A stretch of 45,945 nt of DNA, taken from the IMG/VR virus record IMGVR_UViG_3300032223_000773, positions 1-45,945 of that record. One strand, 5' to 3'. Source of the DNA: a virus. Position 1 is the first letter of the stretch. Every line of letters begins with the position of its first letter. The translations under genes were made by a program, and so were the position numbers. The notes under the pieces are model-generated. The model was not told the origin of the DNA. It saw nothing but the letters and a program-made list of their open reading frames with translations, and made no database searches. This document shows, piece after piece, positions 1 to 45,945 of this stretch.

Positions 1-1125
1 AACGCAACTCTAGTGGTTGCATCAGCCGCCTTCACTGTAGCCAATGCGGCTAACTCTATTGCATCAGCCGCCTTTGGCAATGCTAATGCCACATTGGTAG
101 TTGCTTCAGCAGCTTTTGGAAATGCTAATGCTGCTCTAGTAGTAGCTTCGGCCGCATTTACAAACGCCAACTCGACTCTTGTTGTGGCTTCGGCTGCATA
201 TGATAAAGCCAATGCGGCTAACTCTATTGCATCTGCGGCTTTTGGTAATGCTAACGCCACACTGGTTGTTGCTTCAGCAGCTTTTGGTGTAGCTAACGCA
301 GCCTTTGGTAATGCTAACGCAACTCTAGTGGTTGCATCAGCGGCTTTTGATACAGCTAATGCAGCTTTTGGTTTTGCTAATGGTGTATCAACCAATACCA
401 CAGCAGCTTTCGCTAAAGCCAACGCAGCCAATATTATAGCATCAGCCGCTTTCGGTAACGCAAACGCTACATTGGTTGTGGCTTCAGCCGCATATGATAA
501 AGCTAATGCCGCCAATGTTATAGCATCTGCCGCATTTGGTAATGCTAACGCCACATTGGTTGTAGCTTCGGCTGCATTTGGTGTAGCTAACGCAGCCTTT
601 GGTAATGCTAACGCCACATTGGTTGTGGCCTCAGCGGCTTTTGGTGTAGCTAACTCAGCCTTTGGTAATGCTAACGCAACTCTAGTGGTTGCATCAGCCG
701 CCTTCACTGTAGCTAACGCAGCCTTTGGTAACGCAAACGCTACATTGGTTGTAGCCTCAGCGGCTTTTGGTGTAGCTAACGCAGCCTTTGGTAATGCTAA
801 CGCAACTCTAGTGGTTGCATCGGCCGCCTTCACTGTAGCCAATGCGGCTTTTGGTAATGCTAACGCCACACTGGTTGTAGCTTCTGCCGCTTTCAATGCT
901 GCAAACAGCGCCTCATTAAATTTGGCTAATGCCTATGCGTTCTCAAATACCACAGCATCAGCTAATAATAATACAGGCGCTTTGAAAATTGCAGGTGGTG
1001 TCGGTGTAACAGGTAATGTTTATACAGCCACGGCAATTGGTTATGCTAACAGCACATCAAATGTTAGCGCAGTATATACTTTCTATAATAAAACAACAAA
1101 TTCACTTGATACGGTATTTGGATAA
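1..1125 (+). CDS. Ala/Asn-repeat tail fibre protein (5' end outside window)
   Basis: The frame is open at base 1, so the gene starts upstream of the window; the GTG at 13 is only an internal Val codon. About 300 residues are a degenerate repeat alternating units of the type SAAFGNANATLVVA, SAAFGVANAAF and SAAYDKANAAN, very rich in Ala, Asn and Val. The last 60 residues change character and contain a TGALKIAGGVGVTGN stretch, a motif common near the C-termini of phage tail-fibre proteins. The regular small-residue pattern suggests an elongated fibrous, probably trimeric, shaft; this is inferred. The stop codon overlaps the next start (TAATG), so this gene and the LamG adhesin are translated together. 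A role in host attachment at the virion tail is likely from family resemblance and context. Confidence 0.8.
   Translation, partial: NATLVVASAAFTVANAANSIASAAFGNANATLVVASAAFGNANAALVVASAAFTNANSTLVVASAAYDKANAANSIASAAFGNANATLVVASAAFGVANAAFGNANATLVVASAAFDTANAAFGFANGVSTNTTAAFAKANAANIIASAAFGNANATLVVASAAYDKANAANVIASAAFGNANATLVVASAAFGVANAAFGNANATLVVASAAFGVANSAFGNANATLVVASAAFTVANAAFGNANATLVVASAAFGVANAAFGNANATLVVASAAFTVANAAFGNANATLVVASAAFNAANSASLNLANAYAFSNTTASANNNTGALKIAGGVGVTGNVYTATAIGYANSTSNVSAVYTFYNKTTNSLDTVFG
10..900 (+). repeat. Near-identical DNA repeats inside fibre gene
   Basis: At the DNA level the repeat units are nearly identical, not just similar as protein. The 20-mer GGTAATGCTAACGCAACTCT recurs near 308, 664 and 790, and its end is seen again at base 1. 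Units of about 42-45 and 66-69 bases are shuffled along the shaft. This arrangement favours copy-number change by recombination or slippage. All units stay in frame, so the array is coding, not an intergenic repeat. Confidence 0.85.
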
Positions 1126-3380
1126 TGCCTACAGTTAATAGATTAGATTCGGTTGGAAATTTATCCATAACTAATACAGGTATTTTTGATGAAGTAACAC
1201 CAATAATATCTGCTGGTAGTTTATCATTTAATGGTTCTTCACAATATTTGACCGTTGGTTCTACGACTGATTTTCAATTTCTACATGATGACACTTCAGA
1301 TTTTACTATAGAAGCATGGATTTATCCGACATCTGTTTCAACTACTATTCAACCAGCAATCATTACTACAGCGGCAATTTCTAGTAATATTGGCGTCGCA
1401 TTTTATATTGGTAATTTTAATGATGGTGATATTGGTTTATATTTTTTCAATGGTTCGACTGGTTCTTTAGCAGGTAGAGTAACAGGCGCTAATGCTGTAG
1501 TTCTAAATGTTTGGCAACATATAGCAGTTACATTTACAGCTTCTACAAAAGCTATTGCAATATATGTCAATGGTATTGCTAAAACAACTACAGTTGTTGG
1601 AACTGATCCAGCTGTTAGATCATATTCATCTTCACCATCATCATATGTTATGGCTATTGGAAGACAACAATATGCAACTCCTTCTGGTTATTTTTCGGGA
1701 TATATGTCTAATTTGAGAATTACAAAATCTATTGTATACTCTTCTAATTTTACGCCACCAACATCTATTCTCACATCAATAACAAATACTTCATTACTAT
1801 TAAAAGTAGTTAATAGTTCATCATACATAACTGATTCTAGCCCTAATGCTTTTACGGTAACAAATAATGGTTCTGTAACTTATAATACAGCATCACCTTA
1901 TGGTGCATCTGGCTCTGTTCGAACAATATCAAATACCGTTTATCAAATTTCAGGTACATTAGATGAAATTTCTATATCACCTTTAAACCAGTATTCGGCC
2001 TCTTTTAATGGTGCTAATCAATATTTCACAACATCAGATAACGCAGCATTACAATTTGGTACTAGTGACTTCACAGTTGAAGCCTGGGTATACTTAAACT
2101 CTTTAACTTTTTCCTCAACACAGAAAAGATTTTGGTCATATCAAGGTGCCGGATCAAATACAGTTTTATGGGTTGGTGTAACAAGCGGTTTAAAATTTTC
2201 TGGTGAAATGCGAAGTTCAATTGGTTCAAATGATATTCAAATTTTAGGAACTACAAGTGTTCAAGGTAATACTTGGTATCATGTAGCATTTGCTCGTAAA
2301 GGAACAACAGCTACACTTTATGTAAATGGTGTTGCAGAAGGTTCTAATACATCTATGAACCAAAGCTTAGATAGCGGAAATCCAGCTATTGGTGCATATT
2401 ATAATACCTCCGGTGCTGGATCTCCAGGAGACTTTTGGTCTGGTTATATTTCAAATCTTCGACTATTAAAAGGTAGAGCAGTTTACACCTCTAATTTCAA
2501 TCCACCAACGGCACCACTGACTGCAATAGCCAATACATCATTGCTCACTTGTCAAAATGCAACGATAATTGATAACTCACCAAATGCACTAGCATTAACA
2601 AACAACGGTGCTGTAACAACATATAACTCACCAAATCCGGGTTTTTATTCTAATCTTTTTGATGGTAGCAGTAAATATCTTTCTGTTCCAAATGGTGCCG
2701 TGTCTAGTTTAGGAACAGCAACAGATTTTACATTAGAAGCTTGGATATATCCAACAACATTAACACCTGGTGGAGGTGGATTATCTAACGGCATTGCTTT
2801 GTTTGGTGCATATGGTGCAACAGGTACAATTACTGGTTTTAGTTTTTTTGTTTTAGATACTGGCGCTTTATACTTTAGTTCTTATATTGGCGCTACTCAA
2901 CAATATCTACAAGCTACAAATAATTTCGTTACCACTAATAGTTGGCAACATGTAGCAATCACGCGCTCAGGTTCAACATATAGAATGTTTGTTAATGGTG
3001 TGTCTGTAACATTTACAGGTTCAATAACACAATCACTGGATACTACTAATCCAGTTAATATTGGTGGATTAGTATTTAACACATACTATGACTATTTTAC
3101 TGGATACATTTCTAACGCTCGTATTCTTAAAGGTACAGCATTATATACAGCAAACTTTACTCCACCATATACACAATTACCAGTTATAGCCAATACATCA
3201 TTGCTTACATGTCAATCATCAACAATTATTGATAAATCACCTAATGCTTTTACAATAACAAACAATGGTGGTGTTACTATTATTCCTCCTCCTCCATATA
3301 ATACAGTGATGAAACAATTTTCTAATGGTGACTGTTTTATTGAAGGAATATTTGATGAGACAGTTACCACTCTAACATAA
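1125..3380 (+). CDS. Triple LamG-domain tail adhesin
   Basis: A 751-residue protein with three copies of a laminin-G/concanavalin-A-like lectin domain, roughly residues 30-215, 285-475 and 505-705. Each begins with an SFNGSSQYLTV-like strand, continues with FTIEAWIYPT, WQHIAVT and YVNGIA motifs, and ends with SGYMSNLRITKS and a FTPPT segment. Between domains there is a DSSPNAFTVTNNG-like linker. LamG_3 domains bind carbohydrate or protein ligands, so this is probably a receptor-recognition or accessory adhesin on the tail fibre. The start overlaps the stop of the repeat fibre (TAATG). No signal peptide is seen. The three domains differ clearly at the DNA level, so the duplication is old compared with the repeats of the preceding gene. 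Confidence 0.85.
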   Translation: MPTVNRLDSVGNLSITNTGIFDEVTPIISAGSLSFNGSSQYLTVGSTTDFQFLHDDTSDFTIEAWIYPTSVSTTIQPAIITTAAISSNIGVAFYIGNFNDGDIGLYFFNGSTGSLAGRVTGANAVVLNVWQHIAVTFTASTKAIAIYVNGIAKTTTVVGTDPAVRSYSSSPSSYVMAIGRQQYATPSGYFSGYMSNLRITKSIVYSSNFTPPTSILTSITNTSLLLKVVNSSSYITDSSPNAFTVTNNGSVTYNTASPYGASGSVRTISNTVYQISGTLDEISISPLNQYSASFNGANQYFTTSDNAALQFGTSDFTVEAWVYLNSLTFSSTQKRFWSYQGAGSNTVLWVGVTSGLKFSGEMRSSIGSNDIQILGTTSVQGNTWYHVAFARKGTTATLYVNGVAEGSNTSMNQSLDSGNPAIGAYYNTSGAGSPGDFWSGYISNLRLLKGRAVYTSNFNPPTAPLTAIANTSLLTCQNATIIDNSPNALALTNNGAVTTYNSPNPGFYSNLFDGSSKYLSVPNGAVSSLGTATDFTLEAWIYPTTLTPGGGGLSNGIALFGAYGATGTITGFSFFVLDTGALYFSSYIGATQQYLQATNNFVTTNSWQHVAITRSGSTYRMFVNGVSVTFTGSITQSLDTTNPVNIGGLVFNTYYDYFTGYISNARILKGTALYTANFTPPYTQLPVIANTSLLTCQSSTIIDKSPNAFTITNNGGVTIIPPPPYNTVMKQFSNGDCFIEGIFDETVTTLT

Positions 3381-3383
3381 ATA
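3376..3383 (+). promoter_or_regulatory. Possible T4-type late promoter (CATAAATA)
   Basis: CATAAATA lies about 20 bases before the start of the fibre-tip gene and differs from the T4 late consensus TATAAATA at the first base. It overlaps the stop codon of the adhesin. The assignment rests on similarity to the exact TATAAATA copies elsewhere in the window. Confidence 0.4.
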
Positions 3384-3402
3384 ATTCTAAACAGGATTAA
3401 AA

Positions 3403-4032
3403 ATGGCAAAATTACAAGACGGTACCAGAGTATATGGTACACTAAATGTTAACACTTCAATAGTGATAGCTTCAACCAATGTTCTTCCTTACATTGCCTC
3501 AAGCTATGATACGGCTAATGCTGCGTTTGGTGTGGCAAATGGTGCTTTCGGTAAAGCTAATACCGCTTTACAAAATACTACGGTTACTTTAGCTGGTACA
3601 TTAACTCTTACTGCCAATATAGTAGCAGCAAATGGTCAGGTTGGTGGTTCTTTAATTGTTGGTTCAACAGCTACACCGGCTGCCAACCTTGAAGTTGTTG
3701 GAACTATTAAAACATCTAAAGCCAGTTTCGTCACAACAACTCTCACAGACGGTACATATATTGGTTGGGATACAGCCAATGCCAGCATTGCTACAGTTAC
3801 ACTAGGTGGTAATAGAACATTTGCTAACGCATCAAACCTTAAAGTTGGTACATATATTCTCACAATTCTACAAGATGCTACAGGTTCTAGAACCGCAACA
3901 TGGAACTCAGGTTATAAGTGGCCTGCCGGTGTAGCACCAACATTAACAACTACAGCAAATGCCAAAGATGTGGTCTTTTTCTACTCTGACGGCACACTCA
4001 TGTATGGATCTTTCTTACCAGATGTAAGATAA
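3403..4032 (+). CDS. Tail fibre tip / receptor-binding-like protein
   Basis: 209 residues. Residues about 34-58 carry a short stretch of the same motif as the upstream repeat fibre (ANAAFGVANGAFGKANTA). The C-terminal part has the pattern GGNRTFANASNLKVGTYILT, then QDATGSRTATW and TTANAKDVVFFYSDGT. That pattern is widespread in C-terminal domains of phage tail-fibre and receptor-binding proteins. The start ATG follows an AGGA ribosome site. It is the third gene of the fibre cluster and precedes the glycan-modifying genes. It is probably a distal fibre component; an attachment or adaptor role between fibre and LamG protein is equally possible. Confidence 0.75.
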   Translation: MAKLQDGTRVYGTLNVNTSIVIASTNVLPYIASSYDTANAAFGVANGAFGKANTALQNTTVTLAGTLTLTANIVAANGQVGGSLIVGSTATPAANLEVVGTIKTSKASFVTTTLTDGTYIGWDTANASIATVTLGGNRTFANASNLKVGTYILTILQDATGSRTATWNSGYKWPAGVAPTLTTTANAKDVVFFYSDGTLMYGSFLPDVR

Positions 4033-4062
4033 GTATATTTGTAGTTTTAATATGAGGTTGTT

Positions 4063-6102
4063 ATGAGAATTGCTATTATTGATACCCTTGGTTTGACTTA
4101 TGATGGCTATACACTTCTTCATCGCGGGCTTGGTGGTTCAGAGTCCGCTGTCATTTTAATCTCCCGAGAATTAGCTAATCTAGGATTTCATGTTACAGTT
4201 TTCAACAACTGTATAGATTCCGAAGCTATGCCTGGTACCTATGATGGTGTTAAATATATCGATCATTCACAGGCCAATGAATATGATAACGAAATCTTCG
4301 ATGTAGTTATTTCTTCTAGGTCAGTGTATCCATTCTTCGGCAATTCAATACATAAGTTTGCACCAAAGGCCAAAAAGAAAATTTTATGGATGCACGATAC
4401 ATTCTGCAAAGGTGATGAGCATATCGAACCAATGCTTGAATGTGGTGCAATAGACGAGATATTTACCCTATCTGATTTCCATACATCCTATGTGACCACA
4501 TGCGCGCACGGAAGCAAGCGTATGTTCGAGGTCTTAAAGAATAAAATATTCATGACAAGAAATGGTGCCGTCAAGTGGATATCAGAAGTTGATCTATCAA
4601 AGAAAGATAAGAATCTATTTGTATATAATGCTTCTGTTACCAAAGGTTTGATACCGCTTGTCAAAGATATATGGCCTGAAGTGAAGAGGTATATACCTGA
4701 AGCAAAGCTTATAGTCATTGGTGGTTATTACAGGTTCCGCGAAGGAGCTGAACCTGATGAACAGGAAAAGACTTTGCGAAAGTTAGCTTCCGATATGTCT
4801 TTTGCAGAGCTAGATATTACATTTACTGGTGTCATCATGCAAGCAGAAATTGCTGAGATATTAAGAAAAGCAAATTTCATGATATACCCTACAGCTTTCC
4901 CTGAAACATTTGGTATATCTTCACTTGAGGCTTTGCTTTACAAGACACCAATTATTACCAACAGGTTCGGCGCGCTTGAAGAAACCGCTATTGATCTGGC
5001 TTGCTACAAGGTAAACTATCCAACAGAACCAAATAGTCTTTTTCCTAATATCAATAAAAAAGAACAGATAAACAAGTTCGTCACTGAAGTTTTAAGAGCC
5101 TACAATGATGATTATCTACATGCACAAAAGAGAGAATATTGTTCTGTTGTGAATGACATATATGGTTGGGATACGATTGCTCTACAATGGAAACAACATC
5201 TCTATAGTATTTTTGGTAAATATCTGAGTGTCGCAGAATACAGAAAAGTTTCTAGAATAAATGAAAAAGTGTCGCGAGTGTTTGGTCGTAGATTTCAAAA
5301 CTATGAAGAAACTAAAGTTTATAGTAGCTATGGTAAACAAAAAAAGATTGTTATCATATCACCATTCTATAACGCGGAAAATTATATAGCAAGATGTATT
5401 GAGTCTGTTGCAAGTCAAGAGTATGATAATTATCTACACATACTGATAGATGATTGTTCTACAGATTACAGCTATGCCAGAGCAGAAGAATATATCAACA
5501 GTCTTGATAAGAAACTACAGCAAAAATTTATGTTGGTTAAGAATGATGTGAATGTTGGTGCTTTGGCCAATCAAATTCAATATATAAAGAAGCAAGAAAA
5601 AAATGACATCATTATGCTTCTAGACGGTGATGATTGCCTTGTTAATAACAACACAATATTTCATCTGTATAATGATCTATATGAGACAGCAGAGTTTACC
5701 TATGGTTCTTGCTGGAGTATGACTGACAGTATACCTTTGATTGCACAAGATTATCCTGAATGGATAAAGCGCAACAAATATTTCAGAAAACATAAGTTTG
5801 CATGGAATATGCCTTATACACACTTGAGAACTTTTAAATGCCTACTGTTTGATTATATCGATAAAAGTGGTTTGCGCGATGAGAATGGTGAGTATATGAA
5901 AGCAGGCGGTGATGGTTCTCTGTTCTATGCTTTGATAGAAGAAGCTGAAGCAGATAAAATTGTGGCCGTAAAAGATATTGTTTGTATGTATAATGATGTA
6001 AATCCACTGAACGATTATAAAGTTAATAAAGAAGAACAGCAAAGAAACGCTAAAAGGATATTAGATTATGAAAAGAATTTTGATAGCAGTACCAACCAAT
6101 AA
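4063..6102 (+). CDS. Two-domain glycosyltransferase (GT4-like + GT2-like)
   Basis: 679 residues in two parts. Residues 1 to about 380 look like a GT-B family 4 glycosyltransferase: the N-terminus has a RIAIID strand followed by LGGSESAVI, and a later PTAFPETFGISSLEAL segment matches the donor-binding region of the fold. Residues about 425-679 look like a GT-A family 2 glycosyltransferase: KIVIISPFYNAENYIARCIE opens the domain, followed by IDDCSTD, with DGDD near residue 521 as the metal and sugar-nucleotide binding motif. No membrane segment or signal peptide is seen, so it should act in the host cytoplasm. It sits directly after the fibre genes and overlaps the next glycan gene. Substrate unknown; modification of a virion protein or of a host surface precursor are both plausible. 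Confidence 0.85.
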   Translation: MRIAIIDTLGLTYDGYTLLHRGLGGSESAVILISRELANLGFHVTVFNNCIDSEAMPGTYDGVKYIDHSQANEYDNEIFDVVISSRSVYPFFGNSIHKFAPKAKKKILWMHDTFCKGDEHIEPMLECGAIDEIFTLSDFHTSYVTTCAHGSKRMFEVLKNKIFMTRNGAVKWISEVDLSKKDKNLFVYNASVTKGLIPLVKDIWPEVKRYIPEAKLIVIGGYYRFREGAEPDEQEKTLRKLASDMSFAELDITFTGVIMQAEIAEILRKANFMIYPTAFPETFGISSLEALLYKTPIITNRFGALEETAIDLACYKVNYPTEPNSLFPNINKKEQINKFVTEVLRAYNDDYLHAQKREYCSVVNDIYGWDTIALQWKQHLYSIFGKYLSVAEYRKVSRINEKVSRVFGRRFQNYEETKVYSSYGKQKKIVIISPFYNAENYIARCIESVASQEYDNYLHILIDDCSTDYSYARAEEYINSLDKKLQQKFMLVKNDVNVGALANQIQYIKKQEKNDIIMLLDGDDCLVNNNTIFHLYNDLYETAEFTYGSCWSMTDSIPLIAQDYPEWIKRNKYFRKHKFAWNMPYTHLRTFKCLLFDYIDKSGLRDENGEYMKAGGDGSLFYALIEEAEADKIVAVKDIVCMYNDVNPLNDYKVNKEEQQRNAKRILDYEKNFDSSTNQ

Positions 6103-7318
6103 GTATATTGAACCTGAAACATTCAAGTCAATCTATGACCTAAAAATACCTCCAGGCTATCAAGCTGAATTTCAGTTCTTCTACGGTTATCAGATTGATC
6201 AGATACGAAATCTGATTGCCGAATGGGCCAAACGATATGACTATCTGTTTTCCGTTGATAGTGATATAATTGTTCCATCTGATTGCCTTGAAAGAATGAT
6301 AGATGCTAATGTGGATATTATCAGTGGCCTTTATATTCAGCGTAAAGAAAATGAGCATGTGTTAGAAATCTTCACACATGATGCCAGAACAGGAAATATT
6401 CAGAATGTTCCTTATGAATGGATCGAACACTCAGGTATATTTGAAATATCAGCTTGCGGTTTTGGTTGTGTTCTAATCAAAGGTGAAGTATTCAGAACTT
6501 TACAATATCCGCACTTTGTTTATATATCTGCGCTTGATCACAAAGACACTAAGTCGGAAGATGTCTACTTCTGTAAGAAAGCCAAACAGGCCGGCTTTAA
6601 GGTATGGGCTGATGCTGATATTATATGCGATCATGTTGGTCGGAAAATATTTAAGGTCAGACCTAAGAGTAAAGAATTAACGGTTGATGAGAGATTACAA
6701 GAACTACACGATCAAAGGCTTCTACCAAGAAGCCACACCGAATATCTAAATTCTATGGGAATTAACCCTAAGGTCGTATTTGATATTGGTGCTGGTGCTA
6801 TTCACTGGACCACAGAAGCCAAAGAGGTCTGGCCAGATAGTAAGTTTGTTCTTTTCGAGGCTATGAAAGAAGCCAAGAACCTTTATGAGAAGTATAGATA
6901 TGATTATCATCTGGTGGTTCTATCAGATGAAGATAACAAGATTGTTAAATTCTATAATAGACCAAAAGATTTCGGTGGTAATTCATACTATAAAGAAAGA
7001 GGTGATTTCTTCCAAGAGGTACATGCTCAAGATAGACTTACGGTTACCCTAGATACGCTGGTTAGAGTAGCTAATATACCTCAACCAGACCTTATTAAGA
7101 TGGATGTCCAAGGCGCTGAACTAGATATTATTAAAGGTGCGACTAAGACCTTAGAGAACTGTAAAGACCTGATATTAGAACTCCAGCATGTGGAATACAA
7201 CCAAGGTGCTCCGCTTAAAGACACTGTGATCATGTACCTTAGGAATCTAGGGTTCGAACTGGTAACCAACTTTACCTCTACGGAGGTGGATGGTGATTAC
7301 CACTTCCAGAAAATATAA
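6068..7318 (+). CDS. GT-A-like domain fused to FkbM-type methyltransferase
   Basis: 416 residues. The N-terminal 200 residues resemble a glycosyltransferase of the GT-A fold: ILIAVPTNKYIEPETF at the start, then FSVDSDIIVPSDCLERMI containing a DSD acidic motif, and a later KSEDVYFCKKAKQAGFKVW. The C-terminal 180 residues are an FkbM-type SAM-dependent methyltransferase: VVFDIGAGAIHWT is motif I, LIKMDVQGAELDIIKGA is the typical FkbM block, followed by LILELQHVEY. FkbM enzymes usually O-methylate sugars. The start lies 35 bases inside the preceding gene, after an AAGGA site, so the two genes are probably co-translated. Together they could add and methylate a sugar chain. The stop is followed by a TATAAATA late promoter. 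Confidence 0.8.
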   Translation: MKRILIAVPTNKYIEPETFKSIYDLKIPPGYQAEFQFFYGYQIDQIRNLIAEWAKRYDYLFSVDSDIIVPSDCLERMIDANVDIISGLYIQRKENEHVLEIFTHDARTGNIQNVPYEWIEHSGIFEISACGFGCVLIKGEVFRTLQYPHFVYISALDHKDTKSEDVYFCKKAKQAGFKVWADADIICDHVGRKIFKVRPKSKELTVDERLQELHDQRLLPRSHTEYLNSMGINPKVVFDIGAGAIHWTTEAKEVWPDSKFVLFEAMKEAKNLYEKYRYDYHLVVLSDEDNKIVKFYNRPKDFGGNSYYKERGDFFQEVHAQDRLTVTLDTLVRVANIPQPDLIKMDVQGAELDIIKGATKTLENCKDLILELQHVEYNQGAPLKDTVIMYLRNLGFELVTNFTSTEVDGDYHFQKI

Positions 7319-7321
7319 ATA
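7314..7321 (+). promoter_or_regulatory. T4-type late promoter TATAAATA
   Basis: Exact match to the T4 late promoter consensus, at the end of the methyltransferase gene and about 60 bases before the next start. It would drive the unknown gene at 7381 and the lysis cassette behind it, which fits late expression of lysis genes. Confidence 0.65.
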
Positions 7322-7380
7322 TGATTATATGCTGGCCTACACAGCTTGTATAGCATAGTGTCAAGAGTGTGTCAATAACA

Positions 7381-7815
7381 ATGTCGAAAAAAATAATAAG
7401 AAAAAGAATCGATGAAGAAGGTGAAGGTGCTCCTACCAATTCAGCTGGTGGCGGTGGTGTAGCCTCTATAGGTATCAATCCTGCTGGTAAACCAGCCAAC
7501 TGGGGTGAACCAGGCATATCTAAGAAAGCTCAAAAGAAGCAGACCAGTGTATTGAGACGCAAGGCACCTCAAGCTCTACAAGAATCTAAAAATGGTAATT
7601 TTGCAGGTCATACAACATTTATAGTACCTTCAAACATGTTTCACAAAGCTCGTTTGGAGAAGAAAAAAGGAAAACATTGGCGAACATATATCGGCGAAGA
7701 TGAGCATGGCGTAGCCATCCGCGATTATGATCGTAAACATAAAGGTAAAAAGCCCATCATTCTACAAGATGAAAGTACCGGTGCGATGTGCTATGCAAAA
7801 TACGGTAAGAGATAA
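7381..7815 (+). CDS. Basic protein of unknown function, first gene of the lysis unit
   Basis: 144 residues from the ATG at 7381; an in-frame GTG at 7369 is possible but adds only four residues. Neither start has a strong ribosome site. The protein has a charged N-terminus, a Gly-rich low-complexity stretch (AGGGGVASIGINPAGKPANW) around residues 22-41, and a Lys/Arg-rich C-terminal domain with KARLEKKKGKHWRTYIGEDE and a final AKYGKR. I do not recognise the family. It lies 60 bases downstream of a late promoter and 18 bases before the endolysin, so it is probably a late gene, possibly a minor structural protein. Confidence 0.6.
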   Translation: MSKKIIRKRIDEEGEGAPTNSAGGGGVASIGINPAGKPANWGEPGISKKAQKKQTSVLRRKAPQALQESKNGNFAGHTTFIVPSNMFHKARLEKKKGKHWRTYIGEDEHGVAIRDYDRKHKGKKPIILQDESTGAMCYAKYGKR

Positions 7816-7833
7816 TAGAAAGATTGGTACAAC

Positions 7834-8454
7834 ATGGCTTTAGTAACATTTGAACAGTTGAATGATTTCTTCGAAGATACCGATGAAGATATTGTTCAGA
7901 AGTATGTAGATCCACTGAATGAAGTGATGGAGTTCTACGAGATAAACAATAAAGAACGCATTTCTATGTTCCTCGCTCAAGTAGGTCATGAGTCAGGCGG
8001 TCTAAGAACAATCAAAGAAAATCTTAACTATTCAGCCGATAGACTGAAAGTTATTTTCCCTAAGTATTTTCGTGGTGTTGATCCAGCACCATATGCTCGC
8101 AATCCTCAGAAGATTGCCAATAAAGTATATGCTAGCCGTATGGGTAATGGCGATGAAGCCTCTGGTGATGGCTATCGTTATTGTGGCCGTGGGCTTATTC
8201 AGCTAACAGGTAAAAGTAACTATATGGCATTTGCTCAAGATATGAACATGTCATTAGAAGAAGCAACTGAGTGGTTAAATGATGAAGAGGGTGCATGTTG
8301 GTCAGCAGGTTGGTTCTGGGATTCAAGAGAATTAAATCAATGGGCGGATAAAGGTGATGTGCTTACTGTTACAAAGAAGATTAACGGTGGCACAATCGGT
8401 CTAGAAGATCGTAAAGCGCATTATGAAGCAGCCTTAGAAATCTTTGGAGGTTAA
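7834..8454 (+). CDS. GH19 chitinase-like endolysin
   Basis: 206 residues matching glycoside hydrolase family 19 (class I chitinase-like) endolysins. FLAQVGHESGGLRTIKENLN contains the two expected catalytic glutamates, E53 and E62. RYCGRGLIQLTGKSNY is the conserved substrate-cleft block, and a KKINGGTIGLEDR block follows near the C-terminus. Such enzymes cleave the glycan strands of peptidoglycan. No signal peptide is present, so release depends on a holin, which is encoded immediately downstream. A GGAGG sequence in the last codons serves as the ribosome site of the holin gene. Confidence 0.92.
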   Translation: MALVTFEQLNDFFEDTDEDIVQKYVDPLNEVMEFYEINNKERISMFLAQVGHESGGLRTIKENLNYSADRLKVIFPKYFRGVDPAPYARNPQKIANKVYASRMGNGDEASGDGYRYCGRGLIQLTGKSNYMAFAQDMNMSLEEATEWLNDEEGACWSAGWFWDSRELNQWADKGDVLTVTKKINGGTIGLEDRKAHYEAALEIFGG

Positions 8455-8456
8455 TA

Positions 8457-8945
8457 ATGCCTAAGTTTGGTCTACCAGATGAAGAACCAGTAGCAGCAAA
8501 GCCAGCTATGGATATGATTCCGCCTGCTACAAAGGGTGCAGCAGCATCTATTCCAACATCATATGTTGATAATATGCCTTCTTATCGTTCACCTATGAGT
8601 GCGCCAGCCCCGCAGGTTCAGCAACTATCAGAAGCCGCTCAACTAGCCAAAATTGAGCTAGAAAAGAAACAATGGGAAGCGGAAAACGCAAAACAAAATG
8701 AAGACTGGATGGTCAAGAAGTGGCGCCCTGCTATGGGCTGGTGCTATATGGTCATCTGTGTTCTTGACATGGCCATCTTCCCTGTGCTATGGTCTATTGT
8801 TCAGGTAATGACTAAATCACCTCTAACACAATGGAATCCACTCACGCTACAAGGCGCAGGCCTTTTCCATCTTGCAATGGGTGCCGTTCTTGGTATCGCC
8901 GCTTGGTCTAGAGGCCAAGAGAAAATTCAAGGTGTTACAAAATGA
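8457..8945 (+). CDS. Holin-like protein (3TM holin family)
   Basis: 162 residues: a polar, Pro/Ala-rich N-terminal half, then a W-x5-WRPAMGW motif and two clear hydrophobic segments, about residues 93-114 and 131-152, ending in a charged tail. The WRPAMGW motif, a Pro in the first membrane segment and a terminal AWSRGQEKI resemble the phage 3TM-type holin family often found beside endolysins. It would form the inner-membrane lesion that releases the GH19 enzyme. It begins three bases after the endolysin stop with GGAGG as ribosome site, and its stop overlaps the next start (ATGA). The long cytoplasmic N-terminus is unusual for a small holin. Confidence 0.72.
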   Translation: MPKFGLPDEEPVAAKPAMDMIPPATKGAAASIPTSYVDNMPSYRSPMSAPAPQVQQLSEAAQLAKIELEKKQWEAENAKQNEDWMVKKWRPAMGWCYMVICVLDMAIFPVLWSIVQVMTKSPLTQWNPLTLQGAGLFHLAMGAVLGIAAWSRGQEKIQGVTK

Positions 8946-9412
8946 AAATAAAGCTTATCATCGGAATCATTCTTGTCTGTGTTATAACAACAGGATATTT
9001 TTACATTCAAGCTTTGAGCGGCCAGTTAGAGGCTGCTCAGGCTGTTCAAGAAAAAATGGAAGATGTTATTAAGCAACAAGAAATTGTGATGGAAAAGCAA
9101 AAAGAAGATATGCAGAAGATGCAAGAGGTGAATAAAGAAATATCTGATAAGGTGAACAAGGCACAATCAGAGGTTAGTGAATTGAATAAGAAGTTTGCTA
9201 ATCGTGACCTTGCTGCTATTGCTTCTGCTAATCCTACCGAAACAGAAAAGCGTGTCAATAGAGGAACTAAAGATGCGCTTCGTTGTAATGAAATCGTAAC
9301 TGGTGCACCTTTGACATCCGAAGAAAAGTCTGGTACCATCAAGAATGGTATATGCAATAATTATATTCAAGATTTAATTGCAAAGGATAAAGCTAATGTT
9401 GTATCAAAATAA
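8942..9412 (+). CDS. i-spanin (Rz-like) inner membrane protein
   Basis: 156 residues with one N-terminal membrane anchor (residues 4-24, LIIGIILVCVITTGYFYIQA) followed by a long charged coiled coil (about 30-90). This is the layout of Rz-type inner-membrane spanins, which link to an outer-membrane lipoprotein and fuse the two membranes at lysis. The C-terminal part has two cysteines (CNEIV, GICNNY), a feature shared with several phage Rz-like proteins. Function is inferred from topology, position after the holin and overlap with a lipoprotein gene; the sequence family itself is diverse. Confidence 0.8.
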   Translation: MKIKLIIGIILVCVITTGYFYIQALSGQLEAAQAVQEKMEDVIKQQEIVMEKQKEDMQKMQEVNKEISDKVNKAQSEVSELNKKFANRDLAAIASANPTETEKRVNRGTKDALRCNEIVTGAPLTSEEKSGTIKNGICNNYIQDLIAKDKANVVSK

Positions 9413-9767
9413 AATTCTTTATATTGCTGCATTAGCTTTTCTTCTTTCTGGCTGTGCATCAAAGACAAAAGTATTCGACAAGCCTGTTCTAGTTGATCGT
9501 GCTGAATTGATTGTACCACAGTCTCAGCCTGCTAGCCAAACAGCCGTTGAATGGGTAATTCTTACACCTAGCAATGTTGAAGCCAAGATGTTAGAATTGC
9601 AAGGTAAAGGTAATGTATCATATTTCGCGCTTACACCACAAGGCTATCAAAATCTTAGCATGAATGTGGCCGAGCTAAGAAGATATATTGAACAACAAAA
9701 TGCTGTGATTGCTGCTTATCAAAAATATTATAAGAATGATAACAACAATCAACCAGCGAAGAAATAA
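9396..9767 (+). CDS. o-spanin (Rz1-like) outer membrane lipoprotein
   Basis: 123 residues from the ATG at 9396, chosen over an upstream TTG because AAAGGA sits seven bases before it. The N-terminus is a lipoprotein signal peptide with lipobox LLSGCAS, so Cys would become the lipidated residue after cleavage. The mature part is polar, with a short C-terminal coiled coil and KK end. The start lies inside the Rz-like gene in another frame, an overlap typical of Rz/Rz1 pairs. It is longer than many Rz1 proteins. The stop overlaps the next start (TAATG). Confidence 0.8.
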   Translation: MLYQNKILYIAALAFLLSGCASKTKVFDKPVLVDRAELIVPQSQPASQTAVEWVILTPSNVEAKMLELQGKGNVSYFALTPQGYQNLSMNVAELRRYIEQQNAVIAAYQKYYKNDNNNQPAKK

Positions 9768-10252
9768 TGGTACAAGAACTAAACTCCAAAATTGAAATAG
9801 AGCTTCTCAAAAAAGATGTGAACATCATCACAAATCTTTGTGAGAAATTTGACACGACAATAGATAAGATGCAAGAGATAGCATCAAATCTATCTCGCAT
9901 GATATCTTTACAAGAACAGAGAATTGAAACTCAAGAAAAGGTAACAAAAGAGGTTCAAAGTATACTCGAAATGAGAAGACTGGAACACAACGAAGACATC
10001 AAAGAGCTTCATTCTCGAATTACAACTGTCAATAGAGAGTTGTCGAGCAAAATAGAAGAATCGGAAAATAAGATTTTAGCCGAGCTTCATTGTCTAAAAA
10101 CAGAATTGATCCGTGAGAAAAAAACTTTAGGTGGCCGCCTAAGTGAAATTGAAGCATGGAAATATACCATGGTTGGTGCTTTGATGGTTGTCACATGGAT
10201 TCTCGCAAGAGTGGATTTTAATTCTCTAATTAAAGTTCTATTCGCACATTGA
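9767..10252 (+). CDS. Coiled-coil protein with C-terminal membrane anchor
   Basis: 161 residues: about 125 residues of charged heptads (IELLKKDVNIITNLCEKFDT, later ELHSRITTVNRELSSKI) and then one hydrophobic segment near residues 132-152 (YTMVGALMVVTWILA). Proteins of this layout are conserved in cyanophage-type T4 relatives, where they lack a firm function. The arrangement recalls XhlA-type holin partners. Position at the end of the lysis cassette makes a regulatory or accessory holin role plausible, but this is inference. It is followed by a sigma70-type promoter for the primase. Confidence 0.65.
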   Translation: MVQELNSKIEIELLKKDVNIITNLCEKFDTTIDKMQEIASNLSRMISLQEQRIETQEKVTKEVQSILEMRRLEHNEDIKELHSRITTVNRELSSKIEESENKILAELHCLKTELIREKKTLGGRLSEIEAWKYTMVGALMVVTWILARVDFNSLIKVLFAH

Positions 10253-10277
10253 TTTCCAATAAAATTTAATCTATAAT
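10249..10277 (+). promoter_or_regulatory. Sigma70-type promoter for the primase gene
   Basis: TTGATT, 17-base spacer, TATAAT. The -10 is a perfect consensus, and transcription would start about 20 bases before the primase ATG. This gives the replication genes host-polymerase expression independent of the late lysis unit. Confidence 0.65.
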
Positions 10278-10303
10278 GTAGCCTCTTGAAGGATTGGAAA
10301 GTC

Positions 10304-11311
10304 ATGTCTCTTTATATCGACAAACAGTTTATTATTCCTATTTCTACTAGACTGGAAAAGTTTAAGCAGAAAAGCGAATATCTATGGAATTTCCGTTGCC
10401 CTATCTGTGGTGATTCCTCAAAGAACAAGTTCAAGATGAGAGGCTATATCTATCGACAGAAAGATGGGCTTTTCTTCATGTGCCATAATTGTGGTACTAG
10501 CACTTCGTTCGGCAATTTCATCAAGATGGTTGATCGTTCGATATACTCACAGTATCAGATGGAAAAGTTTAAGACACAGAACCATAGTAATGTGCCTAAG
10601 CCTGACTTTTCTATTGCTTCAGGTCTACCTGTCTTCGAGAAAAAGATTAATCTTCCTTCAATCGAGAGTTTACCTAATACACATGCCGCCCGTGGCTATG
10701 TAAAAGATCGACGCATACCAAAAGATAAATGGTCATCTCTGTATTATGCAGAAGATTTTCAGTCTTTTGTGAATGAAGTCTTACCTGATTATGATAAGAA
10801 ACTTTATGCTGAACCTCGTCTTGTGATACCATTCTATGATGAAAAAAATATTTTGTTGGGGTTTCAAGGAAGAGCGTTGGTGAACTCTAAGGTCAAATAT
10901 ATAACCATAAAGCTCTCTGACGACAATCTCAAGGTCTTTGGTCTTAACACAATAGACAAGAGTAAAAAAGTATATGTCGTAGAAGGCCCTATAGATTCAC
11001 TATTTTTGCAAAACTCTATTGCAATGATGGACGCATCGTTGTATAATGCAATTTCGTCTGTAGGTAATTTAGATTATACATTTGTGTATGACAATGAACC
11101 GAGAAATAAAGATGTTGTCAAACACATGGAAAAAACTATAAACCTCGGTAAAGACATTTGTATCTGGCCAGCTTTTTGCGGTGAGTATAAAGATATAAAT
11201 GAGATGATACTTCGAGGTCAATCACCGGCTTCGATCCAGTCTATTATAGATACTAATACATTCAACGGTCTTAAAGCAAGACTTCAATTCTCAAACTGGA
11301 GAAAAATCTAA
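10304..11311 (+). CDS. DNA primase, T4 gp61 type
   Basis: 335 residues from the ATG at 10304; an upstream in-frame ATG at 10286 would place the start within the leader and is less likely. The N-terminus is a zinc-binding domain with C32xxC35 in FRCPICGDSSKNKFKMRGY and C60xxC63 in MCHNCGTSTSF, as in gp61 primases. The middle contains PFYDEKNILLGFQGRA and the C-terminal half a TOPRIM-like KVYVVEGPIDSLFLQN with the acidic E and a later YDNEPRNKDVVKH. It would synthesise RNA primers with the replicative helicase on the lagging strand. The downstream gene starts on its stop (TAATG). Confidence 0.9.
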   Translation: MSLYIDKQFIIPISTRLEKFKQKSEYLWNFRCPICGDSSKNKFKMRGYIYRQKDGLFFMCHNCGTSTSFGNFIKMVDRSIYSQYQMEKFKTQNHSNVPKPDFSIASGLPVFEKKINLPSIESLPNTHAARGYVKDRRIPKDKWSSLYYAEDFQSFVNEVLPDYDKKLYAEPRLVIPFYDEKNILLGFQGRALVNSKVKYITIKLSDDNLKVFGLNTIDKSKKVYVVEGPIDSLFLQNSIAMMDASLYNAISSVGNLDYTFVYDNEPRNKDVVKHMEKTINLGKDICIWPAFCGEYKDINEMILRGQSPASIQSIIDTNTFNGLKARLQFSNWRKI

Positions 11312-11535
11312 TGTTTATTAAACTCACAAACGCCACACAAGGCTATCTTGATTCTCCATTATATTTCAATATTGATTGGATCGTCACATATTATCCTCAA
11401 GCTAATGAAGGTGGTAGTTTGACTACATTGGTCTATGGTGGTCCTACAGGCATTCACTGGTTTGTTGAAGAAAGCCCAGAACAAATCACAAAAATGATTA
11501 ATGAGGCACAAAAGAAAAATTGTTCCTGTAAGTAA
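11311..11535 (+). CDS. Small conserved protein, FlbD-like fold suspected
   Basis: 74 residues beginning MFIKLTNATQGYLDSPLYF and containing VEESPEQITKMINEA near the end. The pattern of a short beta-rich domain followed by an ESPEE(V/I)...I helix resembles the FlbD/phage-related small family, but the match is weak. A Cys-Ser-Cys-Lys tail closes the protein. It is coupled to the primase by TAATG and precedes thyX by 17 bases. No function can be assigned. Confidence 0.6.
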   Translation: MFIKLTNATQGYLDSPLYFNIDWIVTYYPQANEGGSLTTLVYGGPTGIHWFVEESPEQITKMINEAQKKNCSCK

Positions 11536-11552
11536 TTGAAAGGTCTTATATC

Positions 11553-12227
11553 ATGAATACTGCGAAAATTATTGCTGTTACGCAACCTACTATTGAATCT
11601 GAACACAATTCATACCCAATGGAAGTAGATCAATTCATTGCCTATGTGGCCCGTGTCAGCAATCCATCTAATCAGAATAACACTCTGACCGCATCCAAAC
11701 TTCTCAAGTATCTTGCGAAGCATAAGCATTGGTCACCTTTTGAGATGGTCAATGTTGTGATGGAAATTGAAACGACTCGGGACATTGCTCGTCAGATTCT
11801 TCGTCATCGTTCGTTTTCGTTTCAGGAATTCTCTCAGCGTTATGCTGATCCTACTCAGGACTTGGGATTTGTTGGTCGCGAAGCTCGTCTTCAGGATACA
11901 AAGAATCGTCAGAATAGTATTGAAGTGAATGATAAAGAGCTTCAAGATACTTGGAATAGAATGCAAGCTGAAGTCATTGCGAAAGTTGATGCAACTTATC
12001 AATGGGCTATTCAAATGGGTGTTGCTAAAGAACAAGCTCGTGCTGTTCTTCCAGAAGGTTTGACTGTTTCTCGCATGTATATGAATGGAACGCTTCGTTC
12101 GTGGATTCATTATTGTCAGCTTCGTATGGGCCCTGAAACACAAAAAGAACATCGTCAGGTTGCACTTGACGCATGGAATGAAATTATTAAAGTATTTCCG
12201 TCTCTCGAAGACGCACTAGAAAATTAA
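11553..12227 (+). CDS. thyX: FAD-dependent thymidylate synthase ThyX
   Basis: 224 residues. The ThyX signature RHRx7-S-x-R is present as RHRSFSFQEFSQR (residues 84-96), followed by YADP; the LPEGLTVSRMYMNGTLRSW block and RMGPETQKEHRQVA near the C-terminus complete the family. The enzyme makes dTMP from dUMP with methylene-tetrahydrofolate and FAD, without needing dihydrofolate reductase. It lies directly upstream of the ribonucleotide reductase, so both steps of dTTP supply are expressed together. An AAAGG ribosome site precedes the ATG. Confidence 0.95.
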   Translation: MNTAKIIAVTQPTIESEHNSYPMEVDQFIAYVARVSNPSNQNNTLTASKLLKYLAKHKHWSPFEMVNVVMEIETTRDIARQILRHRSFSFQEFSQRYADPTQDLGFVGREARLQDTKNRQNSIEVNDKELQDTWNRMQAEVIAKVDATYQWAIQMGVAKEQARAVLPEGLTVSRMYMNGTLRSWIHYCQLRMGPETQKEHRQVALDAWNEIIKVFPSLEDALEN

Positions 12228-12245
12228 GTTTAGGAGTCAACAACA

Positions 12246-14162
12246 ATGAACAACAATTATCTTCCAACCCTTTATCAGCAGTTCATACACAAGTCACGAT
12301 ATGCTCGCTGGCTTTGGGATGAAAATCGCCGTGAAAATTGGGACGAAACAGTATCTCGTTATTTTAATTTCTTCGAGGATCATCTTAAAGAAAAAGAAAA
12401 CTTCATTCTTGATGAAACTGTTCGTAAAGAATTGGAAGAAGCTGTTCTTTCACTCAAGGTTATGCCATCTATGCGTTGCATGATGACAGCTGGTGAAGCT
12501 TTGAAGCGTGAGAATGTTGCAGGCTATAATTGTTCGTATGTTGCCGTAGATAATGTTCGTTCATTCGATGAGATTCTTTATATTCTTATGAATGGTACTG
12601 GCGTTGGTTTTTCCGTTGAAAGCAAGTTTACTGAACAGTTGCCTATGGTATCAGAAGATTTTCATGATTCTGAAACCACTATCGTTGTTGCTGACTCTAA
12701 ACTCGGTTGGGCAAAGGCTCTCAAAGAACTTATTGGTATGTTGTATGTTGGTCAGGTTCCTAAGTGGGACCTTTCTAAGGTTAGGGCGGCTGGTGCACCG
12801 TTGAAGACATTCGGTGGCCGTGCATCTGGCCCTGCACCATTGGAATCTCTTTTCAAGTTTTGTGTTTCCACTTTCAAGAAGGCTGCTGGTCGCCGCTTGA
12901 CTACTATGGAGTGCCATGACATTGTTTGTAAGATCGCTGAAATTGTCGTTGTCGGCGGTGTTCGCCGTTCTGCTCTTATTAGTCTATCCGATCTTTCTGA
13001 TGACCGTATGCGTGTGGCTAAGTCTGGTGAATGGTGGAAAGACAATATTCAAAGGGCACTAGCCAACAACTCTTATGTTGCTAAGGGTAATGTTGATGTT
13101 GGTATCTTCATGAAAGAATGGCTTTCGCTTTATGAATCTCATTCTGGTGAGCGTGGTATTTTCTCTCGTGAAGCATCTAAGAAACAGGCCGAGAAGTTTG
13201 GTCGCCGTGACCCTAACTGGGACTTTGGTACGAACCCATGTTCAGAAATTATCCTTCGTAGTCGTGAGTTCTGCAACCTAACGGAAGTTGTTGTTCGCGG
13301 TGATGACACTCTTGAGACCTTAAAGGAGAAGGTTCGCAATGCTACTATTCTTGGAGTATTTCAATCAACTCTCACAAATTTCAGATACCTATCAAAGAAG
13401 TGGAGAGAAAACTGTGAAGAAGAACGACTGCTTGGCGTCTCACTTACTGGAATTATGGACAATGAGTATACAAACGGTAAAAAAGGCAATCTTGAGACGC
13501 TTCTGAATACCCTCCGCTTTGTTGCTCAGGCTACTGCAAAAGAATGGTCACAACTGATTGGTGTTCCAATGCCAGCCGCTATTACTTGCGTTAAGCCATC
13601 TGGTACTGTATCGCAGCTAGTTGATGCTGCATCTGGTATTCATACTCGCCACTCACCATACTATGTTCGTACCGTTCGCGCAGATAAGAAAGATCCTCTC
13701 GCCAAGATGATGGTTGAGATGGGCTTCCCTGTTGAAGATGATGTTACGAAGCCTGATCATACTCATGTATTCTCATTCCCAATCAAGGCTCCAGAGAACG
13801 CTATATATCGTAAGGACATGACTGCTATTGAACAGCTAGAATTGTGGCTTACCTATCAGCGTCATTGGTGTGAACACAAACCATCCATCACCGTTTCTGT
13901 CAAAGAACATGAATGGCCAGAAGTTGGTGCATGGGTTTGGAAGCACTTCGATGAAATGAGCGGTGTCTCGTTCTTACCATTCTCTGACCATGTGTATGCT
14001 CAGGCGCCTTATCAAGATTGCACAAGAGAAGATTATGAAGCTCTTGCCGCTAAGATGCCTAAGAATGTTGACTGGGTTAAGTTGGCTGAATATGAAAAGC
14101 AGGACATGACCACTGGTTCACAGGAATTGGCCTGTGTCGCCGGCGCCTGCGAAATTATATAA
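12246..14162 (+). CDS. Adenosylcobalamin-dependent ribonucleoside-triphosphate reductase (class II)
   Basis: 638 residues resembling the monomeric Lactobacillus leichmannii-type RTPR (739 residues). C332 in NPCSEI is the expected thiyl-radical cysteine, with E334 two residues later. C96 (AGYNCSYV) and C343 (EFCNLTEV) are the redox pair; the 11-residue spacing 332-343 equals that of the Lactobacillus enzyme (408-419). The C-terminal C630-x4-C635 pair would be the re-reducing thiols. It reduces NTPs to dNTPs using cobalamin and needs no oxygen and no small subunit, which suits a host that makes or imports B12. It is about 100 residues shorter than the reference enzyme. An AGGAG site precedes the ATG, and a glutaredoxin occurs further on in the window. 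Confidence 0.93.
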   Translation: MNNNYLPTLYQQFIHKSRYARWLWDENRRENWDETVSRYFNFFEDHLKEKENFILDETVRKELEEAVLSLKVMPSMRCMMTAGEALKRENVAGYNCSYVAVDNVRSFDEILYILMNGTGVGFSVESKFTEQLPMVSEDFHDSETTIVVADSKLGWAKALKELIGMLYVGQVPKWDLSKVRAAGAPLKTFGGRASGPAPLESLFKFCVSTFKKAAGRRLTTMECHDIVCKIAEIVVVGGVRRSALISLSDLSDDRMRVAKSGEWWKDNIQRALANNSYVAKGNVDVGIFMKEWLSLYESHSGERGIFSREASKKQAEKFGRRDPNWDFGTNPCSEIILRSREFCNLTEVVVRGDDTLETLKEKVRNATILGVFQSTLTNFRYLSKKWRENCEEERLLGVSLTGIMDNEYTNGKKGNLETLLNTLRFVAQATAKEWSQLIGVPMPAAITCVKPSGTVSQLVDAASGIHTRHSPYYVRTVRADKKDPLAKMMVEMGFPVEDDVTKPDHTHVFSFPIKAPENAIYRKDMTAIEQLELWLTYQRHWCEHKPSITVSVKEHEWPEVGAWVWKHFDEMSGVSFLPFSDHVYAQAPYQDCTREDYEALAAKMPKNVDWVKLAEYEKQDMTTGSQELACVAGACEII

Positions 14163-14172
14163 GGGTCAATTA

Positions 14173-14331
14173 ATGTCAAGAGAAGTTAATAAAATTATAT
14201 GTAGAGATTGTGAGAGTGAATATAAATTGATGTATGATCTTGACGACACATCGGGGCATCCAAAGTTTTGCCCCTTTTGTGCCTCTGAAGTCTACGATGA
14301 AGACGACGAGGAAGAAGACACGGAAGAGTAG
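14173..14331 (+). CDS. Small zinc-ribbon protein with acidic tail
   Basis: 52 residues from the ATG at 14173. Two CxxC pairs, ICRDCESEY at the N-terminus and FCPFCASEV after about 24 residues, form a zinc ribbon, followed by a strongly acidic tail (DEDDEEEDTEE). Similar small zinc ribbons occur in cyanophage-type T4 relatives without a known function. An upstream in-frame extension into the reductase gene is open but has no support. It may bind nucleic acid or protein. Confidence 0.65.
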   Translation: MSREVNKIICRDCESEYKLMYDLDDTSGHPKFCPFCASEVYDEDDEEEDTEE

Positions 14332-14360
14332 CATACATACCTCTTGACAGGAGGTATATC

Positions 14361-14756
14361 ATGTGGTACTATCAAGATAAGGAGATTGGTGATGAAGATA
14401 TCCAGGAATTTATCGGCTTCGTATATCGTATTACCAATCTCACCAATCAAAAGAGTTACATCGGAAAGAAACTCTTCAAGTCAACAAGAACAAAGACAAT
14501 CAAAGGAAAACGGAAAAAAGTCAAGACCGATTCCGACTGGAGAGATTACTACGGCTCCAACGCCGCTCTCAAAGAGGATGTGGCTCGCCTAGGGCCTGAA
14601 AATTTCCGTCGTGATATACTTCACCTTTGCAAGTCCAAAGGTACCGCCAATTATCTGGAGATGCGGGAACAGATAGACCGAAGGGTTCTAGAATCCGACC
14701 TCTGGTACAATGATTGGATCATGGTAAAAGTGCATCGATCTCATTTAAAATTGTAA
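14361..14756 (+). CDS. GIY-YIG/Seg-like endonuclease family protein
   Basis: 131 residues with a strong GGAGG ribosome site. The N-terminal block FVYRITNLTNQKSYIGKKLF has the YR-x11-YIGK layout of a GIY-YIG domain with the first Tyr replaced in context, then SDWRDYYGSN and, near the C-terminus, YLEMREQIDRRVLESDLWYN. This small family is common in T4-like phages and is often annotated as Seg-like homing endonuclease. As a stand-alone gene at the border between reductase and early region it could be a free-standing homing element or a repair nuclease. A strong hairpin follows the stop. Confidence 0.7.
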   Translation: MWYYQDKEIGDEDIQEFIGFVYRITNLTNQKSYIGKKLFKSTRTKTIKGKRKKVKTDSDWRDYYGSNAALKEDVARLGPENFRRDILHLCKSKGTANYLEMREQIDRRVLESDLWYNDWIMVKVHRSHLKL

Positions 14757-14769
14757 CAATCCATGTTAC
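14753..14769. promoter_or_regulatory. 17-bp dyad GTAACAATCCATGTTAC, copy 1
   Basis: Perfect 6-bp arms GTAACA/TGTTAC around a 5-base centre. The same 17 bp, with one change in the centre, recurs at 26057-26073. Both copies lie upstream of a TTAGAC dyad and promoter module. It overlaps the stop codon of the Seg-like gene. It looks like an operator for a dimeric DNA-binding protein; this is inferred. Confidence 0.5.
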
Positions 14770-14815
14770 ACCAGGAATTGCTGAAAAATCAGTGGTTCCT
14801 GGTGTTGCATTTTTG
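14768..14815 (+). terminator. Rho-independent terminator
   Basis: Ten-bp perfect stem ACACCAGGAA (14768-14777) with TTCCTGGTGT (14796-14805), with a smaller CTGA/TCAG pair inside, followed by TGCATTTTTGC. It closes the replication/nucleotide unit before the early accessory region. Confidence 0.65.
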
Positions 14816-14820
14816 CAACA

Positions 14821-14886
14821 TTAGACTAAGGTCTAATAGCTTGGCAATAAAATAGTTCTTGCGTTTCCGTCCGACTCCTGTATAGT
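14821..14886 (+). promoter_or_regulatory. Promoter module, copy 1 (TTAGAC dyad + promoter)
   Basis: TTAGACTAAGGTCTAA is a dyad with 6-bp arms (14821-14836). It is followed by a conserved CTTGGCAATA block (14840-14849) and a promoter TTGCGT, 16-base spacer, TATAGT (14859-14886). The same arrangement recurs at 25250 and 26101. Transcription should begin near 14893, which is the start codon of the next gene. Confidence 0.65.
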
Positions 14887-14892
14887 ATATCC

Positions 14893-15708
14893 ATGATGAA
14901 ACGAGAGATCACGACCTTGGCTATAATCTATGACCTGAGCAAGCTTGACCCCACCGTCCGTGCGGACATTGAAAACAAGCCTAAGATCCGCAAGCTGTTT
15001 ACTGTCAAGCCTGACAAGCTTCTGACCGTTGGCGGTGATGCCAAAACTAGCAAGGGCGAAAAGCTTGGCTATCGCACCGCTATTCTTTACATGGCCCCCG
15101 CAATGCAAAGCGGTGAGCAATTATGCCCTATGGCGACCATCGCACAATGCGACCTCGCCTGTCTTTTCACCGCTGGTCGCGGTGCTATGGCTCCCGTCTT
15201 TTATAGCCGCCTTCGCAAGGCTCTTTTCTGGCAGCAATACCGCGAAGAGTTTATTGCTTTGCTCAAGAAAGAAATTCTCAACCTTGAGAAACAGGCTGCA
15301 AAGTCCGATTGGAAATTGCTTGTTCGTTTGAACGGCACTACCGATATCCGCTGGGAGAATTACGGTATTATTGAGGCTCTGCCTGATACCGCTTTCTACG
15401 ATTATACCAAGATTGCTAATCGCAAGAACCTGCCTGCCAATTATGACCTGACCTTCTCTTATAGCGGCGTCAAGGCTTATATGCCTTTCGTTATGAAGGC
15501 TATCGCAAAGGGTATGCGGGTCGCGGTTGTGTTCCGCACCCGCAAGCTTGTAGAAGATATGCTGTTCTTCAAGCAAACTTTCCTTGGTCTGCCTGTGGTT
15601 GACGGCGATGATACCGATGTCCGTGTCCTTGATCCGCTCGGTGTTGTGGTTGCTCTTTATGCCAAAGGCAAGGCTAAGAAGGACATCACTGGCTTCGTGG
15701 TTGGTTGA
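14893..15708 (+). CDS. Conserved phage protein with Cys cluster, DUF7227-like
   Basis: 271 residues. GGDAKTSKGEKLGYRTAILY is followed by a cysteine cluster LCPMATIAQCDLAC and by LVRLNGTTDIRWENYGI, DYTKIANRK and YDLTFSYSGVKAYMPF. This combination recalls a family common in environmental phages (I believe DUF7227). The Cys cluster could bind a metal. Function unknown. The start is odd: the first ATG (14893, then 14896) lies about 7 bases after the -10 box and no Shine-Dalgarno is visible, so the transcript may be leaderless. The codon use is richer in G+C than the fibre genes. The next promoter overlaps the stop. Confidence 0.75.
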   Translation: MMKREITTLAIIYDLSKLDPTVRADIENKPKIRKLFTVKPDKLLTVGGDAKTSKGEKLGYRTAILYMAPAMQSGEQLCPMATIAQCDLACLFTAGRGAMAPVFYSRLRKALFWQQYREEFIALLKKEILNLEKQAAKSDWKLLVRLNGTTDIRWENYGIIEALPDTAFYDYTKIANRKNLPANYDLTFSYSGVKAYMPFVMKAIAKGMRVAVVFRTRKLVEDMLFFKQTFLGLPVVDGDDTDVRVLDPLGVVVALYAKGKAKKDITGFVVG

Positions 15709-15732
15709 CAAACCCTCCAGCTCTGCTACAAT
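15705..15732 (+). promoter_or_regulatory. Sigma70-type promoter TTGACA-16-TACAAT
   Basis: TTGACA overlaps the stop codon of the preceding gene; a 16-base spacer separates it from TACAAT. It precedes an AGGAG ribosome site and the ATG at 15756. This would start the small-gene operon 15756-17208. Confidence 0.75.
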
Positions 15733-15755
15733 CCTCTAGAAATCAGGAGTTAATT

Positions 15756-16079
15756 ATGCAATACGGTGAACTCGCCCCTATGCTCGAAAAGATCGTGGCT
15801 GATTACAAGGCTTTCTCGCCTGGTTGGGAGACGGATAAGATCCGCAATCAGATGGTTAAGGAGTTTATTGCTGGTTTGACCGTTGAGGTTGGCAGCAAGT
15901 ATATCAAGATTATCATTGGTAATTCTGTCCACTCTTTCATTGTTCGACAAAACGGTCCTAAATTCAAAGCTGGTGATATTCTCAAGGCCGCATCATGGCG
16001 TGCGCCTGCTAAGAATTTTGCCCGTGGTAACATCTTTGATGGCACCCTTGATCGTGTTCGGTGGACTGGAGCTTTGTGA
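15756..16079 (+). CDS. Small conserved phage protein, unknown
   Basis: 107 residues from the ATG at 15756, chosen because AGGAG lies six bases upstream; the longer upstream frame runs through the promoter. The N-terminus is helical (MLEKIVADYKAF), the centre is a beta-rich stretch (VEVGSKYIKIIIGNSVHSFI), and ASWRAPAKNFARGNIF follows. The last third resembles small phage proteins whose segment KAASWRAPAKNFARGN is conserved, but no function is known. First gene of an operon of five small genes joined by TGATG/TAATG overlaps. Confidence 0.65.
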   Translation: MQYGELAPMLEKIVADYKAFSPGWETDKIRNQMVKEFIAGLTVEVGSKYIKIIIGNSVHSFIVRQNGPKFKAGDILKAASWRAPAKNFARGNIFDGTLDRVRWTGAL

Positions 16080-16285
16080 TGTATGTGCCTTTTGCTGAAA
16101 TGAAGATAGCACCTTTCAAATGCTATGAGGAGATTCCGCAGCTAACAAAAGAATATATCGTTTATGTGAGTGGTGAGCGTGATCTTGAGAATGTGCCGCT
16201 TGATGATATTAACAGCTTTATGGATATGCTGTATACCATCGAGCTTCGTCGTCGTGAAGAATATGAAGATGGATGGGTGTTGTAA
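16079..16285 (+). CDS. Small acidic protein, unknown
   Basis: 68 residues from the ATG that overlaps the previous stop (TGATG). The sequence is mostly charged with an ELRRREEYEDGW ending. No family recognised. It is translationally coupled on both sides (TAATG at its stop), which supports its being a real gene. Confidence 0.6.
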   Translation: MYVPFAEMKIAPFKCYEEIPQLTKEYIVYVSGERDLENVPLDDINSFMDMLYTIELRRREEYEDGWVL

Positions 16286-16485
16286 TGGCTAAAGAACCTA
16301 AGATCAAAGAAATCACTGGTGCATGTATCGCAAAACCTCGCCTGAATACCAACTATGGTATGAAGGAGTTTGATACTGGTAAGGCTGCGGCTAAGTATCT
16401 TGAGAGTGTGACCGGTTATAAAATGTCTGTCATTGATTGGCAGATGATTGGTAAGATCGTAGAAAAGGAGAACGCAAATGCCTAA
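16285..16485 (+). CDS. Small basic protein, unknown
   Basis: 66 residues from the ATG at 16285 on a TAATG overlap. Lys-rich N-terminus (MAKEPKIKEITG), then KAAAKYLESVTGYKMSV. No family recognised. It carries an AAAGGAG ribosome site for the next gene near its end, which starts 8 bases before its stop. Confidence 0.6.
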   Translation: MAKEPKIKEITGACIAKPRLNTNYGMKEFDTGKAAAKYLESVTGYKMSVIDWQMIGKIVEKENANA

Positions 16486-16978
16486 TTGGTGTGATAATTC
16501 ATTCACGGTTTCTCACAAGGATCCTGAAATGGTCCGCAAGTTTGCGGATGCCGTAAATAACGGTAAGCTTTTTGAGACCTTCGTTCCTCTGCCTACAAAA
16601 GACGGTGAGTGGGATTATGGTACTGCAATCGAAACCTGGGGTACCAAGTGGGATGTTTGTGATGGTAATGCAGATGTTGATCCTGATGGTACTGACGCAT
16701 CCGGCTTTTTCAATACAGCCTGGGGTCCTGGTATTAATGCGTATCGCAAGATGACCGAACTTGGGTTCGAACTTGATATTCTATATTTCGAACCTGGCAT
16801 GTGCTTTGTTGGTCACTACACCAGCGAAGGTGATGATGACTGTTACGAATACGATTTTGATGATGAAGATTGGCGTGATGGTATTGATGATGAGGAAATT
16901 CTTGACCGCTTAGAAGGTGAATATGAGTTTTGGAAAGAATGTCAGGACGAAAACGAAGAAGAAGATGGGAGTGAGTGA
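16478..16978 (+). CDS. Api92/YubB-like (DUF1281) protein
   Basis: 166 residues starting MPNWCDNSFTVSH, the hallmark of the Api92/YubB ferredoxin-like domain family found on phages and plasmids. The middle part has ETWGTKWDVCDGN and SGFFNTAWGPGINAYRKMTE, also typical. The last 45 residues are extremely acidic (Asp/Glu). Function is unknown in any host; plasmid and phage occurrence hints at interaction with host processes. Overlaps both neighbours (8 bases upstream, TGATG downstream). Confidence 0.8.
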   Translation: MPNWCDNSFTVSHKDPEMVRKFADAVNNGKLFETFVPLPTKDGEWDYGTAIETWGTKWDVCDGNADVDPDGTDASGFFNTAWGPGINAYRKMTELGFELDILYFEPGMCFVGHYTSEGDDDCYEYDFDDEDWRDGIDDEEILDRLEGEYEFWKECQDENEEEDGSE

Positions 16979-17208
16979 TGCCTTACAAAGAAGTTTGGGT
17001 CGATGATGCAGACCTTGAGGATTTTGATGATGAAGACCTCATTCATGAACTTGAAAATAGAGGTTACGAGGTGAGCAAAACGGCATTTGATATTGCCAAT
17101 CATCGTTCCGATCTTTTCAAAATCCGTCAGGCCTATTTGCTTGACACATCAGAACAGTTCCGTAAATTTATGGATAAGTTTTTTGAAGATAGGGGTATGC
17201 CTATCTAG
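16978..17208 (+). CDS. Small acidic conserved phage protein
   Basis: 76 residues. Opens with YKEVWVDDADLEDFDDEDLI, a pattern shared by small proteins in several phages, followed by HELENRGYEV. No catalytic motif. Joined to the DUF1281 gene by TGATG. Function unknown. A new promoter begins right after its stop. Confidence 0.65.
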   Translation: MPYKEVWVDDADLEDFDDEDLIHELENRGYEVSKTAFDIANHRSDLFKIRQAYLLDTSEQFRKFMDKFFEDRGMPI

Positions 17209-17210
17209 TC

Positions 17211-17239
17211 TTGACAAACCCATTGGTCTGTGCTAAGGT
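17211..17239 (+). promoter_or_regulatory. Sigma70-type promoter TTGACA-17-TAAGGT with extended -10
   Basis: Perfect -35, 17-base spacer, -10 TAAGGT preceded by TGC (extended -10 element). Initiation would fall close to 17246, the first ATG of the next gene, leaving no room for a leader. Confidence 0.6.
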
Positions 17240-17245
17240 GTGATC

Positions 17246-17608
17246 ATGCTGATTTATTCAAACGACAGATCAAAGCGGAAAAAGCCGTCTAAGAAGACCT
17301 TGCAGCTTCGTCAAGAGCGTAAGGACTTCTTTGCGGCTATTCTTGGTAACAAGAAATTTGTCAGGCCTAATAACATGCCTGATTTGTCTTGTGAGTCCAA
17401 TGCTGCGCCCGCTTCAAACACTATTCCTGGTTATGGCTTCAAACGGTCTGTTGATGATTGGAAGTGGAAGCGTGACCGTGGCGAGAGTGTCGAAACAATT
17501 AAAGAGATTGAGCGCAAGAAAACCCGTGTGGCTCCGGCCTACAACAAGGGTGCTACACAATATATAACCGATGGTGCTGATATTAAAACGCTGGGTAGAA
17601 AAGTATGA
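17246..17608 (+). CDS. Conserved small phage protein, unknown
   Basis: 120 residues from ATG 17246; a GTG at 17240 adds two residues. Basic N-terminus, then SVDDWKWKRDRGESVETIKE, and a C-terminal VAPAYNKGATQYITDGAD and KTLGRK. The middle and end segments are shared with small proteins in many alphaproteobacterial and marine phages; no function is known. No ribosome site is visible, and the -10 box ends only 6 bases upstream, so a leaderless transcript is likely. Confidence 0.7.
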   Translation: MLIYSNDRSKRKKPSKKTLQLRQERKDFFAAILGNKKFVRPNNMPDLSCESNAAPASNTIPGYGFKRSVDDWKWKRDRGESVETIKEIERKKTRVAPAYNKGATQYITDGADIKTLGRKV

Positions 17609-17823
17609 TAACGCAACTGAATCCTCCTATTCCTCTGATGACGCCTAAGGGTCGTGCTGTCGCACATTTCATCATTGATACTGGTATCGAAAATGACCTG
17701 ATGTGGGTTTGTTTTCAGGATGATACCGGTGAATGTTGGACATGGGAAAATGCCCATATTAGAGGTCGATTGAACCAGACTATTGGTAGAAAGAATATAA
17801 CCGAAATCAATTTTGAAAGTTGA
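17605..17823 (+). CDS. Conserved small phage protein, unknown
   Basis: 72 residues beginning MITQLNPPIPLMTPKGRAVA, then DLMWVCFQDDTGECWTWEN and IRGRLNQTIGR. Small proteins with this PPIP-x2-TPKG start and W-rich centre are frequent in phages. Probably a compact beta fold. Overlaps the preceding gene by 4 bases (ATGA), so it is co-translated. Function unknown. Confidence 0.68.
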   Translation: MITQLNPPIPLMTPKGRAVAHFIIDTGIENDLMWVCFQDDTGECWTWENAHIRGRLNQTIGRKNITEINFES

Positions 17824-17829
17824 TAGATC

Positions 17830-17991
17830 ATGATAAATGCGATAGTCAATTTAATTGCTGTCCTTATAACCTATATTATTGTCGGATGGTTAAATGACTT
17901 CAATGAACTTAAAATGTTGGTTGCTTTTGCACTTATCATTATGTATGATTTGTGTCTGATAAAAGACAAGATTGAGGAACTGAAGAAATGA
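17830..17991 (+). CDS. Small two-helix membrane protein
   Basis: 53 residues, read directly from the sequence. Two hydrophobic segments, IVNLIAVLITYIIVGWL (residues 5-21) and MLVAFALIIMYDLCLI (29-44), with a charged C-terminal tail ending in KIEELKK. The stop overlaps the start of the phosphoesterase gene (ATGA) and the start is 7 bases after the previous stop, so it fits the operon exactly. Function unknown; such early membrane peptides could act in superinfection exclusion or host membrane takeover, but nothing shows this. Confidence 0.6.
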   Translation: MINAIVNLIAVLITYIIVGWLNDFNELKMLVAFALIIMYDLCLIKDKIEELKK

Positions 17992-18668
17992 AAATCGGTA
18001 TTATGTCCGACCTTCACATGTACAAGACGGTGCTGACCGTTGAAACTGCATGGGATTATGAGCCTGAGCCGGATGTATTTTACATTTGTGCTGGTGATAT
18101 CTGTGAGGACACGGTCTCTCGTGCGGCGTTTTGCTCGAAACACTACGATCACATGTTGTCTATCTATGGTAATCATGATTATTATGGCAACACATTTTCG
18201 GATGCCTATACACATGTATTGTCTCGCGAAGTGAATGGTGTAAAGATTGCTGCTGCTACTTTGTGGACCGATCTATCCGATAACCTTAACTGGTATTACT
18301 ACAAGCGCGGCCTAATCGATTGTTCTTATATCGAAGACCTGACGCACGAGGCCATGATGCAGACGCACGAAGCACATAAGCATTTTCTGTTCAACTCAGA
18401 AGCCGATATCATTGTTTCACATCATGCACCTACGCATCTATCGATCCATCCTAGATTTGCAAACGATCCTTGCAATGTGTGTTTTGCTAACAACTATGCA
18501 GAACAGATCCTCAACATGAAGAAGCCACCTAAGCTTTGGATCCACGGGCATACACACGATGATTTTGACTATATGATCGGTGATACCCGTGTTGTCTGTC
18601 ATCCTCGTGGCTATAGGGGTGAGCGTAAAGACTATTATGACTATAAACCTTTAATTGTGGAGATTTAA
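17988..18668 (+). CDS. Calcineurin-like metallophosphoesterase
   Basis: 226 residues with the full metallophosphoesterase motif set: SDLH (D8, H10), CAGDICED, YGNHDYYG, SHHAP and IHGHTHDDFDY, followed by VVCHPRGYRGE. These bind two metals and hydrolyse phosphate esters; phage members may act on nucleotides, RNA or DNA ends. Substrate unknown. Overlaps the membrane peptide gene (ATGA) and is followed by a HAD-type phosphatase, suggesting a nucleotide or end-processing function for the pair. Confidence 0.88.
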   Translation: MKIGIMSDLHMYKTVLTVETAWDYEPEPDVFYICAGDICEDTVSRAAFCSKHYDHMLSIYGNHDYYGNTFSDAYTHVLSREVNGVKIAAATLWTDLSDNLNWYYYKRGLIDCSYIEDLTHEAMMQTHEAHKHFLFNSEADIIVSHHAPTHLSIHPRFANDPCNVCFANNYAEQILNMKKPPKLWIHGHTHDDFDYMIGDTRVVCHPRGYRGERKDYYDYKPLIVEI

Positions 18669-19133
18669 TTGCAACTGTTTTTAGATTGTGATGGTGTTTT
18701 GGCCAATTTTGTAAAGGGTGCAACCAACTTGCTTGGTATGCACCCTTCTGAGTTTGAAAAGCTTTATGGTGAAGCTGAGATGTGGAATCGCATTGAAGCA
18801 TGTCATGATTTCTTCGGTAACTTAGAGCCTTTGCCCGATTCTTATGAATTGTTCGATGCTGTCAAGCATCTCGATCCTGTCATTCTGACCGGTCGACCTC
18901 GTGGTGAATGGGCTATTGAACAGAAGTTAAAGTTTCGTGATAAATACTATCCCGGAACAGAGATGATTGTCTGCCGTTCGCGTGACAAGATCAAGTATGC
19001 CAAGCCTGGTGATGTTATTGTTGATGACTGGAAAAAGTATCAGCATCTATGGGTTGAAGGTGGTGGTATTTGGGTTATGCACACTAGCGCCAAAGACTCT
19101 ATCCGTCAACTCAAAAAGCTAGGTGTAATATGA
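18669..19133 (+). CDS. HAD-superfamily phosphatase (5'-nucleotidase-like), TTG start
   Basis: 154 residues with LFLDCDGVLANFVKGA, giving the HAD nucleophile D6 and acid D8. TGRPRG is motif II, and KPGDVIVDDW is motif IV with the Asp pair. Similar to NT5C-type 5'-deoxyribonucleotidases, so dephosphorylation of nucleotides is plausible. The start is TTG directly after the previous stop, with GGAG six bases before it; no ATG is available before the DxD motif. The stop overlaps the glutaredoxin gene start. Confidence 0.82.
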   Translation: MQLFLDCDGVLANFVKGATNLLGMHPSEFEKLYGEAEMWNRIEACHDFFGNLEPLPDSYELFDAVKHLDPVILTGRPRGEWAIEQKLKFRDKYYPGTEMIVCRSRDKIKYAKPGDVIVDDWKKYQHLWVEGGGIWVMHTSAKDSIRQLKKLGVI

Positions 19134-19387
19134 TGTTATATAAAGTGTATACCAAAGAGAACTGTGCATGGTGTGTAAAAGCGAAACAACTGCTAAATAG
19201 TGCAGGTGTTCCATTCACAGAGCTTCATTATGATAAAGACTACACCAAAGATGATCTAAGGGAGCTTCTCGGTCCCAATCTCCCTCTTACAGTACCACAA
19301 ATATTTGTCAAGGATCATCGTATTGGTGGTTATGAAGATTTGGTTGAATATATGGAAAACCATGATATGATGGGGCTTCAGAGTTAA
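19130..19387 (+). CDS. Glutaredoxin
   Basis: 85 residues of thioredoxin fold: YTKENCAWCVKAKQLL contains the CAWC active site (C12, C15), LTVPQIFVKDHRIGGYEDL carries the cis-Pro and glutathione-binding block. It could supply electrons to the class II reductase or to host proteins. Starts on the previous stop (ATGA). A terminator hairpin begins right after the stop. Confidence 0.92.
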   Translation: MMLYKVYTKENCAWCVKAKQLLNSAGVPFTELHYDKDYTKDDLRELLGPNLPLTVPQIFVKDHRIGGYEDLVEYMENHDMMGLQS

Positions 19388-19421
19388 TTGAACAATTTAT
19401 AGGGTTTGTTGTTCAATTTTT
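19388..19421 (+). terminator. Rho-independent terminator
   Basis: TTGAACAA (19388-19395) pairs with TTGTTCAA (19409-19416), followed by five T. Ends the 17246-19387 operon. Confidence 0.7.
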
Positions 19422-19457
19422 AGTCAGTTAAAACCCAAAATCTGAAAGGAAAATACT

Positions 19458-19733
19458 ATGGCACCTTTTGCAATCGTGGCAGTTGTTGCTGCTGGTCTGT
19501 TCTCTACAGGAACAGTTATCAAGGATAAAGAACCTGTTGTTGGTCAGGTCATGCAGGGAGCCGCTGTCGGCGCTCTTGCTGGTGGCGCTCTTGGCGCTGC
19601 TGCTGGTACTGCTGCTGGTACCGCCAATGTTCTCGGAACTACAGGCGTTCTTAGCACTGTAACTTCGGCTGCAACTATCGGTGGTGGCGTTGGCGCTACT
19701 GTCGGTGGGTATCTTGCTCCCGCCAAGAAGTAA
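19458..19733 (+). CDS. Gly/Ala-rich glycine-zipper-like membrane protein
   Basis: 91 residues. A hydrophobic N-terminus (FAIVAVVAAGLFSTG) is followed by a long Gly/Ala stretch (AVGALAGGALGAAAGTAAGT) and a second GGGVGATVGG segment. Glycine-zipper repeats insert in membranes in several toxin and outer-membrane lipoprotein families. AAAGGA precedes the ATG by about 8 bases. It stands alone between two terminators, so it is a monocistronic unit; no clear promoter was identified. Function unknown. Confidence 0.6.
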   Translation: MAPFAIVAVVAAGLFSTGTVIKDKEPVVGQVMQGAAVGALAGGALGAAAGTAAGTANVLGTTGVLSTVTSAATIGGGVGATVGGYLAPAKK

Positions 19734-19758
19734 TTAATCTCTTCTTGTTTCAGCATTA

Positions 19759-19783
19759 AAGAGGAGCCTGGCTCCTCTTTTTT
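19759..19783 (+). terminator. Strong Rho-independent terminator
   Basis: Nine-bp perfect stem AAGAGGAGC/GCTCCTCTT with a 3-base loop, followed by T-rich sequence. Ends the glycine-zipper gene. Confidence 0.9.
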
Positions 19784-19786
19784 GTA

Positions 19787-19815
19787 TTGACAATCTACCT
19801 GAGTTGGTCTATAAT
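19787..19815 (+). promoter_or_regulatory. Consensus sigma70 promoter TTGACA-17-TATAAT
   Basis: Both hexamers are perfect and the spacer is the optimal 17 bases, immediately after a terminator. It should be the strongest host-type promoter in the window, driving the operon from 19839 on, through small early genes toward RNase H. Confidence 0.92.
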
Positions 19816-19838
19816 ATAAGTCTAAGTAGGAGATCGTG

Positions 19839-20081
19839 ATGTATAATCTTAAACTTGATGCGGAAATGGTTGATAAGATTTTCAAGGATGTTCTTGTCGA
19901 AGATTACAAGAGAATTTGTAAGTTTATCAACCAAGTCAAAGATCCTGAAACTCTCGAAGATTATCAGAAAGAGGATCTTGAGAATGATAAACATTTCAAG
20001 ACTGGATTTGAAATTCTCATAGACTACTACTTCATCAAAGATGATGCCAATCAAATCAAGAAGGATGCTAACAATGCTTGA
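19839..20081 (+). CDS. Small charged helical protein, unknown
   Basis: 80 residues from ATG 19839, with AGGAG six bases before. Predominantly helical and charged (LDAEMVDKIFKDVLVEDYKR). First gene behind the consensus promoter, so likely among the most strongly expressed early products. No family recognised. The next gene starts inside its last codons. Confidence 0.65.
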   Translation: MYNLKLDAEMVDKIFKDVLVEDYKRICKFINQVKDPETLEDYQKEDLENDKHFKTGFEILIDYYFIKDDANQIKKDANNA

Positions 20082-20349
20082 GACCCGTGACAACTTGAAG
20101 AATACCCTGAAGGACTGCATCGTAAAGGTCACCTTCGAAAAGGCTGATGGCACTATGCGTGAGATGCGTTGCACTCTTAATAACATCTATCTTCCTGCAC
20201 AGAAGGTTCTGGCTGAAGGTGAAACTCTGATTGTTCGCAAAGAAAACCTAGATGTTCTTTCTGTTTGGGATGTTGATGTTGGTGGTTGGCGTTCTTTTCG
20301 CATGGATTCTATCAAGAACATGGTGATTGATACACTTATTGTTAGGTGA
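20074..20349 (+). CDS. WYL_2/Sm-like fold small protein
   Basis: 91 residues from ATG 20074, with AAGGA eight bases before. VKVTFEKADGTMREMRCTLN matches the pattern of the WYL_2/DUF2693 Sm-like domain family, short beta-barrel proteins common in T4-like phages. The C-terminal half has VWDVDVGGWRSFRMDSI, also usual in that family. Possible nucleic-acid binding; not demonstrated. Confidence 0.75.
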   Translation: MLETRDNLKNTLKDCIVKVTFEKADGTMREMRCTLNNIYLPAQKVLAEGETLIVRKENLDVLSVWDVDVGGWRSFRMDSIKNMVIDTLIVR

Positions 20350-20353
20350 TACG

Positions 20354-20755
20354 ATGATCGACAAATTTGAAATGGATTTTATTGATCTCGATGATATACA
20401 AACATTAATTTTTGAGAATGAGCGACTCAACTCTGGCCCTGGTGGCATCATGGAGATGAAGCAGACGATTGCCGATAAAGAAAAAGAAATTGAAGCATGG
20501 AAAGGTATTCATGAAGGTGCTGTCCTTGCTATGCAGGCTGAGATCACACGATTGAAAGAGAAGTGTGACAAGCAGGCTATGATCCTTCGTCGCCTGACTC
20601 CTGAGAACTATCCAAATACCTTGTTCATTTCAGGTATTCTTGGTGCTCTGGATCAGAACAATATGCCGAAGAAGATTTGTGTTGTTCCTGCTTATGGCGT
20701 TGACTTCTCCTATGTCTATGAGTATAATGGTACCAACATAGTTCAGGAATGGTAA
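20354..20755 (+). CDS. Unknown protein with central coiled coil
   Basis: 133 residues. An acidic N-terminus (FIDLDDIQTLIFENERLN), a coiled coil about residues 30-75, and a compact end with CVVPAYGVDFSYVYEYNGT. No family recognised. Start ATG follows the previous stop by 4 bases; part of the 19839 operon. Confidence 0.6.
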   Translation: MIDKFEMDFIDLDDIQTLIFENERLNSGPGGIMEMKQTIADKEKEIEAWKGIHEGAVLAMQAEITRLKEKCDKQAMILRRLTPENYPNTLFISGILGALDQNNMPKKICVVPAYGVDFSYVYEYNGTNIVQEW

Positions 20756-20756
20756 G

Positions 20757-21053
20757 ATGTGGCACTTTGAATTTGATGCACCAGTTGGTACCCGTATCCT
20801 CAGTTCGAGGTTTATGGGTATCACACACTACTCTCTAGTTGATCTTTGGTGGTCAACCCACTATCAGAAGTGGATGCCTATAAAAGAAGCACTCACCGAT
20901 AATGATGATGGTGCATCGAGTACGGCCTATTGCAGGTCATTCAAGGCTTTCAAGAGGCATCTGCGAAAGCATCCAGAGTTGCGAGAGGTGGGCGAGGTGA
21001 CGCTCATTTCTAGGTTTGTTGGTTATAGCATCACCGCGAAGTGGATTGAATGA
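20757..21053 (+). CDS. Small Trp-rich protein, unknown
   Basis: 98 residues with HYSLVDLWWSTHYQKWMPIK and a basic KAFKRHLRKHPELRE helix. No family recognised. Begins one base after the previous stop. Operon position and tight spacing support it as real. Confidence 0.58.
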   Translation: MWHFEFDAPVGTRILSSRFMGITHYSLVDLWWSTHYQKWMPIKEALTDNDDGASSTAYCRSFKAFKRHLRKHPELREVGEVTLISRFVGYSITAKWIE

Positions 21054-21071
21054 TGAATTTGGAGATAAGTG

Positions 21072-21356
21072 ATGCCTAGATACTCATTAGTTCGTTCAGA
21101 CGATCTTCGCGGTGATGCTGGTACTATGTGTGAGATCCTGGATGGTGAAAGCTATCAGCCTATTCCAGGTGAAAGATATCCACGAGTTGGTTGTGGTGTG
21201 CGCGTTGGTTCTCCATATGGCCGCACATACTCTATCCAAGATTGGTGGCAGACTAGCCCTGTCACCGAAATCCTTGAAGAAGGTGTTGATGATGAAGGCC
21301 ATCGCCGAGTGAAGTTTGCTACCAAAAACTCCATATATCTATGGAAGGAGTTTTGA
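21072..21356 (+). CDS. Small protein, unknown
   Basis: 94 residues from ATG 21072 with GGAG upstream. RCGVRVGSPYG-like central part (VGCGVRVGSPYGRTYS) and a QDWWQTSPVTEI segment. Probably beta-rich. No family recognised. Ends with a GGAAGGAG site that serves the next gene. Confidence 0.58.
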   Translation: MPRYSLVRSDDLRGDAGTMCEILDGESYQPIPGERYPRVGCGVRVGSPYGRTYSIQDWWQTSPVTEILEEGVDDEGHRRVKFATKNSIYLWKEF

Positions 21357-21357
21357 T

Positions 21358-21645
21358 ATGAGCGCAGATAACGGAATCTACATTCTTGAAACCGCAGGCC
21401 CGGAATACCGAGTAGCCTACGGTTTTGCTGTTGATAACATTTACGGAAAGTTTAATGATGCGACCGCTCATTGGGACGGTGATATGGATCGAATGATTGA
21501 CTTCTTCGGAAAAAGTAAAGTCTATGAGAACCTAGAAGATGCTCTTGACGAAGCAGAGAAGATGAGCTATGATTATGAGTATCTCGAAGACGGAATCTGT
21601 ATCATACCAGACTTTAAGGAAATGAAGTTTGGTGCCATCTACTGA
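21358..21645 (+). CDS. Conserved phage protein of the ADNGIYIL type
   Basis: 95 residues beginning SADNGIYILETAGPEYRVAY, a start shared by a large family of small phage proteins without known function; NLEDALDEAEKMSYDYEYLE and a GICIIPDF end are also typical. Start chosen at 21358 because the ribosome site GGAAGGAG lies eight bases before it. Part of the early operon. Confidence 0.75.
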   Translation: MSADNGIYILETAGPEYRVAYGFAVDNIYGKFNDATAHWDGDMDRMIDFFGKSKVYENLEDALDEAEKMSYDYEYLEDGICIIPDFKEMKFGAIY

Positions 21646-21656
21646 AAGGAAATATC

Positions 21657-22745
21657 GTGGCTAAGCGTCTCGCCAGACTTGAAGATGAGAAGTTTATGGG
21701 CCCAGAGCCCACGCTGGCCGAAGGTTGTACCGATGGTGATGTAGCCAAGGCTTTCAACTGGTACAATTATTGTTGCGATAACAACCAAGCTAAAGAGTTT
21801 GTTATCGAATATCTGCGAAAGATTAAATACGACAAGAATGAAATCAAGAAGTTTAACCGCGCTAAGATCAACAATAGCGTAGGTTGGATGGCTCGCATCC
21901 TTACGAATGGCGGTCACCTGCCCGAAGGATATGGCGAGCGTATGGGCGCTGCAATCAAGGCTGCCATCGCATCTGTAACACCTGAGGTCGACAACGAACC
22001 CGTTGTGGTCAAGAATGTTGTTTCGATCCAGGATCGTATCAATAACAAGGCCTCTGAATTGATCGGTGATCTTGAAGAACAGATCGACCTCTTGATCAAG
22101 AACGGCACCAATTCATTCAATGTTGGTAACTGGCTTCGTCAGAACAATGTGAAGCCGCAGATTGCATCGAAGATTGCGGCTCACTATCGCCCTCTTTATA
22201 TCGAACTCTATGACGCTTTCGAAGGCAAAGACAAAGAGTTGAGGGAAGCCTACAAGCATCTCAAGAAGCTACAACTCAAGAATTATGTAGAGTTTGTTCG
22301 TAGCATTTTGGCTTCTGCGGAAGCCCTGTCTATTACGGCTTCTGTCACTCGCAAGCCTCGCAAGAAGAAAGATAAGCCTGCGGCTGTTCTTGTTTCAAAG
22401 ATGCAATATCTTGCAGAGTGTAAGGACTACAATATTGCCAGCATCAAGCCTACTGAGGTTATTGGTGCCCAACAGTTGTGGTTCTTTAATGCGAAAACCC
22501 GTAATCTGACCGTGCTTAATGCAATGAGCCATGCTGGTCTATCTGTCAAGGGTACCACAGTTATTGGGTTTGACGAAAAGACTTCGATCACCAAGAAGCT
22601 GCGTAAGCCTGAGCAGACACTAGAAATTCTCAAGGTTGGTAGTAAGATTGTTCTTCGCAAATTGATGGACAATATTAAGTGTAAGCCTGCGGCTGCTAAG
22701 GGTCGCCTAAATACAGAGACAGTGATCCTGAGGGCCGTAAAATGA
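21657..22745 (+). CDS. Conserved T4-like protein of 362 residues, unknown, GTG start
   Basis: GTG start with AAAGGA six bases upstream. KRLARLEDEKFMGPEPTLAE at the start, then FNWYNYCCDNNQAKEFVIEY, a Lys-rich centre (TRKPRKKKDKP) and a C-terminal beta-rich domain with GAQQLWFFNAKTRNLTVLNA. Long hypothetical proteins with this start and layout are conserved in cyanophage-type T4 relatives. DNA binding is possible from the basic linker, but not shown. It overlaps the next gene by ATGA, and the chain leads to RNase H, so a replication or recombination role is conceivable. Confidence 0.7.
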   Translation: MAKRLARLEDEKFMGPEPTLAEGCTDGDVAKAFNWYNYCCDNNQAKEFVIEYLRKIKYDKNEIKKFNRAKINNSVGWMARILTNGGHLPEGYGERMGAAIKAAIASVTPEVDNEPVVVKNVVSIQDRINNKASELIGDLEEQIDLLIKNGTNSFNVGNWLRQNNVKPQIASKIAAHYRPLYIELYDAFEGKDKELREAYKHLKKLQLKNYVEFVRSILASAEALSITASVTRKPRKKKDKPAAVLVSKMQYLAECKDYNIASIKPTEVIGAQQLWFFNAKTRNLTVLNAMSHAGLSVKGTTVIGFDEKTSITKKLRKPEQTLEILKVGSKIVLRKLMDNIKCKPAAAKGRLNTETVILRAVK

Positions 22746-23086
22746 CAAAAGTTGTAGAATTTCCTAAAAACAAGATTGTTCGAGAAGCCAACAACGAAGA
22801 AGTCATCATCAAAGCCAAACGGAAAAGCAAGATCAGATATGCCGATGATATAATCGACGGTCTTGTGGACATCATGATCGAAGACCTTGAACAGCAAGGT
22901 GTCGATACGGATGATGAATTTTTCTTGAAAGATTTTAGTATGACGGTTGACGCACTGCGAGCAACCATATACCGTCAATTTGACATTGAACATCCTCTAC
23001 AGAAATTCATAGATGAGAATGTGACGGTAATCGACCGTCGAACAGGCAAGAAGATCGAAAAGGTAGAAGACCTAGAAGAAGAGTAA
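22742..23086 (+). CDS. Unknown conserved protein upstream of RNase H
   Basis: 114 residues. Begins TKVVEFPKNKIVREANNEEV, is largely charged and helical, and ends in an acidic tail. Position and length recall small transcription accessory proteins of T4 relatives, but a better gp33 candidate lies at 32847. It is coupled to the preceding gene (ATGA) and precedes RNase H by six bases. Confidence 0.65.
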   Translation: MTKVVEFPKNKIVREANNEEVIIKAKRKSKIRYADDIIDGLVDIMIEDLEQQGVDTDDEFFLKDFSMTVDALRATIYRQFDIEHPLQKFIDENVTVIDRRTGKKIEKVEDLEEE

Positions 23087-23092
23087 TAAATC

Positions 23093-23944
23093 ATGATTTT
23101 GATTGATCTAAACCAGGTTCTTATCTCGAACCTTATGCAACAGCTTGGTTCTAATCCTAAAGCTAAAATTGACGAACCTCTTATTCGCCACATGGTTCTC
23201 AATAGTCTCCGCTCATACATCAGGCAATTCAAATCCAAGTATGGTGAGATTGTGATTGCTTGCGACTCCAAGAAGTATTGGCGCCGTGATGTTTTCCCTT
23301 TCTACAAGGCCCATCGTAAGACTGACCGTGAGAAGTCGGCCTTCGATTGGCATCTTATCTTTGAAACCTTGAACAAGATCCGTGAAGAACTCAAAGAGAA
23401 TTTCCCTTACAAGGTTCTTGAGGTTGAAGGTGCAGAAGCCGACGATATCATCGCGGTTCTGGCTGGTCGCATTTCACCAAATGAAGACATTCTCATTCTG
23501 TCATCTGATAAAGACTTCGTTCAGCTACAGAAGTATGACAATGTGACCCAATACAGCCCCATTCTAAAGCGGTTCGTCAAGACGGATAATCCTGCCGAAT
23601 ATATCAAAGAGCATATCATTCGCGGTGACCGTGGTGATGGTATTCCTAATTTCTTGTCTCCTGACAATACCTTCGTGATTGGTGAGAGACAAAAGGTGAT
23701 AAATAAGAAGAAGCTTGAAGAGTGGATCTCCAAGAGCCCAGAAGAGTTTTGTACCACGGACAACATGCTTCGAGGCTATAAGCGTAATCAGATGCTTGTT
23801 GACCTTGATTATGTGCCTGAGGATATCAAGAGCAGGATTGTTGAGGCGTTCGATAAGCCGAAGCAAGGTAACAAGAATAAGATGCTGAACTATTTTATCG
23901 AAAATAGACTGAGAAACCTTATTGAAGTATTGGATGAATTTTGA
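23093..23944 (+). CDS. RNase H / 5'-3' exonuclease of the T4 Rnh (FEN) family
   Basis: 283 residues. The FEN-family acidic residues are visible in MILIDLNQVLI, VIACDSKKYWRR, EVEGAEADDIIAVLAG and ILSSDKDFVQL, and GDRGDGIPNFLS is the helix-hairpin type DNA-binding block. FYKAHRK is the arch Arg/Lys region. It removes RNA primers and flaps from lagging strands. Length is close to the 305 residues of T4 Rnh. The next gene starts on its stop (TGATG). Confidence 0.92.
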   Translation: MILIDLNQVLISNLMQQLGSNPKAKIDEPLIRHMVLNSLRSYIRQFKSKYGEIVIACDSKKYWRRDVFPFYKAHRKTDREKSAFDWHLIFETLNKIREELKENFPYKVLEVEGAEADDIIAVLAGRISPNEDILILSSDKDFVQLQKYDNVTQYSPILKRFVKTDNPAEYIKEHIIRGDRGDGIPNFLSPDNTFVIGERQKVINKKKLEEWISKSPEEFCTTDNMLRGYKRNQMLVDLDYVPEDIKSRIVEAFDKPKQGNKNKMLNYFIENRLRNLIEVLDEF

Positions 23945-24363
23945 TGAAAAACATTTATGAAGTATTTGACGAGTTTGCTAAAGCCAACACAAAGCAAGAA
24001 CGAATTGATGTATTGAGGAACAATAAGAGCTATGCTCTAGTTAGCGTTCTTCAAGGCACATTCGATCCCAATGTAGAATTTATTATTGAGCGAGTACCGT
24101 TATATAAGCCCGAACAATGCCCTCCTGGTATGGGCTTCACATCTCTGCACAAAGAGATCAATCGGGCTTATCTATTCCAAAAGAATCACCCCAAAGCAGA
24201 TAAAAACCTTACAGACAAGAGAAGAGAACAGCTTCTTATCCAAATTTTGGAGGCTCTGGAGGAACGCGAAGCACAGGTATTCATGAACATGATCCTAAAG
24301 AAGCAGAAGGTTCCAGGCCTAAACGCGAAGATAGTTCAAGAGGCTTTTCCTAATCTATTTTAG
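23944..24363 (+). CDS. DUF6433-like conserved T4-family protein
   Basis: 139 residues from ATG 23944 on the RNase H stop. NIYEVFDEFAKANTKQERID, then NKSYALVSVLQGTFDPNVEF, and VFMNMILKKQKVPGLN near the end. This matches a family conserved in cyanophage-type T4 relatives, commonly next to replication genes (I believe DUF6433). The function is not established. No membrane segments or metal motif. Confidence 0.72.
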   Translation: MKNIYEVFDEFAKANTKQERIDVLRNNKSYALVSVLQGTFDPNVEFIIERVPLYKPEQCPPGMGFTSLHKEINRAYLFQKNHPKADKNLTDKRREQLLIQILEALEEREAQVFMNMILKKQKVPGLNAKIVQEAFPNLF

Positions 24364-24371
24364 GAGAAAAA

Positions 24372-24791
24372 ATGGCAAAGAAAAGAAAGAAGTCAAATCT
24401 CGAAAGATTGATGGAATCAAAAAGAGCCAACAATCTATACGAAACTTCATATGAAGATTGCCGTACATGGATAAGAATCTTGAACCGAGAAGTCTTTTTG
24501 AACACATTACCTCCTATCGAAAACATTGATATAAGATGGCGTAGAAAGACCTACGCCTACTACTCTTATATCAGAGATACGGATGATCCAGAATATAGAC
24601 AGCACACTCTCTGCATGAACAAGAGATATAGATCAAAGAAATTTTTCGTTGAAGTCTTAGCGCATGAATTGGTGCACCATTATCAATTCTACAACGATCA
24701 ACCTATGGGACACGGACCGTCCTTCAAGAAATGGTCCAAAGCTTTCAACAAAAAGGGGCTAAAGCTAGTAGAGGCATATGATGAAGAATAA
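24372..24791 (+). CDS. SprT-like zinc metalloprotease domain
   Basis: 139 residues with VEVLAHELVHHYQ, giving the HExxH motif at 98-102, and a GHGPSFKKWSKAFNKKG stretch carrying the likely third ligand near residue 115. SprT/Spartan-type domains cleave proteins crosslinked to DNA, and phage members may protect replication forks. The N-terminal basic part (KKRKKSN) could bind nucleic acid. AGGAG precedes the ATG, and the gene overlaps the next one. Confidence 0.85.
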   Translation: MAKKRKKSNLERLMESKRANNLYETSYEDCRTWIRILNREVFLNTLPPIENIDIRWRRKTYAYYSYIRDTDDPEYRQHTLCMNKRYRSKKFFVEVLAHELVHHYQFYNDQPMGHGPSFKKWSKAFNKKGLKLVEAYDEE

Positions 24792-24978
24792 GCATCAAAG
24801 TGATTATGATGATTTCGATTATGAACCCTATGAAGAGCGAAAAGGTAAAATTCGCAAAGTGGATTCAGAACACCACAAGCGCCGTGAAATCCGAAACTGG
24901 AAGAAGGTCTGGTCAGACCATGAAGATGAAGCGGACGAGGTTGATGAATTTTATGCCAAGCCCGTGCCTCGAAGATAG
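24778..24978 (+). CDS. Small highly charged protein, unknown
   Basis: 66 residues, starting at tandem ATGs 24778 and 24781. Nearly all charged or aromatic residues (DYDDFDYEPYEERKGKI), with basic and acidic patches and no hydrophobic core, so probably disordered. Overlaps the SprT-like gene by 14 bases. Function unknown. Confidence 0.58.
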   Translation: MMKNKHQSDYDDFDYEPYEERKGKIRKVDSEHHKRREIRNWKKVWSDHEDEADEVDEFYAKPVPRR

Positions 24979-24981
24979 AGG

Positions 24982-25010
24982 TTGACAGACTGGTCGGAAT
25001 ATGCTGGAAT
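24982..25010 (+). promoter_or_regulatory. Probable sigma70-type promoter TTGACA-17-TGGAAT
   Basis: Perfect -35 and 17-base spacer with a weak -10. AGAGGT and ACCTCT inverted repeats flank it at about 24977 and 25020, which may form an operator. It precedes the gene at 25043 by 33 bases. Confidence 0.45.
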
Positions 25011-25042
25011 CCGAACATAGACCTCTTACCTAGGAACCAGTT

Positions 25043-25252
25043 ATGACCACTGTCCATCTCAACCTCACCGAAGCCCAAGCTAAAGCCCACCCTTCCCGTA
25101 TGCTAGACTACACCATTGTCGTCCGTGACAAAAAGGGTAAATTTGTTGAAGCCGCCCGTTACGAAGGGTATTCGGGTCATGCTATGTGGGATGTAGAAAG
25201 TGGATGGCGGGACCAGTATCCTCGCAACAAGGGTTTCACCATAGAATGGTAG
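25043..25252 (+). CDS. Small protein, unknown
   Basis: 69 residues: HLNLTEAQAKAHPSRMLDYT, then a beta-rich middle (VVRDKKGKFVEAARYEG) and a Trp-rich end (WDVESGWRDQYP). No family recognised. The upstream sequence has TAGGAACC before the ATG as a weak ribosome site. It has its own promoter and is followed by promoter module copy 2, which begins within its stop codon. Confidence 0.6.
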   Translation: MTTVHLNLTEAQAKAHPSRMLDYTIVVRDKKGKFVEAARYEGYSGHAMWDVESGWRDQYPRNKGFTIEW

Positions 25253-25315
25253 ACTAAAGTATTAGAAGCTTGGCAATAGAAAAGTGGTTGACTCCATCCG
25301 TGGCTCCTGTATAGT
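25250..25315 (+). promoter_or_regulatory. Promoter module, copy 2
   Basis: TAGACTAAAGTATTAGAAGC is a diverged version of the TTAGAC dyad, followed by CTTGGCAATA (25269-25278) and TTGACT, 16-base spacer, TATAGT (25288-25315). The spacer region shares CTCCTGTATAGT with copy 1. Drives the KOW-domain gene at 25347, which has AAGGAG. Confidence 0.65.
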
Positions 25316-25346
25316 GTCCTCAAGATTGATCAAGGAGAACTGAAAC

Positions 25347-25976
25347 ATGGCTATTACCTTCGAAAAAGGCACCTACACCGCCGAGTCCAAGTATGTAACT
25401 GAAACTGTTACAATCGCCGAGGGTGCGACCCTCAAGGTCTGGAGGGATTCGATCCAGGTCATGTCCGATGTATGGGAGATGGGTACCCTCGCCACCTATT
25501 GGGACGAGGCTCTGGGTCGCATCCAGACCATCCAATGGGTCAAAACCGCTGCGGTCGACGCCACCCCCGAGGTTCTTGCTAAGGTCAAGTCCTACCTGTA
25601 CCAGCTGGAGCTTGAACGGGCTATTGCTCAGGCCAAGAAAGAGGCTGCCCGTATCGTCAAGGGTTCCAAGGTCAAGGTGGTCAAGGGTCGCCAGGGCAAG
25701 GGGACGGTCGGTAAGGTGGTTGTGGCTATTGAGCGACCCTACCAGATGGGCTGGAAGTCCAGCATGGCCACCAAGCTTGGGATTGCGACCTCCGACGAGA
25801 AGGTCGAGGTGGCTGCTGCGAACGGTAGGGTTTACGAAAATTACAAAGATGTTACATGGTCTTGGGCCATGAATTGTGAACTGGTTGAGGTCCCCGAGAT
25901 TGACCTCCAAAGCGCACAGGAGAGCGCCCGTGTCAAGGCGAAGTATGAATACCAGCGGATCTACAAGGCGGCCTAA
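25347..25976 (+). CDS. KOW-motif-like protein, G+C-rich, unknown role
   Basis: 209 residues. The N-terminal half is a beta/alpha region (KYVTETVTIAEGATLKVWRD), the middle is helical (LELERAIAQAKKEAARIV), and residues 104-125 are GSKVKVVKGRQGKGTVGKVV, a clear KOW-type motif as in ribosomal L24/L26 and NusG. KOW motifs bind RNA or proteins. Codon use is markedly G+C-rich compared with neighbours, with many CTC, GTC and CGG codons, suggesting recent transfer or strong expression tuning. The reading frame is supported by its own promoter and AAGGAG site. A transcription or translation role is possible but unproven. Confidence 0.7.
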   Translation: MAITFEKGTYTAESKYVTETVTIAEGATLKVWRDSIQVMSDVWEMGTLATYWDEALGRIQTIQWVKTAAVDATPEVLAKVKSYLYQLELERAIAQAKKEAARIVKGSKVKVVKGRQGKGTVGKVVVAIERPYQMGWKSSMATKLGIATSDEKVEVAAANGRVYENYKDVTWSWAMNCELVEVPEIDLQSAQESARVKAKYEYQRIYKAA

Positions 25977-26109
25977 CCCTGTCGCCAAGGCGCTTCGGAA
26001 TGGCGCCCTCCGCCCTCAAATTGTCAAGTCCAAGCGTATCTATAAGCGCAAAGATCGTAACAATCTATGTTACACTAGTGGCTGTGACAAAAATGCCACA
26101 TTAGACTAA
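25945..26109 (+). CDS. Small basic conserved phage peptide, DUF7230-like
   Basis: 54 residues read directly from the sequence, from an ATG inside the end of the KOW gene (32-base overlap, other frame) with AAGG upstream. RRPNPVAKALRNGALRPQ and SKRIYKRKDR recall very small phage proteins with an NPVAK and KxYxRK layout (I believe DUF7230). The last 17 residues are encoded by the GTAAC dyad and the first bases of promoter module copy 3, and are probably not part of the conserved core. Function unknown. Confidence 0.5.
   Translation: MNTSGSTRRPNPVAKALRNGALRPQIVKSKRIYKRKDRNNLCYTSGCDKNATLD
26057..26073. promoter_or_regulatory. 17-bp dyad GTAACAATCTATGTTAC, copy 2
   Basis: Same dyad as at 14753-14769 with one centre base changed. 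It lies 27 bases before the TTAGAC dyad, against 51 bases in copy 1. It overlaps the coding end of the small peptide. Confidence 0.5.
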
Positions 26110-26166
26110 GGTCTAATAACTTGGCAATAAAATAATGGTTGACTCCTCCACCCCCTCCTCTATAAT
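26101..26166 (+). promoter_or_regulatory. Promoter module, copy 3
   Basis: TTAGACTAAGGTCTAA dyad at 26101-26116, identical to copy 1. ACTTGGCAATA follows at 26119-26129, then TTGACT, 16-base spacer, TATAAT (26139-26166). Drives the H1-like gene at 26205. The three copies differ most in the promoter spacer. Confidence 0.75.
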
Positions 26167-26204
26167 CATGACCGTAGTAAAGACACACAGAAAGGAACAC
26201 ACAT

Positions 26205-26756
26205 ATGCCTATCGTTGCCGCTTCTAATGGTATCCGCCCTGAAATCCGCGCCCTTGCGGTGATCAAGCTTAACAAGCCTGTCACCCCCAAGGAAATCAAT
26301 GATTGCGTTGGTACTGGCGATTATGCTGCCAAATATATCTCTTTCCTGAATACCCGTTATGGCTTCACTATTGAGGCCCAAAAAGACGGTCGCACCGTTG
26401 TTTCTTATACCTGCATCGCCGAGCCGGCAAATGTGGCCGACCTTCGTGCTATGAAGCCTAAGGCTAAGGGTGCTAAGGCTGCACCTGCTAAGCCTGTCAA
26501 GGCTGCTAAGGCGACCAAGCCTGCTAAGGCGGCTCTGACTGACGAACAGATCCGAGCCAAGAACCTTGAAACCATGAAGAAGGTCACCGCAAAGCAGAAC
26601 GGCAAGAAGGTCGTGGCTAAGGCTGCGGCTAAGAAGGTCAAGCTTGATCCTGTCGAAAAGGAGCTTGGCTCCACCGGCGAGATTGCTACCTCTTTCACCG
26701 TTGATGCTGGTTGGGACTCTATGGAAAATGTCAATGTGAAGGACTTCCTTCGCTAA
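26205..26756 (+). CDS. Histone H1-like basic protein
   Basis: 183 residues from an ATG with AAAGGA eleven bases before. The N-terminal 80 residues resemble a compact winged-helix-like unit (IRPEIRALAVIKLNKPVTPK). Residues about 83-145 are Lys/Ala/Pro-rich (KGAKAAPAKPVKAAKATKPA), as in eukaryote-type or bacterial H1-like proteins, and the C-terminus is acidic with a DAGWDSME segment. It probably binds DNA and may compact or shield phage or host DNA. Expression from promoter module copy 3 suggests early production. A strong terminator follows. Confidence 0.65.
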   Translation: MPIVAASNGIRPEIRALAVIKLNKPVTPKEINDCVGTGDYAAKYISFLNTRYGFTIEAQKDGRTVVSYTCIAEPANVADLRAMKPKAKGAKAAPAKPVKAAKATKPAKAALTDEQIRAKNLETMKKVTAKQNGKKVVAKAAAKKVKLDPVEKELGSTGEIATSFTVDAGWDSMENVNVKDFLR

Positions 26757-26782
26757 TAGTTATTCGTGAGTAGGTCAACTTG

Positions 26783-26808
26783 GCGGCGCTTCGGTGCCGC
26801 TTTTTTTT
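26783..26808 (+). terminator. Rho-independent terminator with TTCG tetraloop
   Basis: GCGGCGC (26783-26789) pairs with GTGCCGC around a TTCG loop, with one G-T pair, followed by eight T. Ends the H1-like gene. Confidence 0.95.
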
Positions 26809-26818
26809 GGAGTGTGCT

Positions 26819-27205
26819 ATGAACATTGGTGAAACAATAACCGTCAGTGTCCGCGATGCTCGCAATCCTGCTTTGTATGCGGCTGGCGTGGTGAATGCCG
26901 TGCAAGAATATACTGGCATGGTTGTGCCAAATCCTAAATGGGTTTCTTCTGACTCCATCTGCCTATCTACAGGTGACACCGTTTTTCCGTTTCGCATCAT
27001 CGAACGCGACCGTATTGTGAAGGTCGGTGAAATCCCTGTGATCGTATATGGTGTAGGTAAACCTTCATCTGAAACATTCATCATCAAAGGCTCTAAGCCT
27101 GGATCCAATTATACCGTGACCCGTGATGGTTCTCATTGGAGTTGCACCTGTGTCGGCTTTGGTTTTCGTAAAGACTGTAAGCATGTCAGGGAGTGCAAGC
27201 AATGA
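26819..27205 (+). CDS. SWIM-type zinc finger small protein
   Basis: 128 residues from ATG 26819 (GGAG upstream). Beta-rich first part (IGETITVSVRDARNPALY) and a C-terminal SWIM-type zinc motif: WSCTCVGFGFRKDCKHVREC has the CxC...CxH arrangement. SWIM motifs bind DNA or protein and occur in recombination and ubiquitin-type regulators. No other domain is recognisable. It follows a terminator with no clear promoter of its own, and a late promoter lies after its stop. Confidence 0.72.
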   Translation: MNIGETITVSVRDARNPALYAAGVVNAVQEYTGMVVPNPKWVSSDSICLSTGDTVFPFRIIERDRIVKVGEIPVIVYGVGKPSSETFIIKGSKPGSNYTVTRDGSHWSCTCVGFGFRKDCKHVRECKQ

Positions 27206-27217
27206 ATATTTTTTACA

Positions 27218-27225
27218 TATAAATA
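27218..27225 (+). promoter_or_regulatory. T4-type late promoter TATAAATA
   Basis: Exact match, 31 bases before the ATG of the QueC-like gene and directly after the SWIM gene. It places the QueC-like/TctC-like unit under late control. Confidence 0.65.
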
Positions 27226-27255
27226 TCTTGGACCAATCCAGTCGAAGGGTAATAT

Positions 27256-28110
27256 ATGACCAAATCAATTCTCAATTTCAATGGTGGCTTAGACAGCACC
27301 TACGCCTTATGGAAGATATTATCTCAAACAGATGATGAGGTTACGGCTCTTACCTATAATTTTTCAGATGAGGCGCCCGAAACTGTCACGCTATTAAATG
27401 ACACTCCAATGCAGGATAAATTGCAGAAAATAAATGCGATGGTTTCTTGGTTGAAGGCCCATGTCAGAGATTTCAATCATGTTGTTATAGATTATGATCC
27501 AAATGATCTGAATGATGTGATTAATTTCGGTGAATTGATTTTCAGAAAAACCACAGAAGCATATCTGGTTAAATATGCCGTTCAAAATGACTACGATAAA
27601 GTTATAAGCACCTTCGAAAAAGAGAACGATGGATTTTCTGCAAGTGGTGGTTCTTATGCACCTATCGACGCAGTTAGAAGACCAGTCTCAGGAGATGCTA
27701 AAGGAATATTCAAGCGCATAGCCGCAAAAGGTGAGATATCATTCATGTTGATGGATATGAATTATCATCAAGCCTATGCTTTCAGAGAGCTACCAACCTC
27801 GCTAATAGATATGACAAGATCATGCGATGCTGAAACGCAAGATCCTTGTGGAGTGTGCTTCAAGTGCAGTAAGAGAAAATTCTTCTTGCAGTGCATAGCA
27901 GAAGGCAAAAGCAATTCCGAGATACAGTCTATCATCAATTCAGAAAGCATTACTCAAGATGGCAAATGGATATCGATGAAATTCTGGTTGCGTGATTATG
28001 TTCAAACTTATAAGAGCTTCAGCGGTAAAAATGAAGAAATTGATCAAGTCTATAATAAAGAAAAGCAAGTTTGGTCTATGCCTCTTTGGCCTACTTCTTT
28101 CAAGTTCTAA
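27256..28110 (+). CDS. QueC-like PP-loop ATPase (7-cyano-7-deazaguanine synthase family)
   Basis: 284 residues. SILNFNGGLDSTYALWKIL is a PP-loop at residues 4-22 with Asn9 in place of the usual Ser; D13 and S14 are kept. C190, C198, C201 and C204 (DPCGVCFKCSKRK) form the QueC-type zinc site. QueC converts 7-carboxy-7-deazaguanine to preQ0, the precursor of queuosine and of 7-deazaguanine DNA modifications used by some phages against restriction. It is longer than typical QueC and divergent outside the motifs, so another PP-loop reaction is possible. No other pathway gene is visible in the window. Late promoter 31 bases upstream. Confidence 0.75.
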   Translation: MTKSILNFNGGLDSTYALWKILSQTDDEVTALTYNFSDEAPETVTLLNDTPMQDKLQKINAMVSWLKAHVRDFNHVVIDYDPNDLNDVINFGELIFRKTTEAYLVKYAVQNDYDKVISTFEKENDGFSASGGSYAPIDAVRRPVSGDAKGIFKRIAAKGEISFMLMDMNYHQAYAFRELPTSLIDMTRSCDAETQDPCGVCFKCSKRKFFLQCIAEGKSNSEIQSIINSESITQDGKWISMKFWLRDYVQTYKSFSGKNEEIDQVYNKEKQVWSMPLWPTSFKF

Positions 28111-28993
28111 CGCAAAAGAACTGACAATAATAACTCATACGCCGAGTGGCGGCTACTTTATCAGTAGCCGTTTGCTGTCTGAATTTTTGCCGAAATATCT
28201 ACCGAACACCACAGTAAAGATAAAGGTTGTGCCTGGTGCCAGCGGTATTATCGCTGCGAATTATCTATATGAGGTTGCGCCTAGAGACGGAAGTACCATA
28301 GGCACATTATACAATACCTACATTCTACATTCATTGCTTGAAAAGAATTTGGTCAAGTATGATGTAGATAGATTTACATATTTGGCATCATCTATAGACG
28401 GTAGAAAAGAACCTATGATGTTATGGTCGAGAATAGCAGGCACAAATGTGCTTGGTTCTGAATCATCATTACCTTTTAGCTATGCCTCATTGTTTAAGAA
28501 GATGATAGGTCTTGATGTTAAAGAGATTAGAGGATATTCGGATGCAACTATGCAGAGGAATGCCTTCGATAAAAGAGAGATAGATTTATTCTTTAATAGC
28601 CTTGGTGGTATGAAACTATCTTCTAAGGCGTTGCTGAATGATAGCACCGTCCGACCTATTCTACAGTTTGGTAACGGAACAACCAGACATCATGAATATA
28701 CAGATACACCAACCGTTATGGAACTATTGACAGACGATAAAGCCAAGAGGGCTTTACAGGCGATAGAAAACCAAGTATTATTATCAAGGTTGTTCGCCGC
28801 TCCACCTGGAATACCAGATCAGGAAGCCAAGACATTGCGTGATGCTATATGGAATGTATTACATGATGATGAATATATTACAGCAAACAAAAAGCTCGGT
28901 CTTGATGTGAGTGCGGTTGACCATGAAACCGTAGAAAATGCCGTAAAGTATATAATGGAAAACCAAGAAGTTGTCTTGGAATATCTGAGGTGA
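28031..28993 (+). CDS. TctC/Bug-like periplasmic solute-binding receptor
   Basis: 320 residues from ATG 28031, which begins a typical signal peptide (MKKLIKSIIKKSKFGLCLFG to SSSNA). The mature part has PSGGYFISSRLLSEFLPKYL, VKIKVVPGASGIIAANYLYE and APRDGSTIGTLYNTYI. This is the layout of the tripartite tricarboxylate receptor (TctC/Bug) family, which captures small carboxylates in the periplasm. An 80-base overlap with the QueC-like gene and a weak ribosome site suggest coupled translation. No transporter membrane gene is visible, so the phage may supply a receptor to host TctAB, or use the fold for another purpose. A solute receptor is very unusual in a phage. Confidence 0.82.
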   Translation: MKKLIKSIIKKSKFGLCLFGLLLSSSNAKELTIITHTPSGGYFISSRLLSEFLPKYLPNTTVKIKVVPGASGIIAANYLYEVAPRDGSTIGTLYNTYILHSLLEKNLVKYDVDRFTYLASSIDGRKEPMMLWSRIAGTNVLGSESSLPFSYASLFKKMIGLDVKEIRGYSDATMQRNAFDKREIDLFFNSLGGMKLSSKALLNDSTVRPILQFGNGTTRHHEYTDTPTVMELLTDDKAKRALQAIENQVLLSRLFAAPPGIPDQEAKTLRDAIWNVLHDDEYITANKKLGLDVSAVDHETVENAVKYIMENQEVVLEYLR

Positions 28994-28996
28994 TAA

Positions 28997-29533
28997 ATGA
29001 ATATCTTCTATATCGACAAAGATCCTAAAGTTTGTGCTGAACAGATGGTTGATAAGCATGTCGTCAAGATGATCCTTGAGACTGCACAGTTGCTTTCGAC
29101 CGCACACCGTATTCTTGATGGTATTGAATATGTCGGTCAATCACCGTCAGGTCGCAAAGCTAGGCGCTGGCGCCTGCCTGATAACCGTGAAGATATTCTT
29201 TATTCGGCTACGCATATCAACCATCCTTCTGCGGTTTGGTGTCGGCAGTCTAACAACAACTATAACTGGCTTTACTGTCATTTTGCAGCCTTACTGAATG
29301 AGTATACCTATCGTTATGGTAAAGTGCATAAGTGTGCGCCGATGGCATTAACACTGCGCTTTACACCTCAACTCATTCCAAACGGATACTTCACTCCCGT
29401 TCATGAAGCTATGGCTCATGAATATATCATTTCAAACGATAGTGTGACCAATTATCGCAATTATTATCGTTCTGGTAAGACTCATCTTCATAAATGGACT
29501 AAGCGCCAGCCGCCTGAGTGGCTGGTTGCCTAA
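28997..29533 (+). CDS. Conserved T4-like protein, unknown
   Basis: 178 residues beginning MNIFYIDKDPKVCAEQMVDK, followed by HVVKMILETAQLLSTAHRIL, THINHPSAVWCRQSNNNYNW and a LHKWTKRQPPEW end. Proteins with a D-x-P-x4-A-x3-DKHVVKM-ETAQ start are widely conserved in T4-like and cyanophage genomes; their role is not known to me. Conserved His, Trp and Cys residues suggest an enzyme. ATG starts 4 bases after the receptor stop. Likely real. Confidence 0.7.
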   Translation: MNIFYIDKDPKVCAEQMVDKHVVKMILETAQLLSTAHRILDGIEYVGQSPSGRKARRWRLPDNREDILYSATHINHPSAVWCRQSNNNYNWLYCHFAALLNEYTYRYGKVHKCAPMALTLRFTPQLIPNGYFTPVHEAMAHEYIISNDSVTNYRNYYRSGKTHLHKWTKRQPPEWLVA

Positions 29534-29608
29534 ATAGAAGATACATTCTGCTTCGGTGAGGCTTTTCTCAAGGGAGAAAAATATCGTAAACAACTAAAAG
29601 GACAGACT

Positions 29609-30166
29609 ATGTTCCGTCTTAAAATAACCGCTTTGGCGGCTGCGATACTGGCTATGTCAGTGGCATCCACCGAAGCAGCGAAGATAAAGAACAGAACAGG
29701 TTCAACATATAGTTGCACAGTTCAAAATAATAATGAAGTCTGCATAACGAACCAGGCTGAATGGCCTCAACCTTATGAAGACAATAATTCTAAAGTTATC
29801 TTAGAAGCCGAAAAGCATATTGGTTTACACGCTAATAAAGATAGAAATAAATTACAATCAATGATACATGTCGATCCAGTGGTTACACCGTGGTGTGCTG
29901 CATTTGTCAACACCATACTGGAAAAAATAGGTGTGAAGGGTACAGGTTCTCTTACAGCAATGAGCTTTGCTTCATATGGTAAGGTGACCAATGAACCCAA
30001 AAAAGGAGATATCGTTGTCATGAGAACCCATGTTGGATTCTTCGATAGTTATGAATACATACATGGTGTGAAATATGTTAGAGTGCTGGGCGGCAATCAA
30101 GCTAGAATGGTAAAAGTTGCCCATTATCCAGCAAAAAGAGTAGTTTCTTATAGGACACTTTCGTAA
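29609..30166 (+). CDS. Secreted CHAP-like peptidoglycan hydrolase
   Basis: 185 residues with a signal peptide (MFRLKITALAAAILAMSV ... EAA) and a downstream CHAP/NlpC-like amidase domain. VTPWCAAFVNTILEKIGVKG gives the catalytic Cys, KKGDIVVMRTHVGFFDSYEY the His region, and YVRVLGGNQARMVKVAHYPA the closing block. Matches the family of CHAP-like proteins seen again in the minus-strand hub gene. It may act in the periplasm on peptidoglycan or on incoming phage. AAAAGGAC precedes the ATG. The 75-base gap before it holds a CTAAATAG sequence but no gene. Confidence 0.8.
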   Translation: MFRLKITALAAAILAMSVASTEAAKIKNRTGSTYSCTVQNNNEVCITNQAEWPQPYEDNNSKVILEAEKHIGLHANKDRNKLQSMIHVDPVVTPWCAAFVNTILEKIGVKGTGSLTAMSFASYGKVTNEPKKGDIVVMRTHVGFFDSYEYIHGVKYVRVLGGNQARMVKVAHYPAKRVVSYRTLS

Positions 30167-30185
30167 TTGAATAAATAGGTGCAAG

Positions 30186-30446
30186 ATGCCAGTATATACA
30201 TTTGAAGATAAAGAAACAGAAGAACAGTTCGATCTCACCATGTCATATGATGATCTCGAAGGGTTCTTGAAAGATAATCCAACACTCTTCCAGGTATTCA
30301 AAATGAACCTGGTTGATCCTGTTGGTATAGGCGTAACGAAACCTCCTGCCGACTTCCAAAAATATGTCTTAAATAAAGTCAAGCATGTGCCTGGCGCAAA
30401 CAAAGACACTATCGAGAAGAGATGGCAGATAGCAAAAGAAATATAA
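30186..30446 (+). CDS. Small conserved cyanophage-type protein, unknown
   Basis: 86 residues beginning MPVYTFEDKETEEQFDLTMS, then LEGFLKDNPTLFQVFKM. The start MPVYTF.(D/N).KT..EF with a following FL..NP is shared with small proteins near phoH in related phages, which look like FmdB-type domains that have lost their zinc. Function unknown. A variant late-promoter sequence ATAAATAG lies 12 bases upstream, and a strong terminator follows. Confidence 0.68.
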   Translation: MPVYTFEDKETEEQFDLTMSYDDLEGFLKDNPTLFQVFKMNLVDPVGIGVTKPPADFQKYVLNKVKHVPGANKDTIEKRWQIAKEI

Positions 30447-30483
30447 TTTGACTAAGAGAAAATTATATAAAAGAGTAAGAAGA

Positions 30484-30513
30484 GGGTCTATCAGAAATGA
30501 TAGGCCCTTTTTT
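30484..30513 (+). terminator. Rho-independent terminator
   Basis: GGGTCTATCA pairs with TGATAGGCCC through 10 bp around GAAA, then six T. It lies inside the open frame upstream of the PhoH ATG and thereby argues for the downstream start at 30532. Confidence 0.92.
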
Positions 30514-30531
30514 GTTTCCAAAGGAGATAAC

Positions 30532-31239
30532 ATGAGCAAAAAGCCTAAGAATAACTCAAACAATAAGAGCCAAATGCAGCACAATCACTTTGAACTTCGC
30601 TCAATAAAACCACTAACAGCAAACCAACAAATGACATTTGATTATTACAGAAAAGGCTATAATCTAATGCTGCACGGCTATGCAGGAACAGGCAAAACAT
30701 TCTGCGCCTTCTATCTTGCTCTAGAAGAGTTATTGACAGGCAAATCAAATTATGATAAGATCATTCTCATTCGTTCAGTTGTACCTTCAAGAGAAATGGG
30801 ATTTTTACCAGGTTCTATCCGTGAAAAGATAGCCATCTATGAAGAGCCATACAAAGAGATTTGTGATGATCTGTTTGGTCGTGGTGATGGCTACAACATT
30901 CTCAAGATGAAGAACATGGTGCAATTCACTACCACATCATTCCTTCGTGGTCTAACATTCAATAATGCCATAGTTATTGTTGATGAAACAAACAACATGA
31001 CATTCCAAGAAATCGATACTGTCATGACCAGACTAGGTAATGAAAGCCGTGTGATCTTCTGTGGTGACTATAGACAGTCCGATCTAACTAAGCCACATGA
31101 GAAGACTGGCATCCGTGAGTTTATGGCTATCACTCGCAGAATAAATACATTCAAACATGTTGAGTTTGAAAAAGAAGACATTGTTCGCTCAGGTGTGGTC
31201 AGAGACTACATCATCAATAAAACGGAATTAGGGCTATGA
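30532..31239 (+). CDS. phoH: PhoH-like ATPase
   Basis: 235 residues from ATG 30532 (AAGGAG upstream); an upstream in-frame start would read through a terminator. LHGYAGTGKTFCAFYLALEE has Walker A at residues 49-56, IIVRS-type IILIRSVVPSREMGFLPGSI and IVIVDETNNMTFQEID has Walker B with Glu. CGDYRQSDL is motif III. Phage PhoH proteins are common in the cyanophage/rhizophage branch; their role in phosphate stress is uncertain, and RNA helicase/nuclease-type activity has been discussed. Next gene starts in its stop (ATGA). Confidence 0.92.
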   Translation: MSKKPKNNSNNKSQMQHNHFELRSIKPLTANQQMTFDYYRKGYNLMLHGYAGTGKTFCAFYLALEELLTGKSNYDKIILIRSVVPSREMGFLPGSIREKIAIYEEPYKEICDDLFGRGDGYNILKMKNMVQFTTTSFLRGLTFNNAIVIVDETNNMTFQEIDTVMTRLGNESRVIFCGDYRQSDLTKPHEKTGIREFMAITRRINTFKHVEFEKEDIVRSGVVRDYIINKTELGL

Positions 31240-31400
31240 AGAAAGATCATAAAGCAGATGCTATGATTACCTTTAGAAAGAAGATTGATGCTAAGAGGCT
31301 TGTGCCTACTAGATCAGGTTCAAAAGGTGGTGATGGTGGTTCAGGCGGAGGCGCTGGGGGAGGCTCAGGCGGCGGTGCTGGTGGTGGCGGTGGTAAATGA
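31236..31400 (+). CDS. Small peptide with Gly-rich tail
   Basis: 54 residues, read directly from the sequence. A basic N-terminus (KKDHKADAMITFRKKIDAKR), then GSKGGDGGSGGGAGGGSGGG ending in GGGGK. Starts on the PhoH stop (ATGA) and its stop is overlapped by the nuclease start (ATGA), so the frame is confirmed by coupling on both sides. The Gly-rich tail is low-complexity and may be a flexible tether. No family known. Confidence 0.65.
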   Translation: MKKDHKADAMITFRKKIDAKRLVPTRSGSKGGDGGSGGGAGGGSGGGAGGGGGK

Positions 31401-32080
31401 AGACATTTAATTATGTGCAGGGGCTGCCTTTGTTGCAGCCCCTAGTTAGTGAAGAAGTTGCTGGTAAAAGACATTATATAACACCAAATGGTATGAAAGT
31501 TCCTTCTGTTACTACCGTACTAGGTCATTTCAAGAAAGAAAAGATCAACGAATGGCGAAACAGAATTGGTCATGAAGAAGCGCAGAAGATTACCAACCGA
31601 GCCTCAACACGAGGCACAAAATTCCACAATCTACTGGAAAAGTATGTCAGCAATGAACATTCTATGATGTTTGAGAATGTTATGCCTGATATGAAACAAG
31701 CCTTTCGAGACATTCAACCCACTCTTGACAGAATAGACAATATACACTATATTGAATCTCCACTCTGGTCAGAGAGAATCGGTTTAGCCGGTAGGACAGA
31801 TGTGATTGCAGAATTTGATGGAGTGCTTTCCATTATCGACTTCAAGACCTCATTGAAGCCAAAGAAAGAAGAATGGATTGATAATTACTTCGAACAAGGA
31901 ACAGCTTACTCTCTCATGTATAAAGAAAGAGTTGGCAGAACAATCAATCAGGTCGTCATCATTATATCAGTAGATGGTATGACAGAGCCACAAATTTTTG
32001 TGAAAGAGCCGATTGATTATCTCGATTCACTGATCAAGAAAGTGTGGCTCTATAGAAAGGAACATCCGCATGTTTGTTGA
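31397..32080 (+). CDS. PD-(D/E)XK (RecB/Cas4-like) exonuclease
   Basis: 227 residues. VPSVTTVLGHFKKEKINEWR at the start, RGTKFHNLLEKYVSNEH, and the catalytic block GLAGRTDVIAEFDGVLSIID followed by FKTS, which is the D-x-n-(D/E)xK motif with a Lys at residue 154. Similar nucleases are common in cyanophage-type T4 relatives beside phoH. A 5'-3' or 3'-5' exonuclease acting on DNA ends is likely. It overlaps the glycine-rich peptide gene (ATGA) and the next gene. Confidence 0.82.
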   Translation: MKTFNYVQGLPLLQPLVSEEVAGKRHYITPNGMKVPSVTTVLGHFKKEKINEWRNRIGHEEAQKITNRASTRGTKFHNLLEKYVSNEHSMMFENVMPDMKQAFRDIQPTLDRIDNIHYIESPLWSERIGLAGRTDVIAEFDGVLSIIDFKTSLKPKKEEWIDNYFEQGTAYSLMYKERVGRTINQVVIIISVDGMTEPQIFVKEPIDYLDSLIKKVWLYRKEHPHVC

Positions 32081-32285
32081 TCTTTGGGTTGTATGTATCT
32101 TCTCAATTCTTTTCGGAGTGTGCGCCGTATGGAATTACACAAGAGGTCTTCATATTGGTGTTGAGAAGACGCTAGATAAACTTCTTGAAGATAAAATTAT
32201 CCGAATTGTGAATGATCGTGTAGTTCGCTATACACCTACAACGAGAAGAAGAAATAAGAGGTCTGCTATTGACACCTCAGCCTGA
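32070..32285 (+). CDS. Small single-membrane-segment protein
   Basis: 71 residues. Residues 2-22 are hydrophobic (FVDLWVVCIFSILFGVCAVW), the rest is charged and ends in Arg-rich TTRRRNKRSA. It starts 11 bases inside the nuclease gene with AAGGAAC upstream. A late promoter lies 7 bases after its stop, so it is the last gene before the tmRNA. Function unknown. Confidence 0.6.
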   Translation: MFVDLWVVCIFSILFGVCAVWNYTRGLHIGVEKTLDKLLEDKIIRIVNDRVVRYTPTTRRRNKRSAIDTSA

Positions 32286-32291
32286 CTATGA

Positions 32292-32299
32292 TATAAATA
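32292..32299 (+). promoter_or_regulatory. T4-type late promoter TATAAATA before tmRNA
   Basis: Exact consensus match about 14 bases before the first conserved base pairs of the tmRNA acceptor piece. It places the tmRNA under late transcription and makes the acceptor piece the first RNA segment. Confidence 0.65.
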
Positions 32300-32305
32300 T
32301 AGTTG

Positions 32306-32578
32306 CTTAGGTCGTTGAGGCGAACAGAATAGACGATTCGGACGCGGGGGCAGTACCCGCCCACTCCACCATGGATACAGGACGCATAAGAGAAGAAATT
32401 CTCGGGTAGTGAGCTTCGCTACAGCCTGTATCTTTGATGGGGTGGAAATAGGTTCGACGGGTTGTAGTAAAAGAACGAGTAGACCGAAGGCAAAAAAACT
32501 AAATGCAAACGATAACTTTGCTCCTGAGGCTTTCGCTCTAGCAGCGTAATCCCCACGGGTATGGGCTCCACCTCGGAA
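32306..32578 (+). ncRNA. ssrA: Circularly permuted two-piece tmRNA (alphaproteobacterial type)
   Basis: The acceptor piece comes first and ends in CCA at 32369-32371. Its T-arm is GCGGG (32344-32348), a 7-base loop GGCAGTA and CCCGC, then CCACTCC, discriminator A and CCA. The coding piece starts at G32439 with GGGGTGG, which pairs with CCACTCC through all seven positions; pair 3 is G-U (32441-32365), the alanine identity of tmRNA. GGTTCGACGGG (32451-32461) is the conserved tmRNA 5' block. The resume codon is GCA at 32505, and the tag reads ANDNFAPEAFALAA followed by TAA at 32547-32549. The intervening 32372-32438 segment is removed in this class. TCGTT (32312-32316) can pair with AACGA (32474-32478) as a P2-like helix. 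Outer ends are approximate (15 bases). Trans-translation rescues stalled ribosomes and marks their peptides for proteolysis. Confidence 0.93.
32374..32432 (+). other. tmRNA intervening segment folding as multi-hairpin
   Basis: GATACAGG (32374-32381) pairs perfectly with CCTGTATC (32425-32432) and closes the spacer between the two pieces. Inside it, GAGAA/TTCTC and GTAGTG/CGCTAC form two further hairpins. This is probably a processing signal, cut out when the two-piece RNA matures. Confidence 0.7.
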
Positions 32579-32617
32579 CAGAACGGGCCCGCTTCACACA
32601 AACACAAGGACTATATT

Positions 32618-32854
32618 ATGGCTAAGAACCCTTTTGAAATCCGCCTTGAACTCCTTCAGATCGCTAACAGCATCCTCTCAGATAAGAATTGGGCTGAACG
32701 AAATCGAATGATCGACGATTACAATAATCAGCGTGAAATCGTAATGAAGAATGGTGAAGGTAAGATACCTTTCTCACCTAAAGTTCCTACTGTTGATGAA
32801 GATGAAATCATTGCTTTGGCCCGTAAGCTGAATGAGTTTGTGTCCAATGGCTAA
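32618..32854 (+). CDS. Small conserved phage protein, unknown
   Basis: 78 residues from ATG 32618 (AAGGA upstream), chosen over a longer frame running into the tmRNA. FEIRLELLQIANSILSDKNW is reminiscent of small cyanophage proteins starting NPFEIR.E.L; the C-terminus has PTVDEDEIIALARKLNEFV. Function unknown. Overlaps the coactivator gene by 8 bases. Confidence 0.65.
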   Translation: MAKNPFEIRLELLQIANSILSDKNWAERNRMIDDYNNQREIVMKNGEGKIPFSPKVPTVDEDEIIALARKLNEFVSNG

Positions 32855-33074
32855 TAAAGAAGAAATAATCGAGTTCTCTATGCAGATTGAAAAGCTTGCA
32901 AAGGAGAAGAATACTTCTTATATGGATGCCATAATTCTCTATTGTGAGAATACAGGTTTTGAGGTTGAAGTGGCTGCAAAGCTTATCTCTAGCAATCTCA
33001 AATCTAAGATCAAGATGGAAGCCGAAGAGCTTCACTTCCTACCTAAATCCAACACCATAAAGTTGCCTCTATGA
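32847..33074 (+). CDS. Late-transcription coactivator, gp33-like
   Basis: 75 residues from ATG 32847. NKEEIIEFSMQIEKLAKEKN, YMDAIILYCENTGFEVEVAA and a HFLPKSNTIKLPL C-terminus match the phage late-transcription coactivator family (T4 gp33-type, cyanophage versions). gp33 links the sliding clamp to RNA polymerase and represses non-late transcription. Its C-terminal hydrophobic tail would contact the clamp. The presence of TATAAATA promoters in the window supports this. Assignment by pattern recognition, not by alignment. Confidence 0.68.
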   Translation: MANKEEIIEFSMQIEKLAKEKNTSYMDAIILYCENTGFEVEVAAKLISSNLKSKIKMEAEELHFLPKSNTIKLPL

Positions 33075-33970
33075 AAGACACATGTATAGTAACATGCTAC
33101 TACACAAAGCTGCATGGTACTAAGTTTGGTGGTAGAAAAGGTCTAGATGCTAGGTACAGAGAATCTTTGGTGTCATTGCTAAAGATTACCGATGCAGACT
33201 TTTACATCTATTGTGATCCTCAACAAAAGCAAGAGTTGATAGATCATTTAGATGAAAGAGTTGAACATTGGTCCGAGTATGTGACGCTTGTACCTCATGA
33301 TCTAGACAATTTCTATCTTGAAGAGTTGTTTGCAGAGTTCAAAGACTACGAACATGCAAAGAAGTCCGACCGTTGTAAAGAGATACAATATAATAAAATC
33401 TTTTGGATGAAAGATGTAGTCTTAAATAGAGACTATGAATATTGTTTCTGGATCGATATAGGCATATCACATTCTGGTTTGTTGCCTGATAAATTCATGA
33501 TTGTACCAGAGAACCGAGATTTCGAGTGCTTCAATAATACGCTATTCTCAAACGGTCTTATTAGAGGTATGAAGAAGTATGTAGAAGATAAGTTTCTTAT
33601 CTTTGCGATACACAATAGTCATCCTATGGGATACAGACCTCCTATCTACTGGTATAATGTGCTTGAGCCATATCACACAATAGGCGGATTCTTAGGTGGT
33701 AAAAAGCGCACTATACTTGAATTTTATGATATCTTCAAAGATAAGGCTTATAAAGTTGCCTCAGCAGATGATACGATATATGATGAAGAGGTGATTTATA
33801 ACATTATCTGGCAAGAGAATCCTGAGTTCTTTGCTGACAAGAAATTTGAGACATGGTATCATGAAGATAATATTCCAGGTATCAATGGTTCAGATGAATT
33901 TAAAGACAAGATAAGAACATGCAGACCTTTCTATCACATTTTGGTTGAATTGAACGATGAGCATCTATAA
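33071..33970 (+). CDS. HtrL/YibB-like (WlaTC) glycosyltransferase-type protein
   Basis: 299 residues. CIVTCYYTKLHGTKFGGRKG starts the domain, YNKIFWMKDVVLNRDYEYCF leads to FWIDIGISHSGLLPDKF, where D and S residues occupy the usual nucleotide-sugar site, and a HTIGGFLGGKKRTILEFYD block follows. The HtrL/YibB/WlaTC family is linked to lipopolysaccharide or capsule synthesis in bacteria. In a phage it may modify host surface sugars or virion proteins. It overlaps the coactivator gene and lies between gp33 and gp59, where T4 has no gene of this kind. Confidence 0.7.
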   Translation: MKDTCIVTCYYTKLHGTKFGGRKGLDARYRESLVSLLKITDADFYIYCDPQQKQELIDHLDERVEHWSEYVTLVPHDLDNFYLEELFAEFKDYEHAKKSDRCKEIQYNKIFWMKDVVLNRDYEYCFWIDIGISHSGLLPDKFMIVPENRDFECFNNTLFSNGLIRGMKKYVEDKFLIFAIHNSHPMGYRPPIYWYNVLEPYHTIGGFLGGKKRTILEFYDIFKDKAYKVASADDTIYDEEVIYNIIWQENPEFFADKKFETWYHEDNIPGINGSDEFKDKIRTCRPFYHILVELNDEHL

Positions 33971-34661
33971 TATAAAACCAATATTGAACCTCTTCAAAGA
34001 CAGGCCATCGCATCAGGCTTTGGCTGTGAAGATTCAAGATTTCTTCAATACAGAATATGATCCTGAATTACAGGATTATTATTATGACATCTTGATCAAT
34101 AGCCTTCCTACAATCGAGTATCATTTAGCTAACGATGGTTATATCATCGATGAGGCTACTGGTCTTTGGTCATTTGACAATGAAGATGTAGGAAGCAAGC
34201 ACACATTCAATCTTGCTCGTTTTGTTGAGATTAATTTCCGCGCTTTCAGAAATAAGAAGGTTGTGACCATTCTTGGTGATTATGGTTCAGTAAACCTACA
34301 GCTTAGGTTCTGCGGTATTGATATTGCCACCAGCATTATCAATCCTCATTGTATTGTAGGATCGGTGCTAACTTGCATAGGGCATGATTGCCCACCGATC
34401 AGAATTAATACAGGCTGTGAAGAGTTTGATGTTCTATTCATGGCTTCCGTTTTTGATGATGATGAAAAAGCCTATAAAAGCTGGAATTTTATGATTGATG
34501 TTAGCTCATCAGGAAAGAAAGTATATTTCACTTCTGATAACCTCACATATCTATCAAATCACCTGATACCGGATAAGTTCAAACCTATTGACTTTCCTAT
34601 TGATAGAGACTATACTGATTTAAGATTGGGCTATGGTAATAGGATATTTGAGATCATATGA
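33957..34661 (+). CDS. Unknown protein, Rossmann-like motif suspected
   Basis: 234 residues. Helical start, then VVTILGDYGSVNLQLRFCGI, which has the look of a Rossmann first strand but lacks a proper GxGxG, and VLFMASVFDDDEKAYKSWNF. No family can be named. Overlaps the HtrL-like gene by 14 bases and is coupled to the NTase-like gene by ATGA, so the three act as one unit. Confidence 0.55.
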   Translation: MSIYNIKPILNLFKDRPSHQALAVKIQDFFNTEYDPELQDYYYDILINSLPTIEYHLANDGYIIDEATGLWSFDNEDVGSKHTFNLARFVEINFRAFRNKKVVTILGDYGSVNLQLRFCGIDIATSIINPHCIVGSVLTCIGHDCPPIRINTGCEEFDVLFMASVFDDDEKAYKSWNFMIDVSSSGKKVYFTSDNLTYLSNHLIPDKFKPIDFPIDRDYTDLRLGYGNRIFEII

Positions 34662-35545
34662 AGTGGCAAGAAGAATTTCCTGATTTGGTGGAGAAGTTTG
34701 ATATGGCTGTTTTAGATGCTTCGGTTTTCGGTTCAATAACTAGGTTACCAATGGCTATTAGCCCTGTGAGCCCTATGCAACCTTTTGATGATATTGCCAA
34801 GCACTTTGGTGGTTCGGTACATCACGATATGATTAGAGATGCTTATGTCCTTCGTAAAAGTGATGGTGAAAAGATGGAAATAAGCCCGATGGATATCTAT
34901 CAGTCCGATATATCTAAAATTAGGTCTGAAATTACCAAATGGTTTTCTAAACCTACTGCTAGTGATACATTCACAGAAGAGGATCGCCTAAGGATCTATG
35001 AACTCAAGAGGAGAGCTAGAGACTATATGTCCAAGCTGGATGTTGGTGGTGACATTCTTGCTGGTGGTTGTTTCACATCTTGGGTTCATGGTGAACCTGT
35101 AAAAGACTATGATATTTTCTTATATAATCAGTCCAGCAAGATGAAGTTGCACGAAGCGATATTGCTGGATGAGACTATACATATGCCATCTAGAATACCC
35201 TCATTGAGATATACAACATCTAGAATATCTTCAATGAGATATACAATAAGAGACGGTAAATATCTCAACAATGGCAGGATAGATCAGGTGATTGATGATG
35301 GTGTAACAAAGGCACAATACATTAACTGTGATTATATTGACCGTGAGGCCGTAATCGATCACTTCGATGTTGAACACTCTTGCGTTTCTTACGAGTATCC
35401 TAAAGATATTCTTCATATAAGCCCCTTGACATGGCACTGTATAAAGAATAAGATACTGAAGTCTCACAAGAACAACACTATTCAAAAGTGGCGCCAAGAC
35501 AAGTTTATCAAGAAAGGGTTCAAATTTGAGATTAACCTCGTTTGA
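34658..35545 (+). CDS. Nucleotidyltransferase-fold protein
   Basis: 295 residues. G136-G137 in AGGCFTSWVHGEPVKDYDIF, with D150 and D152, is the polymerase-beta-type NTase signature GG...DxD. The remainder is a mixed alpha/beta domain with HISPLTWHCIKNKI near the end. NTase-fold proteins of unknown substrate are frequent in T4-like phages. It could transfer a nucleotide to a protein, RNA or small molecule. ATGA overlap with the previous gene and 20-base overlap with gp59. Confidence 0.72.
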   Translation: MKWQEEFPDLVEKFDMAVLDASVFGSITRLPMAISPVSPMQPFDDIAKHFGGSVHHDMIRDAYVLRKSDGEKMEISPMDIYQSDISKIRSEITKWFSKPTASDTFTEEDRLRIYELKRRARDYMSKLDVGGDILAGGCFTSWVHGEPVKDYDIFLYNQSSKMKLHEAILLDETIHMPSRIPSLRYTTSRISSMRYTIRDGKYLNNGRIDQVIDDGVTKAQYINCDYIDREAVIDHFDVEHSCVSYEYPKDILHISPLTWHCIKNKILKSHKNNTIQKWRQDKFIKKGFKFEINLV

Positions 35546-36191
35546 CACTTACACTCTCTATCTTGCGATAAAGCAACACTTTACTCAGGACAGCTATGAT
35601 TATTTTAAATATCATGGAAAGGTGAAGGCGAACAAAGAATCTTTTCTGAACCGTAGAGACAAGTATCAGTTCCAAAAGCTATGTCGAAAATACACTTCAG
35701 ATGAAATGATGTATTTCTTGGTAGCAAATGCCGTCAAGGGCATCACATGGCCTGGTGCTTTGCTCGATGATGAGTCACATGATAATTACATGGCTTATCT
35801 AAAGCGCAACCAGGCTCTCAGCTACACATTCTCAAATGAACTTGATGCTCTATTCGCCCATGACCGTATCGACCGTATATTCAAGGTCGGTGATGGTCAT
35901 AGGTATCTTCCGCCTATACTGAACGCCCGCATGTGCGACCTCATATCTGCGGAGACTTTTATCATACTCGACAAGTTTATCGGCTTTTCGAGTGTAATAG
36001 ATAATGATTTGAAAGGTAACTCTTTCTTGTGGGACCGATATAATAAACCAGCCCAAAAGCTTCATCCATTCTTGAATTATGACAAGACAAAGATGAAGGC
36101 GATACTGAAGGAGAAAATCAATGAGCATAGACTTCCCTCAGAAAGACATGAAACGAGCAGAGCGCCGCAAGAAGAAAGCTGCACGATATAG
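35526..36191 (+). CDS. 59: Helicase loader gp59, TTG start
   Basis: 221 residues, close to T4 gp59 (217). LTSFDTYTLYLAIKQHFTQD and YQFQKLCRKYTSDEMMYFLV are typical of gp59, and WPGALLDDESHDNYMAYLKR and a LRDENGE-free helical end follow. The start is TTG at 35526 because GAAAGGG lies seven bases before it and no ATG occurs until residue 63. gp59 places the gp41-type helicase on gp32-coated forks. It overlaps the next gene by 71 bases in another frame, an exceptionally long overlap in this window. Confidence 0.88.
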   Translation: MRLTSFDTYTLYLAIKQHFTQDSYDYFKYHGKVKANKESFLNRRDKYQFQKLCRKYTSDEMMYFLVANAVKGITWPGALLDDESHDNYMAYLKRNQALSYTFSNELDALFAHDRIDRIFKVGDGHRYLPPILNARMCDLISAETFIILDKFIGFSSVIDNDLKGNSFLWDRYNKPAQKLHPFLNYDKTKMKAILKEKINEHRLPSERHETSRAPQEESCTI

Positions 36192-36375
36192 ACATGCCAA
36201 AGAAATTGCCAGCCAGATATTCCCAGGTCATCCCGAATGGGAAGATCAATGGGCTAAGAAACATGCCGACAACATGAAAGCTTGTGCTTGTTGGATGTGC
36301 CAGAATCCTAGAAGGTCGTTGAAGCAAGAAACACTCCAAGAAAAAAAGTTCAAGGAGTCTATCTGGTGCGACTAA
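36121..36375 (+). CDS. Small basic CxxC protein, unknown
   Basis: 84 residues with GAAGGAG before the ATG. Lys/Arg-rich helical start (MKRAERRKKKAARYRHAKEI), then a CACWMCQNPRR motif with two cysteines and a basic end. Small phage and bacterial proteins with the SCWMCGNPR pattern are known, without function; zinc binding or RNA binding is plausible. The long overlap with gp59 supports translation in two frames. Confidence 0.65.
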   Translation: MSIDFPQKDMKRAERRKKKAARYRHAKEIASQIFPGHPEWEDQWAKKHADNMKACACWMCQNPRRSLKQETLQEKKFKESIWCD

Positions 36376-36381
36376 ATAGGA

Positions 36382-36410
36382 TTGACAGACCGAGATCGAT
36401 CTGTTATTAT
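36382..36410 (+). promoter_or_regulatory. Sigma70-type promoter for gp32
   Basis: TTGACA, 17-base spacer, TATTAT; the overlapping TATACT at 36408 is an alternative -10. It starts transcription about 30 bases before the ATG of gp32, and an AGGAG-like GGAG site precedes that ATG. Confidence 0.82.
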
Positions 36411-36445
36411 ACTAAACTCATACACTGTTTATACGGAGAAATACT

Positions 36446-37396
36446 ATGACAAATTTCGCTACCCTCAAGAAGTCCTCTTCTACTCTCGACCGTCTCATCA
36501 AAGAAATCGAAAAGGCTAATGCACCTGCTTCCGACAAGAAGTCTGGTGATGATCGCTTTTGGAAGTTGGAACGAGACAAGTCTGGTAACGGCTCGGCTGT
36601 TATCCGCTTCCTTCCTAATTCTCAGGCTGACGGTGAAGACGGTATCCCGTGGATTCGTTATTTCGACCATGGGTTCAAGGGACCGACTGGTAAGTGGTAT
36701 ATCGAAAACTCGCTGACATCTCTTGAAGATAAGAATAAGAATAAGACCAAGGATCCTGCTGGTGAGTATAACAGCTATCTTTGGAATCTTTCTGAAGATG
36801 AAAACTCTTGGTCTCGTAAGCAGGCCCGTAATCAGAAGCGCCGCCTTCACTATATCTCTAACATCTATGTGATCTCTGATCCTAAGAATCCTGAGAACGA
36901 AGGTAAGGTCTTCTTGTTCAAGTATGGTAAGAAGATTTTTGATAAGATTACCATGGCTATGAACCCTGAATTTGAAGGTGATGAAAAGATTAATCCTTTC
37001 GATTTCTGGAAGGGCGCTAACTTCAAGATTCGTATCCGCACCGTTGATGGTTATCCTAACTATGAACAGTCCGTATTCGATGCACCTAAGCCTCTCAGCA
37101 ATGACGATGAAGCTATTGAAAGTATTTGGAACAAGCAATACTATCTGAAGGAGTTTCTTGCGCCTTCTAACTTCAAGACTTATGATCAACTCAAGGCTCG
37201 TCTTGACGAAGTTCTTGCAGAAGATCCGGCTTATCTTGAGTTTACTGGTGATAGGACTCGTGCGCCTCAGGCACAGACTGTAAAGCAGGCAACTCCTGCT
37301 AAGAGAGTCACTGTCGAGGACAATGATGCGCCTCCTTTTGATATTGATGACGATGATGATGACTTGAAGGCTTTCAAGTCGCTTGCGATGAGCTAA
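36446..37396 (+). CDS. 32: Single-stranded DNA-binding protein gp32 (Cys-less)
   Basis: 316 residues. RFWKLERDKSGNGSAVIRFL, a GKWYIENSLTSL stretch, KRRLHYISNIYVISDPKNPE, KVFLFKYGKKIFDKITMAMN and GANFKIRIRTVDGYPNYEQS form the OB fold of gp32. The N-terminus (LKKSSSTLDRLIKEIEK) is the cooperativity arm, and the C-terminus (DIDDDDDDLKAF) the acidic protein-interaction tail. There is no Cys in the whole protein, so the zinc site of T4 gp32 is absent; this agrees with my recollection of cyanophage gp32. It coats ssDNA during replication and recombination. Own promoter and strong terminator. Confidence 0.95.
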   Translation: MTNFATLKKSSSTLDRLIKEIEKANAPASDKKSGDDRFWKLERDKSGNGSAVIRFLPNSQADGEDGIPWIRYFDHGFKGPTGKWYIENSLTSLEDKNKNKTKDPAGEYNSYLWNLSEDENSWSRKQARNQKRRLHYISNIYVISDPKNPENEGKVFLFKYGKKIFDKITMAMNPEFEGDEKINPFDFWKGANFKIRIRTVDGYPNYEQSVFDAPKPLSNDDEAIESIWNKQYYLKEFLAPSNFKTYDQLKARLDEVLAEDPAYLEFTGDRTRAPQAQTVKQATPAKRVTVEDNDAPPFDIDDDDDDLKAFKSLAMS

Positions 37397-37400
37397 TAGA

Positions 37401-37427
37401 AGAGGGGCTTCGGCCCCTCTTTTTTTA
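37401..37427 (+). terminator. Strong Rho-independent terminator after gp32
   Basis: Eight-bp stem AGAGGGGC/GCCCCTCT around TTCG, followed by seven T. The convergent minus-strand gene ends at 37425, so this hairpin may also block read-through from the other side, although the T-run on that strand is weak. Confidence 0.95.
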
Positions 37428-40103
37428 TCTTAGGTTTGTAGCGCCGTGATCAAAATGGCTGCCAGACTTCTTAAAGTTTGAAGCATTAATAGCTCTCTCA
37501 AAACTTGGGCAGGTAAATGGATTGGCACTCATTTGCGTCATAGCATCGAATGATGTATTTGGTGGTGATGGCGAAGGTTGCTTATCACTCATAGGTGCCT
37601 GTTCAGGAGCTTTCTGTTCAGGTTCAGGTGGTTCATTAGGTGCTGGTTCAGGTGCTGCCAAGCTTTCAGGATCATTCTTTGTTGTAGGATTGGCTTCAAG
37701 AGAAACCTCTCCGCCTTCTGCAAGAACCTTGATAGAGTTTTTCTTCTTATCGACCTTCTGCTCAACAATTTTATCCTGCAATTCGTCTTTATGTTCTTCT
37801 AGCTTTTCTCTATGACCAATGACAGGTTCTACATGGACTTTGCCTGTTCTTGGATTATATTCAGCCGTTTCCCTATCAGTATTCATAGTGAATAATGGCT
37901 TAGCATCTTGGTCTACAACCACAGAGTTATCACCTCTTAATCCACCGATTGGATAAGCTGTGATATTTTCTGTCTCAACTTCTTTCTCACCACCACTCGC
38001 AAGAGCCTGCACATTCTCTGGTTTAGTTTCGGCTTGAGCGGTTTGCTTCTGTTCAGCAGGTGGCTGCGCGCCGACCATACCAGGTCCTGCTGTCGGAACT
38101 GTACCAGGTTGGGCTTCTGGTTGCTGACCTTTATCACCGACCTTAACGCCTGTTTGTTCTTGAACCGCAGCAACAGTAGTTTTATCAGCATCACCTCTTT
38201 TAATTGCTGCCAATACTTCAGGATTGTATTGATCTTCGCCTGCTCGGCGCACAGAAACGCTATCGGCTGAAACCCATTGCTTGCTAACTTTATCACCTTG
38301 ATTACCGCCTAGCATCTCGATCTGCATTTCACCACGAGATCCAATTCTCGTTTTACCTGTAGATAGTCCAACATGCGAACCATCTCTCATAGCCAATATA
38401 TCACCCGCCGAGGTTTCTTCGGCCGTTTTTTGCTGGCCCCAATTCAAATATGATCTGGCCAGATTTGATCCAGAATGTTTGATACCTTGCTGTGCTAGTG
38501 ATGCGTTAACGAAAGCAGCGCACCATGGTCCTTGATTAGTATCAATATCTGTTGCACCTTGAAAATAATCAGCAGTTTTTCCAGCTTTCTTCAAATAAGC
38601 TTTGATCTGTTCTTTATCATTTCTTTCATGGGCACCTAGCAATTCTACAGCTTTATCAATGACACTGGCCTGATACTTGACTGTACCTGTAGCAGACTCG
38701 GCTATAACTTTATGTGCATCGCTTTGTGTTTTTGGTATATCAATGTTGCCACCTTTATATCCAACCATACCTGGACCTGCAACTACGGTTGTACCTGGTT
38801 GAGCAACTGCATCAGGATTTTTTTTGAATGTATCGTTTAATTTAGCAACTTGCGCTTCAGGGCTATCACCCATCTTACTCAAGGCCTGATTAAATCTTTG
38901 CTTTTGACCAGGATTCAGTGACTCATAATACTCTGCTACCTTAGGATCAACACCTGCCGGTAAGTTTTTAGGAACTTCTGTGAGATTAGCCAAATGCTGT
39001 TCTTGATCAGCTCTTATTTTTTTCTTAGCCTCTTGTATCTGGTCGGGTGTAGGATTATCATTTATACCAAGACCTTCTTTCAGAGTTTCTATCTTGCCTG
39101 GTCTTACACCACCCTCTTGCTTTTGAATAGCATCAAGCAAGACCTTTCTCTGGTCTTCGTTTAGACTTGACATTCTTGTGGTTGGTGGTAGGCCTAGAGA
39201 CTTTGATACATTTGCAATATATGCGGCCGTATTGTTTTCATTAGGTGGTGCGTATGCGGATATAGCACCTTCAATGGTGTTATCTTTATATCTGCGACCT
39301 TCAAATAGAAGTTGGCTTTTAGCTGCACGACCAGCTTCAGGTGACGAGAAGATAGCAAATCTACCATCTGTACCGATAGCACCTTTAGATTTAGCAAAGT
39401 CACCGTATTCTAGATTGCCTGGATTATTGTTTCTCCAGTTTCTATCACCTGTTCTGCTTTCTACTTTACCGTCCGCATATTCGACAACGGTTGGTTGGCC
39501 ATGACCAGCAGACACGACCTTTGTAACCACTCTCTGTTCAGAGGCTTTAGCTTTGATTTCTTCTTCTGAAACTTCTTTTCTAACGAAAGAACCATCATCT
39601 TTCTTTTCGATACCAGCTTTCTTGAGGTCAGCAGGCGATAGCTCTTTCAAAAAGCCAACTCTAGGATCATCAGGCGGTAATGCTCCGCTTTCTAGAGCCT
39701 TTAGTGTATCTAATTTTATCTGCGATAGTTGAGCTTTAGCGCCTGGATCGGAAACATTTACACCAGTTTCTTGCTCTAGTTTTTCCATCCATGCAGGCTT
39801 ACCGGCAGATTTCGCAGGCTGTGCGGTTGGTCTACCTGATTGGTCACCTGTTTCCGCACTATATGTTTTACCTACTGAACCAGCATACGCCGAACGACCT
39901 TCACCTGTCATAGCAGCCAAGAATCCTGAAATATCAGGCAGCTTTCTTTTGTAGTAATCGGGGAACATACTAGAAAGCTGTTCAGGAGTCAAAGAAGATA
40001 GCAATGCACGACCTTGCTGGTCTTGCATCATCGAAAGTCTTTCTTCATTCGTCAGTTTCAATAAACTTTTATAATCTATTGTCTGGTTATGAAACTTGGC
40101 CAT
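37425..40103 (-). CDS. Large tail/baseplate protein with transglycosylase- and CHAP-like domains
   Basis: 892 residues. The N-terminus is helical (DYKSLLKLTNEERLSMMQDQ). RNWRNNNPGNLEYGDFAKSK, then SPEAGRAAKSQLLFE and ISAYAPPNENNTAAYIANVS mark a phage lytic-transglycosylase-like domain, residues about 215-310. A CHAP-like domain, about 505-620, has GPWCAAFVNASLAQQGIKHS, a GDILAMRDGSHVGLS block and EMLGGNQGDKVSKQW, closely related in layout to the secreted hydrolase at 29609. The C-terminus is Pro/Glu-rich and disordered, with ANPFTCPSFERAINASNFKK at the end. Probably a baseplate-associated cell-wall-degrading protein that opens peptidoglycan on entry. It follows gp26 and a small gene on the minus strand. 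Confidence 0.78.
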   Translation of the reverse strand: MAKFHNQTIDYKSLLKLTNEERLSMMQDQQGRALLSSLTPEQLSSMFPDYYKRKLPDISGFLAAMTGEGRSAYAGSVGKTYSAETGDQSGRPTAQPAKSAGKPAWMEKLEQETGVNVSDPGAKAQLSQIKLDTLKALESGALPPDDPRVGFLKELSPADLKKAGIEKKDDGSFVRKEVSEEEIKAKASEQRVVTKVVSAGHGQPTVVEYADGKVESRTGDRNWRNNNPGNLEYGDFAKSKGAIGTDGRFAIFSSPEAGRAAKSQLLFEGRRYKDNTIEGAISAYAPPNENNTAAYIANVSKSLGLPPTTRMSSLNEDQRKVLLDAIQKQEGGVRPGKIETLKEGLGINDNPTPDQIQEAKKKIRADQEQHLANLTEVPKNLPAGVDPKVAEYYESLNPGQKQRFNQALSKMGDSPEAQVAKLNDTFKKNPDAVAQPGTTVVAGPGMVGYKGGNIDIPKTQSDAHKVIAESATGTVKYQASVIDKAVELLGAHERNDKEQIKAYLKKAGKTADYFQGATDIDTNQGPWCAAFVNASLAQQGIKHSGSNLARSYLNWGQQKTAEETSAGDILAMRDGSHVGLSTGKTRIGSRGEMQIEMLGGNQGDKVSKQWVSADSVSVRRAGEDQYNPEVLAAIKRGDADKTTVAAVQEQTGVKVGDKGQQPEAQPGTVPTAGPGMVGAQPPAEQKQTAQAETKPENVQALASGGEKEVETENITAYPIGGLRGDNSVVVDQDAKPLFTMNTDRETAEYNPRTGKVHVEPVIGHREKLEEHKDELQDKIVEQKVDKKKNSIKVLAEGGEVSLEANPTTKNDPESLAAPEPAPNEPPEPEQKAPEQAPMSDKQPSPSPPNTSFDAMTQMSANPFTCPSFERAINASNFKKSGSHFDHGATNLR

Positions 40104-40104
40104 A

Positions 40105-40299
40105 TTACCTTCTTCTTCTTAGAGCCGCCTGGTCTCTTAATTTTTCTTCTGTTTCTTTAATGTGCTGCTTGAGCAATTCAATGTAGATATATCTTTCCCA
40201 CGGCATCATATTTTCTACATCTGAAAGACTATATTTGTGATGCTGCATCAAAGCAAAGTTAGTCTTATAGTAATTCATCAATTTATCATGCCCAAGCAT
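40105..40299 (-). CDS. Small baseplate-cluster protein, unknown
   Basis: 64 residues: HHKYSLSDVENMMPWERYIY, then IELLKQHIKETEEKLRDQAA. Small phage proteins with MPWER.IY...L..HI are known near tail genes in cyanophages; they may be tail assembly helpers like gp51 or chaperones. Start overlaps the gp26 stop on the minus strand (TAATG). Confidence 0.65.
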   Translation of the reverse strand: MLGHDKLMNYYKTNFALMQHHKYSLSDVENMMPWERYIYIELLKQHIKETEEKLRDQAALRRRR

Positions 40300-41021
40300 T
40301 ATTGAAAAAAACTTGTAAAGTCCTTATATTCTATGTGATGGTCAAACCCACATTTCTTACATGTCACATCAAAGTCGACCGACATTGTTGGAAAATCTTT
40401 AAGAAACCCATCTAACTTTCTGAATTGTTCTTCTGATAAATTCTCTATAAAGTCTCTCAGTTCTTCTTTAGAATAGTCTTTTGAAGAATGTACCGCTTCT
40501 CCATCTACGATATAGTCGATAGAGTTCATGATCAGTTTTATCTTTCTTTCAATCGTTCCATCTTCTTCTTTCATCGATCTAACTACCGCATAGGTCGGAT
40601 ATTTCATCCTGACCTTTATGGTCTCGGATAGATCAATATTTGATGATATGTTTTCATTCTTCTTTATTACCGCCTTAGAAATGTCGATATCAGCAAAGAA
40701 TGTATGCTTGCAAGGTTTATCTTCGACCTCATTGTTACACACAAACTTCATCTCTATAGTTTCACCTATAGACTTCGCTCTAAGACCAATAAAGAGAAAA
40801 TCAATATCGAAAAACGGTAGAGTATCAATGTTCACATCTTCATCTAGAACACAATTTCTCAATATCTGTTTTGTTACTCTGATGATTTCTTCATCATCAT
40901 TCGACTCGGCTGCCATGAATAGCAGCTTCTCCTCTTTAACCAGAAACGGTCTAACATTAACTGTTCGACCGCTTGAAGGTATAGTCAATTCATATATTGG
41001 TAAATCTACTTTTGGTAGCAT
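40299..41021 (-). CDS. 26: Baseplate hub protein gp26-like
   Basis: 240 residues, somewhat longer than T4 gp26 (208). LPIYELTIPSSGRTVNVRPF, EEKLLFMAAESNDDEEIIRV and a C-terminal FDVTCKKCGFDHHIEYKDFT with CxxC match the T4 baseplate gp26 family. It takes part in hub assembly of the tail. A GAGG ribosome site lies upstream of the ATG on the minus strand. Confidence 0.88.
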   Translation of the reverse strand: MLPKVDLPIYELTIPSSGRTVNVRPFLVKEEKLLFMAAESNDDEEIIRVTKQILRNCVLDEDVNIDTLPFFDIDFLFIGLRAKSIGETIEMKFVCNNEVEDKPCKHTFFADIDISKAVIKKNENISSNIDLSETIKVRMKYPTYAVVRSMKEEDGTIERKIKLIMNSIDYIVDGEAVHSSKDYSKEELRDFIENLSEEQFRKLDGFLKDFPTMSVDFDVTCKKCGFDHHIEYKDFTSFFQ

Positions 41022-41038
41022 AATGAACCTCGCATAAA

Positions 41039-41707
41039 TTAAATTCCTGTATTTCTATATCCTGCCACAAGATTAAAATCTTTTGTTGTAGTTTGATCTG
41101 TTGTAGTTGTTGAATTATCCAGAAGCTTTCTTGTCCACCATGTATAGGTAAATGTGACACCAAGTCTCATAAACTGATCGTCCGCCCATGTAATAGGCTG
41201 TGGGCTGACCAGCACCGGATATGCTTTCAGCAATGTAAATGTATAGATTGGTTCTGGATATCCAGTCTGGCTAACATCTTTATAATGGAAAAGTTCTATC
41301 TCGGCACAATATTCGTCTCTGTAATTGAAGTCGAAAGTATTGTTTGGATTCATTATGGCCATCCAATCATCGAAGAATTGTCTCTCAAGAGACTCGGCAC
41401 GACAGATGAATGTCATGTTAATATCTTCATAATTGGTCTGAAATGGTAACTTAAACTTTGGACCGTGACCATAATACAGGTCTACATTCTCGAAACCTCT
41501 ACCTGGAAATTCTGTAGATTCACATAGATAGGTCAAGTCTTTCATGATGCCTGTCGAAGAGGAAGCTCTCTGTAAATAAGAACCTGAAGGTTTAATCATC
41601 GCAGCAAAACGACAGCTTTTGGCCAAACCACCATACATATCCATCATAGAATGGAAATCTACCATACTCAAATTGGTAGGTGCGTTTGATATATTAACCG
41701 TTGACAT
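41039..41707 (-). CDS. Tail tube/baseplate tube-initiator-like protein (gp54/gp19 type)
   Basis: 222 residues. Strands KSCRFAAMIKPSGSYLQRAS, FPGRGFENVDLYYGHGPKFK, FQTNYEDINMTFICRAESLE and YPVLVSPQPITWADDQFMRL followed by TFTYTWW follow the tail-tube beta-barrel pattern. The ITWADD-x-FMRL end is typical of gp54/gp19-type proteins. It could be the tube initiator at the baseplate (gp54) or the tube subunit itself; the baseplate context favours gp54. Confidence 0.7.
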   Translation of the reverse strand: MSTVNISNAPTNLSMVDFHSMMDMYGGLAKSCRFAAMIKPSGSYLQRASSSTGIMKDLTYLCESTEFPGRGFENVDLYYGHGPKFKLPFQTNYEDINMTFICRAESLERQFFDDWMAIMNPNNTFDFNYRDEYCAEIELFHYKDVSQTGYPEPIYTFTLLKAYPVLVSPQPITWADDQFMRLGVTFTYTWWTRKLLDNSTTTTDQTTTKDFNLVAGYRNTGI

Positions 41708-41710
41708 CTA

Positions 41711-42208
41711 TTATCCTTTTCTGACGAATAGCTCTACTGGTAGGTTTATGGCCTGTTCCCATTCATTAGCTGTGACCTCAATGAATTTGCTTCTCACATG
41801 GTCAAATAGATACCTTTTAATACATGGTCTAGCTGCGGTTGCCAGCTTCTTTGTGCTAGCCAAAAGATCATAGGTCATTCTTATTCTGGTCGTTTCATTC
41901 ATTCTGTTATTACTTTTAAACTCCATCAATCTTCTTAATAGCGCGGCTCTTTCACCGGTGCTTAGATAGTGTAGATTGAGCCCTAAGAAACCATCAGAAT
42001 ACGACTCTATAGGAAAAACCAGAGGAAATCTGTCATAGATTGGCAGAGTTTTCTTTAGCTTTGGGTCATAGTAGAAGAAATACATCTTACCGATTACGGC
42101 GGAATCTCTACCACGCGCATCGTTATTTACGATATTTTTTCTGTATCCAGCAGCGGATCTAGCTTTACCTGTAAACCAATCGGCTGCTTCTTGTTCTTTT
42201 TTAGCCAT
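41711..42208 (-). CDS. Conserved structural-region protein, unknown
   Basis: 165 residues. KMYFFYYDPKLKKTLPIYDR, FPIESYSDGFLGLNLHYLST and a helical basic C-terminus with IKRYLFDHVRSKFIEVTANE. It belongs to a family conserved beside head-completion and baseplate genes of cyanophage-type T4 relatives; gp2 (DNA end protector) has been used for similar proteins, but I cannot support that here. It stands between gp4 and the tube-like gene. Confidence 0.62.
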   Translation of the reverse strand: MAKKEQEAADWFTGKARSAAGYRKNIVNNDARGRDSAVIGKMYFFYYDPKLKKTLPIYDRFPLVFPIESYSDGFLGLNLHYLSTGERAALLRRLMEFKSNNRMNETTRIRMTYDLLASTKKLATAARPCIKRYLFDHVRSKFIEVTANEWEQAINLPVELFVRKG

Positions 42209-42212
42209 ACCT

Positions 42213-42220
42213 TATTTATC
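42213..42220 (-). promoter_or_regulatory. Possible late promoter GATAAATA (minus strand)
   Basis: GATAAATA on the minus strand, 5 bases before the ATG of the 42208 gene. It differs at the first base from TATAAATA. The position is very close to the start, so it may be chance. Confidence 0.3.
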
Positions 42221-42653
42221 TGATTCCTAGTTCATCTTCGGTTATTAGTTTAAACTGCCATCCACGGTCAAGACAATACTCTTCGGCTGCTTTCCATTTG
42301 GCTTGATTGATACCCCAAGTGGCCACCTCAGTGATATAGGCTCTGCTCTTCTTCTTCTTGACGGGCTCTTTGGTCTGCGCTTTAGGTTTGACCTCAAGTA
42401 TCATTGTCTTTGTGACACCCTCTGGTGCTCTAACCTTAACTACGAAATCTGGAAAGTACCGATGATATCGACCATCAACCGGAGAAATATAGGGAATGGC
42501 AATCTCTTCGCTTTTCCATTCTAGAACATTCACATTTTCATCTAAATATTTCATGACCCTAAGTTCCCATAACGAACGATAGATGATGTTCGTCGGGTCG
42601 CCAGCATACTTTTTTGGGTTTTTGGGTGAGAATCTGCCTTTATAGGTTTTCAT
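42216..42653 (-). CDS. 4: Head completion protein gp4
   Basis: 145 residues, near T4 gp4 (150). YRSLWELRVMKYLDENVNVL, WKSEEIAIPYISPVDGRYHR, YFPDFVVKVRAPEGVTKTMI and LEVKPKAQT form a PD-(D/E)XK-type core (E, D, ExK), as expected for the gp4/gp50 family. It acts in capsid completion, perhaps trimming DNA ends after packaging. First gene of the minus-strand cluster; divergent from gp48. Confidence 0.88.
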   Translation of the reverse strand: MKTYKGRFSPKNPKKYAGDPTNIIYRSLWELRVMKYLDENVNVLEWKSEEIAIPYISPVDGRYHRYFPDFVVKVRAPEGVTKTMILEVKPKAQTKEPVKKKKSRAYITEVATWGINQAKWKAAEEYCLDRGWQFKLITEDELGIR

Positions 42654-42660
42654 ATAAATA
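42653..42660 (+). promoter_or_regulatory. T4-type late promoter TATAAATA
   Basis: Exact match 29 bases before gp48, and overlapping the gp4 start on the opposite strand. It should drive the gp48-gp53-hub-gp5 unit. Confidence 0.75.
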
Positions 42661-42689
42661 TGTATAATACAAAATAAAAGGTAAAATTA

Positions 42690-43718
42690 ATGCCAGATAC
42701 CACACTAGGTAGCATCTTATCAACTATTAATCCTTTCAATAACGCTGGAGCCGCCGTCGATTGGGCCAGATCGATTACTGATGCTACTGGGATGAACCAG
42801 TCAGAATACGATTTTACTTATCGAGTTTTCCCAAGCGATTTGACAAATAATTATCTAGGTCATTATATGGTCATTAATATCAATGTGCCTGTAGGTGTTG
42901 GTAGAACATCCAGCTATAACGGCGGCACTATTATGGATAATGAATATTCCAAGGTAGATTATCTAAGGTTTGATCCTACGGCTACAGCGGGTCTACCTGT
43001 TGTTAATGGTGTTACAACTGGTTCGATAGGACCTACCAGTGTAGCTCAGAGAGAATTGGCCGCTCTGAGTCGATCAACGAGAAGAATTAAAGAGTCTATC
43101 GCACTACATATGCCAAGTTCTTTGGTTCACACAAGCACAAATAGATATGAAGAAGTTTCTCTAACTGCTTTGGCAGGTAAAGGTCTAGGCATTGCTCTTG
43201 AGGCTGGTGTAGGTCTGTTAGGCGGCGTTGCTGGTAAAGCTCTATCTGCGACAGGTGGTCTAGGTACACTCATAGACATGGCAGGTAAAGCTGTAGGTAC
43301 CGTAACTAAATTGACAGGTAGACCTATTAATCCTAGAGTTGAGGTGCTATTCTCAACAACCGATCAAAGACAATTCGTATTTGAGGTGCTTATGGCACCA
43401 AGAAACGAACAGGAATCTGAGACTATTCGAGCAATCGTTCAAACACTAAGATACCATTCAGCACCTGAAATAGGTGGTATGGGTGGTCTATTCTGGATAC
43501 CACCAGCTGAATTTGATATCACCTTCTATAATAAAGGTGTAGAGAATGTCAATATACCTAGAATTAATACCTGCGTTATGGAAAGAATTGAAGTTGACTA
43601 TTCACCAACAGGTGTATATTCTACATTTAGAAATGGTCACCCTGTGGCTGTAAGATTGAGCATGTCATTCAGAGAAATTGAAGTTCTACATAAACAAAGA
43701 ATTTTGCAGGGTTTCTAA
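42690..43718 (+). CDS. 48: Baseplate tail tube cap gp48
   Basis: 342 residues, close to T4 gp48 (364). The C-terminal half is highly typical: NPRVEVLFSTTDQRQFVFEV, FWIPPAEFDITFYNKGVENV, PRINTCVMERIEVDYSPTGV and NGHPVAVRLSMSFREIEVLH. The centre (LGIALEAGVGLLGGVAGKAL) is Gly/Ala-rich. It caps the hub and starts polymerisation of the tail tube. AAAGG precedes the ATG. Confidence 0.93.
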   Translation: MPDTTLGSILSTINPFNNAGAAVDWARSITDATGMNQSEYDFTYRVFPSDLTNNYLGHYMVININVPVGVGRTSSYNGGTIMDNEYSKVDYLRFDPTATAGLPVVNGVTTGSIGPTSVAQRELAALSRSTRRIKESIALHMPSSLVHTSTNRYEEVSLTALAGKGLGIALEAGVGLLGGVAGKALSATGGLGTLIDMAGKAVGTVTKLTGRPINPRVEVLFSTTDQRQFVFEVLMAPRNEQESETIRAIVQTLRYHSAPEIGGMGGLFWIPPAEFDITFYNKGVENVNIPRINTCVMERIEVDYSPTGVYSTFRNGHPVAVRLSMSFREIEVLHKQRILQGF

Positions 43719-43719
43719 G

Positions 43720-44409
43720 ATGAGTAATTTTCTCAATTTATTTCCTAGAATTAGATATGACATCAACAAAAACAAATATACAAACTATGATGTCATAACA
43801 AACATAACTTTTCGTGTATCGATAATAAAGAATACTCTGAACAACATTTCGACATATTTTGAATATCAGATATCTGAAGGTGACACACCTGAAATATTGG
43901 CTCAAAAGGTATACAAAGATCCGGAAGCATATTGGGTAATTCTATATGCAAACGACATTTACGATCCTCAATATGATTGGCCTTTAAATTATAAAAGTTT
44001 TACTAGTTACATTGCGTCGAAATATGGTTCTATCGAATGGGCCAAATCTAATTATCACCACTATGAAAAGGTGGTTGAAAGAGTAAATGGTGAAGTTCGA
44101 ACAATCACGAAATTTGATATTAATGAAGACAGCCTTACAAGCAACTCTATGAATGTTCCTTACGACACATACGATAATCTAGCTGAGGCTGAATACAATA
44201 CATATAATTTAGCAGGTAAAACTATCAGTGAAACGATAACTCGCAACAGAGTAAGCTACTACGATTATGAAAATCAATTAAATGAAAACAAAAGAACTAT
44301 AAAAATTATTAAAAAAGAATATTATCCTGGCATTTTAGAAGAATTGAAGAAGCTAACCGGTGTTGATACAGCACCTTATTTAAGATCATTGGTGTCAAAG
44401 AATGGTTGA
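43720..44409 (+). CDS. 53: Baseplate wedge protein gp53
   Basis: 229 residues from ATG 43720. ISEGDTPEILAQKVYKDPEA, then YWVILYANDIYDPQYDWPLN, and FTSYIASKYGSIEWAKSNYH are typical of the gp53 family (LysM-like). It joins the six wedges around the hub. T4 gp53 has 196 residues. Overlaps the next gene by 8 bases. Confidence 0.92.
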   Translation: MSNFLNLFPRIRYDINKNKYTNYDVITNITFRVSIIKNTLNNISTYFEYQISEGDTPEILAQKVYKDPEAYWVILYANDIYDPQYDWPLNYKSFTSYIASKYGSIEWAKSNYHHYEKVVERVNGEVRTITKFDINEDSLTSNSMNVPYDTYDNLAEAEYNTYNLAGKTISETITRNRVSYYDYENQLNENKRTIKIIKKEYYPGILEELKKLTGVDTAPYLRSLVSKNG

Positions 44410-45640
44410 AACAACAATACCTTCAGTAGAAGAAATACTCACTAATATCGATGTTAATTTCTATAATGTGGCTGGTGGTGAAATCAATACCGAAGATTTT
44501 ACTATACAGAAGGTCATACTCGGTGAAAGCCTTTTGACACCTGGTCTACAGACCTCAATAGAAGTTGACAGCTATAGACATAATCTACCAGTCAAAAACT
44601 TTGACGGATTTAAAAATGGTATTATTGATATGAAAATATCAAGACCTGTTCTGTCAAAGAAATGGGGTTTTCCTTTTGACAATCTCAATGTCACACAGAG
44701 AATCTACAGACTCGAAAATAGAAGCAATAAAGATACCAATAATGAAAGCTTTACGATTAGAGCCTGTGATGATACTCTGCTAAACGATGCTACAACAAAT
44801 GTCAGCAAATCTTGGAAATGCGCCAGACCTTCTGATATTGCACAATATGTTCTGTCAAATTGTGCAGGTTCTAAAAGCCTTGATATAGAAAGCTGTGGTC
44901 CAGCCAGAGATTATATCGCAGAAAATATTCATCCATTTCAAGTTGTAGCACAACAATTAAATGTATCTCTTGCTGAAGGTGATGATCCATCATTTGTCCA
45001 CTATATGACATATGAGAAATATGGAACACACCATTTTAGATCAATCAAAAGCCTTTCTCAACAGAGTTCTGTATTTACATTTGAAGAGCAAGAAGTGGGT
45101 GTTTCAAAAGGCTACGCATATCCTAAAACAATAATGACTCACATGTTTCCTTGCGACTTCGACCTATTGTCAGATGTTCTCAACGGTGTTAGCACAAACG
45201 GTAGAGATATTAACTCGGTTATCGTATTCAATCCAGTTAATAAGATGTTCAGTCTTGTAGGTGATCAGACGCTAGGTTGCGGTATTGGTTCTGGTGTAGT
45301 CAAGATGGCTCAGACAAACAGAAATACCGCACAGAACCAGAACTCTTGCAATTCAGAAGTAGAAAAATATTTGCTTAAAAGACAGGCTAGAATGAGCCTA
45401 TTGGAAAGAGATAAGATTGCACTGCGTCTGACAGTACCTTGGAATCCTTTATTAAATGTTGGTAAGGTCATTACAGCCAATTTCTATAATAAAGAATCGA
45501 TGCAATCAGGTTCTCGTATACCTAATTATGGTTCAGGTGATTATTTAATACTTCATATGTTTCATGAAATCAGAAGAGGTGGATATGCTACGACAGTCAT
45601 GGATTGTGTATCAACTACAGTTGGGCAGGGTGTTGTATAA
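44402..45640 (+). CDS. Baseplate hub subunit, gp27-like
   Basis: 412 residues. TEDFTIQKVILGESLLTPGL, a KSWKCARPSDIAQYVLSNCA segment, FHRSIKSL-type HHFRSIKSLSQQSSVFTFEE and DYLILHMFHEIRRGGYATTV are compatible with phage hub proteins of the gp27/gpD type: paired beta-barrels carrying the puncturing device. Identification is by pattern and by the position directly before gp5, whose start overlaps its stop (TAATG). It has several Cys residues, unusual in a structural protein. Confidence 0.75.
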   Translation: MVETTIPSVEEILTNIDVNFYNVAGGEINTEDFTIQKVILGESLLTPGLQTSIEVDSYRHNLPVKNFDGFKNGIIDMKISRPVLSKKWGFPFDNLNVTQRIYRLENRSNKDTNNESFTIRACDDTLLNDATTNVSKSWKCARPSDIAQYVLSNCAGSKSLDIESCGPARDYIAENIHPFQVVAQQLNVSLAEGDDPSFVHYMTYEKYGTHHFRSIKSLSQQSSVFTFEEQEVGVSKGYAYPKTIMTHMFPCDFDLLSDVLNGVSTNGRDINSVIVFNPVNKMFSLVGDQTLGCGIGSGVVKMAQTNRNTAQNQNSCNSEVEKYLLKRQARMSLLERDKIALRLTVPWNPLLNVGKVITANFYNKESMQSGSRIPNYGSGDYLILHMFHEIRRGGYATTVMDCVSTTVGQGVV

Positions 45641-45945
45641 TGAGTTCTCCTAATAATTTCACAGACGGTACTCTTGTAGGCATTGTGGTGGGTGGTGATG
45701 TTAATGATAAGCCACCCGATCAGTCCTGCAATATGAAAATTTTCATACCTGGTCTACACGGTAAAGATGTAGATGTTGAGCATCTTGCGTTCTCTACAAT
45801 GCAGAAATCACCATCTAAATCTTCCCAGTCTACCTTTGAGGGTACACTAGACCCAGGTTCGGTGGTCTTTGTTCGCAAAGATACTGGCTCCAATCAGTGC
45901 CATATTATTGGTACTGGTAATGAAATCTATGATCCAGATTCTAGA
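45640..45945 (+). CDS. 5: Baseplate hub spike gp5, N-terminal part (continues outside)
   Basis: 102 codons up to the window edge. NNFTDGTLVGIVVGGDVNDK, then IFIPGLHGKDVDVEHLAFST and SVVFVRKDTGSNQCHIIGTG show the OB-fold domain of gp5/VgrG-type spike proteins. Whether a lysozyme domain and the triple-stranded needle follow cannot be seen. If the lysozyme is absent, the minus-strand hydrolase could supply cell-wall cleavage. Confidence 0.85.
   Translation, partial: MSSPNNFTDGTLVGIVVGGDVNDKPPDQSCNMKIFIPGLHGKDVDVEHLAFSTMQKSPSKSSQSTFEGTLDPGSVVFVRKDTGSNQCHIIGTGNEIYDPDSR

Follow-up and report, generated by a model that had tools for sequence, protein, structure and literature searches.

Genetic organization of the tmRNA locus

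The stretch of DNA analysed here (hereafter the window), a virus record of 45,945 bases, represents part of the genome of a T4-like virus. On its + strand, 32305-32593 encode a circularly permuted, two-piece tmRNA of the alphaproteobacterial type, and the gene is complete. The window encodes T4-like proteins including gp32 (PF08804), a T4 RNase H C-terminal domain, GP88, a gp48-like baseplate tail tube cap, PhoH, an exonuclease, and gp33, and also contains B12-type ribonucleotide reductase (RNR) genes. Two ORFs (29609-30166 and 37425-40103) both match the baseplate hub/tail lysozyme family phrog_1259, the smaller of which also gives a weak CHAP-domain match, below the Pfam cut-off. The tmRNA gene lies between the exonuclease gene and a 78-aa ORF that is followed by the gp33 gene, all on one strand, and the features of the locus are as follows.

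30448..31239, + strand: PhoH-like gene, conserved upstream neighbour (PF02562, E 3.1e-44; synteny)
31397..32080, + strand: PD-(D/E)XK exonuclease gene, conserved upstream neighbour (phrog_298, E 6e-68; PF12705; synteny)
32269..32274, + strand: -35 box of the tmRNA promoter, TTGACA (matches the consensus exactly; the -10 box follows after 17 nt)
32292..32299, + strand: -10 element TATAAATA, a T4-type late motif overlapping a sigma70-like TATAAA
32305..32371, + strand: acceptor piece of the tmRNA, ending in an encoded CCA (32369-32371); 5' end placed from the promoter
32334..32340, + strand: acceptor-piece strand of the P2 helix (CGA-U-UCG), pairing with 32458-32464 in the RF04321 alignment
32344..32360, + strand: T-arm (GCGGG-GGCAGUA-CCCGC; RF01849 and RF04321 alignments, two-strand fold)
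32372..32438, + strand: intervening segment of 67 nt, predicted to be removed to give two pieces (inverted repeat, folds)
32439..32593, + strand: coding piece of the tmRNA, its 3' end set where the Rfam match stops
32505..32549, + strand: tag frame ANDNFAPEAFALAA plus TAA, running from GCA to TAA (ARAGORN, translation)
32618..32854, + strand: small ORF (78 aa) directly downstream of the tmRNA
32832..33074, + strand: gp33-like late-transcription coactivator gene, conserved downstream neighbour (PF16805, E 3.7e-20)

A covariance search with the alpha-tmRNA model of Rfam (RF01849) matched 32265-32593 with 116.4 bits (E 3.3e-31; gathering score 50), covering model positions 1-355 completely, and the tmRNA_permuted model (RF04321) matched 32310-32549 at full length (1-213) with 103.9 bits (E 2.5e-19; gathering score 47). 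Matches of this strength are far beyond chance. ARAGORN independently called a permuted tmRNA at the locus with the tag ANDNFAPEAFALAA, the same as that obtained by direct reading. The proposal of the sequence-only reading that this is a phage-encoded, alphaproteobacterial-type permuted tmRNA is thus fully supported by ARAGORN, both Rfam models, the T4-like gene context, and the tree described below. That reading placed the gene at 32306-32578, which is the right locus but slightly short, as the conserved 3' block ACCTCGGAACAGAACGGGCCCGCT extends to about 32593 and the likely 5' end is at ~32305.

The acceptor piece precedes the coding piece and encodes its own CCA, a requirement of the permuted form. 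Its 3' strand, CCACTCC (32361-32367), is followed by the discriminator A and CCA (32368-32371) and forms a seven-pair acceptor stem with GGGGTGG (32439-32445) at the start of the coding piece, including the alanine identity pair G3-U70 (G32441-U32365); the pairing and the G-U at position 3 hold on direct reading as they had been described. A two-strand fold of the predicted pieces recovered the 7-bp acceptor stem and the T-arm. In the RF04321 alignment, the two pieces are also joined by a P2 helix of six standard pairs (CGA-UUG, UCG-CGG), whereas free, unconstrained folding of the two strands picks another pairing for this region and the acceptor piece's 5' portion. The coding piece contains the SmpB-site block GGTTCGACGGG at 32451-32461 and the tag frame at 32505-32549, both noted earlier from the sequence. 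The tag has a resume codon, a stop, and a hydrophobic, Ala-rich end, ALAA, as in many alphaproteobacterial tags.

The intervening segment lies within an inverted repeat whose arms (32361-32381 and 32425-32445) are 81% complementary, and in the precursor the insert is predicted to fold as a long helix prolonging the acceptor stem. The fold of 32372-32438 is branched: a 9-bp stem carries two hairpins. Among relatives, inserts range widely in length, from about 8 to 500 nt.

The window tmRNA shares with cellular alphaproteobacterial tmRNAs (RF01849; Caulobacter type) the permuted order, the G3-U70 acceptor stem, the T-arm, the resume region, and the 3' ACAGAA block. It differs in having a shorter acceptor side, where the helices are incomplete, and a shorter 3' domain, most of which is missing. 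Its score of 116 bits compares with 143-313 bits for the full-length cellular matches above the cut-off, plus one at 73 bits, and is like those of the tmRNAs of phages Melnitz and Phosso (107-108 bits). Against RF04321, it shows only normal variation.

Phage relatives and shared gene order

The closest published parallel is the two-piece alpha-type tmRNA of the Methylophilales phage Melnitz EXVC044M (MZ577097; PMC9004378), which has the tag ANDNYVPVDYALAA. The two phages share the order PhoH, PDDEXK nuclease, tmRNA, gp33 and a promoter of the form TTGACA-17-TATAAATA. They differ in the insert (142 nt in Melnitz, 67 nt in the window), in what follows gp33 (a helicase loader in Melnitz, unidentified ORFs in the window), and in the presence of a glutamine riboswitch between tmRNA and gp33 in Melnitz only; downstream of the window tmRNA, a search for this riboswitch gave no match at E up to 1. 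The glutamine riboswitch is rare among tmRNA phages (PMC9004378) and is a non-defining feature of this group of loci. The Melnitz aptamer lies at 3111-3159 of its locus (L003), after the end of the tmRNA match (3103) and before gp33 (3416), and because of this position 3' of the tmRNA and 5' of gp33, it more likely acts on gp33 than on the tmRNA.

The sequence-only reading considered a permuted phage tmRNA uncommon, a view that the wider comparison does not bear out: such genes are already known and are common in aquatic phages. Of 133 distinct phage tmRNA structures reported, 53 are two-piece, and 50 of these 53 come from marine or aquatic phages (PMC9004378). A pattern scan of IMG/VR for the resume region returned at least 120 stretches, and we assembled 123 oriented loci from the IMG/VR stretches listed together with Melnitz, Phosso, and the window. 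Among the matches listed, permuted tmRNAs were recovered in dozens of the 123 loci (ARAGORN or acceptor pattern), gp33-like ORFs in 71/123, the exonuclease in 52/123, and PhoH in 43/123; in an iterative search, ORFs related to the 78-aa ORF were among the matches listed for 13/123 loci, while this ORF had no Pfam or PHROG match. Intact tag frames are kept across the relatives of the window tmRNA. Named phages included no close nucleotide relatives over the first 20 kb of the window beyond short matches to RNR and thymidylate synthase genes, and the tmRNA region drew only five nucleotide matches among them. One named phage in the set, Sinorhizobium phage Phosso (PV764938.1; 469-kb genome), contains an unannotated permuted tmRNA at 349.5-350.3 kb (L002, 2402-3091) with an insert of about 410 nt, which scored 113 bits with RF04321 and 108 bits with RF01849 and was missed by ARAGORN.

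In a tree, the window tmRNA grouped with four other viral tmRNAs (support 100/96), and all 24 bacterial sequences fell together with one long-branch virus row (support 99/95). Built on a 140-nt core with few columns, the tree shows no more than that the window's sequence was not newly copied from any of the host genes sampled.

A composite promoter upstream of the tmRNA

The sequence upstream of the acceptor piece, TTGACA-17-TATAAATA, joins a sigma70 -35 box to a T4 late -10 box. It is the only site of the form TTGA[CT][AT]-16..18-TATAAATA in the window. A simple promoter and terminator scan, which accepts only T as the final -10 base, missed this TTGACA/TATAAA promoter; the same scan found no intrinsic terminator between the tmRNA and gp33. 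T4 late promoters start transcription about 6 nt past the TATAAATA element, and tmRNA transcription likely starts near 32305. The late motif is TATAAATA in T4 and NATAAATA in cyanophages (PMC2984593). The window holds four copies of TATAAATA, a number that by itself is no more than chance; all four are oriented along the + strand and immediately precede an ORF or the tmRNA, the other three being at 7314, 27218, and 42653, the last before the tail tube cap gene. In Melnitz, TATAAATA precedes the major capsid, sheath, tail-tube assembly, and baseplate genes, so that in this phage group the motif stands before late genes as a T4-type late promoter does. The gp33 gene is present in the window, and gp55 was not seen in this fragment. 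Elsewhere in the window, TTGACA-17-TATAAT occurs without mismatch at 19787-19815; over the window as a whole, sites with at most two mismatches to it number 28 versus 9.1 in shuffled sequences, about three times commoner.

The element recurs at the same place in related loci. Among 37 distinct gp33-linked phage tmRNAs, TATAAATA lies upstream of the acceptor piece in 31, the commonest distance to the CCA end being 76 nt, and the -35 box is present as well in 29. Bacterial permuted ssrA genes (69 distinct) have TATAAATA in the same interval in a single case and the composite in none (0/69), the usual -10 box of cellular alpha ssrA being TATATA or TATAAT. Over 967 kb of viral loci, which share ancestry and are not independent trials, the -35 box accompanies 48 of the 61 TATAAATA sites at tmRNA genes versus only 6/150 elsewhere, and in Melnitz, 2 of 25 TATAAATA sites are composite, one of them that of the tmRNA. 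This within-contig contrast is strong. Regular expressions recovered acceptor pieces in only 65/123 loci, and since they catch only part of these pieces, the phage acceptor and promoter counts are lower bounds.

The composite occurs in none of the bacterial ssrA genes examined and scarcely at other places on the phage contigs, which argues that the phage controls the tmRNA gene. In T4-like phages without MotA, namely RB49 and the cyanophages S-PM2 and Syn9, a single gene can be served by an early and a late promoter that overlap (reviewed in PMC2984593). In the window, unlike in RB49, S-PM2, and Syn9, the -35 and the late -10 box, 17 nt apart, make up a single composite site, which is tied to the tmRNA gene. 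The principle is therefore already known, and what we did not find reported is its fixed use for tmRNA: the literature searched, that open without subscription, gave no earlier description of a composite early/late tmRNA promoter. The Melnitz tmRNA promoter was called early on the basis of sigma70 prediction (PMC9004378). The sequence-only reading suggested a role late in infection, for which the T4-type late -10 element is circumstantial support; the same promoter has a sigma70 -35 box, and expression early as well as late would fit better than late alone. The composite promoter, seemingly usable both early and late, is the feature for which we met no precedent, and suggests that the early-only timing proposed for Melnitz merits re-examination. 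It also offers a direct handle on when in infection the phage needs its tmRNA.

Proposed function and alternatives

We consider that the window gene is a working, phage-resident permuted ssrA that performs ordinary trans-translation and keeps ribosomes cycling (probability roughly 0.87). Transcription would begin at ~32305, first by host polymerase and, as infection proceeds, by the late machinery. In the precursor, CCACTCC would pair with GGGGTGG across the structured 67-nt insert, and host RNase P and 3' processing enzymes would cut out the insert to leave two RNAs, the acceptor RNA with its CCA end and the coding RNA, which the acceptor stem and the P2 helix would hold together. Host alanyl-tRNA synthetase would charge the acceptor RNA via G3-U70, and SmpB would bring the charged tmRNA to stalled ribosomes. 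Host SmpB is assumed because a scan of window proteins, covering part of the ORFs of a fragmentary contig, recognised no smpB. The ribosome would then move to the tag frame, add Ala-ANDNFAPEAFALAA, and stop at TAA, by which it would be freed and its product marked for ClpXP-type proteases. These roles in freeing ribosomes and in tagging, which the sequence-only reading had raised, are putative. The benefit to the phage would be that ribosomes are kept cycling while host and phage mRNAs are cut. Host SsrA is stable and abundant in T4-infected E. coli, and the authors of that work speculated that it keeps ribosomes available (PMC9697503); this fits a need for rescue during mRNA degradation.

Could the phage RNA instead act as a decoy, a dominant-negative tmRNA that competes with host tmRNA and slows rescue or alters tags to the advantage of the phage? 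The tag-less tmRNA-like RNA of phage DS6A inhibits endogenous tmRNA in E. coli, as cited in PMC11915505, and the window RNA is trimmed relative to cellular tmRNAs. However, it retains a full tag frame with a stop, a normal resume region, and the ALAA end, and a pure decoy would not need the intact frames kept across its relatives; we regard this role as improbable. Marginally less probable still is selective tagging, as proposed for Melnitz (PMC9004378), in which the phage tmRNA would mainly serve to degrade host or chosen proteins early and recycle their amino acids. Early transcription is compatible with the sigma70 -35 box, but the argument for early timing alone did not weigh the T4-type late element in the same promoter, and tmRNA acts on stalled ribosomes, with no known means of choosing host proteins. 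Although ssrA is a frequent prophage integration site and fragments of it can be found in prophages (PMC9004378), and the tmRNA family is plainly of alphaproteobacterial type, a piece of bacterial ssrA without a role of its own, caught by imprecise excision, as an integration-site copy, or in a chimeric contig, is the least credible origin and was rejected on synteny, tree, and promoter: the gene is complete and sits inside a T4-like cluster, its neighbours recur in Melnitz and across many independent contigs, it groups with other viral tmRNAs, and its promoter element is phage-specific (found in 1/69 bacterial genes).

Ordinary trans-translation by a phage-controlled tmRNA leaves room for a more tentative proposal, to which we give slightly less than even odds: T4-like phages of alphaproteobacteria and other aquatic bacteria may have turned the promoter of a captured ssrA into a composite early/late one, providing tmRNA throughout infection, and the gp33 message may also have the tmRNA as its leader, released by processing, which would tie ribosome rescue to the late-transcription switch. 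The leader is suggested by the closeness of gp33 on the downstream side and the lack of a recognisable terminator in the window. Use of the composite promoter both early and late would follow from its two elements. The window tmRNA is a clear added case in a published, little-studied group of phages with their own ribosome-rescue RNA.

Unusual tags occur in some of the other phage loci, among them a 29-residue tag, ANDNASNVFSFVDFSNARKYVNEDFALAA, and a doubled start, ANDNIANDNYSEYRLAA (L073, 3691-4257; L011, L066, and L113); doubled tags like ANDNIANDNYSEYRLAA are also found in some alphaproteobacteria.
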